42,377 nt of DNA, from NCBI GenBank assembly GCA_016868535.1, contig VGGQ01000006.1, positions 1 through 42,377 on the forward strand, given 5' to 3'. The notes under the pieces were generated by a model. It was not told where the DNA came from, searched no databases, and saw only the letters and a program-made list of their open reading frames with translations. Both the position numbers and the translations under genes were made by a program. The stretch comes from Bacteroidota bacterium (GTDB lineage Bacteria > Bacteroidota > Bacteroidia > NS11-12g > UBA955). Below are positions 1-42,377 of this stretch, one piece after another. Every line of letters starts with the position of its first letter. The first letter of the stretch is position 1.

Positions 1-320
1 TTTTCGTGCAGTCCGTTCAAATAAACTGTGTTCCACATCGTTTTGTTCATATGCCACCCAGGAATAATTTGAGGATATTCATCGCGAAGTGTTGCAGACC
101 ATTCCGGGTCACATTTGAGGTTTATACTGTCAAACCGGGCAATATCTCCCAAACAAAACATTTTGCCCGCCACTTTCCATACGTATAAAGCAAAAATATA
201 CAAAAGGAATAACCTTTATAATAAAATTGATTCGTTGGCCAGCACATTCTCATCAAACGGGAACGACTCGGTTACCAATGGCAACCCCACGCAGTAGTCT
301 CTGATTTTGTCCAAATGCAT
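1..320 (-). pseudogene. MmcQ/YjbR family protein, disrupted by an in-frame insertion; 3' end outside window
   Basis: Read on the minus strand from ATG at 320, the first 27 codons (ending FPFDENVL) match the N-terminus of the MmcQ/YjbR (CyaY-like fold) family. After a 19-codon interruption the same frame resumes with VWKVAGKMF, then FDSINLKCDPEW and IIPGWHMNKTMWNTV, which are the hallmark segments of that family. The interruption (183-239) carries a TAA at 216-218, so normal translation would stop after 34 residues. The family is usually about 115-120 residues and has no agreed enzymatic role; a DNA-binding role has been proposed. A -7 box (339-346) lies 18 nt upstream of the start. The gene diverges from the YwqK-like gene. 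The family call is firm; whether the gene is dead or rescued by some recoding event is not known. Confidence 0.82.
183..239. other. 57-nt AT-rich insertion inside the MmcQ/YjbR gene
   Basis: The segment separates two halves of a well-conserved protein motif (DENVL and VWKVAGKMF) and is exactly 19 codons long, with one in-frame TAA. By my count 14 of its 57 bases are G or C. It holds two small inverted repeats: AAAGG/CCTTT on the coding strand, and GTATA/TATAC near one end. Its coding strand also contains TATTTTTG, a good match to the -7 promoter box. No target-site duplication is obvious, and the exact edges are uncertain by a base or two. Confidence 0.7.
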
Positions 321-338
321 GTGGAAAATCGTTTTCGG

Positions 339-346
339 CAAAGCTA
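339..346 (-). promoter_or_regulatory. -7 promoter box TAGCTTTG of the MmcQ/YjbR gene
   Basis: Exact match to the Bacteroidota -7 consensus TAnnTTTG on the minus strand, 18 nt upstream of the ATG at 320. It lies back to back with the box for the divergent gene at 358-365. Confidence 0.6.
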
Positions 347-357
347 ATGCAACCCCG

Positions 358-365
358 TAATTTTG
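358..365 (+). promoter_or_regulatory. -7 promoter box TAATTTTG of the YwqK-like gene
   Basis: Exact TAnnTTTG match, 12 nt upstream of ATG 378. The box overlaps the upstream TTG at 363, which is why ATG 378 is taken as the start. Confidence 0.65.
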
Positions 366-377
366 AAGAATCAAATT

Positions 378-1442
378 ATGATTCAATTTGCAAGATCTGG
401 CCTCTTAGTGACCGCAGTGATTTTTGCCTGTCAGGGATTGGCACAGTCGGATAATCCAAGCAGAAAGCCATCCAAAATATTTTTTGAAAATCTGGAAATG
501 CGAAACGGTGTGGCGTATTCGAAAAACAGACCCTTTACTGGTATAAGTGTAAAATTATGGGACAATAAAGTGGTAAATGAAGAGATTTACTGGGTTGATG
601 GCTTCAGAAACGGCAGCTATAAGGAGTTTACGGAGAATAATGTGCTTGTGGCTTCCGAAACTTGGGCGCAGGGCGTAAAACAGGGTTCTTACAGCTATTA
701 TTATCCCAACGGCACCATAAAAAACAGCGGCAATTTAAGCAATGGCCAGCTGGATGGTGAAATTACCGGCTATTACCCCGGCGGATCCAAACAGTACACG
801 GCTTTTTACACCAGTGGTGTAAGAAACGGCAATAACCAGACTTGGTTTACCAACGGCACTAAAGAGCAATCAGCCAACTTTGTAAATGATGTTCCCAATG
901 GCGATGTGTTTGCTTGGTATCCCACAGGATTGCCCCGTTATCAAATAACATATAAAATGGGTGTTAAAGACGGAGCGCATTACAAATACCACAAAAGCGG
1001 CTGTCCTGCGGAGGAAAGCTATTATAAAAATGGGAAACAAGACAGTATATACAGGCTTTACGATGAAATTGGCTGTAAACTGCTTGCTGAAGAAGCTTAC
1101 AGCAATGGTGATAAGAACGGGACCTTTGTTAAATATGGCTTTAAAGGCGACACCCTGAGTGTAGAAATCTGGAATGGCGGAAAACGCGATGGACGCTATT
1201 CGGAATGGCGCGATCGTGAAACTGAAACAACAGGGTATTACAAAGACGGAGAAAAAACAGGTTACTGGAAACACGGATTTTCATCTCATTACCAGATGCG
1301 GGAAGGGAATTACAACAAAGGAATAATGGTGGGAGAATGGAAATTTTATGATGATAAGGGTACTATTCTTGCTGTTCAGTGGTTCAACGATGAGGGCGAA
1401 GAGGTGAAGAGTAAATTTTATAAAAAACGCAAAAAGAAATAG
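378..1442 (+). CDS. YwqK/MORN-like repeat protein, exported
   Basis: 354 residues. A signal peptide (hydrophobic LLVTAVIFACQGLA, then QS) is followed by about ten tandem units of roughly 22-25 residues. These follow the pattern aromatic-x-x-G-x-x-x-x-x-x-Y-x-x-G-x-x-x-G, as in YYPNGTIKNSGNLSNGQLDG and YYKNGKQDSIYRLY. This is the pattern of the YwqK antitoxin-like and MORN-related beta-hairpin repeats common in Bacteroidota exported proteins. The tail is strongly basic (KKRKKK). The family is often labelled a toxin-antitoxin component, but no toxin gene is adjacent and the signal peptide argues for an envelope role, so I infer only a repeat scaffold. The TTG at 363 would also be in frame but lies in the promoter box. 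The uridine kinase reading frame begins 1 nt after the stop, so the two are probably co-transcribed. Confidence 0.8.
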   Translation: MIQFARSGLLVTAVIFACQGLAQSDNPSRKPSKIFFENLEMRNGVAYSKNRPFTGISVKLWDNKVVNEEIYWVDGFRNGSYKEFTENNVLVASETWAQGVKQGSYSYYYPNGTIKNSGNLSNGQLDGEITGYYPGGSKQYTAFYTSGVRNGNNQTWFTNGTKEQSANFVNDVPNGDVFAWYPTGLPRYQITYKMGVKDGAHYKYHKSGCPAEESYYKNGKQDSIYRLYDEIGCKLLAEEAYSNGDKNGTFVKYGFKGDTLSVEIWNGGKRDGRYSEWRDRETETTGYYKDGEKTGYWKHGFSSHYQMREGNYNKGIMVGEWKFYDDKGTILAVQWFNDEGEEVKSKFYKKRKKK

Positions 1443-1443
1443 A

Positions 1444-2100
1444 TTGAAATCCTTAACGGAAAAGTGGGTAATGGGTATTACCGGACTCAGCGGTTCGGGG
1501 AAAACGTATTTTATAGAAAGGATTAAGGAAAAACTGCAGGAAAAAGTAGCCGTCATTAGTTTTGATGATTATTATAAACCGCTTCATGAGCAGGAGAAAG
1601 ATGAAAATGGCATTACCAATTTTGATTTGCCCGGAGCACTATACCACCAGCAGTTTCATGAGGATTTACTGAAACTTATGGTAGACAAGCCTGTATTGCT
1701 GCAAAAGTATAATTTCGAAAACTACGATGCTCCCGAACGGGCTGATATTATTGAGTCCGCACCGGTTATTATCGCTGAAGGTCTTTTTGTGTTTGATTTT
1801 CCAGAGATAGACAATTTGCTTTCCTGTCGTATTTTTATTGAAGCTGACATGCAACTTAGCCTGGAAAGAAGGCTCGACAGAGATGTGCGGGAGCGAGGTA
1901 TTCCGAAAGAGCGCAGCCTTTATCAATGGCATAACCATGTAGTGCCGGCATGGGACAAACATATTGTTCCACACAAAAAAAGATGCGATTTACATATTTT
2001 CAATGATGGGCCTGCGGAAGAAAACACCCGCAAAATTATACAGCATATTACCCAAAATGCCCATCCTGAAGTGCTACAGGAGATTTCGGTTAAGTTATAA
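1444..2100 (+). CDS. udk: uridine kinase
   Basis: 218 residues. Phosphorylates uridine and cytidine to UMP and CMP (pyrimidine salvage, cytosol). A P-loop GLSGSGKT (14-21) is followed by ISFDDYYKP, FDLPGAL, YNFENYDAPE and IIAEGLFVFD, then an arginine-rich lid (RRLDRDVRERG). This is the order and spacing of the Udk/phosphoribulokinase-like family, and the length is typical. The TTG at 1444 gives a normal short lead-in before the P-loop. The next in-frame ATG (1471) would put the P-loop only four residues from the N-terminus, which is less likely. The gene starts 1 nt after the YwqK-like stop, and its end overlaps the convergent phosphoesterase gene by 6 nt. Substrate preference within the family cannot be read from the sequence. 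Confidence 0.88.
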   Translation: MKSLTEKWVMGITGLSGSGKTYFIERIKEKLQEKVAVISFDDYYKPLHEQEKDENGITNFDLPGALYHQQFHEDLLKLMVDKPVLLQKYNFENYDAPERADIIESAPVIIAEGLFVFDFPEIDNLLSCRIFIEADMQLSLERRLDRDVRERGIPKERSLYQWHNHVVPAWDKHIVPHKKRCDLHIFNDGPAEENTRKIIQHITQNAHPEVLQEISVKL

Positions 2101-2598
2101 ATCAATTATAGCAGAGTTGCGGCTTACAGCATCGACAATGCCTATGCTGGCATTGCCGAAAACACCCGCTATCTCGCCGGGGTTTAACAACAAGGCATTG
2201 CCAAATTTCTGCTTTTCAGCCTGGTGATTGTGCCCATAGAAAACACAATCGTACCAGCCGGTCTTAACCATGGTTTTGGCGTAGAATGGGTAGTGGCTAA
2301 CGCCAATTTTAAGCCCACCTAAATGCAGCTGTGAATCCATATCTCCGATGTATTCACCGTAAAATATCATATTGTTGTATTCTGTACACATTTTTTGGAT
2401 GTGAAAACGGTCTCCGTCATTGTTTCCGAAAACCGCATGTACTGGTAAGCCGGATTCGGCGAGCATTTTGGCCGCAAACGGCGAGCAGAAGTCACCGCAA
2501 AAGACCAGGGCCTCCGTTTTTTCATTTGAAAAACGCTTCAATGCAGCCTCAAGATGTGGAAGATTATCGTGAATATCGCTGAGCACACCAAAAATCAT
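2095..2598 (-). CDS. YfcE/MJ0936-type metallophosphoesterase
   Basis: 167 residues, the usual size for this small calcineurin-like phosphoesterase family. The metal-binding motifs are all present: D8-x-H10 (SDIHDN), GDF at 35-37, GNND (58-61), H102 (SHYPF) and GHNH (122-125). Family members hydrolyse small phosphodiesters such as bis-pNPP in vitro with Mn or Ni, and their physiological substrate is mostly unknown. Cytosolic, no signal peptide. It is convergent with udk (6-nt overlap) and divergent from the ferredoxin gene, whose start is 63 nt away. Confidence 0.85.
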   Translation of the reverse strand: MIFGVLSDIHDNLPHLEAALKRFSNEKTEALVFCGDFCSPFAAKMLAESGLPVHAVFGNNDGDRFHIQKMCTEYNNMIFYGEYIGDMDSQLHLGGLKIGVSHYPFYAKTMVKTGWYDCVFYGHNHQAEKQKFGNALLLNPGEIAGVFGNASIGIVDAVSRNSAIIDL

Positions 2599-2643
2599 CG
2601 GAATTGTTTTTGTGGATGGGTGTTCAAAAATACGTCAGTGTTG

Positions 2644-2651
2644 TAATTTTG
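2644..2651 (+). promoter_or_regulatory. -7 promoter box TAATTTTG of the ferredoxin gene
   Basis: Exact TAnnTTTG match, 10 nt before ATG 2662. No clear TTTG -33 element at standard spacing. Confidence 0.6.
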
Positions 2652-2661
2652 CAGCAAATTT

Positions 2662-3009
2662 ATGGCAATAATTATCACCAAAGACTGTATCAATTGTGGA
2701 GCCTGCGAGCCCGAGTGTCCGAACAATGCCATATACGAAGCGGGTTTGGAGTGGACAATCGCTGAGGGAACAGGTGTTCAGGGTGCATTCACAATGGCCG
2801 ATGGAAGGACAGTGGATGCGAACGAGAAATTCTCTCCTGTCAGCAGTGAAGTGTATTTTATTGTTCCAGATAAATGCACGGAATGTACCGGGTTTCACGA
2901 GGAGCCCCAGTGTGCCGCAGTGTGTCCTGTTGACTGCTGTGTGCCCGATCCGGACCATGTGGAAAGTAAAGAGGTATTACTCGACCGCAAGGAACGCCTG
3001 CATCTGTAA
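2662..3009 (+). CDS. 2[4Fe-4S] ferredoxin (YfhL/Alvin type)
   Basis: 115 residues. Low-potential electron carrier. Cluster I ligands are C9, C12, C15 and C19 (CINCGACEPECP). The second set is C72, C75, C84 and C88 with an eight-residue gap between the second and third Cys, followed by Pro; this expanded motif marks Allochromatium-type ferredoxins. C92 and C93 are extra. A stretch of about 45 residues between the clusters (31-70) resembles the insert seen in other Bacteroidota YfhL-like ferredoxins. No partner oxidoreductase is adjacent, so its redox partner cannot be inferred. Confidence is high for the family, low for the pathway. Confidence 0.9.
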   Translation: MAIIITKDCINCGACEPECPNNAIYEAGLEWTIAEGTGVQGAFTMADGRTVDANEKFSPVSSEVYFIVPDKCTECTGFHEEPQCAAVCPVDCCVPDPDHVESKEVLLDRKERLHL

Positions 3010-3061
3010 ATTATTATTTTTTTTCATAACAACTTTGGAGGTTCTTTATCAACTTTGAACC

Positions 3062-3793
3062 ATGCAATTTATCTGTATGCAATCATGGGTGCCATTGCGG
3101 TCTGAGCAATCCTCCTCCTCAGAGATGGTAAGCAGTTTGTTGTTTGGAGAAACATGTTTGCTCATTGAAGAAACGGTCGAGTGGATTAACGTGTCATGCG
3201 ATCACGACGGATATCAGGGATGGATTCCACAGAGTTATGTCAGGCCGGCTTTAGATAATTTCCGGGAATGGAACCGAAAAGTGGCCGTGCATGGTGCCAT
3301 AATGCAGAATTCTACCGGCCGAATAGATTTATCGCCCGGGTCAATAATTCCAAACGATCTGGAGTGTAACCTGAGCGGAAGTGTTTTTCGCTATTCAGAT
3401 GCCCGTGTTTTTGAGCCTGAAAATGCAGACGCTGCAGGTCTGGCCAATTTGTTTTTGCATACCCCCTATTTGTGGGGAGGCCGCAGTGTCTGGGGCATAG
3501 ATTGCAGTGGTCTGGTTCAGGTTGTTTATGGTATATTGGGAAAACCATTGCCCCGTGATGCTTCACAACAGGTGAACACCGGTAGCGCAGTTTCTTTCGC
3601 TGAGCAGCAAAGCGGTGATCTCGCTTTTTTTGAAAAAGACGAAAGAATTACGCATGTTGGCATTGTGCTGTCTGATAATCGTATCATCCATGCCAGCGGT
3701 AAGGTGAGAATAGATTTTTTAACCGAATCTGGCATAATAAACAGCGAAACAGGACAAAATACACACGCATTGTCTTGCATTAAACGGGTATAA
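3062..3793 (+). CDS. SH3-NlpC/P60 family C40 peptidase
   Basis: 243 residues. Likely a peptidoglycan endopeptidase cleaving the gamma-D-Glu to diamino acid bond. An N-terminal bacterial SH3-like region (about 5-62: VPLRSE, LLFGE, WIPQSYV) precedes a second small domain and the NlpC/P60 domain (125-243). The catalytic set is visible: C148 in GIDCSGL, H198 in THVGI and H210 in IHASG. LWGGRS and GDLAFF are also standard. No clear signal peptide is seen, which is usual for Bacteroidota members of this SH3-NlpC architecture and leaves their export route open. The sequence CAACTTTG (3050-3057), one base off the -7 consensus, lies 4 nt before the start. Confidence 0.88.
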   Translation: MQFICMQSWVPLRSEQSSSSEMVSSLLFGETCLLIEETVEWINVSCDHDGYQGWIPQSYVRPALDNFREWNRKVAVHGAIMQNSTGRIDLSPGSIIPNDLECNLSGSVFRYSDARVFEPENADAAGLANLFLHTPYLWGGRSVWGIDCSGLVQVVYGILGKPLPRDASQQVNTGSAVSFAEQQSGDLAFFEKDERITHVGIVLSDNRIIHASGKVRIDFLTESGIINSETGQNTHALSCIKRV

Positions 3794-3814
3794 GTTCCGA
3801 AATTCGCCCCTTGT

Positions 3815-4276
3815 ATGCAAAAGTTACAGGAACTTTTAGGCGAGATACGTAAAGAATTCCATTTGCGTCATGGACATGAGTTTGGTTTTTCTGGAAGCCA
3901 GAGTGAAGCCCATTTTGATATCACCACACAGGCTGCCATAGCCTATATTCAAGGTTTGGCAATGAGTGGTAAGATACAGCAAATGCAGGAGATGGTAAAA
4001 GGGGGAGAAGAGGCATTGCGTGATAGCCTGTATTATGATGAATTAATTCAAAAATGCGCCGATAGTTATTATGCACTCAACTGGGACTCAGAGCGCAAGA
4101 AGCACCTTGCTGTAATTGCTCTGACATGCGCACTGCAGGGTTTGCGCGAGCGCTTTATTGCAGGTGGCTACAGCAATGACACATCAGGTATACTCAAGTT
4201 TTTAGGTCTAGATAGCGGCATGCTTGGCCTCATGGGAAAGACGAGCGGCATGTTCAATATGTTTAAGAAGAAATAG
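3815..4276 (+). CDS. conserved-looking hypothetical protein
   Basis: 153 residues; I do not recognise the family. It is predicted to be mostly helical, soluble and without a signal peptide. The C-terminus is rich in Gly and Met (LDSGMLGLMGKTSGMFNMF) and ends in KKK, which could form a flexible or amphipathic tail. It starts 21 nt after the NlpC/P60 gene on the same strand and ends 5 nt before the convergent pyk stop. It is probably transcribed with the peptidase, but nothing in the sequence ties it functionally to it. The reading frame is convincing from codon use and tight packing. Confidence 0.65.
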   Translation: MQKLQELLGEIRKEFHLRHGHEFGFSGSQSEAHFDITTQAAIAYIQGLAMSGKIQQMQEMVKGGEEALRDSLYYDELIQKCADSYYALNWDSERKKHLAVIALTCALQGLRERFIAGGYSNDTSGILKFLGLDSGMLGLMGKTSGMFNMFKKK

Positions 4277-4281
4277 TATGC

Positions 4282-5712
4282 TCAATCCACAAACGTCACC
4301 TTAATCGTATTGGTGCGCTGCTTCTTGTGAATAGGCATGCTTGCACAGTTGATTATACAATCTCCCGGTCTCACCATACCTTCTTCTTTCAGTATTTCAG
4401 TAACATCCTGAAATGTCTGATCAGTGCTCACATATTTGTCGTAATAAAAACCGCGAACACCCCACACCAGACTCAGTCTGGTGAGCAGGCTGTCATTATC
4501 TGTAAAAATAAAAACATTGGCTTTTGGCCTGTAACTGGCAACCCTGAAACCCGTATATCCGGACCGGGTCATAGCCACAATGGCTTTGGCTTCCAGGTGG
4601 TCGCTCATTCTTACAGCAGTAAAGCAAACCTCATCGCTTGCAAATGATGGTGAGGAATTGTTGGGTTTCTCCCCTTTGAAATAAACACGTTTGTCTTTTT
4701 CTACGTCGGTAATGATGCTGCTCATCACTTCAACTACCCTTACCGGATATTTACCAATACTGGTTTCAGCACTCAGCATAACAGCATCGGCACCATCCAA
4801 AACAGCGTTTGCAACATCATTAATCTCAGCGCGCGTGGGCATGCTGTCGTGTATCATGCTTTCCATCATCTGTGTAGCGATGATAACCGGTTTGGATGCC
4901 TGAATACATTTTTCAACAATATCTTTTTGTATGAGCGGAATCCTCTGTAGGGGCAGCTCCACGCCCAAATCACCGCGTGCTAACATTATGGCATCAGCAA
5001 CTTTCATAATTTCCTTGATGTTTTCGACCGCTTCAGGTTTTTCAATTTTGGCAACAACCCGGATGTCTTTTTCATGCATGTCGATAATTTTTTTTAATTC
5101 CAGAATATCCTCAGGCTTGCGAACAAAGGACAATGCCACCCAGTCTACATTTTGCTTCAGGCCGAACTCAAGGTCTTTAAGGTCTTTTTCAGTCAGGCTC
5201 GGAACCGTAAGTTGTGTTTCGGGTAAATTAAATCCCTTGTTGGAGGTGAGTACCCCTCCTAACACGACTGCAGCCCGCAACTTAGTTTCATTCACTATTT
5301 CCGTGACCTTCAGTTCCACTTTGCCGTCATTCAGCAGAATGCGTTCTCCGGGTTTTGCATCCTGCGTCAGTCGGGCATAGTTTACAAACAGCAAATCCGC
5401 AGTTGATACACATTCCTCAGTGGTAACCGTGATGATTTGTCCGTCGATCAGTTGTATTTCCCCATCAACCTTCCCAATTCTGAGTTTAGGGCCTTGGAGA
5501 TCCATTAGAATGGATACGTGGGTCCCCAGTTCTTTGTTGATTTTGCAAATGCGCTCTATAACTGCAAGATGACCTTCATGGGTACCATGAGAAAAATTTA
5601 ACCGGCACACATCCACACCTGCTTCAATAATGCGTTTAAGAACATCCTCTTCTTGGCTTGCAGATCCTATTGTGGCTACAATTTTAGTCTTGTTAGACGG
5701 TTCTCTATTCAT
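4282..5712 (-). CDS. pyk: pyruvate kinase
   Basis: 476 residues, standard length. Catalyses PEP + ADP to pyruvate + ATP, the last step of glycolysis, in the cytosol. Visible motifs are RLNFSH (37-42), DLQGPKLRIG (71-80), the active-site stretch AKIEKPEA (221-228), MLARGDLG (243-250), the Thr/Met loop QMMESMIHDSMPTRAE and MLSAETSIGKYP (312-323). The C-terminal domain follows and is complete. It is the second gene after the IPExxxVDY gene, a pairing conserved in many Bacteroidota. Confidence 0.97.
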   Translation of the reverse strand: MNREPSNKTKIVATIGSASQEEDVLKRIIEAGVDVCRLNFSHGTHEGHLAVIERICKINKELGTHVSILMDLQGPKLRIGKVDGEIQLIDGQIITVTTEECVSTADLLFVNYARLTQDAKPGERILLNDGKVELKVTEIVNETKLRAAVVLGGVLTSNKGFNLPETQLTVPSLTEKDLKDLEFGLKQNVDWVALSFVRKPEDILELKKIIDMHEKDIRVVAKIEKPEAVENIKEIMKVADAIMLARGDLGVELPLQRIPLIQKDIVEKCIQASKPVIIATQMMESMIHDSMPTRAEINDVANAVLDGADAVMLSAETSIGKYPVRVVEVMSSIITDVEKDKRVYFKGEKPNNSSPSFASDEVCFTAVRMSDHLEAKAIVAMTRSGYTGFRVASYRPKANVFIFTDNDSLLTRLSLVWGVRGFYYDKYVSTDQTFQDVTEILKEEGMVRPGDCIINCASMPIHKKQRTNTIKVTFVD

Positions 5713-5739
5713 AATTTTCCTTTATCGTTGTTTTCCGGG

Positions 5740-6177
5740 TTATCTTTTCTCTTCCAGACAGGTTATCCAGGTTAGTTTCTTTTTTTCTGTTTCACTTACG
5801 GCATACACCAGCGTCATGCCTTGAAGGGTTTCTAATTTCTCAGGCCAGTCAAGGCCTGCGTCCTCGTCTTCACCGCCCCGTCCTATCAAAAGCATGTCGG
5901 GTATAGGCTTCACATTCATCAGCAATCCAAAGGTTCCCTGATTTTCCATAAGCCACCACTCGGTTCCAGATTCTTCTTCGCGAAAATAATACTGCGTATG
6001 TTCTGAAATACCTTTTTTAACTTTTAACAGAAAAGAATCAGGGAGAAGGGAAAACTTTGTCCCCAGAATTCTGTCTGTATGCCATGCCAGTAGAGCAGGC
6101 GGTAATGCAGTGTGTACGGCTATTGCCCGGAATGCAATGTCATCAAAATCGAAGTTTAGATATTCCTTTTTGGGCAT
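5740..6177 (-). CDS. IPExxxVDY family protein
   Basis: 145 residues of unknown function. The call rests on size, on the N-terminal FDFDDIAFRAIAVH and LAWHTDRIL region, and on location: this family typically sits between rnc/fabF/acpP and pyk in Bacteroidota, as here. The motif that names the family is degraded. I read IPDMLLIGRGGED where IPE-x3-VDY would be expected, so this is a divergent member. No signal peptide or membrane segment. The start ATG lies 10 nt after a perfect -7 box (6188-6195), so it probably heads the operon with pyk (27-nt gap). Confidence 0.7.
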   Translation of the reverse strand: MPKKEYLNFDFDDIAFRAIAVHTALPPALLAWHTDRILGTKFSLLPDSFLLKVKKGISEHTQYYFREEESGTEWWLMENQGTFGLLMNVKPIPDMLLIGRGGEDEDAGLDWPEKLETLQGMTLVYAVSETEKKKLTWITCLEEKR

Positions 6178-6187
6178 AAAGCTTCCG

Positions 6188-6195
6188 CAAAATTA
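6188..6195 (-). promoter_or_regulatory. -7 promoter box TAATTTTG of the IPExxxVDY-pyk operon
   Basis: Exact TAnnTTTG on the minus strand, 10 nt before the ATG at 6177. The plus-strand acpP promoter must lie in the remaining 65 nt; TTATTTTG near 6229-6236 is a one-mismatch candidate. Confidence 0.6.
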
Positions 6196-6260
6196 ATAAC
6201 CTGATATCTTGTATATGAAAAATTGTTTTATTTTGCACCGCAAATCCAAACACAAAAAAA

Positions 6261-6497
6261 ATGTCAGCAATCGCAAACAAAGTTAAAGCTATCATCGTGG
6301 ATAAGCTTAGCGTAGAAGAATCAGAATTAACCAATGAAGCCAGTTTCACCAACGACCTTGGTGCGGATTCACTCGACACTGTTGAGCTGATTATGGAGCT
6401 CGAAAAAGAATTCGATATCAGTATCCCCGACGATCAGGCTGAAAAAATTCAGACTGTAGGCGAAGCTATTCGTTACATCGAAGAAAACAAAAAGTAA
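6261..6497 (+). CDS. acpP: acyl carrier protein
   Basis: 78 residues, acidic and helical. Carries growing acyl chains on a 4'-phosphopantetheine arm in fatty acid synthesis. The attachment serine is S37 in [19 protein letters not shown], the universal ACP motif. Followed after 5 nt by fabF. The A-rich leader before the ATG (AAAAAAA) is the kind of upstream sequence that favours translation in Bacteroidota. Confidence 0.97.
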
Positions 6498-6502
6498 AAT
6501 TC

Positions 6503-7756
6503 ATGCAACTCAGAAGGGTTGTTGTAACTGGCATGGGCGCATTGACGCCTCTTGGCAATACGCTTAACGAGTATTGGAATGGTCTTTTGAACGGCGTTTC
6601 AGGGGCAGTTCCGATTACCCGTTTTGATACCACTTTGTTCAAAGTTCGCTTCGCCTGCGAAGTAAAAAACTTTGATATCACCCAGTTTATGGACAAAAAG
6701 GAAGCCAGAAAAATGGATCCTTTTACCCATTATGGTGTTGTGGTAGCCGATGAGGCTATTCAGGATTCAGGCCTGTTACAACAATCCTTTAATCCCGATC
6801 GTGTCGGGGTTATCTGGGGATCAGGAATTGGCGGCCTCACCACCTTTTTCAACGAGGTTGTTGATTTTGCCAAGGGAGACGGCACACCGAGGTTTTCGCC
6901 ATTTTTTATTCCCAAAATGATTATTGATATTGCCTCGGGCTATATCAGTATCAAGCACGGGTTCCGCGGACCCAACTATGCCACAGTTTCAGCTTGCGCT
7001 ACCGGCACACACAGCATCATTGATGCGTTTAACCTCATTCGCCTTGGCAAGGCGGATGTTATGGTAACGGGCGGCAGTGAGGCCTGTGTAAACGAGCCTG
7101 CCATGGGAGGTTTCAGCAATATGAAAGCCCTGTCTGAAAGGAATGATGAATACGCTACTGCCTCATGTCCGTTTGACAAAAACCGCGATGGCTTTGTTCT
7201 TGGTGAAGGGGGTGCCGCCGTCATTCTCGAAGATCTTGAGCATGCGAAAGCCCGTGGTGCAAGAATTTATGCTGAACTGGTTGGCGGCGGAATGACCGCA
7301 GATGCCTATCATATTACAGCGCCTCATCCTGAAGGTCTGGGAGCGAGAAATGTCATGAAACAAGCCTTGGAAGATGCCGGAATGTCGGTCGATGAGGTTG
7401 ATTATATCAATGTTCACGGAACCAGTACACCACTGGGTGATATCGCCGAAACAAAAGCCATTTTGGGTGTTTTTGGTAAACATGCCTATAACCTTAACAT
7501 CAGCAGTACCAAAAGTATGACCGGTCATCTTCTGGGTGGCGCTGGTGCCATCGAAGCAGTGGCGTCTATTCTTGCTGTAAAAGAAGGAGTTGTTCCTCCC
7601 ACCATCAACCATTTTACCGATGATCCCGACATTGATCCCGGTCTCAATTTTACCTTTCATAAGCCCCAGAAGCGCAATGTAAGAGCCGCTCTGAGCAATA
7701 CATTTGGTTTCGGCGGACACAATGCTTCCGTCATCTTCAAACACTACGAAGCCTAA
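6503..7756 (+). CDS. fabF: beta-ketoacyl-ACP synthase II
   Basis: 417 residues, full length. Condenses malonyl-ACP with acyl-ACP. The Cys-His-His triad is C165 (SACATGTH), H305 (NVHGTSTPLGD) and H342 (TGHLLGGAGA), with the conserved lysine K337 in SSTKSMTGH. The C-terminal FGFGGHNASVIF is also typical. Lies between acpP and rnc in the phylum's conserved lipid-RNA gene cluster. The upstream part of the rnc frame may overlap its 3' end. Confidence 0.97.
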   Translation: MQLRRVVVTGMGALTPLGNTLNEYWNGLLNGVSGAVPITRFDTTLFKVRFACEVKNFDITQFMDKKEARKMDPFTHYGVVVADEAIQDSGLLQQSFNPDRVGVIWGSGIGGLTTFFNEVVDFAKGDGTPRFSPFFIPKMIIDIASGYISIKHGFRGPNYATVSACATGTHSIIDAFNLIRLGKADVMVTGGSEACVNEPAMGGFSNMKALSERNDEYATASCPFDKNRDGFVLGEGGAAVILEDLEHAKARGARIYAELVGGGMTADAYHITAPHPEGLGARNVMKQALEDAGMSVDEVDYINVHGTSTPLGDIAETKAILGVFGKHAYNLNISSTKSMTGHLLGGAGAIEAVASILAVKEGVVPPTINHFTDDPDIDPGLNFTFHKPQKRNVRAALSNTFGFGGHNASVIFKHYEA

Positions 7757-8489
7757 TAAAAGATTGGCAGTTCGGCTATTTTTATCCTCAGCCTCCAAAA
7801 GATTTTCAGATCAGATTTACCGGTTAACCGGACTGAAACCACGACGACTTGCTATTTACCGCGAGGCTTTCAGGCATTCATCCGTAAACATTGCAGATAA
7901 AACAGACAAAAGTTTGGCGGATAATGAGCGCCTAGAGTTTCTGGGTGATGCCATACTGGATGCTGTAGTGGCTGAAATGCTTTTCATGCGCTATCCCCTA
8001 AAGCAGGAAGGCTTTCTCACAGAAATGCGCATGCGTGTGGTGAACCGCGAGCAGATGAGTTACCTTGCCAATAGGCTGGGGCTTGTGCAAATGATGGATC
8101 TGAAGCCTGAACTGCTTAAACAGCCTTTTGCCGTTAAATCAATTGCAGGAAATGCACTTGAGGCGCTTATTGGCGCCGTTTACCTTGACCATGGTTATAT
8201 TAAAGCAAGATCATTCATCACACGCCGTCTGATTGGGCAGTATCTGGATCTTGAAAAACTGATGTCTACTACCATCAGCTATAAAGCAGTATTGCTAAAA
8301 TGGTCTCAACAACAAAAAAAGATAATTTCTTGGGCACACAAAACAGAAACACACGGCAGGAGAGACCTGCACGTGGTTTCTGTTTTAGTAGATGAGCAAT
8401 TAATAGCTACCGATAAAAATTTAAGCCGTAAAAAGGCAGAAGAATTATGCTGTGAAAAAGCCTGCAGGATCCTGAATATTCAGGGTTAA
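7722..8489 (+). CDS. rnc: ribonuclease III
   Basis: Cleaves double-stranded RNA (rRNA precursors, structured mRNAs). The endonuclease domain shows the signature NERLEFLGDAILDAVVAE with its catalytic acidic residues, and the second acidic site LEALIGAVYLDHG. A C-terminal dsRNA-binding domain follows (YKAVLLKWSQQ, SRKKAEELCCEKA). Its usual glycine-rich loop before the SKK-like motif is changed to ATDKNLSRKKAEE. Start is uncertain: ATG 7722 overlaps fabF by 35 nt and adds a 14-residue hydrophilic lead. TTG 7764, 7 nt after the fabF stop and behind an A-rich stretch (AATAAAAGA), would give the N-terminus expected from relatives. The 3' end overlaps the convergent helicase gene by 4 nt. Confidence 0.92.
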   Translation: MLPSSSNTTKPNKRLAVRLFLSSASKRFSDQIYRLTGLKPRRLAIYREAFRHSSVNIADKTDKSLADNERLEFLGDAILDAVVAEMLFMRYPLKQEGFLTEMRMRVVNREQMSYLANRLGLVQMMDLKPELLKQPFAVKSIAGNALEALIGAVYLDHGYIKARSFITRRLIGQYLDLEKLMSTTISYKAVLLKWSQQQKKIISWAHKTETHGRRDLHVVSVLVDEQLIATDKNLSRKKAEELCCEKACRILNIQG

Positions 8490-11400
8490 TCTTCTTCTTC
8501 AGCCGCTGTTTCCGGAAGTAAGGCTTGCCCTGTTGATTTAGCAAACTGGCACCATTCACAGTCTTCACTGCCGCAACCTCTTAAGAACTCCAGACTTCTC
8601 AGTTTTTGATTTCCCAATACAAGATAATCCTTCAACAATGCAAGATCCTCGCTGTTGTAGTATTGTGTGAATGTGGGGAATTCTTTTTTCTCATCCTTTT
8701 CTACCGAATCAATTTTGGCTGCAATGCCATTCCAGTTTCTATCTGTGTAATGGTTTACAATCAACATGTAAATGCCTAGCTGAAACCAGTATTTGGGAGG
8801 TAATTTCCCCTTGTCGAGGCTTTCTTGTGTGGGAGGGCTAAAAGACGCATCGGCATTTTCAGGCTTTCCTGTTTTGTAATCTACAATCGTAACATCGCCC
8901 TCATCTACAATTATTTTATCGGCCTTTCCCCCGATTTTTATACCATCAATGCTGGACTCCAGCCATTTTTCAAGGATGATTTCCTTGCCTTTATGCGATT
9001 GCCAGATGGGTAGTCTTGCGCTGTAATACTGGGGCAGTCTTTCGCGTCCCTGATCCATTTTCAATTGAAAACCAGCCGGTGTGAATGCCCCCCTTTGTTT
9101 GTATAGTTCTGTTTCAAACAATGCCAGAAAGTCATTTTCATCCATCCAGCGCTCCTTTGCATGACCCATGTCTACCGTTTTCCAAAGGGTGTTGTGGACA
9201 GCAGATCCATAACCCAGCGCAGCACTCGGCGCTGAAGGTACCCGTACCATACGGCCGAAATAAAACCGCAATCCACATTCGAGAATGTCATAGAGCGTAG
9301 ATGGAGAAAATGTAAACTCAAGTAATTGCTGATTTAACCAATCGGAGTCCTCAATCTTTAATATGGGTGATGCAACCCTTGCCAGAAGCTGTGATTCTGC
9401 CAGAACCAAATCATCTTTACCAAGTTCGGTTTCGGCTATTTCATCCTTTCCAATAAGTTCCTGCAGAAACTTACTTTTTTTCTGTATGGCTGTCTTTGCA
9501 CTGATTTTTTCATTACCCCAGCTAAGGCGAAGGGTTTCTTTGGCTCGGGTCATGGCCACATAAAACAACCTGCGTCTTTCTTCCTTGTCTGCTTCCTCTT
9601 CATTCTGGTCTATTACATTATGTTTCAGTCCCTGGAAGAAAGATTTTATTTTGTATGGCAGTGCATTATATTTGTCTCTGTCCCAGGATTCTTCCTCACA
9701 TCCAATTATAAATACATGCTTATACTCAAGACCTTTGCTGCTGTGTGCAGTTGATAACACCACGCCCGATTTACTTCCGATTCTTTTTTCGAGTCGAACA
9801 GCAATTTCATTCCGTTTCATTTTTTCCAAAGATTCCATGTATTGGGTAATGGTGAGGTAGGGATTCTTCTGATTTGCGCTTATGGCATGGTTTAAAAATG
9901 TGTGAAGTTGTTCCATATACCATTCCCTCTGTTGACTTTGCATGGCCATCTTTAAAAAACCACCCTGGGAGATCACATCCTGTATAAGCTGAGGAACCGT
10001 CATACCGGCAGCTTTTTTAAGCCATTCCTCTACCTGAAACCACAAAACCCGCAATGCTTCCCTGCTTTGAACACCGGCGGGTAAAGGTTCAGGATTTTGT
10101 TGTATGTACTCATGCAAGAAGTCACGCCATTTCAATTTATCGTGACGTCTGGCGTAAATTTCTGTGGCAATTTTTGATATCTCAAAAGGTGTAATTTCGT
10201 ATATCGGATAGTGCAGCAGGCTATAAATAAGATGCTCTCCTTTGTGAGGCACTTCAAGTTCCCAGGCAAGATATTGTAACCAGTTTTGCAATTGTATTAT
10301 CAGCGGTTCCTGAAGAATATCTGCGCTGTGAGCCAGTGTAAAAGGTATTTCGCGCTGTAAAAGCATATCAGCCAGCTCATTCACAATTTTGTGTTTGGGA
10401 TAGATAACGGCTATTTCATCCGGCGGGCAGCCGGAATCTCTCAGTTCCACAATCTGATTACAGACTGCAAGCGCTTCATGAAACCGATTTTTATACGCAT
10501 TATACTCAAGGGGTATCGGTGCATAATACCGGTTAGCTCCCGAGGCTGTGAGTTCCTTGCTCAGTTCCTCAAATGAATTTACAAGTCGCCTTTTGTTGTT
10601 TTCTATCAGTTTTTTTGCACCATCCAACACTATTTGGGTGCTTCGGTAATTTTTAGTAAGAACTATTTTGGTAATTTTATCCTCGTATCTGCGGGCAAAA
10701 TCCATCATATTGCTGAACCTTGCTCCCTGAAATGCGTAAATACTCTGATCGTCATCTCCCACAACAAAGCAATTGGGATTGTCTTCCCAAAATGAAATAA
10801 GTTTGTACAGCAATTCGTTCTGAATTCCGGAGGTGTCCTGATACTCATCTACCAGCACATACTGATATTTTTCTTGGTAAGACAACAATAAATCAGGATT
10901 GGCTTTAAACGCATTAAATACCCATTGAAGCATATCGCTGAATTCGTAAAGCCCGGCTTCTTTTTTCATTTCTTGGTATTTGGGGAATAATGCTGCCACC
11001 TCTTGCAGTTTTAACCATTCCAGCAAATTTTTTTCATAATCTTTGCGCTTGACTTCACCTTTGTTTCCACCAGCTACTGTTTTCTGGTATACAAAATCAG
11101 GAAATGCTTTTTTGAATTCCTCTTCATCTGAAAGTCTGGATATTCCACGCTCAAAAAAAGCGGCATCCAGATTTTCACTCTGCATCAGGTTAAATACTTT
11201 TTCTAGCGATTTTCTGAGATAATAGGGCTGTTCCTGAAAATTTTGAAGCACTGAACCTTTCGGGATGGTTCTTATCAAACTGTCCATAAGTTCCAGCTTG
11301 TCAAGATCGTCCATTACGCGGAGATTACCCTTTGAAAATAATTCGGGATTATCCTTGATGATAGTGTTGCAAAGCCCGTGAAATGTGTGGATGTTGACAT

Positions 11401-11656
11401 TGTAGGCATCGGCGCCCATAAATTTACTCAAGCGGTTCAGCATTGCCGATGAACCTGCATCGGTGTATGTTAAACACAAAATTTCCTGTGGTTTCGTGTC
11501 GGGCTGATTTAAGATGTTAAGAATCCTGACGGCAAGAATTTGCGTTTTACCTGTACCCGGTCCGGCAATTACCATTACGGGGCCATCAATGGTGTCGACA
11601 GCCAGTTGCTGTTCAATGTTTAAAGATTGATAAAGTGAATTAAAATCTGTTGTCAT
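8486..11656 (-). CDS. UvrD/PcrA-like helicase fused to a PD-(D/E)XK nuclease
   Basis: 1056 residues. Superfamily 1A helicase: Walker A AGPGTGKT (31-38), Walker B VDEYQDT (269-275), GDDDQSIYAFQGA (300-312), LTKNYRS (333-339) and the late motif VVLSTAHSSKGLEYKHV. The C-terminal quarter is a RecB-type nuclease: GGKADKIIVDEGD then VDYKTGK (about 909-931). Cysteines C1028, C1033 and C1036, with a further Cys in LECGLRFYFGR upstream of the nuclease core, match the layout of AddB/Cas4-type 4Fe-4S nuclease domains. Likely role is end resection or DNA repair, by analogy with AddAB/AdnAB. No AddA-like partner is adjacent, so it may act alone. Convergent with rnc; no strong promoter box upstream. Confidence 0.9.
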   Translation of the reverse strand: MTTDFNSLYQSLNIEQQLAVDTIDGPVMVIAGPGTGKTQILAVRILNILNQPDTKPQEILCLTYTDAGSSAMLNRLSKFMGADAYNVNIHTFHGLCNTIIKDNPELFSKGNLRVMDDLDKLELMDSLIRTIPKGSVLQNFQEQPYYLRKSLEKVFNLMQSENLDAAFFERGISRLSDEEEFKKAFPDFVYQKTVAGGNKGEVKRKDYEKNLLEWLKLQEVAALFPKYQEMKKEAGLYEFSDMLQWVFNAFKANPDLLLSYQEKYQYVLVDEYQDTSGIQNELLYKLISFWEDNPNCFVVGDDDQSIYAFQGARFSNMMDFARRYEDKITKIVLTKNYRSTQIVLDGAKKLIENNKRRLVNSFEELSKELTASGANRYYAPIPLEYNAYKNRFHEALAVCNQIVELRDSGCPPDEIAVIYPKHKIVNELADMLLQREIPFTLAHSADILQEPLIIQLQNWLQYLAWELEVPHKGEHLIYSLLHYPIYEITPFEISKIATEIYARRHDKLKWRDFLHEYIQQNPEPLPAGVQSREALRVLWFQVEEWLKKAAGMTVPQLIQDVISQGGFLKMAMQSQQREWYMEQLHTFLNHAISANQKNPYLTITQYMESLEKMKRNEIAVRLEKRIGSKSGVVLSTAHSSKGLEYKHVFIIGCEEESWDRDKYNALPYKIKSFFQGLKHNVIDQNEEEADKEERRRLFYVAMTRAKETLRLSWGNEKISAKTAIQKKSKFLQELIGKDEIAETELGKDDLVLAESQLLARVASPILKIEDSDWLNQQLLEFTFSPSTLYDILECGLRFYFGRMVRVPSAPSAALGYGSAVHNTLWKTVDMGHAKERWMDENDFLALFETELYKQRGAFTPAGFQLKMDQGRERLPQYYSARLPIWQSHKGKEIILEKWLESSIDGIKIGGKADKIIVDEGDVTIVDYKTGKPENADASFSPPTQESLDKGKLPPKYWFQLGIYMLIVNHYTDRNWNGIAAKIDSVEKDEKKEFPTFTQYYNSEDLALLKDYLVLGNQKLRSLEFLRGCGSEDCEWCQFAKSTGQALLPETAAEEED

Positions 11657-11792
11657 AAGTAAAAAAAACTGAATGGATAATGAATATAATACAAAAAATG
11701 GACAAAAGCAAATTTTTTGGCAAAAACAGGTAAATTTTTACGTGTGAATAAATTGGTCTGATAATTGAATACCAAAACAGAATCTCCATTCG

Positions 11793-11800
11793 TAATTTCG
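11793..11800 (+). promoter_or_regulatory. -7-like box TAATTTCG of the DUF1599 gene
   Basis: One base from TAnnTTTG, 9 nt before ATG 11810. The same TAnnTTCG variant precedes three other starts in this window (30843, 31187, 41300). It also argues against the TTG at 11765 as the start. The rest of 11657-11792 shows nothing recognisable apart from AT-rich sequence. Confidence 0.5.
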
Positions 11801-11809
11801 CACACTACA

Positions 11810-12346
11810 ATGCAAGTAGTAAAAACCCGGGATCAGTACAATGCCATTCTGCAGGTTTGCAGAAATATATTTGAGCGTAAAAACTCCGATTATGGTACAT
11901 CCTGGCGTGTTTTTCGCCCGCAAAGCATTACCGATCAGATTTTTATTAAGGCTCAGCGTATCAGAAATATTGAAACCAGCAGTAAAAATTTAGTGGGAGA
12001 GGATATTGAAATCGAATTTATGGGCATTATTAATTATAGCATTATTGCCCTTATTCAGTTGCAGTTGATTGACGAAACCCGCGAAACCGGCGATGTGAAT
12101 GAGATTCTTGCTCTGTATGATTATCATGCACAACTTACCCGCGATTTAATGCTCATGAAAAATACCGATTATGGCGAAGCATGGCGCGACATGCGGATTA
12201 GCAGTTTTACCGATCTGATACTTGTGAAGATTGCCCGTATCAAACAAATAGAAGACAACGCCGGAAAAACCATTGCCAGTGAAGGGATTTCAGCAAATTA
12301 TCAAGATATTATCAATTACGCTATTTTTGCTCTGATCAGAATGTAG
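11810..12346 (+). CDS. DUF1599 (nucleotide modification associated domain) protein
   Basis: 178 residues, soluble and helical. The protein is an internal duplication. One unit is QYNAILQVCRNIFERKNSDYG, then SWRVFRPQSITDQIF, RIRNIE and INYSIIALIQL. The second is YHAQLTRDLMLMKNTDYG, then AWRDMRISSFTDLIL, RIKQIE and INYAIFALIRM. The family has been renamed, as I recall, nucleotide modification associated domain; its biochemical activity is not established. It often precedes a BT_3928/DoxX gene in Bacteroidota, as here (5-nt gap). ATG 11810 is chosen because it follows a -7-like box; TTG 11765 would add 15 residues that do not resemble the family's start. Confidence 0.82.
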   Translation: MQVVKTRDQYNAILQVCRNIFERKNSDYGTSWRVFRPQSITDQIFIKAQRIRNIETSSKNLVGEDIEIEFMGIINYSIIALIQLQLIDETRETGDVNEILALYDYHAQLTRDLMLMKNTDYGEAWRDMRISSFTDLILVKIARIKQIEDNAGKTIASEGISANYQDIINYAIFALIRM

Positions 12347-12351
12347 GGAAA

Positions 12352-13956
12352 ATGAAAATAGCCGTTCAGATATCACGCGTATTTACTGCTTTGCTGTTTG
12401 TTTTCTCAGGCATGGTCAAACTTAACGATCCCAGTGGTTTTGCCATTAAACTCAATGAGTATTTCGATGTTTTTGCCTCAGATGTTGCCCAGAAACAAGA
12501 CTCTATCCATGTGCAGCTTATGGATGGCGGAAAGGTTATCCAGCAAACAAGCTTCCAGTTGTTTAGTTCCGACCGGGTTCAGCCCCTCAACATCCTTGTT
12601 AGCAGTGAGTCTGTTAATACCATTGACACAACCTCAGGTTTGGATACAGCAGAAAAGAAAACCGGATCATCAAAAACAGACAGAAAAAAGAAAAAACAGC
12701 CTCCGCGCAAATTATACAACCTGAAATTGAACGCCATTTTTAAGCAACTTCCGGCAGGGTCAATGCAGTTTAATACCCAGGATTCGGGTACCAAAGCCAT
12801 GGCTGTTGTACGATGTGTAGTTGCTGGCAAAACTATTTATCAAAAAGACATTCACTTTGTAAGCAGCAACGACGCGGAATTTACGACCAATCTGCAGTTA
12901 GAACCCTACGTAAAAAAAGAAGGTGCCCTCCACGGATTTTACCTTGCCATGAAGAAATACAGCCTGTATTTTTCAGTGGGTTTCTGCGCTCTTGAGGTAA
13001 TTCTCGGTTTTGCACTGCTTGTGGGTTGGAGTATTACTTTTACTGCCGCCTCAATGCTGCTGCTCATTGTATTTTTCACCTTCCTTACAGGCTATTCGTG
13101 GGTTTACAATAAGGTTACGGATTGCGGGTGTTTCGGCGATTTTATCAAACTTAAGCCCAAGGAGTCTTTTATAAAAGATCTGGTTCTTACCGGGCTTATA
13201 CTGATAATCTTTTTTGGACGCTCCTACATAAAACCTTGGTTTAGCAAGGGTTTTGGATGGAAGTTTATGGGTGTCATTTCTTTGCTGTCTGTCGCTTTTG
13301 GGTGGCTGTGCTTTCTTTATTTGCCAGTGTGGGATTTTCTACCTTACAAGCAGGGAAACGACATACACAAAATCATGACTGAAGTACCCAAAGGCATGCG
13401 CTCAACAGACAGTATTCAGATGCTTTTTGTTCTCGAAAAGGGTAAAGACAGCCTTAGCGTTACAACCAAAGAATATACAGATGGGTATGAGAAGTTTGAA
13501 AAAGAAGGTTGGAATTTCCGACGCAGAATAGATAAGGTAATAATAGAAGGCTATAAAAGCCCTATTTCTGATTTTGCAATTACCGATCCCCGCACAGGCA
13601 TCGATTTAAAGGATAGTTTTATCCATAGTAAAGGTTATAAGCTACTCTGGATTTTTACCTACACGGACAAAGGCTACAATGGAGCCAATCCGGAAATTAG
13701 TGAAATTTACAAATGGTCTCAGCAAAATAAGATGGCATTTTATCCCGTTACGGCCAGCAGCCCTGAACCCTCAGCAGCTTATGTTAAAAAGCACAAACTG
13801 CCGTTTTTGTTTCTTTCAGGCGACCAGAAAATGCTGATGACGCTGGCGCGTTATAATCCCACACTCTATCTGTTTAGGGATGCAGTAGTGATTGATAAAT
13901 GGAGCGGACGTAATCTTCCATCCACCCAAAAATTGCAAAAGCTGACCTCGAAATGA
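12352..13956 (+). CDS. BT_3928-type DoxX/MauE-like membrane protein with a large insert
   Basis: 534 residues. TM1 (about 7-21: ALLFVFSGMVKLNDP, the DoxX start) is followed by EYFDVFA. Three or four membrane helices follow (about 203-325), with the MauE/DoxX-like motif DCGCFGDFIKLK (257-268). The C-terminal about 200 residues are soluble and end in a thioredoxin-like or DUF region (KLLWIFTYTDKG, then LPFLFLSGDQKML and TLYLFRDAVVIDKWSG). Between TM1 and TM2 lies an extra segment of about 150 residues (43-195) with a basic linker (KTDRKKKKQPPRK); I would not expect this in the usual shorter family members. The role is unknown, perhaps redox or disulfide chemistry at the membrane. The stop overlaps the next ATG (ATGA). 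Confidence 0.75.
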   Translation: MKIAVQISRVFTALLFVFSGMVKLNDPSGFAIKLNEYFDVFASDVAQKQDSIHVQLMDGGKVIQQTSFQLFSSDRVQPLNILVSSESVNTIDTTSGLDTAEKKTGSSKTDRKKKKQPPRKLYNLKLNAIFKQLPAGSMQFNTQDSGTKAMAVVRCVVAGKTIYQKDIHFVSSNDAEFTTNLQLEPYVKKEGALHGFYLAMKKYSLYFSVGFCALEVILGFALLVGWSITFTAASMLLLIVFFTFLTGYSWVYNKVTDCGCFGDFIKLKPKESFIKDLVLTGLILIIFFGRSYIKPWFSKGFGWKFMGVISLLSVAFGWLCFLYLPVWDFLPYKQGNDIHKIMTEVPKGMRSTDSIQMLFVLEKGKDSLSVTTKEYTDGYEKFEKEGWNFRRRIDKVIIEGYKSPISDFAITDPRTGIDLKDSFIHSKGYKLLWIFTYTDKGYNGANPEISEIYKWSQQNKMAFYPVTASSPEPSAAYVKKHKLPFLFLSGDQKMLMTLARYNPTLYLFRDAVVIDKWSGRNLPSTQKLQKLTSK

Positions 13957-15008
13957 GGGCTTTCGTCAATGGGAAAATCAAGTTTCTGCTGGCGGTTTTG
14001 CTGGGCCTGATTTTCTTTATTTTCGCCTTGTTCATGGCTCTGCCGTCTCCTGAACAAATTCTGACTGGACAGCGCAGTGATAAAGCAACTACAGAGGCAA
14101 TTGTCAAGGATCTTGGCTTGGATAAACCCAAATGGAAGCAGTTGATTTATTATACAAATGATCTTTCCCCGCTTTCCTGGTATCCGGCAGAAAGCGAAAG
14201 GCCGAAACTGACAGGTGGTATAGCATTGGTTAACCTGCAGTCGGGTTCTGTGTGGCTGAAAGCGCCATACCTGCGCACCAGTTTTCAAAGCAAGAAGCCT
14301 GTTTCAGGTATTATCGCAGATGCGTTCACGGGTACAATGGTTTTGGCTTTTTCAGCATTAATGTTCGCTCTTTTGCTCGGAATACCGCTGGGGGTTCTTT
14401 CTGCTATTCAAAAAGGTTCCACATTCGACAATACTATCGTGGCTTTTTCAGCCGCCGGAATTTCCCTGCCTGCATTCTTCAGTTCCATGCTTATTGCCTG
14501 GCTTTTTGGATTTGTTTGGAAGCAATATACAGGACTAGAAATGACAGGTAGCCTCTGGGAGGTGGATCCCATGGGCGAGGGGCGTTATCTTGCCTGGAAA
14601 AACCTTGTTTTACCTGCCATTGCACTTGGATTGAGACCTCTGGCAGTTTTTGTGCAACTCACCCGAAATACTATGGTGGATGTACTCTACCAGGATTATA
14701 TCCGTACCGCGCGTGCCAAAGGTTTGCCGGAATGGAAAGTGATTTGGAGACACGCATTCCCTAATGCCGTAAACCCCCTTGTTACATCCATTGGTGGCTG
14801 GTTAAGCAGTTTGCTGGCAGGCTCTTTTTTTACAGAGTATATCTTCAACTGGAAAGGTCTGGGTAAAGTGGCCATAGATGCGCTTCAAAATTCAGACCTG
14901 CCCGTAATCATGGGAACTGTGCTATTTACGGCAATTATTTTCTTTTTTGTCAATGTTCTCACGGAGATGTGCTATATTTGGCTCGATCCCCGTTTGCGTC
15001 ATGGATAA
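13953..15008 (+). CDS. OppB/DppB-type ABC transporter permease
   Basis: 351 residues, inner membrane. A signal-anchor-like TM1 (about 9-30) precedes a periplasmic loop (EQILTGQ, LGLDKPKWKQL), as in oligopeptide permease OppB. A cluster of TM helices follows, with the ABC-coupling loop YIRTARAKGLPEWKVIWRHAFPNAVNP, the EAA motif that docks to the ATPase. No second permease, ATPase or binding protein is nearby, so the rest of the importer must be elsewhere. It is translationally coupled on both sides: ATGA overlap with the DoxX gene and an 8-nt overlap with aroK. Confidence 0.88.
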   Translation: MRAFVNGKIKFLLAVLLGLIFFIFALFMALPSPEQILTGQRSDKATTEAIVKDLGLDKPKWKQLIYYTNDLSPLSWYPAESERPKLTGGIALVNLQSGSVWLKAPYLRTSFQSKKPVSGIIADAFTGTMVLAFSALMFALLLGIPLGVLSAIQKGSTFDNTIVAFSAAGISLPAFFSSMLIAWLFGFVWKQYTGLEMTGSLWEVDPMGEGRYLAWKNLVLPAIALGLRPLAVFVQLTRNTMVDVLYQDYIRTARAKGLPEWKVIWRHAFPNAVNPLVTSIGGWLSSLLAGSFFTEYIFNWKGLGKVAIDALQNSDLPVIMGTVLFTAIIFFFVNVLTEMCYIWLDPRLRHG

Positions 15009-15510
15009 AATTTATCTAGTAGGATTACCCGGATCGGGCAAAAGCCACACAGGAAAATGGCTGTCTCATAGAATGGGATGGGATTTTGTGGATTTAGACG
15101 AACTCATTGAAAAAAATGAGGGAAAAAATATTGCTGAAATTTTTGGTGAACTTGGCGAAAAGGGGTTCAGAAAGATTGAGCAGAAATATTTGAACGTTAC
15201 TTTTTCCTACAAACAATGCGTTGTCAGCTGTGGGGGAGGAACTCCGGTTTGGGGGAATAATATGGAGAAAATGTCCAGAAACGGTCTCACAGTTTATCTG
15301 AATACTGAACTTACAGAGATAGAGAGAAGATTGGAAGAAAGCCATGTGGAACGCCCATTGTTTTCTCAAGAGCAGAGCCTGCACAAGCATATTTCAGACC
15401 TCAACGAAAAAAGAAGGCCTTACTATAGCAGAGCCAAGGTAATTTGGAACCGCAATGAGCCCACCGAGCAGTTTTTCCGCTCACTGGATCGCCTGCTTTC
15501 CATTTACTAA
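15001..15510 (+). CDS. aroK: shikimate kinase
   Basis: 169 residues. Phosphorylates shikimate with ATP (aromatic amino acid pathway). P-loop GLPGSGKS (8-15), the D31/D33 pair (DLDELIE), FRKIEQ with R57 and E60, CGGGTP (77-82), RPL, and the lid R-x2-YYSRA all match. The ATG at 15001 overlaps the permease stop by 8 nt and puts the P-loop at the normal place. No other aro gene is present in the window. Confidence 0.94.
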   Translation: MDKIYLVGLPGSGKSHTGKWLSHRMGWDFVDLDELIEKNEGKNIAEIFGELGEKGFRKIEQKYLNVTFSYKQCVVSCGGGTPVWGNNMEKMSRNGLTVYLNTELTEIERRLEESHVERPLFSQEQSLHKHISDLNEKRRPYYSRAKVIWNRNEPTEQFFRSLDRLLSIY

Positions 15511-15522
15511 CAGCTGGTTTTC

Positions 15523-16710
15523 ATGCCGCACATCGGTAATCGACAGTATTTTTTACAACATCTTGCCCAGACAAGCGACGCTCCGCTGTTGCTTGAGATT
15601 GAACGCGCGGAAGGCCATTATCTGTATGATTCTGCAGGTAAGAAATACCTGGATTTAATTTCAGGGGTATCAGTTTCCTCTCTCGGACACCGGCATCCCA
15701 AAGTGATTGAGGCTATTTACACCCAACTGGATAAGTACATGCACCTGATGGTGTACGGGGAAGTGGTGCAGTCACCGCAGGTGCAGCTGGCACAAGCCCT
15801 TGGCAGTGTTTTGCCGTCGCAACTGGATAATTTCTATTTTGTGAATTCAGGCAGTGAAGCCATAGAAGGTGCTATGAAACTGGCCAGGCGATACACCGGA
15901 AGATCAGCATTTGTAGCTCAAATCAATGCCTACCATGGTGGAACCCAAGGCGCACTCAGCCTTATGAGCAATGAATATTACAGCGGTCCTTACCGACCAT
16001 TGTTGTCTTATATTCACTTTATATGTGCCGGTAATATTGATGCATTGCAAAACTTAGCGGTTCACCCCGCAGCGGTTGTGCTTGAGCTTATACAGGCCGA
16101 ATGTGGCTCAATTGTGCTTTCAAAGGAATATGTGCATGCGGTGCGTGAATTTTGCAACCGTACGGGAGCCCTGATGATTGTAGACGAGATTCAGACTGGC
16201 ATGGGGAGAACAGGTACGATGTTTGCTTTTGAGCAATTCGGTATTGTTCCGGACGTGCTGGTCCTCGGCAAGGCACTGGGTGGTGGCATGCCGATGGGTG
16301 CTTTTATTGCATCTAAGGATGTAATGCAATGTCTCTCTGAAAACCCGGCATTGGGGCATATAACCACATTTGGAGGTAATCCGGTTTGCTGCGCCGCCGC
16401 CTCTGCCGCCATTATTACTACATCTGGGAAACTCCGGGATTTCAAGGTGGAAGAGAAAGAAAAATTATTCAGGGAATACCTCGTTCATCCAAAAATAAAA
16501 AAGATAACAGGAAAAGGTCTGTTGCTCGCTGCACATCTTGATAGTGAAAAAACCTGCAAGGATTTAATTCGCAGGGCAATGCATGAAGGTGTATTTACCG
16601 ATTGGTTTCTCTATGCACCGGACGCTTTGCGCATTGCACCACCATTGAGTATTACGAATGAAGAAATACAGCATACCTGTTGTGTATTAATCCATTTATT
16701 GAATGATTAA
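15523..16710 (+). CDS. class III (acetylornithine/omega-type) aminotransferase
   Basis: 395 residues, fold-type I PLP enzyme. Conserved elements are VNSGSEAIEGAMKLAR (108 onward, phosphate binding), YHGGT, DEIQTGMGRTG (221-231, ring-stacking Asp) and K250 in LGKALGGGMP, the Schiff-base lysine. The C-terminal region is complete. The protein belongs to the acetylornithine aminotransferase superfamily, but no arg genes lie nearby, so the substrate stays open. It starts 12 nt after aroK and likely shares its transcript. Confidence 0.85.
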   Translation: MPHIGNRQYFLQHLAQTSDAPLLLEIERAEGHYLYDSAGKKYLDLISGVSVSSLGHRHPKVIEAIYTQLDKYMHLMVYGEVVQSPQVQLAQALGSVLPSQLDNFYFVNSGSEAIEGAMKLARRYTGRSAFVAQINAYHGGTQGALSLMSNEYYSGPYRPLLSYIHFICAGNIDALQNLAVHPAAVVLELIQAECGSIVLSKEYVHAVREFCNRTGALMIVDEIQTGMGRTGTMFAFEQFGIVPDVLVLGKALGGGMPMGAFIASKDVMQCLSENPALGHITTFGGNPVCCAAASAAIITTSGKLRDFKVEEKEKLFREYLVHPKIKKITGKGLLLAAHLDSEKTCKDLIRRAMHEGVFTDWFLYAPDALRIAPPLSITNEEIQHTCCVLIHLLND

Positions 16711-16769
16711 AACAATTTTGGGGAAAAGCTTTTTTATTTTGTATAAGTAGTAGCCAAGAAATTTAAAAG

Positions 16770-17201
16770 ATGTAAAAGATAGGATTATTTCGAACAATTG
16801 CCCTGTGTGAATTGGTTTTACTTTCGGGATTAACATCCTGCAGCAAATTCAAGAAAGATCGCGATAACATAACCAGTGCCGAAGACTTTGCAGCCTCAAA
16901 AACAGAAGCCGCAGGATGATTTGATGTATCGGATGATGAAAATGAAAACAACCTACAGGGAACCATAGCACCGGCAGGTGCCACATTCAAATGGGTTGAT
17001 TCTACAAGCGCTGTAAAGGTTAATGAACTTGATTTCGGCCCACTGGGTACCACAGCTCCAGAAGGTAAATTGTGCGGCGACGGATGCTACCGCGCTGGTA
17101 AAGTTCGCATCTCTATTTCTGATTCCTACAACAACGCAGTCTTCGACCCTACCGCAAAAGCCATTGTCGGTAACCACAACATCATTTTCACGGTGCGCTA
17201 A
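16770..17201 (+). pseudogene. lipoprotein gene with two in-frame stops
   Basis: One frame runs 144 codons from ATG 16770 to TAA 17199-17201, broken only by TAA at codon 2 (16773-16775) and TGA at codon 50 (16917-16919). Without these it encodes a lipoprotein. The signal region KIGLFRTIALCELVLLSGLTSC has the lipobox L-T-S-C at codons 21-24. An acidic linker (DVSDDENENN) and a small soluble domain follow, ending NHNIIFTVR, with CGDGCYRAGKVRISIS inside. A Glu (codon 14) within the hydrophobic core is also abnormal. Codon 2 is a one-base change from Lys (AAA). The family of the mature part is not recognised. The pattern suggests a young pseudogene, or errors in the sequence. Confidence 0.72.
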
Positions 17202-17230
17202 TATTAGCAACAAAAACTGCGATCAAAGTG

Positions 17231-17238
17231 TATCTTTG
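17231..17238 (+). promoter_or_regulatory. -7 promoter box TATCTTTG of the lipoprotein gene
   Basis: Exact TAnnTTTG only 4 nt before ATG 17243, so the mRNA would begin at or very near the start codon. Confidence 0.65.
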
Positions 17239-17242
17239 TCCA

Positions 17243-18001
17243 ATGCGTCTTCTGTATTTATTGTCTGCAGTTGTCTGCATGCTTCAGGGTTGTCGTAAGA
17301 CAGAAGAAATTGGCAAAACCATGCAACCGGCTATTGACAATGCACAAGCTTTTCAGGCTATTGCAGCCCATTCATTTGTTCCAGTTGCATTTGTTTTGTG
17401 GGATTGGCGCAATTCAAAAGCAATACCTTTTATTTTAAATACAGACAGCGGGGTCTGGTTTGATTACAAGAATGGTCTTTTATGCCCTGATGGCTTGATT
17501 AGAAAAGGAAAATGTCTGGTAAATACAAATATCGGATTTTCAATGAATGGTTTTAATGATACCATTTTATTTTCTGCTTCACCCGCAGACAGTTTTGCAG
17601 TTATGTCGTCTAATGGTCCGGTTTATTTTTCAGGTAAACTCAAATTTATCAGTTTTTCAGCCTATTCGATATTGATAAACGGCAAGGCAGATATAAGGAC
17701 CTTGAATAAGCAATCATCTATCGGCATAGATGGTTTAATCGAACTTTATCCGAAAGGTCAGACAACCCGAAGTGCAAAGTTTAAAACCCGCTGGAATGCT
17801 TATGCATTTATTACCGGGGGTGAAGTGTATCATTATGATGTTACGCGGGACAGCTTTTGTTTTCCATGCTTTTCTATTGGTAAAGGCAATAATTTCACTC
17901 ATTCGGTTTCGGTAGATTTTAATCCTTTCGGTAACGCAGCCTGCGATCCGGTGGTGAAGTTTACCTATGGCAGGGAAGAGTGGCTCGAGGATTTATGGTA
18001 G
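17243..18001 (+). CDS. hypothetical lipoprotein
   Basis: 252 residues. A lipoprotein signal peptide (MRLLYLLSAVVCMLQGC) has the lipid-attachment cysteine at residue 17. The mature protein looks beta-rich, with alternating hydrophobic and polar residues and many aromatic residues (ISFSAYSILING, AYAFITGGEVYHYDV). I do not recognise the family. It likely sits in the outer or inner membrane facing the periplasm or the surface. The GTG at 17228 is also in frame but precedes the promoter box, so ATG 17243 is preferred. The stop overlaps the convergent HsdR-N domain gene by 9 nt. Confidence 0.72.
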   Translation: MRLLYLLSAVVCMLQGCRKTEEIGKTMQPAIDNAQAFQAIAAHSFVPVAFVLWDWRNSKAIPFILNTDSGVWFDYKNGLLCPDGLIRKGKCLVNTNIGFSMNGFNDTILFSASPADSFAVMSSNGPVYFSGKLKFISFSAYSILINGKADIRTLNKQSSIGIDGLIELYPKGQTTRSAKFKTRWNAYAFITGGEVYHYDVTRDSFCFPCFSIGKGNNFTHSVSVDFNPFGNAACDPVVKFTYGREEWLEDLW

Positions 18002-18439
18002 GCCGCAAAGATTTTCGGGTGCCTCAACAGGTTTAAGGGTGCCGTTTTCAATCAGCAACCATGCATGCTGAAAACCATTGGTTACCCACAGCCACGGACA
18101 ATTGTATGATTTATTATAAACAGCAGCCTGCAGTATGGTTTCTGTGGTAAGTTTCACATCAGGTGCTTTCACTTCCACCAAACAGGCAAATGGCCTGTTG
18201 CTGCAGGAGACCATTACATCAAATCGTTTTTTCAACCCGTTGAAGTGGAGTTCCCTCTCTACGGAAATGAGCGAAAAAACTATCCCATAATGATGATGAA
18301 GGTGCGTGATTACATTTTGTCTTACCCATTCTTCAGGGGTTAGGGGGATAAATTTTTTTCTTACAGGATCAAAAATCTGCTTTTTTTGTCCTTCGGTTTG
18401 GATCCTAAACTCGTAATGGGGAAAATGAAGTGTCTCCAA
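17993..18439 (-). CDS. solitary HsdR N-terminal-domain (HSDR_N) protein
   Basis: About 148 residues from TTG 18439, or 162 from ATG 18481. Begins ETLHFPHYEFRIQ, followed by IFDPVRKKF and LTPEEWVRQNVI. The nuclease-like core shows the PD-(D/E)XK pattern D74 (FDVMV), E89-V-K91 (LVEVKAP) and then QAAVYN. It corresponds to the N-terminal nuclease domain of type I restriction subunit R, but has no helicase part and no hsdM or hsdS nearby. Such short proteins next to holA are common in Bacteroidota and are probably not restriction enzymes. I prefer TTG 18439 because relatives begin just before the hydrophobic-Pro-x-Y-x-F element, and because ATG 18481 would overlap the holA start by 22 nt. Confidence 0.82.
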   Translation of the reverse strand: METLHFPHYEFRIQTEGQKKQIFDPVRKKFIPLTPEEWVRQNVITHLHHHYGIVFSLISVERELHFNGLKKRFDVMVSCSNRPFACLVEVKAPDVKLTTETILQAAVYNKSYNCPWLWVTNGFQHAWLLIENGTLKPVEAPENLCGLP

Positions 18440-18459
18440 CGCCGTGAAATTAGTACAAA

Positions 18460-19479
18460 ATGGCAAAACAGTCCGGAACAATTGATCAATTTCTCAGCCT
18501 AAGCAAAAGATTTGCCGCGAAAGACTGGGTTCCGCTGATTTTACTTCAGGGCGAAGAAACTTGGTTTGTAGATGCCCTTACCTCAATTATCGAAGATGGA
18601 GTGCTCACTGAGGCAGAAAAAAGTTTCAACCAGACCATTTTGTATGGCAAGGATACCAAGCCCAATGAGCTGGTAAGTATTGTAAGACGCTATCCTATGA
18701 TGAGTAACTACCAGCTTGTGGTGGTGCGTGAAGCACAGCAAATGGAAAGCTTGGATATTTTATTGCCCTATTTTGAAACACCCTTGCCCAGCACTATCCT
18801 GGTTTTGGCATTTAAGGATTCCAAAATGGACAGCCGAACCAAAATCTATAAAGCCATTGCCAAGGGAGTTGTTTACACTGCAGATAAATTGCGCGACTAT
18901 CAGATAAAAGGCTGGATTCCCCAGTTTTGTCACCTTAAAGGCCGCAGTATCGATAATGCTGCGGTGGATATGCTAGTAGATCTGCTGGGCGCCGATTTAA
19001 CCCTGATTCACAATGAACTCGAAAAAATGTTCATCACGGTAAAAGATGAATTTATTCGTCAGCATCATATAGAGCAGCAGGTTGGTTTTAATCGGGAATA
19101 CAATGTTTTTGAATTGCAGTCAGCTTTGGGAATGAAAGATTTTAACCGAAGTATTCAAATCGCCCATCAGATGGGTGTCAGGGCAGAGAGGGGTGAAATT
19201 CACCGAATGGTTCCCGTACTTTTCGGTTTTTTCAACAAGGTTATGTTTGCTCACTATCTCGCCGGTAAAACCGATCAGGAGATGGCAACGGAACTGGGGG
19301 TTAATCCATACTTTGTCAAAGATTATCGCCTTGCGGCACTTAATTACAACATGAATGATCTCGAAAAAGCACTCGGACAGATTAAGTATCTCGATCTTCG
19401 TCTCAAGGGCGTGCACCGCGGCAGCGCTGAAGATGGCGATCTGCTCGTGGAAACAGTTTTAGGAATTTTGAAAAATTGA
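18460..19479 (+). CDS. holA: DNA polymerase III delta subunit
   Basis: 339 residues, the usual size. The clamp-loader wrench subunit that opens the beta clamp. Recognisable HolA features are the N-terminal LILLQGEETWFVDAL, then NELVSIVRRYPMMSNYQLVVVREAQQM, ILVLAFKDSKMDSRTKIYK, the LGADLTLIHNELEKM helix and the C-terminal collar (YNVFELQSALGMKDFNRSI, LDLRLKGVHRGSAED). Cytosolic. Divergent from the HsdR-N gene with only about 20 nt between starts. Confidence 0.93.
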   Translation: MAKQSGTIDQFLSLSKRFAAKDWVPLILLQGEETWFVDALTSIIEDGVLTEAEKSFNQTILYGKDTKPNELVSIVRRYPMMSNYQLVVVREAQQMESLDILLPYFETPLPSTILVLAFKDSKMDSRTKIYKAIAKGVVYTADKLRDYQIKGWIPQFCHLKGRSIDNAAVDMLVDLLGADLTLIHNELEKMFITVKDEFIRQHHIEQQVGFNREYNVFELQSALGMKDFNRSIQIAHQMGVRAERGEIHRMVPVLFGFFNKVMFAHYLAGKTDQEMATELGVNPYFVKDYRLAALNYNMNDLEKALGQIKYLDLRLKGVHRGSAEDGDLLVETVLGILKN

Positions 19480-19551
19480 TTCATTACATCCATAAATATG
19501 TATTGATATGAAAAAAAAATGTTAAATTGCACGGATTATTAACTACTACAT

Positions 19552-21492
19552 ATGAAGAAACTATACTTTCTTACCGTATTCACCGGGGCTTTCTTAACCT
19601 TAAATGCCCAAGGTGTCAGAACAAGCGTTCAACCCAACTCGTCTGTTCAGCAAAGCTCAGTCAATATCAATGTTTATCACGATATATTGAGCAATGGCGG
19701 ACACAACACCGGGAAAAAGGTGAATGCACGCGGTGTCAATTACAGCAATTTTATCAAAATTGGATCATCCTATTACGACTTGCAGAGTAACTATGCCATG
19801 CCCCACCGTTTGGTGATGCATTCCGATGGGTCTGTTGCGGCAACCTGGACCACTAGTGCAAATGATTTTTCGGGGTTTCCCCAGCGTGGTTCCGGTTATA
19901 ACTTCCGAAACCCAACCGGCAGCTGGCTAAGATCAGATAGCAGCAGGGTAGAGCCTTCAACCCGTACAGGCTGGCCCAATATTGGGATACTCCGCAATGG
20001 TTCGGAGTTTGTTATTGGCCATGAAGCTACTAACGGAGGATTTGTTATGACCAAAAACAATGGTCGCGGAAAGCGTCCTTCCACCAGTACAAACATCCTG
20101 TCTGAACCTCCATACAAGCCCATCTGGGGCCGCGCTGCCAATGATGGTGATACCATTCATTTTATTTGCAGCTATAGCGATTCAGCGCAGCCCGGTGAAA
20201 AACGTGCCCCCCTCAGAAAAGGTATTTTCGCTCCCATGGTATACAGCCGCAGTATTAATGCCGGTGCTGCTTGGGATATTCAGCACCAGATGCTGCCCAA
20301 CTATGATAGCACACTAACCAACAGCGGCGGTGCTGACCAATATGCAATCGATACCAAAGGCAAAACAGTGGCCATTGTGAATGCTGACAAGTTTCAGGGT
20401 GTAATTCTTTGGAAATCAACCGATGCAGGAGCTACTTTCAAACGCGTCATTGTTGATACATTTAAATATGCTCCATACTCAGCCAAAAAATTGATGCTGG
20501 ATACCCCATTTACCAACGATGGTACCTGCGATGTTATCATTGACAAAAACGGCAAAGTACACGTGTTCTGGGGGTTTGCCCGTGTTGGTGATCAGGATAC
20601 TTCAGATGAATTCTATACCGATTATTTTGCAACACAAGGTATCGGATATTGGAACGAAACCATCGGTGTGGGACAGTCCATTGTGGATCCGGTCGCTTTT
20701 GACCGCGATGGAAGCGGAACGATCAGCCTGGATGCAGCAACATTATATGGTTTACAGAGCGGTAATCTGCCAACTGTTAACGGCGTCACTTTGTCACACT
20801 GTGCCCGATTAACCAATACCAACCCCATGCGTCAGCCCAATGCGGCTATTGATGACAATGGCAATATTTTTTGTGTATTTTCAGTACCAATCGAAGGTGA
20901 TGTATATGACTTGGGTGCCAATTACCGCGACGTTGCCGTAGTAAGCAGCAAAGATGGCGGTTTGAACTGGAGCGCACCCCAGGACCTTACCCAAGTGCTT
21001 TCCCGTGAAGATGACTTCCCATCTGTAGCACGCAGGGCCAATGGATTCCTGCACCTTATTTGGCAGCAGGACGCAATAACCGGTAACAACCTTAGCAACA
21101 ATAATGCCAATGCCCAAAACCACCCTGTAGTGTTAAATGATATCCTGTATCAAGCCATTCCTGTGGGTGATATTCTTAACAACAAAATCGGTATGATTTG
21201 GGGTGTAAATGTAGACAAACCCAATACCGGTGAGTTAATGCTGGTAAATCAGAACTATCCCAATCCGTTTAACGGCATTTCAAACGTGCTGATTTGGATG
21301 TCTGCTCCAGGTGATATCAATCTGGAAGTTCGCAATACAACAGGTATGTTGGTTCGCAACACTACGTTCTCAGGTATGAACCGTGGTAACCATATCCTGC
21401 CTATTGATGCAGCCGGATTGTCTGCAGGTGTTTATACCTATAGCCTTATCAGCGGTGGAAGCAAAGTGAGCCAAACTATGATGGTTCATTGA
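19552..21492 (+). CDS. T9SS type A secreted beta-propeller (sialidase-like fold) protein
   Basis: 646 residues. Signal peptide 1-20 (ending LNAQ). Asp-box-like motifs S-x-D-x-G-x-x-W/F occur at 234-241 (SINAGAAW), 289-296 (STDAGATF) and 466-473 (SKDGGLNW), indicating a BNR/sialidase-like propeller. A loop DRDGSGTISLDA (384-395) fits a calcium-binding EF-hand-like loop. The last about 80 residues are a T9SS type A sorting domain (NQNYPNPFNG, then LSAGVYTYSL). It is probably exported and attached or released at the surface. I do not see sialidase active-site residues clearly, so no enzymatic function is claimed. A strong terminator follows at 21513. Confidence 0.85.
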   Translation: MKKLYFLTVFTGAFLTLNAQGVRTSVQPNSSVQQSSVNINVYHDILSNGGHNTGKKVNARGVNYSNFIKIGSSYYDLQSNYAMPHRLVMHSDGSVAATWTTSANDFSGFPQRGSGYNFRNPTGSWLRSDSSRVEPSTRTGWPNIGILRNGSEFVIGHEATNGGFVMTKNNGRGKRPSTSTNILSEPPYKPIWGRAANDGDTIHFICSYSDSAQPGEKRAPLRKGIFAPMVYSRSINAGAAWDIQHQMLPNYDSTLTNSGGADQYAIDTKGKTVAIVNADKFQGVILWKSTDAGATFKRVIVDTFKYAPYSAKKLMLDTPFTNDGTCDVIIDKNGKVHVFWGFARVGDQDTSDEFYTDYFATQGIGYWNETIGVGQSIVDPVAFDRDGSGTISLDAATLYGLQSGNLPTVNGVTLSHCARLTNTNPMRQPNAAIDDNGNIFCVFSVPIEGDVYDLGANYRDVAVVSSKDGGLNWSAPQDLTQVLSREDDFPSVARRANGFLHLIWQQDAITGNNLSNNNANAQNHPVVLNDILYQAIPVGDILNNKIGMIWGVNVDKPNTGELMLVNQNYPNPFNGISNVLIWMSAPGDINLEVRNTTGMLVRNTTFSGMNRGNHILPIDAAGLSAGVYTYSLISGGSKVSQTMMVH

Positions 21493-21512
21493 TAAAAAGA
21501 ATTTTTCAAACT

Positions 21513-21545
21513 AAGAAAGGCCTTCATTGTAAGGCCTTTCTTTAT
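21513..21545 (+). terminator. hairpin terminator after the T9SS propeller gene
   Basis: A perfect 12-bp stem AAGAAAGGCCTT (21513-21524) pairs with AAGGCCTTTCTT (21531-21542) around a 6-nt loop, followed by a short T-rich stretch. It ends just before the promoter box of the next gene. Confidence 0.8.
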
Positions 21546-21549
21546 TGCC

Positions 21550-21557
21550 TATTTTTG
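21550..21557 (+). promoter_or_regulatory. -7 promoter box TATTTTTG of the small membrane protein operon
   Basis: Exact TAnnTTTG, 5 nt before ATG 21563 and immediately downstream of the terminator. Confidence 0.6.
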
Positions 21558-21562
21558 TAAAT

Positions 21563-21775
21563 ATGTTCAAAACCGGTCATTTTTATCACTTTTTTACTGC
21601 GGCTGTTTTTATTGGTATGGGTTGTTATTTTTGGTTTCTCAATCCCGATATGTTATCGGTTAAAGGAATAAATCCTGCTTGGTTTGGCGGAATTATGTTC
21701 TTGTGGGGTATGTTTCGCGGTATTAATGCTTATTTGATACTCCGAAGAAAAAGGGAATCCTCTGATGAAAATTAA
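21563..21775 (+). CDS. small two-helix membrane protein
   Basis: 70 residues. Two hydrophobic segments (about 8-26, FFTAAVFIGMGCYFWFL; and about 40-57, WFGGIMFLWGMFRGINAYL) are joined by a short loop, and the tail is basic (RRKRESSDEN). The family is not recognised. The start is ATG 21563 rather than the TTG at 21545, which lies before the promoter box. It overlaps the PstS-like lipoprotein gene by 11 nt, so translation is probably coupled. Confidence 0.75.
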   Translation: MFKTGHFYHFFTAAVFIGMGCYFWFLNPDMLSVKGINPAWFGGIMFLWGMFRGINAYLILRRKRESSDEN

Positions 21776-22655
21776 GATTGTCTTTCTGTCTTCACTTATC
21801 CTAAATGCCTGCTCCAATTTTGACTATCAGGGCAAAGGAAAGGATGTACCAACCGCAGGAAAAGTTATTATATGGGCTGATTTTGCCGATTCCCTTATGC
21901 TTACTCAAATTAAATATGTATTTGAATCTAAATACCCCAGAGCCTCCCTGCAGTTTACGTTTGCCTCAGAAACGGATATCCTTAAAGCAATAGATGCAGG
22001 AAAATGCAGAATCTGCATTTTGCACCGTGATTTTTTTTCACACGAAAAAGAGGCAATTGAGAACAGAAACTTCAAGGTGCGCAGTGTGAAATTTGCAAAA
22101 TCTTCCATCGCGCTAGTTGCAAGCAGACAGGCCAATATAGCTATAGTTAAAGAAACAGACCTTAAAAACTGTTTTTTGAATTCACAAAACAACAACCTGA
22201 AATTCTGTTTTGACAGAAAAGGAGGCAACAATTACATGTACTTGTTCCGTCGTTTTAACCTCACCGAAAAGTCGAATTCAAATTTGATCACACTCCCGGG
22301 TCCATATCCGGTCATAGACTGGGTGGCCACTCATCCCGATTACATAGGATTTGTGGGAGTTAATACCATTGCAGACAGATCCGATACAATGGCTGCTCAT
22401 TACCAGAAGAAAGTAAAAATTTTACAGGTGCAAACTGATACTACAGTTGCATCCTATCCTTTTCAATCTCAAATCCATACAGGGCAGTACCCGTTCATTC
22501 AGGATGTGTATTTCCATGATTTACAAGGTTATTCAGGTTTGGGTAGTGGTTTTGCTGCATGGATTTGCTCACAGCCGGGACAGATTCTGGTCAAGAAAAG
22601 TGGTTTGCTGCCCTGTTTTGATGCTGGAAGAACCATAGAAGTTGATACAGATTAA
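21765..22655 (+). CDS. PstS-like substrate-binding lipoprotein
   Basis: 296 residues. Lipoprotein signal with C16 in LILNAC. The body resembles the PstS/PBP-like-2 periplasmic binding fold: VIIWADFADSLML near the start, ITLPGPYPVIDWVATHPDYIGFVG, and the C-terminal GLGSGFAAWICSQPGQILVKKSGLLP, a near-canonical PstS ending. No phosphate permease or ATPase genes are nearby. In Bacteroidota such solitary PstS-like proteins commonly sit beside TonB/ExbBD and TPR genes, so a role other than phosphate import is possible. Co-transcribed with the small membrane protein upstream and, after 67 nt, the TPR protein. Confidence 0.8.
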   Translation: MKIKIVFLSSLILNACSNFDYQGKGKDVPTAGKVIIWADFADSLMLTQIKYVFESKYPRASLQFTFASETDILKAIDAGKCRICILHRDFFSHEKEAIENRNFKVRSVKFAKSSIALVASRQANIAIVKETDLKNCFLNSQNNNLKFCFDRKGGNNYMYLFRRFNLTEKSNSNLITLPGPYPVIDWVATHPDYIGFVGVNTIADRSDTMAAHYQKKVKILQVQTDTTVASYPFQSQIHTGQYPFIQDVYFHDLQGYSGLGSGFAAWICSQPGQILVKKSGLLPCFDAGRTIEVDTD

Positions 22656-22722
22656 TAAATTTGGATTAATTTTTGATTTATTCTTCGTAAAAGAGTTCGA
22701 CTTATATTTTTTTTGCATAGAA

Positions 22723-24411
22723 ATGAAAACACTGTTATTTACACTGGCGGCCGCAGGATTTTCTCTGCTTCAGGCCCAAAGCATTGATCAGGGTAGAAGA
22801 CAAACCCGCAATGAGCAGTATGAAGATGCTGCAAAAACGTTCGATGCCATTATTGCTAAAAAGCCCAAGGTGGGTGAACCCTATTACTGGGCAGGTATCA
22901 ATTTACTGGAGTCCGGAGATACTGCTTCTGCAAAGGCTATGTTTGAGAAAGGGTTGCAGATTATGCCTAAATATACCCTCAATAACATTGGATTGGGACA
23001 TATCGCCCTGAGACAAGGGGATTCAGCAGAGGCAGAAAATAAGTTTGCATTGGCTACAAAGTCAGGTAAAAAACTTATGCCACTGGTTAACCGGGAAATA
23101 GGCCGTGCATATCTGATGGTGCAGTTTGCTGCACCTGCTGTGCTTAAGGATAATGCCAATAAGGCTGTCGCACGCTTAAAAATGGCTTTGGAAACAGATT
23201 TTGAAGCTCAGCTTCTGCTGGGTGATGCTTACCTTGTCATAAACAAGGGAGATGCCTCACTTTCTATCGAGCAATATACCGTTTCAAGCTACCTGAATGA
23301 ATCAGATCCACGTTCAAAACTAAGACAGGGTATGGTTTATCAGCGTGTTGGCAATTACGATGTTGCCTTGAATCAGGTGAATGATGCTCTTAAAATTGAC
23401 AAAGACTTTGCACCTGCCTACAGGCAAAAGGCGGATATTTTCAACCTGATGAAAAAGCGCGACAGCACAGTGTTTTATTATAAAGAATACCTGAAGCGCA
23501 ACAATAATATTTCAGCCCGTAAAATGTATTCTCAAGCCCTGTTCATGGCAGGTGAATATGATGAATCCATTGCTGAAGCAAAAAGCATCCTTGAACTTCA
23601 GGAAAAAACCGGTGCCAAGCTGTTTACCAATCTTTATGGCGTGATAGCTTACTCCTACGCTCAAAAAAATGATACAGCAAGGGTTATAAATCAGGCTGGT
23701 CTGGAATATTTTGAGCTTTATGAAGCCAAACACTTGAAAAACCTGAACCGTCCGCTGTCACTTCAGGAGAAATTTATTAAAGCCAATCTGTTGAGATATC
23801 TTGGTCAAAGTGATGTGGCTTATGATATCCATATCAGCGTTATAAGTGACACTGCCCGATGCCCAGTTGTTTGGTACCAGCAACTTCAGGATTTTTATAC
23901 CGGCAGAAGACAATGGGAGCGTGCCGTTGCCGTGATTGAATGGAAGCGTGTAAAAAATAATGGGCTTGAAAATAAGGATGTTTTTTACCTGGGCAATGCT
24001 CAACTCAATGCCGGACAGTATGAAAAGGCTATTGCCATCTACACAGAACTCGTAGGCAAGGATTCTACAGTAGTACAGGGATATTATAAAATTGCCCAGG
24101 CATACGATCAAATTGATCCCACAGATTCTACAGGCAAGGCAACAGAAGCTTATCTGGTTTGGATGAAGCGCCTGAATGTGGAGCAAAAAAATAAATACAA
24201 GCAAACCATGCTGGTTGCATACAACCGTATGCAAACCATTGCGCGCGGAAGAAAACAGTGGGACAAATGCTCAGAATTTTTAGGCAAGATGATTGAGCTG
24301 GCACCTGAAGATGAGAACTTCAAAAAAGATAAAGAGGCGGTTGACAACTATATCAAAAAACAAGCCGCAAGACAGCAGAAAAAACCTGCAAAGCCAGGTA
24401 CTAAGCCGTAA
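22723..24411 (+). CDS. exported tetratricopeptide repeat protein
   Basis: 562 residues from ATG 22723. Signal peptide MKTLLFTLAAAGFSLLQAQS, then helical TPR-type repeats through most of the length. Repeats are clearest at DQGRRQTRNEQYEDAAKTFD, LNNIGLGHIALRQGDSAEAE, MVYQRVGNYDVALNQVNDAL, LGNAQLNAGQYEKAIAIYTE and YYKIAQAYDQIDPTDSTGKA. The tail is Lys/Gln/Pro-rich (QQKKPAKPGTKP). Acts as a periplasmic protein-protein scaffold. In-frame TTG 22642 would place 27 residues ahead of the signal peptide and is rejected. Probably shares a transcript with the PstS-like gene; a terminator follows at 24439. Confidence 0.82.
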   Translation: MKTLLFTLAAAGFSLLQAQSIDQGRRQTRNEQYEDAAKTFDAIIAKKPKVGEPYYWAGINLLESGDTASAKAMFEKGLQIMPKYTLNNIGLGHIALRQGDSAEAENKFALATKSGKKLMPLVNREIGRAYLMVQFAAPAVLKDNANKAVARLKMALETDFEAQLLLGDAYLVINKGDASLSIEQYTVSSYLNESDPRSKLRQGMVYQRVGNYDVALNQVNDALKIDKDFAPAYRQKADIFNLMKKRDSTVFYYKEYLKRNNNISARKMYSQALFMAGEYDESIAEAKSILELQEKTGAKLFTNLYGVIAYSYAQKNDTARVINQAGLEYFELYEAKHLKNLNRPLSLQEKFIKANLLRYLGQSDVAYDIHISVISDTARCPVVWYQQLQDFYTGRRQWERAVAVIEWKRVKNNGLENKDVFYLGNAQLNAGQYEKAIAIYTELVGKDSTVVQGYYKIAQAYDQIDPTDSTGKATEAYLVWMKRLNVEQKNKYKQTMLVAYNRMQTIARGRKQWDKCSEFLGKMIELAPEDENFKKDKEAVDNYIKKQAARQQKKPAKPGTKP

Positions 24412-24438
24412 TTCATAAAATAGCCATATTTTTGATGT

Positions 24439-24465
24439 CTGCTAGGAAATAGCAGGTCTTTTTAT
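24439..24465 (+). terminator. probable hairpin terminator after the TPR gene
   Basis: Stem CTGCTA (24439-24444) and TAGCAG (24450-24455) with loop GGAAA, followed by GTCTTTTTATT. The stem is short but has a good T tract. It lies directly before the promoter box of the subtilase gene. Confidence 0.55.
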
Positions 24466-24473
24466 TAGCTTTG
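24466..24473 (+). promoter_or_regulatory. -7 promoter box TAGCTTTG of the subtilase gene
   Basis: Exact TAnnTTTG. The last bases form the TTG at 24471, so that TTG cannot be the start codon if the box is used. TTG 24480, 6 nt after the box, would then be at or near the mRNA 5' end. Confidence 0.6.
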
Positions 24474-24479
24474 ATAGGA

Positions 24480-26099
24480 TTGTACAGACAGAAATTATAT
24501 CTATTTTTATACTTCCTGGCAGGCATTTTTGGCTTTTCCCTTGCGCAATCACCTAGGATGCTTATAAAAATTGAGCCTGTGATGACAGAATCTTTTAAGG
24601 CTCAGTTTCCCGCCGGGACATCGTTGCGTTGCCTGGATGCCGCTTTTGGTTTGTATCAGATTCAAGCACCGTCGGAAAGGATTGCACAGGAATTATTCAG
24701 GACTATCAGCGCTATTCAGGGTGTTCAGTTTGTGCAAAAAGCACGTTCGGTTAAACGCAGAAAAGTGCCCAATGATCCACTTTTTACAGCCCAGAATTAT
24801 CTCAACACGATTCATGCACCCCAGTTTTGGGACAGATGTACCGGCGGCATAAACAGGAGAGGAGACACCTTGGTTGTGGCACTGATAGATGATGGCATGG
24901 ATACCGTGCATCCCGACCTTAAGCCAAATATGTGGTTTAACCGGAATGAAATTCCTTGGAATAGTGTTGATGATGATGCTAATGGTTATATAGATGATTA
25001 CCGGGGCTGGAATGGGGGTGACTCCAATAACAGAACATTTACCACCCAAAGCCTATATGCGCATGGCACGGAAGTAGCCGGTATTGTAGGAGCTGCGGGT
25101 AATAACGCAAAAGGTATTTCCGGTATAAACTGGCAGGTAAAACTGATGCCACTGCTGTGCTACCCGCTGAATGGCGTGGATGGCAACCTTGGCGTAATCC
25201 GCAGTATGCTTTATGTATTGCGTATGAAACAACTTTACATGAAGTCAAATGGCGAAAAAGGTGCATGCATTATGGCAGTGAATATGTCTGTTGGCATTGA
25301 CGGTGCTTTTCCAGACGAGGAGCCAATATGGTGCAGTATGTATGACTCACTGGGAAATGCCGGAATAATCAGCAGTATCGCAACCATCAATAGCAATGCG
25401 GATGTGGGCGTGGCTGGTGATATTCCAAGTTTGTGCCCCAGCGATTTCACCATCGTGGTTAATAGTACTGACGCCAATGACAACCGGGTGAGTTCCGGAT
25501 ACAGTGCAGAACACGTTGATATGGCCGCTCCGGGTCAGGGGGTCTACACCACACAGTTAAACACCTACAACGGACCCAACGGACCCTATGCTGCCGTCAG
25601 TGGAACTTCTTTTGCCGCACCCCAGGTGGGCGCTGCTGCTGCCTTGTTATGCGCTGAGGTTTGCGATTCATTTTGGACACTCCATAAAAACCGGCCTGAT
25701 TCTGCCGCCAGGCTCCTCAAACACTGGATATTGCAAAGTGTGGATGTGATTCCTGCACTAAGCGGAAAATGCGTTACAGGAGGACGTTTGAATATTGAAA
25801 AGGCAAGAACAGGAATGAATGTCTGGTGCACGGCTGTAAACCAAAATCTGAAAAGAAAATCCGTTGTTTACCCTAATCCAGCTTTACCCGGACAGGTTAT
25901 TGTATGGGATGGTTTAATGCCCGCACTGAAGTCTGTGACTATACACAGCATGGACGGCAGGCAGGTGGCCGGAGAATTGAGTTTTGCAGGCAATAAGATC
26001 CTGCTTCCAGATGTTTCAACGGGTTTTTATCTCTTGCAGGGAAATTCAGTAAACGGCGTTGTCCGTACCCGTATTTTTATATCGGAAATGTCTAAGTAA
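24480..26099 (+). CDS. S8 family serine peptidase (subtilase) with T9SS sorting domain
   Basis: 539 residues from TTG 24480. Signal peptide (YLFLYFLAGIFGFSLAQ), a propeptide-like region (to about 95), then the subtilisin catalytic domain. The triad is D137 (VVALIDDGMD), H195 (AHGTEVAGI) and S377 (SGTSFAAPQVGA), with the oxyanion Asn in VNMSVG (about 268). The last about 80 residues form a T9SS type A domain (VYPNPALPGQVIVWDG, then VSTGFYLLQGN). A secreted or surface protease, substrate unknown. The start rests on the promoter box; no ATG exists before the signal peptide. Its 3' end overlaps paaD by 8 nt, tail to tail. Confidence 0.88.
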   Translation: MYRQKLYLFLYFLAGIFGFSLAQSPRMLIKIEPVMTESFKAQFPAGTSLRCLDAAFGLYQIQAPSERIAQELFRTISAIQGVQFVQKARSVKRRKVPNDPLFTAQNYLNTIHAPQFWDRCTGGINRRGDTLVVALIDDGMDTVHPDLKPNMWFNRNEIPWNSVDDDANGYIDDYRGWNGGDSNNRTFTTQSLYAHGTEVAGIVGAAGNNAKGISGINWQVKLMPLLCYPLNGVDGNLGVIRSMLYVLRMKQLYMKSNGEKGACIMAVNMSVGIDGAFPDEEPIWCSMYDSLGNAGIISSIATINSNADVGVAGDIPSLCPSDFTIVVNSTDANDNRVSSGYSAEHVDMAAPGQGVYTTQLNTYNGPNGPYAAVSGTSFAAPQVGAAAALLCAEVCDSFWTLHKNRPDSAARLLKHWILQSVDVIPALSGKCVTGGRLNIEKARTGMNVWCTAVNQNLKRKSVVYPNPALPGQVIVWDGLMPALKSVTIHSMDGRQVAGELSFAGNKILLPDVSTGFYLLQGNSVNGVVRTRIFISEMSK

Positions 26100-26577
26100 C
26101 CGGTTTGAAAGCCTCAAAAGCATTGTGGCAGTTTTTACAGTAATGCATGCTGCGGCATAAGGTGGGTCCAAATGGTGTTTGCATGGTCGTATTACGGCTA
26201 TCGCAAAGCGGACAGGCAATATCACTCAGTACATCAAGTTCGATGTATCCTGCGTGTTTGGGTGGGGGGGCAAGACCATGTTTTTTTAACGCAGTCAGAC
26301 CCTTTTCTGAAATCATGTTGGTGTTCCAGACCACTTCAAAACTTGTACTTACTTTCGGAGTCTCATAGCCCGTTTCAGTCAGTTTTTCGTGTACCATTTG
26401 CTCCATAATGCGCAAGGCCGGACAGCCCGAAAATGTGGGTGTCAGTTTTACGTGTGGGATATCATTTTCCCATTCAACACCGGTCACAATACCTAAATCC
26501 ACCAGCGAAATAGTGGGAATCTCAGGGTCCATGATGGTTTCCAGAATCCTGTATATGTCAGCGGTGCGGTTATCCAT
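26092..26577 (-). CDS. paaD: phenylacetyl-CoA epoxidase subunit PaaD
   Basis: 161 residues. Assembly/maturation component of the PaaABCDE ring 1,2-epoxidase, related to Fe-S scaffold-type DUF59/MIP18 proteins. The N-terminal DUF59 domain has MDPEIPTISLVDLGIV and LTPTFSGCPALRIM. A Cys-rich C-terminus ACPLCDS plus YCKNCHNAF forms a probable zinc or Fe-S ribbon. Lies 5 nt downstream of paaC and is the last gene of the operon in this window, convergent with the subtilase gene. Confidence 0.93.
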   Translation of the reverse strand: MDNRTADIYRILETIMDPEIPTISLVDLGIVTGVEWENDIPHVKLTPTFSGCPALRIMEQMVHEKLTETGYETPKVSTSFEVVWNTNMISEKGLTALKKHGLAPPPKHAGYIELDVLSDIACPLCDSRNTTMQTPFGPTLCRSMHYCKNCHNAFEAFKPVT

Positions 26578-26582
26578 TTATT

Positions 26583-27353
26583 TTACCAGTCGGCACCCGG
26601 ATCTATCTGAAACACTTCACTCATCTCATTGAGCAAGGGCTGAAGGTGTTCGGTGTGAAAACCTTTTCTGCCGCCTAAAGTAGGCGTAACATCATTAGTA
26701 TCCGGTAGGTTGTATCCGTGTTTTTGAAGCTCACTTATGACCATTTTCAGCCAAAGACTCTTCAAAGCTGCTTCTCCTTCAAAAATGCCAGCTTCCTTAA
26801 GCTCGGCTTCGTAATTGCCTTCTTCAAAAATACCCAGTGCCAGCGGAAATGCAGCATTTAAGGCAGACTGCATGCGGGCTTTGCTTTCCTCAGTCCCCTG
26901 ACTCAGTTGTTTCATCCATGCTTCTGCATGCATCGTGTGATACTTGATTTCTCCCCTGAATTTTCTGGAAATCATGGATAAACCTTCGAAAGAAGAGTTT
27001 TCCAGCATGGCAAAACGAATGGCGTCTGCATGGTCGAAAAGGTAATGACGGGCCAGACTGAAATCATATTCGCCGATAGGCATCTCTACCAGGTGGCAGT
27101 TGTGAAACTGTTTGTCATTGCGGGTAAATGCCACAATATCCGGAATATTTTCACCCAGCTCATGAAGCAATTCAAAGAGCGCAAGACTCTGTCCCAGTTT
27201 ATCCTGTGCCATACTGCTGAAAGCAATATCTTCCTCCAGCACCGGTCCAAGTCCTGTCCATTCGCTATTTCTATGGCCCATTATTAATAGATCATCGGCC
27301 ATTTTATAGAGCAGCTCTTTCAGCCCCTCAATGTGTCTTTCTGTCAGTTCCAT
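26583..27353 (-). CDS. paaC: phenylacetyl-CoA epoxidase subunit PaaC
   Basis: 256 residues. Structural ferritin-like partner of the catalytic PaaA subunit. Typical segments are YKMADDLLIMGHRNSEWTGLGPVLEEDIAFSS, ARHYLFDHADAIRFAML and YHTMHAEAWMKQL. The C-terminal LGGRKGFHTEHLQPLLNEM region with FQIDPGADW is the conserved ending of PaaC. Three nt separate it from paaB, so it is tightly coupled in the operon. Confidence 0.95.
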   Translation of the reverse strand: MELTERHIEGLKELLYKMADDLLIMGHRNSEWTGLGPVLEEDIAFSSMAQDKLGQSLALFELLHELGENIPDIVAFTRNDKQFHNCHLVEMPIGEYDFSLARHYLFDHADAIRFAMLENSSFEGLSMISRKFRGEIKYHTMHAEAWMKQLSQGTEESKARMQSALNAAFPLALGIFEEGNYEAELKEAGIFEGEAALKSLWLKMVISELQKHGYNLPDTNDVTPTLGGRKGFHTEHLQPLLNEMSEVFQIDPGADW

Positions 27354-27356
27354 TGT

Positions 27357-27731
27357 TTAGCTGTTTTGTTTGGCTTTAAAAGCCTGAATTCTGTCCATTA
27401 CCTTGTAAACCTCAGGCTCCCTATATTTCTTTTCCGGTGTGGTGGCAAAAATGTCCTCGTCTTCGTATTCGGTAGCAGAAACATCTGCTGTTTTCACAAC
27501 CCATAGGTTCACACATTGTCCTCTGCGGGCATATTGCTCTTTGGCAAACAATATGGCCAGTTCGGCATCGGGGGCATGCAGGCTCCCAACATGCACATGG
27601 TGTGTGCCGCGCTTTTTTTGCTGAAATACTTCATAAGTGAGCCACTGATCCATGGGTTGCTGTGCCCCGTCTTTGGATTCATCGTCCAATGCGGCGCGTG
27701 TTATTCTTGGGTCTAATGATTTAATAATCAT
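27357..27731 (-). CDS. paaB: phenylacetyl-CoA epoxidase subunit PaaB
   Basis: 124 residues. Small subunit of the epoxidase core. The conserved stretch WLTYEVFQQKKRGTHHVHVG then SLHAPDAELAILFAKEQYARR is diagnostic. The N-terminus (first about 28 residues) is longer than in E. coli PaaB. Its ATG overlaps the stop of the preceding T9SS gene (ATGA, 27728-27731), so its translation would be coupled to that gene rather than to paaA. Confidence 0.94.
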   Translation of the reverse strand: MIIKSLDPRITRAALDDESKDGAQQPMDQWLTYEVFQQKKRGTHHVHVGSLHAPDAELAILFAKEQYARRGQCVNLWVVKTADVSATEYEDEDIFATTPEKKYREPEVYKVMDRIQAFKAKQNS

Positions 27732-29139
27732 GGTTGGATTATGAATTTTTGTGTGATGCCTGTTTCGGGCGAAGCCAGCAAATATATGCCGGCCGACAAA
27801 CCACCCAGCGATAATACCTGGCCATCGAATGTACCGGGGAAATTGCGAACGATTCTGCCTTCAGCATTCATCAAAAACAGGTTTGTTTTTTCGACTCCGG
27901 AGACTTTTACGCGCACTTGATTTATAGCTGGATTAGGGCAGATACCTAGGGATGATGACTTTTTATTGGCAGTGGTTTTTACCCCAAAATTCCCAAATTC
28001 TAGATTATCAATCCAGACTTGGCTTTCGGGGCTAACCATTTTGGAGCCGCTGGTGTCAGTAATGTAGAAAGCTAGGTTGCTTTATCACAATTGCCTGGGT
28101 AAGTGGGCAGCCAGTTGATGTCTTTTTCAAAGCGAGAGTATTTACCATTGGTGCTGTCAATAATTATGATGGTAGAACCCACAATGGTGTCTGCATTAAA
28201 CAGATAAACAAAACCCATCAGTCGGTCTCCTTTTGCCATTTGGGTTTTGGTGTAGCCACGGAAAGACTGGGGACGGCCCGCATAGCTGAATGAGGGTTTA
28301 TCCAAATCCGGAGTAATTAAATCTACCATATTCCTGCTGCGTGTAGTTATGGCAAATGCAGGTAAGGAATCATTTTTAGCATTGGGTTCAGTATAAATAA
28401 AACCCTTAAGCCACAAAGAGGATGAGCCTGTATGTGACTCCGTACTGCGGGAGGTAAAATTGCCGTTAAAACCTGCATTAAACGCCAGTATGTGGTGCGT
28501 AGTCCAGTCGCCGGGAAAGGTAACACCGGTGCTGTTCCAGGCAGAAAAATTATGATTGGGAATGTTGTTTACGGGTGTTTCCTGGTTAAATAACTGTAAT
28601 CCTGAAATATTGATTGAGCCGTTTCCGAAAGGTCCATTCACAGGATTGGCAGAATAAATAATAATGTAGGCGGTATCGCACACCACACCGCCATCAGGAT
28701 GTATGTAATCCAGGGCAAAGCTCAGGGTTTTAGGTGTGTGCGTTCCATAAATCATAATTTCCTGAAATACTGCAGGGGCAGAGTCACCTGATTTCATGGC
28801 ATAGAAGAAAATGAAAGCTGTGTCTTTATCCAGGGCAGATTCAAATGTAACTTTCAATGAATCGGGTGTACCGCTGATTTTGAATGCCGGTGCCTGTCTG
28901 CCCAGGTTATCAAATTTCACCAAAGCGGCCGACGAATACTGATCTGTAGCTTTGTTGTTGGATAATTTTATTCCTTTTTCTTTAGAACACAGTCCCAATG
29001 TACTCCAGGTTGCCGGAGTTTCTCTGTTTTTACTGTCAAACCATTCAAAATAAGGGTTGGGAATGTTTTGGCCTAAAAGTTTAACATTATCCGCAAATAA
29101 AATAAAGATAACGGTTGCTCTGGATAATATAGTTTTCAT
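27728..29139 (-). pseudogene. T9SS type A secreted protein, split by a -1 frameshift, inside the paa operon
   Basis: Two frames form one protein. The first (28072-29139) has a signal peptide (ending KLLGQN) and two similar beta-rich modules, each opening with N-I-P-N and an aromatic/W pattern (NIPNPYFEWF; NIPNHNFSAW). It ends GNCDKAT-stop. The second frame (27728-28077) continues SNLAFYITDTSGSKMV, then a T9SS sorting domain (ICPNPAINQ, LSAGIYLLAS). Adding one A to the AAA at 28081-28083 joins them as GNCDKSNLAFYITD, so a base is missing from an A run. The modules look like carbohydrate-binding-type jelly rolls (inference). The gene lies 14 nt downstream of paaA and its stop overlaps the paaB start. 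The frameshift may be real or a homopolymer error. Confidence 0.8.
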
Positions 29140-29153
29140 AGGGGAGTTGGGTA

Positions 29154-30143
29154 TTAAGCGAGGGGAGCTACATAATGGGCATCTTTTTTCAAAATAGCGT
29201 TACGCACCCAGCGGCCTTTTTCTTCCGCCATGCGTCTAACAGCCAGACGCTCTTTGTTGCAGGGGCCGTCGCCGTTGATGACGCGCTTGAATTCTTCCCA
29301 GTCGGGCTCGGTGTAATCCCATTTGCCCTTGGCTTCATTCTTCTTCAGATTGGCATCGGGGACGGTGAGCCCTAAATCCCATATTTTGGGAACGTACATG
29401 TCCAGAAACTGCTGACGCATATCGTCGTTGCTGGCCATTTTAACCTTCCATTTCATCAAAGTTTCGGTATGCTGAGAAATCTTGTCACTTGGACCAAAAA
29501 AATGCATGAGCGGGGTCCACCAGCGGTTGAGGGCTTCCTGCACCATCTGCCTTTGTTTGGGTGTGCCGGTTGCCAGAAACACTACATTGTCGTGGCCGTA
29601 TTTAAGGTGGAATGATTCTTCGGCGCAAATCCGGTCAAGGGCGCGGCAATAGGGACCGTAGCTGCCTTTGCTGTTGGTGAGCTGGTTGATGATGGCACCT
29701 GCATCCACAAGCCAGGCAATAACGGCGCTGTCTGCCCAGGTAACAGCCGGATAGTTGAAAATGTTGCTGTATTTACTTTTGCCGTTGATAAGGTCATTAA
29801 TCATGTCCTCACGGCTTTTGCCCAGGGTTTCGCATGCCGAATAGAGCAACTGGGCGTGTCCTACTTCATCCTGAACCTTTGCCATCAGCGCAAGTTTTCT
29901 GCGAAAACCGGGGGCACGAGTAATCCAGGTGCCTTCCGGCAATGCACCAATAATTTCTGAATGGGCATGCTGTTCAATCATACGTATCAACTGTCTTCTA
30001 TATTCCTTGGGCATCCAGTCCCGGGGTTCGATTTTTTCGCCGGCAGCAATGCGAGCTTCGAATTCGGCCAGTTTTACAGGATCTTCACCTGCAGTAAGGC
30101 TGTTTTGGTTTCCGGTGTTTTCTACGTAAGCGTTTCCGTACAT
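29154..30143 (-). CDS. paaA: phenylacetyl-CoA epoxidase catalytic subunit PaaA
   Basis: 329 residues. Di-iron oxygenase subunit that epoxidises the ring of phenylacetyl-CoA. Ferritin-like ligand motifs are E63 (HAHSEIIG), E93-x2-H96 ([10 protein letters not shown]) and E176-x2-H179 ([12 protein letters not shown]), with a further acidic site between. The conserved ending [25 protein letters not shown] is also present. The gene is intact and begins 12 nt after the tetR stop, so both share the tetR promoter. Confidence 0.96.
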
Positions 30144-30155
30144 GGTATAATTTTT

Positions 30156-30761
30156 TTAATTGTTTTCTTTTTTTAGTCCGCTGAGAATGAACTCTGTTAA
30201 TTTTTCAGCAATTTGCTCAGGTGTCATGTCTCCCTGTGGTTTGTACCATTCCACCACCCAGTTTAATGTAGCCAGAATGGTAAGCACCGCAAATTTGTTG
30301 TTCACGTCCTGAAACACGCCCTCATCTTCACCCTGTTTTAATATGGTGGTAAATCCCTTTTCATAATCATCGCGCAGTGCCACAAAATGCAGGCGGTTTT
30401 CTTCACTCAAATGCCTCCACTCATGCACAAAAACCCATCCGGCATGGGTGTATTCGGTAAGGACTTTAACATGGTTTTTTACCGCAAGAGACAATTTTTC
30501 AGTGGGATTGAAATAAATATCATTTACCTCGGCAAGGCCTTGAAGCAATCGCTCGGCCATCTGAAAACAAGTTTCAGACAAAATAACTTCCTTGCCGGAA
30601 ATGTGGTTATACAAGCTGGCGGCTTCCATCTTTACCGCAGAAGCAATGTCGCGCATGGATGTTCCCTGATAACCCAGTTTACGCATCAATTCCAGTGAAA
30701 CGCCCATTATCTGGGCTTTTCGGGCTGATGTTTTGGGCGTTGATTTGACGCTAACTAACAT
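30156..30761 (-). CDS. TetR/AcrR family regulator of the paa operon
   Basis: 201 residues. N-terminal helix-turn-helix (about 14-60): KAQIMGVSLELMRKLGYQGTSMRDIA then MEAASLYNHISGKEVIL, the TetR DNA-binding signature. The C-terminal ligand domain resembles TetR regulators of acyl-CoA catabolism (EWRHLSEENRLHFVALRDDYE). It is first in the operon with paaA, so it likely represses its own transcription and that of paaABCD until a CoA-ester inducer (probably phenylacetyl-CoA) binds. The ATG at 30761 lies inside a perfect palindrome (30753-30770). Confidence 0.9.
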   Translation of the reverse strand: MLVSVKSTPKTSARKAQIMGVSLELMRKLGYQGTSMRDIASAVKMEAASLYNHISGKEVILSETCFQMAERLLQGLAEVNDIYFNPTEKLSLAVKNHVKVLTEYTHAGWVFVHEWRHLSEENRLHFVALRDDYEKGFTTILKQGEDEGVFQDVNNKFAVLTILATLNWVVEWYKPQGDMTPEQIAEKLTEFILSGLKKENN

Positions 30762-30770
30762 TTGTTAGTT
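30753..30770. promoter_or_regulatory. operator palindrome for the TetR regulator
   Basis: AACTAACA-TT-TGTTAGTT: perfect 8-bp half-sites with a 2-bp centre. It covers the tetR start codon (30759-30761) and lies 1 nt downstream of the -7 box, where bound repressor would block transcription initiation. Size and symmetry are typical of TetR operators. No second copy was noticed in the window. Confidence 0.75.
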
Positions 30771-30771
30771 G

Positions 30772-30779
30772 CAAACTTA
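30772..30779 (-). promoter_or_regulatory. -7 promoter box TAAGTTTG of the tetR-paa operon
   Basis: Exact TAnnTTTG on the minus strand, 10 nt upstream of the tetR ATG, with the operator palindrome beginning at its downstream edge. Confidence 0.7.
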
Positions 30780-30842
30780 ATAGGATTCATTTACAATAGC
30801 AAGTTTTTTATTTGAACATTTGTCATCTTTTTAAAATCACGC

Positions 30843-30850
30843 TAACTTCG
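30843..30850 (+). promoter_or_regulatory. -7-like box TAACTTCG before the MbnP/T9SS relic
   Basis: TAnnTTCG variant, 4 nt before the GTG at 30855, the same geometry as other starts in this window. It suggests the relic may still be transcribed. Confidence 0.45.
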
Positions 30851-30854
30851 TCTT

Positions 30855-31173
30855 GTGTTTAATCGATCTTGGGTGGTGCTGTTTCCGGGATTTTTTTTTG
30901 CTGTTTCAGCCGGCCGGTCCTGGGCGCAGTCTGCTGTAACGTTGCATTTTTCAGTAACCTGGGGCAATGAAGCAGTATCAAGTAAAAAGGCCTTTACAAA
31001 CGAATCCGGCAGCCAGAATTATCGATTTACCAAAGTAAAACAATACGTCTCAGGAATCACCGGGTTCCGGTGTGGCTTGGTTTGATGTAAGGACGTTTTA
31101 CAGCGGAACCTATGTAGTACGCGCTGTTAGCGGTGAATCGGTTAGCAGTCGCAAGGTTGTTTCGGTGAAATAA
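30855..31173 (+). pseudogene. relic: MbnP-like N-terminus joined out of frame to a T9SS tail
   Basis: From GTG 30855 a frame encodes a signal peptide (VVLFPGFFFAVSAGRSWAQ) and then VTLHFSVTWGNEAV, FTNESGSQNYRFTKVKQYVSGI. This resembles the first part of MbnP-family copper-associated proteins (strand, then the K-x-Y-V/I-S-x-I element). The frame stops at 31083-31085. A second frame, open from 31039 to 31173, encodes GSGVAWFDVRTFYSGTYVVRA and SRKVVSVK-stop, the end of a T9SS type A sorting domain. An intact gene would need a long middle part, so an internal deletion with a frame change is likely. The MbnP assignment is moderate; the T9SS tail is clear. Confidence 0.62.
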
Positions 31174-31186
31174 ACCCTACCGACCC

Positions 31187-31194
31187 TATCTTCG
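31187..31194 (+). promoter_or_regulatory. -7-like box TATCTTCG of the M28 peptidase gene
   Basis: TAnnTTCG variant, 5 nt before ATG 31200, implying an almost leaderless mRNA. Confidence 0.5.
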
Positions 31195-31199
31195 CAACC

Positions 31200-32636
31200 A
31201 TGCGATTGATACTTACGGGATTTCTATTTATTGCTTCTTCATCCCGGGCACAGATTGATTCAGCTTTTTTTAGAAAAGTTTTCAATGAGGCACTGGAAAA
31301 CGGTCAGGCTTATGCGCGACTGGGTGAGTTGTGCAAAACCATTGGCTCCCGCCTTTCAGGAAGCCCACAGGCTGAAATGGCCGTAGCATGGGGCAAACAG
31401 ATGCTTTTTGGCTATGGTTTTGACTCCGTTTATACACAGCCGGTAATGGTTCCGAGGTGGGAGCGCAGCAAAACAGAATCTCTGGTCTTTTCGTCATCTG
31501 TTTTCAATACCGCCATCAAGGGCGAAAAACTACAGGATTACAATTGCGAATCCTTTGAGGAATTGCCCTTAAAACCCTCAAAACAACACAGAATACCGGC
31601 AGTAGCGCTTGGAGGCTCAGTGGGGACTTTCGGAAAACTGCAGGCCGGCCTTGTGAGTATACATAACGATGCCCAACTTGACAGTCTGGGTAAGGCCGGA
31701 GCCTTGAAAGGCAAGATGGTACTGCTGAACAGGCCGTTTCCGGAAACAACCCTAAATACGTTCAAGTCTTATGGGGTCTGCGTGGGTCAGCGTGTTAACG
31801 GAGCGTCCAAAGCGGCGGCACACGGTGCTGTGGCTGTGCTTGTGCGCAGCATGAGCAACCGCTGTGATTTGCACGCCCATACAGGTGTGATGATTTACGA
31901 TGATAAACAACGTAAAATTCCGACTATGGCGGTGGCCACGGCGGTGGCAAATCTGCTGGATAGACTATCACAACAGGATCCCAATCTTCGTATTAACATG
32001 CAACTGGGCTGCCAGACCTTGCCGGATGTTCCTTCGGCCAATGTGGTTGCCGAAACCCGCGGCAGTCAATATCCGCAGTCTATCATTGCTTTTGGCGGGC
32101 ATTTCGACAGCTGGGATCAGGGGGAGGGTGCTCATGATGACGGAGCGGGCTGCATGCACGCATTTGAAGCCCTGCGCTTGTTGAAGACCATTGGATACAC
32201 GCCGCGGCATACCCTACGCTGTGTGTGGTGGATGAATGAAGAAAACGGACTGCGTGGCGCTACGGAATATGCCGCTATTGCAGGAAAAATGAACGAAAAG
32301 CATGTTGCTGCGCTGGAAAGCGACAGGGGTGGTTTCACCCCCAGGGGATTTGGAGTTGATAGCGCATTTCTTCCCAAAGTCTTGAAATATAAAACCCTGT
32401 TGGATGCTTATGGCATCGGTGAAATTGAAAAAGGCGGCGGTGGTGCGGATATCGGTCCCATTAGTAAAAACAATCCCAATGCAGTGCTGGTGGGCTTTAT
32501 TCCTGATTCACAAAGATATTTTGACGTGCATCACTCGGAAACCGACGTTTTTGAAAGTGTGAACAAAAGAGAATTGCATCTTGGCGCTGCTTCCGTTGCC
32601 GTGATGATTGTTATACTTGATCAGGAACTGAATTAG
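31200..32636 (+). CDS. M28 family metallopeptidase, exported
   Basis: 478 residues. Signal peptide MRLILTGFLFIASSSRAQ. A PA-type inserted domain (about 125-275, with GKMVLLNRPF and AAAHGAVAVLVRS) precedes the M28 core. Zinc and catalytic residues are H301 (GGHFDSWD), D313 (HDDGAG), E347/E348 (WMNEENG), D375 (ESDRGG) and H444 or H445 (DVHHSETD). Relatives are aminopeptidases or carboxypeptidases resembling plasma glutamate carboxypeptidase. No T9SS domain, so it is probably periplasmic. The stop codon sits in the loop and stem of a hairpin (32622-32642). Confidence 0.9.
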   Translation: MRLILTGFLFIASSSRAQIDSAFFRKVFNEALENGQAYARLGELCKTIGSRLSGSPQAEMAVAWGKQMLFGYGFDSVYTQPVMVPRWERSKTESLVFSSSVFNTAIKGEKLQDYNCESFEELPLKPSKQHRIPAVALGGSVGTFGKLQAGLVSIHNDAQLDSLGKAGALKGKMVLLNRPFPETTLNTFKSYGVCVGQRVNGASKAAAHGAVAVLVRSMSNRCDLHAHTGVMIYDDKQRKIPTMAVATAVANLLDRLSQQDPNLRINMQLGCQTLPDVPSANVVAETRGSQYPQSIIAFGGHFDSWDQGEGAHDDGAGCMHAFEALRLLKTIGYTPRHTLRCVWWMNEENGLRGATEYAAIAGKMNEKHVAALESDRGGFTPRGFGVDSAFLPKVLKYKTLLDAYGIGEIEKGGGGADIGPISKNNPNAVLVGFIPDSQRYFDVHHSETDVFESVNKRELHLGAASVAVMIVILDQELN

Positions 32637-32642
32637 TTCCTG
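32622..32642 (+). terminator. hairpin spanning the M28 stop codon, possible terminator
   Basis: CAGGAACT (32622-32629) pairs perfectly with AGTTCCTG (32635-32642) around loop GAATT. The TAG stop (32634-32636) straddles the loop and the 3' arm. The tract after it (TAAATTTAATAATG) is weak for a terminator, so the role is uncertain. The convergent T9SS gene ends at 32675. Confidence 0.4.
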
Positions 32643-32674
32643 TAAATTTAATAATGTCGCTGAAATTTCGTATA

Positions 32675-33760
32675 TTAAATCTTTAGCAGACGCTCTAAAA
32701 TCAGATTTCCCCAGCCATCTGTGTATTCCACCCAATACATGCCGTCGGGTAGGTTTGCGATATTCAGCTGACCATAGTAATCGGGAAATTCAGATGTGAC
32801 GAGTTTGCCATCCGCTCTGTATATGCCGCAGCCACTGCCCGGCAATATATTTTTGAGTTTAAAGCGATCTCTGGCAGGATTAGGTAAAAGACCATGGCCC
32901 TTGGGTTGAATTTGTTTTGTTTTAGCTGAAGGTAAAATCAATTCAAAAACAGCCGCACTATCTCCGCTGTAGGCTTCACCACTGAAAATAATACTGCCTG
33001 TTGATGATAGACAAACGGTTTCAACCTGCTTGGTTCCTGTGTAATGAAGGCTGTAAGGGCTTCCGGTTCCATGCTGAATGCGTCCGTTTTTCATTTCGCA
33101 GGTATATAACAGTGGAGTAAGCGAGAACATTACGTTGGGAACGTAGCCACAAAGCATCAGCCGATTTTTGTTAAGATGCGCGCCCGTTACCCAGAAGGGC
33201 GGCTGCACGGTATCGCTGATTTTTGCGATATGGGTTCCGGCTGCCATAGGCAATGAATACACCCTGCAAATACCCGATGCTTTGCTTTTGCTAAAAAGGT
33301 ATAAGGAATCTGCGTGGGCAACCATGGCTTCGCAGTCGTAATTGGTGAATGTGCCGGATGTAAAGTCGGCTTGATCGGCATAGCTAAATGAAATTACTTC
33401 GGGCATTACATGGCTTTTACCCAGGCTTTCTGCGGGGAATTTCAGGATTTTAAGGTCTTTTCGGATCCCGTTGTTGTTACCAAAATCACCCACAAAAAAA
33501 TGTGTTGCATCGGCAGTCATGTCTTCCCAGTCATTATTGGGTTGCAGCAGGGTAGTGGAACCGATGATTTTTCCAGATGTATCTAGTTCGAATATTTTGG
33601 CAGGAGAGCCTCCGTCGCCATGGACAAAATAACGGTTTTGCCACAGAGTCATACCGCTGATTTCGCTGAGTGGAGTAGACAGATTATACCATTTTTTGAT
33701 GGATTGTGCAGACAAGGCCTTTACTGCCAGCAACGATGCAATGATGGTTAATTTTCTCAT
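32675..33760 (-). CDS. T9SS type A secreted beta-propeller-like protein
   Basis: 361 residues. Signal peptide MRKLTIIASLLAVKALSAQ. The body has the pattern EISGMTLWQNRYFVHGDGG, NDWEDMTADATHFFVGDFGNN and R-K-D-L-K-I-L-K-F, known from Bacteroidota propeller-like proteins of unknown function. The C-terminus is a T9SS type A domain (LLPNPARDRFKL, then LPDGMYWVEYTDG). It is coupled to the amidohydrolase gene upstream by an ATGA overlap (33757-33760), so the two are expressed together. No enzymatic residues are evident. Confidence 0.8.
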   Translation of the reverse strand: MRKLTIIASLLAVKALSAQSIKKWYNLSTPLSEISGMTLWQNRYFVHGDGGSPAKIFELDTSGKIIGSTTLLQPNNDWEDMTADATHFFVGDFGNNNGIRKDLKILKFPAESLGKSHVMPEVISFSYADQADFTSGTFTNYDCEAMVAHADSLYLFSKSKASGICRVYSLPMAAGTHIAKISDTVQPPFWVTGAHLNKNRLMLCGYVPNVMFSLTPLLYTCEMKNGRIQHGTGSPYSLHYTGTKQVETVCLSSTGSIIFSGEAYSGDSAAVFELILPSAKTKQIQPKGHGLLPNPARDRFKLKNILPGSGCGIYRADGKLVTSEFPDYYGQLNIANLPDGMYWVEYTDGWGNLILERLLKI

Positions 33761-35394
33761 GGCTGATATACCATTTTTCCGCCAATTACCGTATTTTTTA
33801 CTTTGGCTTTTTTCAGGGCTTTCTCAGGGGCAATCATCAAATCGGTGTCCAGTACCACGAAATCTGCGTATTTATTGACTTCCAGCGACCCTTTGTCATT
33901 CTCTTCATGGTTGGCATAAGCCGCCCACAACGTCATCCCCAACAGTGCCTGTTTGCGGGTCAGTGCACCTTCCGGCTGAAACGGGGTCTTGATTTTTTCT
34001 TCTGTATCCTTGCGGGTTACAGCACTGTAAAAAGTTTTGATGGGTGAAATATCCTCAACTGGAAAATCAGTGCCCAGGGCCACCAGGCCTGCCTGTTTGC
34101 AGAGCTCTGCGTAGTTGTAGGCGCCCTGCAATCGGTTTTCGCAGATGCGCGAGGGTACCCAGGGCGCATCGCTGGTGGCATGGGTGGGTTGTACACTGGG
34201 TACGACGCCATATTGTCCAAACAGTTTAAAATCTTTGGGATCCAGAATCTGAGCATGTTCTATGCGCCATCTCAAACCTTTATTCTGGTTTTGAAATTTA
34301 CCAAATATTTGCAAGGCAAGCGCATTGGCACTGTCGCCTATGGCGTGCACGCAAACCTGCCAGCTCCTTTGGGCAAGAAAGTAGCTGTAATTTTCAAATT
34401 CACGGAGGTTGTTCAGCAGCAATCCTTTGTGTCCCAGTCTATCGCAATAGTCTTTTTTCAAGAGCGCACCCCTGGAGCCCAACGCGCCATCCAGGTAAAA
34501 TTTCACAGCCCCAACGTGCATCATTCCGTTGTTGGTAAGACCCTTTTCCGCTACCCAGGCAAAACTTGCTGGGGCTGCGCTCAGCATGGCATAAATTCTC
34601 AAGTTAAGTTTACCACCCTGCTGCAGTTTATCCAGATAGTTAATTTCTTCAGTCGCCAGCCCTGCTTCATCGAGTGTGGTAAGTCCTGCGGCATAGCATT
34701 TCTCTGCTCCCAGAGTAACTGCTGCATTTTGCTCGTCTTCGGGAAGCGGGGGAACTGAACCCGAAACCATATCTACCGCGTTGTCTATGAGTATACCCGT
34801 AAATGTGCCATTTTTAAAAATAAGTTCACCACCACTTATTTTTTGGTTTACATCCAGTTTCAGGGCGTTAATAGCCGCAGTGTTAATCCATACGGCATGG
34901 CCATCGATACGTTTGAGTAATACCGGGGTTTTGGGAAATGCTTTATCCAGTGAGGCAAGGGTTGGATAGTTCTTTTTTTTCCAGTCATTCTGATCCCATC
35001 CTCGTCCTACGATCCAGCTGCGTTTGGTGGTTTTGGCAAACTTTTGCAGTCGTTTTATTACCTCTTTTTCACTTTTTGTTCCTACCAGATCAGCTTCTTT
35101 CAATCCTTTGCACCAGGCGAGGAAATGACAGTGGGCATCAATAAAACCCGGATAAATGAACTGATTTTTGAAATCGACAGATTTTGCTTTTGGGTGTAAG
35201 GCACGCGCAAGATCGGCAGGCCCGGTAAACACAATTTTATTATTATCGCAAACCATGGATTCTACTGCCGTCATAGCAGTGTCTCCCACATAGATTTTTT
35301 TTGCCGTGTAAAGGGTTTCTTGCTGGGCAATGAGTTCTGTTGCTGGAATAAAAATCCAAAGTAAAATCAGTATATATTCAATGGCACGAAGCAT
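33757..35394 (-). CDS. exported metal-dependent amidohydrolase (YtcJ/Amidohydro_3 type)
   Basis: 545 residues. A signal peptide (ILILLWIFIPATELIAQ) is followed by a small beta sandwich and a TIM-barrel hydrolase. Metal motifs are GFIDAHCHF (83-91), HAVWIN, the metal-lysine region (VGAVKFYLDGALGSRG), CVHAIGDSAN, WRIEHAQ and GTDFPVED. This matches YtcJ-type amidohydrolases, which have broad or unknown amide/ester substrates. Probably periplasmic. First gene of a two-gene operon with the T9SS propeller protein. No perfect -7 box; CAAATTTG near 35423-35430 (minus strand) is one base off. Confidence 0.9.
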   Translation of the reverse strand: MLRAIEYILILLWIFIPATELIAQQETLYTAKKIYVGDTAMTAVESMVCDNNKIVFTGPADLARALHPKAKSVDFKNQFIYPGFIDAHCHFLAWCKGLKEADLVGTKSEKEVIKRLQKFAKTTKRSWIVGRGWDQNDWKKKNYPTLASLDKAFPKTPVLLKRIDGHAVWINTAAINALKLDVNQKISGGELIFKNGTFTGILIDNAVDMVSGSVPPLPEDEQNAAVTLGAEKCYAAGLTTLDEAGLATEEINYLDKLQQGGKLNLRIYAMLSAAPASFAWVAEKGLTNNGMMHVGAVKFYLDGALGSRGALLKKDYCDRLGHKGLLLNNLREFENYSYFLAQRSWQVCVHAIGDSANALALQIFGKFQNQNKGLRWRIEHAQILDPKDFKLFGQYGVVPSVQPTHATSDAPWVPSRICENRLQGAYNYAELCKQAGLVALGTDFPVEDISPIKTFYSAVTRKDTEEKIKTPFQPEGALTRKQALLGMTLWAAYANHEENDKGSLEVNKYADFVVLDTDLMIAPEKALKKAKVKNTVIGGKMVYQP

Positions 35395-35498
35395 GCTATT
35401 TGTTTGTTGTAATTAAACAATGCAAATTTGAATAAAAAATCGGCATTGGCCGCGCACAAGCACCAACATTTTCTTTATTCAGGCGTTAATTGATAAAT

Positions 35499-36419
35499 AT
35501 GACCATAAAACACTTTCAGATTATTAGTTTGTGGACAGCCGCTGTGCTGTCATCCCTTTTGGTACTTCTCTCAGAAAATACACTCTTCGGCGACACTTTG
35601 ATACGTGCTTTAATGGGATTTTTTGCCTTTGATATTGTGATTTTTGCCGCAGTTTCATCTTCATTGTTGCTAAAAGGCTCAAGACCCTCCTTCTACAATA
35701 TTTTCAGGATTCTGGGTGCCACAGGGGGTCTTGCCAATTTAATCATTGTGTTAAATGCGGCTTTTTCTGTTGATGAATATTGGACAGAGGGAATAAACGG
35801 AATCTTCTTTGTTTGTGCAGGTGTTTCTTTCGTGTTCGTGTTGTTCAATTATCTGGTAACATCAGAACGTGCCCTGGAGGATAAAAGACGCTCACAAAAA
35901 CCCGAAGTCTTGGACTGGATTTTCATCACAGTGGTTCCTATGCTGATTGCTGGTTATGGGATTTTTTCACTGTATAACCAAAAAACAGCCTCAAGCAGCG
36001 TGGGTGAGCCGGACTATATTTTGAAGCCTTCGGGATTAATGGAGGCGTTTGAAAAAGATGCTGCCGCGGCGAATCAAAAATATATTGGTAAAGTGATTCG
36101 CTTTTCCGGTTCAGTGGCAGAAATTGGGGGAGATTCCTCTATTCTTCTCACGTTAAATGCCTGGAAAGAAGGTTACAGTATTAACTGTGATTTTGATATC
36201 GCGCTCAAAGATAAATTGTCGGCTGTCTTGCAGGGCGATTCGGTTTTACTTCAGTGCTCTTGCAGTGGCCTGAGTGCGCCGGAAGAAGGAATGTCGTTGT
36301 TGTCGGAAACTTTTTTGGAAATGACACGCTGTGCCTTGATTGAAAACTATAAAAACACCCCCAACCTTGGCACGGATGTTGAACATCCCAGTGAAACATC
36401 TAAAAAGAATCAAAAATGA
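35499..36419 (+). CDS. membrane protein with C-terminal OB-fold (tRNA_anti-like) domain
   Basis: 306 residues from ATG 35499 (TTG 35490 is less likely). Five membrane helices at about 8-25, 37-58, 72-90, 101-120 and 139-158. A soluble domain (185-283) follows with the pattern YIGKVIRFSGSVAEIGG, ILLTLN, INCDFD, LQGDSVLLQCSCSG and MTRCALIEN. This is the layout of the tRNA_anti-like OB fold that Bacteroidota use in envelope proteins. The function is unknown, and RNA binding should not be assumed. Overlaps the YceI gene by ATGA, first of a three-gene coupled operon. Confidence 0.72.
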   Translation: MTIKHFQIISLWTAAVLSSLLVLLSENTLFGDTLIRALMGFFAFDIVIFAAVSSSLLLKGSRPSFYNIFRILGATGGLANLIIVLNAAFSVDEYWTEGINGIFFVCAGVSFVFVLFNYLVTSERALEDKRRSQKPEVLDWIFITVVPMLIAGYGIFSLYNQKTASSSVGEPDYILKPSGLMEAFEKDAAAANQKYIGKVIRFSGSVAEIGGDSSILLTLNAWKEGYSINCDFDIALKDKLSAVLQGDSVLLQCSCSGLSAPEEGMSLLSETFLEMTRCALIENYKNTPNLGTDVEHPSETSKKNQK

Positions 36420-36961
36420 AGTATTTTTTTTGCATAATTGTGGTGTTAGGTTTGCTGCAACACAGCGAAGCCCAGGTTTATTCTACTTCTTCAGGAACCA
36501 TTAAGTTTTTCAGCAAAACCACAGCCGAAAATATTGATGCTACCAATAACCAGGTGAAAGCTGCGCTGGACGCCAAAACCGGAAATATTGAGTTTGCGGT
36601 TTCTGTTAATAGTTTTTTGTTTAAAAAAGCCCTGATGCAGAAGCATTTTCAGGAGAATTACATGGAAACTATAAAGTTTCCGAAAAGCACTTTTATAGGC
36701 AGTATTACAGATAACACTGCCGTAAATTATGGCAAAGATGGCACCTATCCCGTGAGTGTTAAAGGTAAACTGACAATGCACGGCGTAAACAGAGAAGTTA
36801 CTATTCCAGGAAAAGTTTCTATTTCAAGCAAAAAAGCCCTATTGTCAGCTGATTTTAATGTGCTGCTGGAGGAATACAAGATTAAGGTTCCGGCCAATAA
36901 TGCTTCACAAATCGCTAAAAGCATTAAAGTGAGCGTGGATTGCTCATTGCAAAAGAAATGA
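36416..36961 (+). CDS. YceI family periplasmic lipocalin-like protein
   Basis: 181 residues. Signal peptide MKYFFCIIVVLGLLQHSEAQ. The YceI fold is seen in SSGTIKFFSKTTAENIDATN, GNIEFAVSVNSFLFKKALMQKHFQENYMET, FPKSTFIGSI, VSVKGKLTMHGVNREVTIPG and the final strands. YceI proteins bind polyisoprenoid-type lipids in a beta barrel; the physiological ligand is usually not known. It overlaps the OB-fold gene (ATGA) upstream and the DUF5777 gene (ATGA) downstream. Confidence 0.93.
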   Translation: MKYFFCIIVVLGLLQHSEAQVYSTSSGTIKFFSKTTAENIDATNNQVKAALDAKTGNIEFAVSVNSFLFKKALMQKHFQENYMETIKFPKSTFIGSITDNTAVNYGKDGTYPVSVKGKLTMHGVNREVTIPGKVSISSKKALLSADFNVLLEEYKIKVPANNASQIAKSIKVSVDCSLQKK

Positions 36962-37821
36962 GTTCAATAAAACTGCGCATACTATTTATTTTTACCGCGG
37001 TTTTAAGTCCTGCGTTTTTGTCAGCGCAGCAGGATTCGGGGTTTTCTTTGCTAGGTGATGAGCCCGCCGAGAGCTCGAAGGTTGAAAACACCTTTAAAAC
37101 AACCCGCGTAATCAATCTGCAAAGCCTTGAGCTGACGGATGCCGGCGTGATGGATGTGAAAATTAACCACCGTTTTGGTGCCGTGGGACTTGGATCTTAT
37201 GAGGCTTTTGGGCTTGATAATGCTTCCGTGAGAATCGGTGCTGAGTATGGTATTGTGCCTAACTTGGCTGTAAATATTGGCAGAAGTAGCCTGGGAAGAA
37301 TGGTAGATGCGGGATTGAAATACAGACTTATGCATCAAACCAGTGACAATGCTAGGCCATTGAGCCTGCTAATCTATGGAGGCGCTGCAAGAACAGCACT
37401 GACCATGATGGGCTCTGAATTTGTGTATACGGCGCAGCTCATTGCAGGAAGAAAAGAAACAGATCGTTTTTCTTGGCAGATTGCACCTTCGCTGTTAAGT
37501 GGAGGTACAGGTCAGGTGATCGCAATGGGAGTTGGTTTTCGTGAGAAGATAACACCACGTACTACTTTTAATGCCGAATATATTCCGGTGTTTTCAAGGC
37601 CTGAGGGCAGAGGCAACACAGGTTTTTACAATTCATTTTCGGTGGGCTTGGATGTGGAAACCGGTGGACATGTTTTTCAACTGCATTTTACCAACAGTGC
37701 AGGCATGGCCGAACCACAGTTTATTGCCCAAACCAATGGTTCATGGATGAGCAGAGGATTCCGCTTTGGTTTCAACATCAGCCGTGTGTTTACGGTGGTG
37801 AATCCTGATAAGTTTCGTTAA
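36958..37821 (+). CDS. DUF5777 family beta-barrel protein
   Basis: 287 residues from ATG 36958, which overlaps the YceI stop; the frame upstream of this is spurious. Signal peptide MSSIKLRILFIFTAVLSPAFLSAQ. Alternating strands follow, with KINHRFGAVG, SVRIGAEYGIVPNLAVNIG, LKYRLMHQ, MGVGFREKITPRTTFNAEYIPVFSRP and a final aromatic strand (FRFGFNISRVFTV). This fits an outer-membrane barrel of the DUF5777 type, which frequently lies next to YceI genes in this phylum. Third gene of the coupled operon. Confidence 0.82.
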   Translation: MSSIKLRILFIFTAVLSPAFLSAQQDSGFSLLGDEPAESSKVENTFKTTRVINLQSLELTDAGVMDVKINHRFGAVGLGSYEAFGLDNASVRIGAEYGIVPNLAVNIGRSSLGRMVDAGLKYRLMHQTSDNARPLSLLIYGGAARTALTMMGSEFVYTAQLIAGRKETDRFSWQIAPSLLSGGTGQVIAMGVGFREKITPRTTFNAEYIPVFSRPEGRGNTGFYNSFSVGLDVETGGHVFQLHFTNSAGMAEPQFIAQTNGSWMSRGFRFGFNISRVFTVVNPDKFR

Positions 37822-37859
37822 GTTATTAACTGATTTTTAGCCCCAATCACCGGCATTTA

Positions 37860-39278
37860 TCAGTGACCGCCTTCTACCTTGCCAAATTCTATACCGTGAT
37901 TACGCAGCTCGCGCTGAATTTTCAGGGCGAAGTAGGCTAGGTACCCAAAACAAACCACACCCACGCAGTAGGAATACTGAATGCCCAGCATTTTATCGTC
38001 GGCAAGAGCTCCCTGTGCCACTGAAACAAAACCGCCACCCATTATCATCATAATCAGTAAACTGGAGGCAGTGTTGGTTTTGTTGCCTAATCCCGCTATG
38101 CTGAGGGTGAAAATACAGGGCCAGAGTGTGCTGCAAAACAATCCCACCGAAATGAACGCAAATACACTGATGATACCATGGGCAAATATGCCGGTAATCA
38201 ATGCAGCCATTCCAAGCAGGGAGTAAATGAACAACTGTCTGGGAGGATTCCCATCGCTAATGGTATCGGCGGTTACAAGCAGTATCACAATAAACAGGTA
38301 AGGGTAGAATTGTGAAATATCATAACCGGCTATAAAATTCACCAGTGCAAAAATGCTAAATGCCGCAAAGGGAAGTAGGATACTTAGTTTTTGTTTTGCA
38401 CCTGCGTCCAGATCGAAAGCACCGGCAGCACTGGTCCATCTACCTATCATCAGGCTGGCCCAAAACAGCGACACAAATGGTGCGATGTCGTGTTCTTGTG
38501 TGCCCAGTTTTTGCTTCATGAATTCCGGTAAATTGCTGGCCGTTGATACTTCGACTCCTACATAAACAAATATGGCAATCATACCCATAAACACCTGAGG
38601 CATCTTCAGAATATCCATGATGGATGCCTTCGATTTCTCTTCTTCCATACCGGCTTTATCAGGTATATTGGAGAATTTAAATATCGCGGCAACCAGCAGA
38701 AATGCGGCACCCAGAATAAGATAGGGTGTTTGAACTGTCTGCAGATTCAGTGTGATTTTATCGGAGGAAACTTTACCAAATATGGCAAAAGCTACAATCA
38801 CCGGACCAATGGTGGTCCCAATGTTGTTTATTCCGCCTGCGAGACTCAATCGCATATTGCCTTCTTTGGGATTTCCCAGATTCACCGCCAGCGGATTGGC
38901 CGCTATTTGCTGCAGCGAAAAACCGAGGCCCACGATAAATAATCCTGAAATCAATAGTGGAAATGAAGATGAATTGGCCGCAGGAATAAACAGCAGCGTT
39001 CCAGCCGCCGAAATGCACAAACCCAGCGCCAGACCGTTTCGGTAGCCTATCGATTGAAGTATATCTTCCTTGCGCAGAGAAGAAATGATGAAATATGCCA
39101 GAGAGCCTACTGTGTAGGCAATGTAGAAGGCAAAAGATATCAATTGAGACTGAAGTTGACTCAGATTCAGTGCCTTTTTAAACACCGGAATCAATATATC
39201 GTTACTGGCCGCAACAAAACCCCAGAAGAAGAAAACAGTGATTAAGGTTACAAAAGCGCCGGTATTGTTTCTCTGCAT
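37860..39278 (-). CDS. FucP/GluP-type sugar MFS transporter
   Basis: 472 residues with about 12 membrane helices. The N-terminal FFFWGFVAASNDILIPVFKKAL, then QSQLISFAFYIAYTVGSL, GLGFSLQQIAANPLAVNLG and LSLAGGINNIGTTIGPVI, are the characteristic segments of the fucose/glucose/galactose proton symporter group. The long loop after TM6 (GMEEEKSK) is typical. The sugar cannot be assigned. A perfect -7 box lies 11 nt before the ATG. No sugar-catabolic genes are adjacent. Confidence 0.88.
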   Translation of the reverse strand: MQRNNTGAFVTLITVFFFWGFVAASNDILIPVFKKALNLSQLQSQLISFAFYIAYTVGSLAYFIISSLRKEDILQSIGYRNGLALGLCISAAGTLLFIPAANSSSFPLLISGLFIVGLGFSLQQIAANPLAVNLGNPKEGNMRLSLAGGINNIGTTIGPVIVAFAIFGKVSSDKITLNLQTVQTPYLILGAAFLLVAAIFKFSNIPDKAGMEEEKSKASIMDILKMPQVFMGMIAIFVYVGVEVSTASNLPEFMKQKLGTQEHDIAPFVSLFWASLMIGRWTSAAGAFDLDAGAKQKLSILLPFAAFSIFALVNFIAGYDISQFYPYLFIVILLVTADTISDGNPPRQLFIYSLLGMAALITGIFAHGIISVFAFISVGLFCSTLWPCIFTLSIAGLGNKTNTASSLLIMMIMGGGFVSVAQGALADDKMLGIQYSYCVGVVCFGYLAYFALKIQRELRNHGIEFGKVEGGH

Positions 39279-39289
39279 GACATTTTGTT

Positions 39290-39297
39290 CAAATGTA
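39290..39297 (-). promoter_or_regulatory. -7 promoter box TACATTTG of the sugar transporter gene
   Basis: Exact TAnnTTTG on the minus strand, 11 nt before the ATG at 39278. It lies just upstream of the S74 gene's stop region (that gene ends at 39298), so the two genes are transcribed separately. Confidence 0.6.
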
Positions 39298-41286
39298 TCA
39301 TCGTTTTTCTAGTTTTTCAAAGCGTTCTTCCAGATTTTTTATTCGTGTTTCCTGCTCCTTTATGATACTCAGCAAGTAAACAGGCAGACGATCGTAATGA
39401 ACAGAGTAGGGAACCATCTTGTTATGATTCAGAATTTCTTTTCCGGTTGCATCTGTCTCTGCTATGCCTGTGTTGCCTTTCCACTTCCTTTCCGGCCCAA
39501 AAACTACCAGTTCAGGTATAAATTCGGCAACTTCCTCAGCGATAAGGCCTATTTCGTGGTTGCCGCCCAGCGCAGGTTTCAGGTTGTAGGAAACGGGCCT
39601 GAGCGCAAACAATTTTTCTTTGGTTAAATGGAGGTTTTTAATATTTTCTTTTACATATATGGTTGAAGATGTGGGTCTTAATTCACCTCCGGAAGTTCGG
39701 ATTACGGTTGTGCCTGTACCTGTTGTGCTGGAATTCATGATATACCGTGCATTGGTTTCAATAATGCCGTTAGCTATAATTCCGCCTGTAGCCGGGGTTG
39801 TTGTGGTTCCCACACGCAAATTCCCCGTCATATAGCCATTTCCGTCTACTTGAAGATCATACGAGGTTGTGGAAGTGCTCCCAATACGAACCCTGCCCGC
39901 AAAATTTGAAGTGGTTGTACTTCCATTTACCAGCAACCCGGATGTTCCTACCGATAAATCGAAGGATGAAGATGGGGAAGTAGTGCCAATTCCTACGTTC
40001 TTTGTAGTGTTGATCCAGATTGCATCGGTGCATTCCCAACCGCCGCTTCCTGTTCCGCGAACCGTATAACTGGTATTGGACGACGTGCCGCAACTGATGG
40101 TGCTGCCGCCACTTCCTCCCGTACTCGGGGCCCAGCTGCTTCCATTCCATTTTAAAACATCGTTGGTAGCAGGTGCCGTTGTGGAAACGCTTCGGCCTTG
40201 CAGAAGATTGGCATTCCACATGGCAGTGTTGTTTAAGGCATACAACGTATCAACATTTTTTATCAGTCCTGTTCCTGCATATACGTTCATACCCTTTAGC
40301 ACAGCAGGAGTCCACACAGAGCCATTATACTGCAGGACTTCATCGGTTTTGGGTTTCGAAGCTGAAACAGCGTTATCCTGCAAATATGCCGCATTCCATA
40401 AAGCAAAGTTTGCCCTTGCAGTCAAAGTGTCCCCGCTTTTGGAAAGTCCGTAGCCTGCCACCACCGGCTTGCTTCCGCCACCACTGCCTCCGTCAACAGC
40501 GGCCGGTACCCACGCAGATCCATTCCAACGCAAGACATCATCTTTGGCAGGCGCAGTTGCAGCGAGCTTGCGCCCTTGTAAATCATCTGCACTCCATATA
40601 GTCTGTTTATTCATAGCGTGTAAGGTATCACCACTTTTTTTCATTCCGTTGCCGGCCACAATGTTGAGCGTTCCACCGCCACCACCGGTGCTGATTTTGG
40701 CGGGTGCCCATTCTGTGCCGTTCCACTGTAAAACATCGTCTTTGGCCGGTGCTGTGCCCGAAACAGGTTTTCCTTTAATTTTTCCGGCATTCCATACATC
40801 CGTCTCGTTTTGTGCATGCAGGGTGTCGCCACTTTTCTTCATTCCTTGTCCGGCAATAACGTTGGTAGCGGTTACATTTCCCGATTTTGCCGCGTACAAT
40901 GCATACGGAACTGACAGCAGTTGCGTTGTGCCCTTGATGGTATGATTGCTCCCACCGGCAGGATCTGTGTTATTCTCCAGAAAATACGGGCCTTTACTCC
41001 AATCAATGGTGCTGATATTGCCACTGACCACATTTCCGGCACCAATCTGGGCCGTCACAAGTCCATTGGCATTGCTGTTTTGCTTTTGTGTTTAGCTTTA
41101 TACAATATTTCCCGTGGAGCTCCCCTGCCTTATTTTCAGTTCAAGTCCAATGCTTGAATTTGTCACCAGTGCACCGCTGCCATCACGTATTACGGCCTGA
41201 TAAGAGAATAAGTTGGGAGCTTGTGCCTGAAGATATACAATGTATCCAACAGCTGCAGTTATAGCTGTAAGAATTCGCTTTTTCAT
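39298..41286 (-). pseudogene. exported repeat protein with S74 (endosialidase-type) chaperone domain, two in-frame stops near N-terminus
   Basis: A single 663-codon frame from ATG 41286 is interrupted only by TAA at 41098-41100 and TAA at 41092-41094. The start (RILTAITAAVGYIVYLQAQAP then FSYQAVIRDGSG and IRQGSSTGNIV) and the continuation (TQKQNSNANGLVTAQIGAG, IDWSKGPYFLE, QLLSVPYALYAAKSG) are the standard N-terminal module of Bacteroidota S74-type surface proteins. In these, NIV is normally followed by Y-S-E-T, so TAT/TAC and GAA became TAA. Four repeats follow (40123-40854), then a Gly/Ser-Thr-rich region, the S74 domain (YVKENIKNL, LFALRPVSYNLK, IGLIAEEVAEF) and a coiled coil (IKEQETRIKNLEERFEKLE). 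GTG 41058 could restart translation, but without a signal peptide. Confidence 0.82.
40123..40854 (-). repeat. four tandem about 60-66-residue repeats in the S74 protein
   Basis: Each unit runs AG-x-G-(M/L)-x-K-x-x-DTL, then a W-N or W-S segment with a Q/K-G-(K/R) turn, then AP-A-x-(D/N)DVL-x-W-NG-x-x-W-x-P and a Gly-rich spacer. Units start at codons 69, 135, 201 and 261 counted from GTG 41058, giving periods of 66, 66 and 60 residues. The fourth unit is more diverged (GTGLIKNVDTL). The pattern suits a fibrous trimeric stalk. Confidence 0.8.
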
Positions 41287-41299
41287 CGTTTCAAGAAAA

Positions 41300-41307
41300 C
41301 GAATATA
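41300..41307 (-). promoter_or_regulatory. -7-like box TATATTCG of the S74 protein gene
   Basis: TAnnTTCG variant on the minus strand, 13 nt before the ATG at 41286. The promoter looks preserved although the coding frame is broken. Confidence 0.45.
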
Positions 41308-41341
41308 GTAATTTTATGATTAACAGATAAAAAGACAGCAA

Positions 41342-42377
41342 TTAACTTTCTAATTCCTTTTTTAAAAATCTTCCCGTGTGACTGTCTTTTGCTTTGGCAA
41401 TTTGCTCCGGGGTGCCGGTCGCAAGTATCCTTCCACCACCGGTGCCACCTTCCGGCCCCAGGTCAATAACATGGTCTGCCACCTTAATCACATCCATATT
41501 GTGCTCAATTACCAAAACTGTATTGCCTCTATCAGTAAGTTCTTGCAAAACCGACAGAAGTTGCCTGATATCATCAAAGTGCAGACCTGTTGTGGGTTCA
41601 TCCAGAATGTAAACTGTTTTTCCGGTGTCTTTTTTGCTAAGTTCTGTTGCGAGTTTCACCCGCTGTGCCTCACCGCCACTCAGTGTAGTACTGCTTTGTC
41701 CCAGCGTTATATATCCAAGTCCCACATCCACCATGGTTTTTATCCTACGGTAAATAAGCGGTATATGTTCAAAAAAGTTGACCGCATGTGAAATAGGCAT
41801 TTCCAGAACATCATAAATACTTTTTCCTCGGTAGCGCACTTCCAGAGTTTCACGATTGTAGCGTTTACCCTGGCAAACATCACATTTTACTTCCACATTG
41901 GGTAAAAAGTTCATTTCGATTACTTTCTTGCCACCGCCGCCGCAACCCTCACAGCGCCCGCCCTTCACATTAAAACTGAATCTGCCGGGTTTGTAGCCTC
42001 TGATTTTTGCTTCTGGCAACTCCGCAAACAAATTCCGAATTTCGGTAAATACGCCAACGTATGTTGCAGGGTTACTTCGGGGTGTTCTGCCAATCGGGCT
42101 TTGGTCGATGCGGATAACCTTGTCTACATGCTCAAGTCCTTTTATGGATGCGTGCTCCAACGGTCTGTAGTGCGCACTATATACATGATTGTGAAGAATG
42201 GGGAAGAGGGTTTCATTGATCAACGATGATTTTCCGCTGCCGCTTACACCGCTTATACAGACCAGCACCCCCAGCGGAATTTCAACGTCCACATCTTTCA
42301 GGTTATGGCCGTTGCAGCCTTTCAGTAAAAGTTTTTCCTTTCCTGGTTTTCTTCTTTTTGCAGGAACCGGAATGCTC
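41342..42377 (-). CDS. uvrA: excinuclease ABC subunit A, C-terminal part (5' end outside window)
   Basis: About 345 codons visible, open to the window edge (frame begins [19 protein letters not shown]). Second ATPase half of UvrA, the damage-recognition dimer of nucleotide excision repair. Walker [10 protein letters not shown], the zinc motif CEGC then CDVC (with [24 protein letters not shown]), ABC signature [17 protein letters not shown], Walker [16 protein letters not shown], and the final [12 protein letters not shown] and ATGTPEQIA are all present. The apparent ATG at 42292 is internal ([12 protein letters not shown] runs through it), so the gene extends beyond the window. Confidence 0.97.

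Follow-up and report, generated by a model that had tools for sequence, protein, structure and literature searches.

The window, i.e. the whole stretch of 42,377 nucleotides that was analysed, carries three consecutive genes on the forward strand between positions 35499 and 37821. The first (35499..36419) encodes a protein of 306 aa with an OB fold, the ATG start lying at 35499 and the stop codon ending at 36419; a TTG located nine bases upstream of this ATG is a possible alternative start. It is followed by yceI (36416..36961, 181 aa) and a DUF5777 gene (36958..37821, 287 aa). Both junctions are ATGA stop/start overlaps (36416..36419 and 36958..36961), which bears out the coupling of the genes noted in the first-pass annotation, and both are kept in two sister species (genomes G200 and G202, loci L067 and L068). 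The dN/dS values of the trio, considered only where dS was measurable and not saturated, were 0.05-0.16, indicating strong purifying selection. Regarding gene numbers, the window's genome encodes two proteins each of YceI, DUF5777 and PF12869. On the minus strand, positions 39298-41058 of the window encode a repetitive protein with repeats around GMKKSGDTL, the C-terminus of which resembles a peptidase S74-type intramolecular chaperone (as judged from the translation only).

Predicted properties of the three proteins

The OB protein consists of five transmembrane (TM) helices (residues ~5-158) and a C-terminal OB fold (residues 146-263), which matched Pfam PF12869 (tRNA_anti-like) with E=5.6e-9 and 36.2 bits (cut-off 23.5). 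The numbers of K/R per loop (1-0-3-0-5) give a clear positive-inside signal with the N-terminus in and the C-terminus out. The protein is thus predicted to reside in the inner membrane, with the OB domain and four cysteines conserved among the five-TM forms (Cys 230, 253, 255 and 278) in the periplasm, where the first-pass annotation had placed the domain, and not in the cytosol. The structural model has a moderate pLDDT of 74 overall and of ~90 in the OB core, and Foldseek matches were OB domains of aminoacyl-tRNA synthetases and the solved OB lipoprotein 3f1z. The latter shares the PF12869 OB fold with the window's protein, which differs by its fusion with five TM helices and its linkage to YceI and DUF5777. 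In most relatives the gene product is only ~140 aa long with a single TM anchor; a search of the relatives found the five-TM form restricted to the window's genus plus genomes G210 and G214, and on this distribution it is a local expansion. An assignment of the five-TM domain to cytochrome b561 was rejected; the domain yielded no Pfam match, and a Pfam profile search of the window's genome for b561 (PF01292) gave no match at E ≤ 0.001. A second PF12869 protein of the same genome (150 aa, G000:C2:75598-76002, locus L035) is unlinked, with neither YceI nor DUF5777 as a neighbour within the stretch examined.

YceI matched PF04264 (E=3e-16, 60.6 bits, cut-off 23.7) and, with an apparent N-terminal signal peptide, is by sequence an ordinary secreted, lipocalin-like member of its family, with relatives 5ixg and 1y0g in the PDB. 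Binding of ubiquinone-8 by GNA1030, a YceI relative, is cited in PMC9113575.

The DUF5777 protein matched PF19089 (E=1.8e-69, 234.2 bits, cut-off 23.1), and its AlphaFold2 model (pLDDT 89.7) is a 12-strand beta barrel, predicted to be located in the outer membrane. No solved relative was found by sequence. The nearest folds were NanC, KdgM, OmpG, FapF and the lipid A deacylase LpxR, all of them weak matches generic for small barrels (TM ~0.5, ~10% identity). Invariant positions comprise many polar residues, among them H71, D87, R109, K121, H238 and R276. In the non-subscription literature that was searched, no paper was found to name DUF5777, nor was any description of its function found. The predictions thus assign one protein to each envelope compartment, i.e. 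OB protein to the inner membrane, secreted YceI to the periplasm and DUF5777 to the outer membrane, as had been suggested in the first-pass annotation.

Distribution, gene neighbourhoods and redox partners

DUF5777 was present in 82 of 198 genomes of the phylum and in 54 of 58 close relatives. Gene neighbourhoods were analysed at ~100 loci and at 80 loci of a named set, and counts were taken over 44 loci outside the window's order, 41 within it and 77 of the named set; these sets overlap partly, the named set is biased towards window-like sequences, and all counts are approximate, as genes were called simply as the longest non-overlapping ORFs. DUF5777 directly adjoined YceI at 32 of the 44 loci outside the order (73%), 26 of the 41 within it and 58 of the 77 named ones, compared with a chance adjacency of ~0.2%, our own estimate from ~3-4 YceI genes per genome and ~3,300 genes. 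YceI occurred in the same gene run as DUF5777 still more often (37/44, 32/41 and 63/77, respectively), and a protein with a CxxCH or CX4CH motif was found in the run at 30/44, 26/41 and 60/77 loci. The association of DUF5777 with YceI and redox proteins is strong by these gene orders. Its recurrence across the phylum, the dN/dS values and the low number of family copies in the genome indicate that the trio is more than a chance arrangement.

The complete trio in one run was counted at 8/44 loci outside the order, 28/41 within it and 45/77 of the named set; it does recur elsewhere, and the OB gene is absent from most DUF5777 loci outside the window's order. Regarding the co-occurrence with cytochrome c and copper proteins for which the first-pass annotation had proposed a survey, the link was strong: 68 of the 81 runs holding all three genes also contained a cytochrome, and cupredoxins were found in some loci. 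The common form of the operon in the window's order is cytochrome-cytochrome-OB-YceI-DUF5777. The neighbouring enzymes vary by lineage while YceI and redox carriers recur, and some DUF5777 loci are without a recognisable redox partner. None of the nine genomes lacking COX1 (heme-copper oxidase) carried DUF5777; since 189 of the 198 genomes have COX1, this is nearly uninformative about a link to the type of respiration.

The usual partners are a protein of ~240 aa with two haem motifs and one of ~125 aa with a single motif, which match Planctomycete-type cytochrome models (the long one clearly, the short one weakly). The short cytochrome has a conserved start, CyyDxeexLYP, right after the lipobox. 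With a lipobox in 112 of 123 sequences, most of the small cytochromes are predicted to be lipoproteins. A location at the cell surface is not claimed for them, because acidic residues after the cysteine (2.8 of 12 positions) barely exceeded those in other nearby lipoproteins (2.5 of 12) and a lipobox is no proof of it.

Where cytochromes are missing, other redox proteins often stand in their place, as judged from the gene content. A Rieske protein was found in the operon at eight loci (L109, L112, L139, L205, L224, L229, L231 and L240), a cupredoxin at L118 and L162 (Pfam) and L113 (by resemblance), a DOMON protein at L121 (weak match) and an EB_dh cytochrome at L159; at L112, L118, L229 and L231 cytochromes are also present, and the additional redox protein thus accompanies them there instead of replacing them. 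No counts are given for cupredoxins, as the regular expression used matched none although Pfam confirmed them. T9SS sorting tails were found on the cupredoxin of L118, the DOMON protein of L121 and the CxxCH proteins of L138 and L208, which suggests a site of action beyond the outer membrane for at least some of the partners.

Several further genes were observed around the operon. A Reg_prop/Y_Y_Y histidine kinase and a LytTR response regulator adjoin the cytochrome-OB-YceI-DUF5777 operon at L208:1-2840 and L236:7424-11111, and genes of similar size flank it in L176, L181, L187, L189 and L201; the pair is possibly a dedicated regulator of the operon. At L186:4621-6165 and L192:7393-8937, DUF5777 is followed by a protein of 514 aa with an N-terminal CxxCH domain and the motifs HIHYG and PHSHLLG, reminiscent of copper type II monooxygenases (no Pfam monooxygenase match); in L186 a redoxin gene adjoins it. 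Directly after DUF5777 at L138:7429-9054 and L163:7497-9131, a repeat protein of ~540 aa with one CxxCH is encoded, the L138 copy of which has a Temptin_C match and a T9SS tail.

Separation of the operon into two loci

In related genera (L073, L074, L083 and L149) the operon reads OB-YceI-cytochrome-cytochrome-DUF5777-DUF5777. In the window's genome, OB-YceI-DUF5777 lies in the window and cytochrome-cytochrome-DUF5777 on contig C67. In a phylogenetic tree the DUF5777 of the window grouped with all 'second' copies (support 1.0) and that of C67 with all 'first' copies (0.999), from which it follows that the window's trio carries copy B and C67 the two cytochromes with copy A. In the window's genus, the genes for the electron carriers have been relocated to a second locus. 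The arrangement of two cytochromes with copy A is kept in G198, G199, G200, G202, G203, G204 and G214, copy A of G210 is accompanied by at least one cytochrome, and every sister genome with usable contigs retains both halves. An H-x-N loop motif, kept in copy A and in single-copy DUF5777, is largely lost in copy B, which suggests that the two copies are specialised.

The first cytochrome beside copy A (G000:C67, L146:4385-4750, minus strand) is 122 aa long with one haem motif, compared with 217-226 aa and two motifs in its counterparts in sister genomes; in the window's genome, the haem domain at its N-terminus has apparently been lost or is not read.

The trio had been put forward as the best local candidate for an undescribed multi-component system. 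A reading of the trio as the complete system was rejected, its cytochrome half being shown by the relatives and contig C67.

Proposed function and comparison with known systems

It is quite possible, if somewhat short of probable, that the trio represents one half, the one lacking cytochromes, of a redox operon of the cell envelope that is widespread in Bacteroidota and in which YceI links the membranes through a bound quinone or lipid. Within the periplasm, YceI would hold an isoprenoid quinone or a polyprenyl lipid of similar type; the OB protein would provide its dock at the inner membrane, and DUF5777 the one at the outer membrane, where YceI meets a redox lipoprotein. Reducing equivalents would then be exchanged between the quinone pool of the inner membrane and a redox protein located either at the outer membrane or at the cell surface. 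Confidence in this mechanism is moderate to low. Quinone binding by GNA1030 and the presence of haem attachment genes in the genome speak for it, the DUF5777 loci without an OB gene or a recognisable redox partner against it. The envelope-spanning electron or quinone route of the first-pass annotation is plausible and has gained support, but the trio by itself lacks a redox component. A bolder version, which we consider rather unlikely, is a new outer-membrane redox conduit made of a 12-strand barrel, a YceI carrier and a swappable redox protein (cytochrome c, Rieske, cupredoxin or DOMON) at the surface or outer membrane, working without a multihaem wire; as the cytochromes carry only one or two haems, no electron wire through the barrel is evident.

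A protective role has a precedent in LcoA-BcnA, where a cytochrome b561 and a YceI lipocalin detoxify lipid peroxyl radicals and lower lipid peroxidation, as reported in PMC9113575. By analogy, a YceI-bound quinol might quench such radicals at the outer membrane, with the cytochrome, Rieske protein or cupredoxin recharging the quinol or disposing of the electron. The redoxin gene beside the operon in L186 fits such an antioxidant system; yet the profile search detected no b561 in the window's genome, nothing found here indicates induction by oxidative stress, and the constant element, the outer-membrane barrel, is left unexplained, so that we hold this role to be improbable, if worth keeping in mind. 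A role of DUF5777 as a porin, or as an enzyme of the outer membrane, dedicated to one particular compound, whose metabolism the redox proteins and YceI would serve in place of general electron transfer, is distinctly unlikely: its nearest folds and its many invariant polar residues speak for such a role, whereas the fold matches are weak and generic and it is YceI and the redox carriers, not the lineage-specific enzymes, that recur.

CcmE is, in outline, a TM-anchored periplasmic OB-fold haem chaperone, and the OB protein, likewise membrane-anchored with conserved cysteines, could be a similar haem or metal chaperone, with YceI and DUF5777 helping the maturation of redox proteins. Such cofactor delivery is very improbable, given that partners with different cofactors (haem, [2Fe-2S] and copper) interchange, that the haem attachment genes (Cytochrom_C_asm) lie elsewhere in the genome, and that the OB gene is often absent.

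In the literature, YceI in combination with Rieske or PSCyt1 gave no matches, YceI with cytochrome and Bacteroidetes only incidental mentions, and no description of the operon was found in the non-subscription literature covered. A widespread gene set of Bacteroidota in which small electron carriers are paired with an outer-membrane barrel and a lipid carrier is apparently undescribed. The steady link to YceI and exchangeable redox proteins provides the first functional context for DUF5777 and makes the question of the YceI cargo testable in culturable Bacteroidota; should quinones or electrons indeed cross to the outer membrane, this would be an undescribed route of energy or protection in a major environmental phylum.

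Among known systems, LcoA-BcnA comes nearest, in that a YceI-family periplasmic lipocalin, with a relative reported to bind quinone, is genetically linked to a redox protein; here, in contrast, the constant partner is an outer-membrane barrel and the redox partners are cytochromes c, Rieske proteins and cupredoxins. The window has a YceI protein, and its way of working may be similar, but membership in LcoA-BcnA fails for want of a detectable b561 in the genome. With the 12-strand porins NanC and KdgM and with OmpG, FapF and LpxR, DUF5777 shares the barrel size class in fold comparison; it differs in sequence from all of them and in its invariant polar residues.

In porin-cytochrome conduits such as MtrCAB, a large outer-membrane barrel is threaded by a multihaem protein. 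No cytochrome gene, multihaem or other, adjoins the trio, and the partner proteins on C67 and in the relatives have one or two haem motifs. Common to both is an outer-membrane barrel encoded with c-type cytochromes, whereas the operon described here combines a barrel of 12 predicted strands and partners of one or two haem motifs with the additional YceI and OB proteins.
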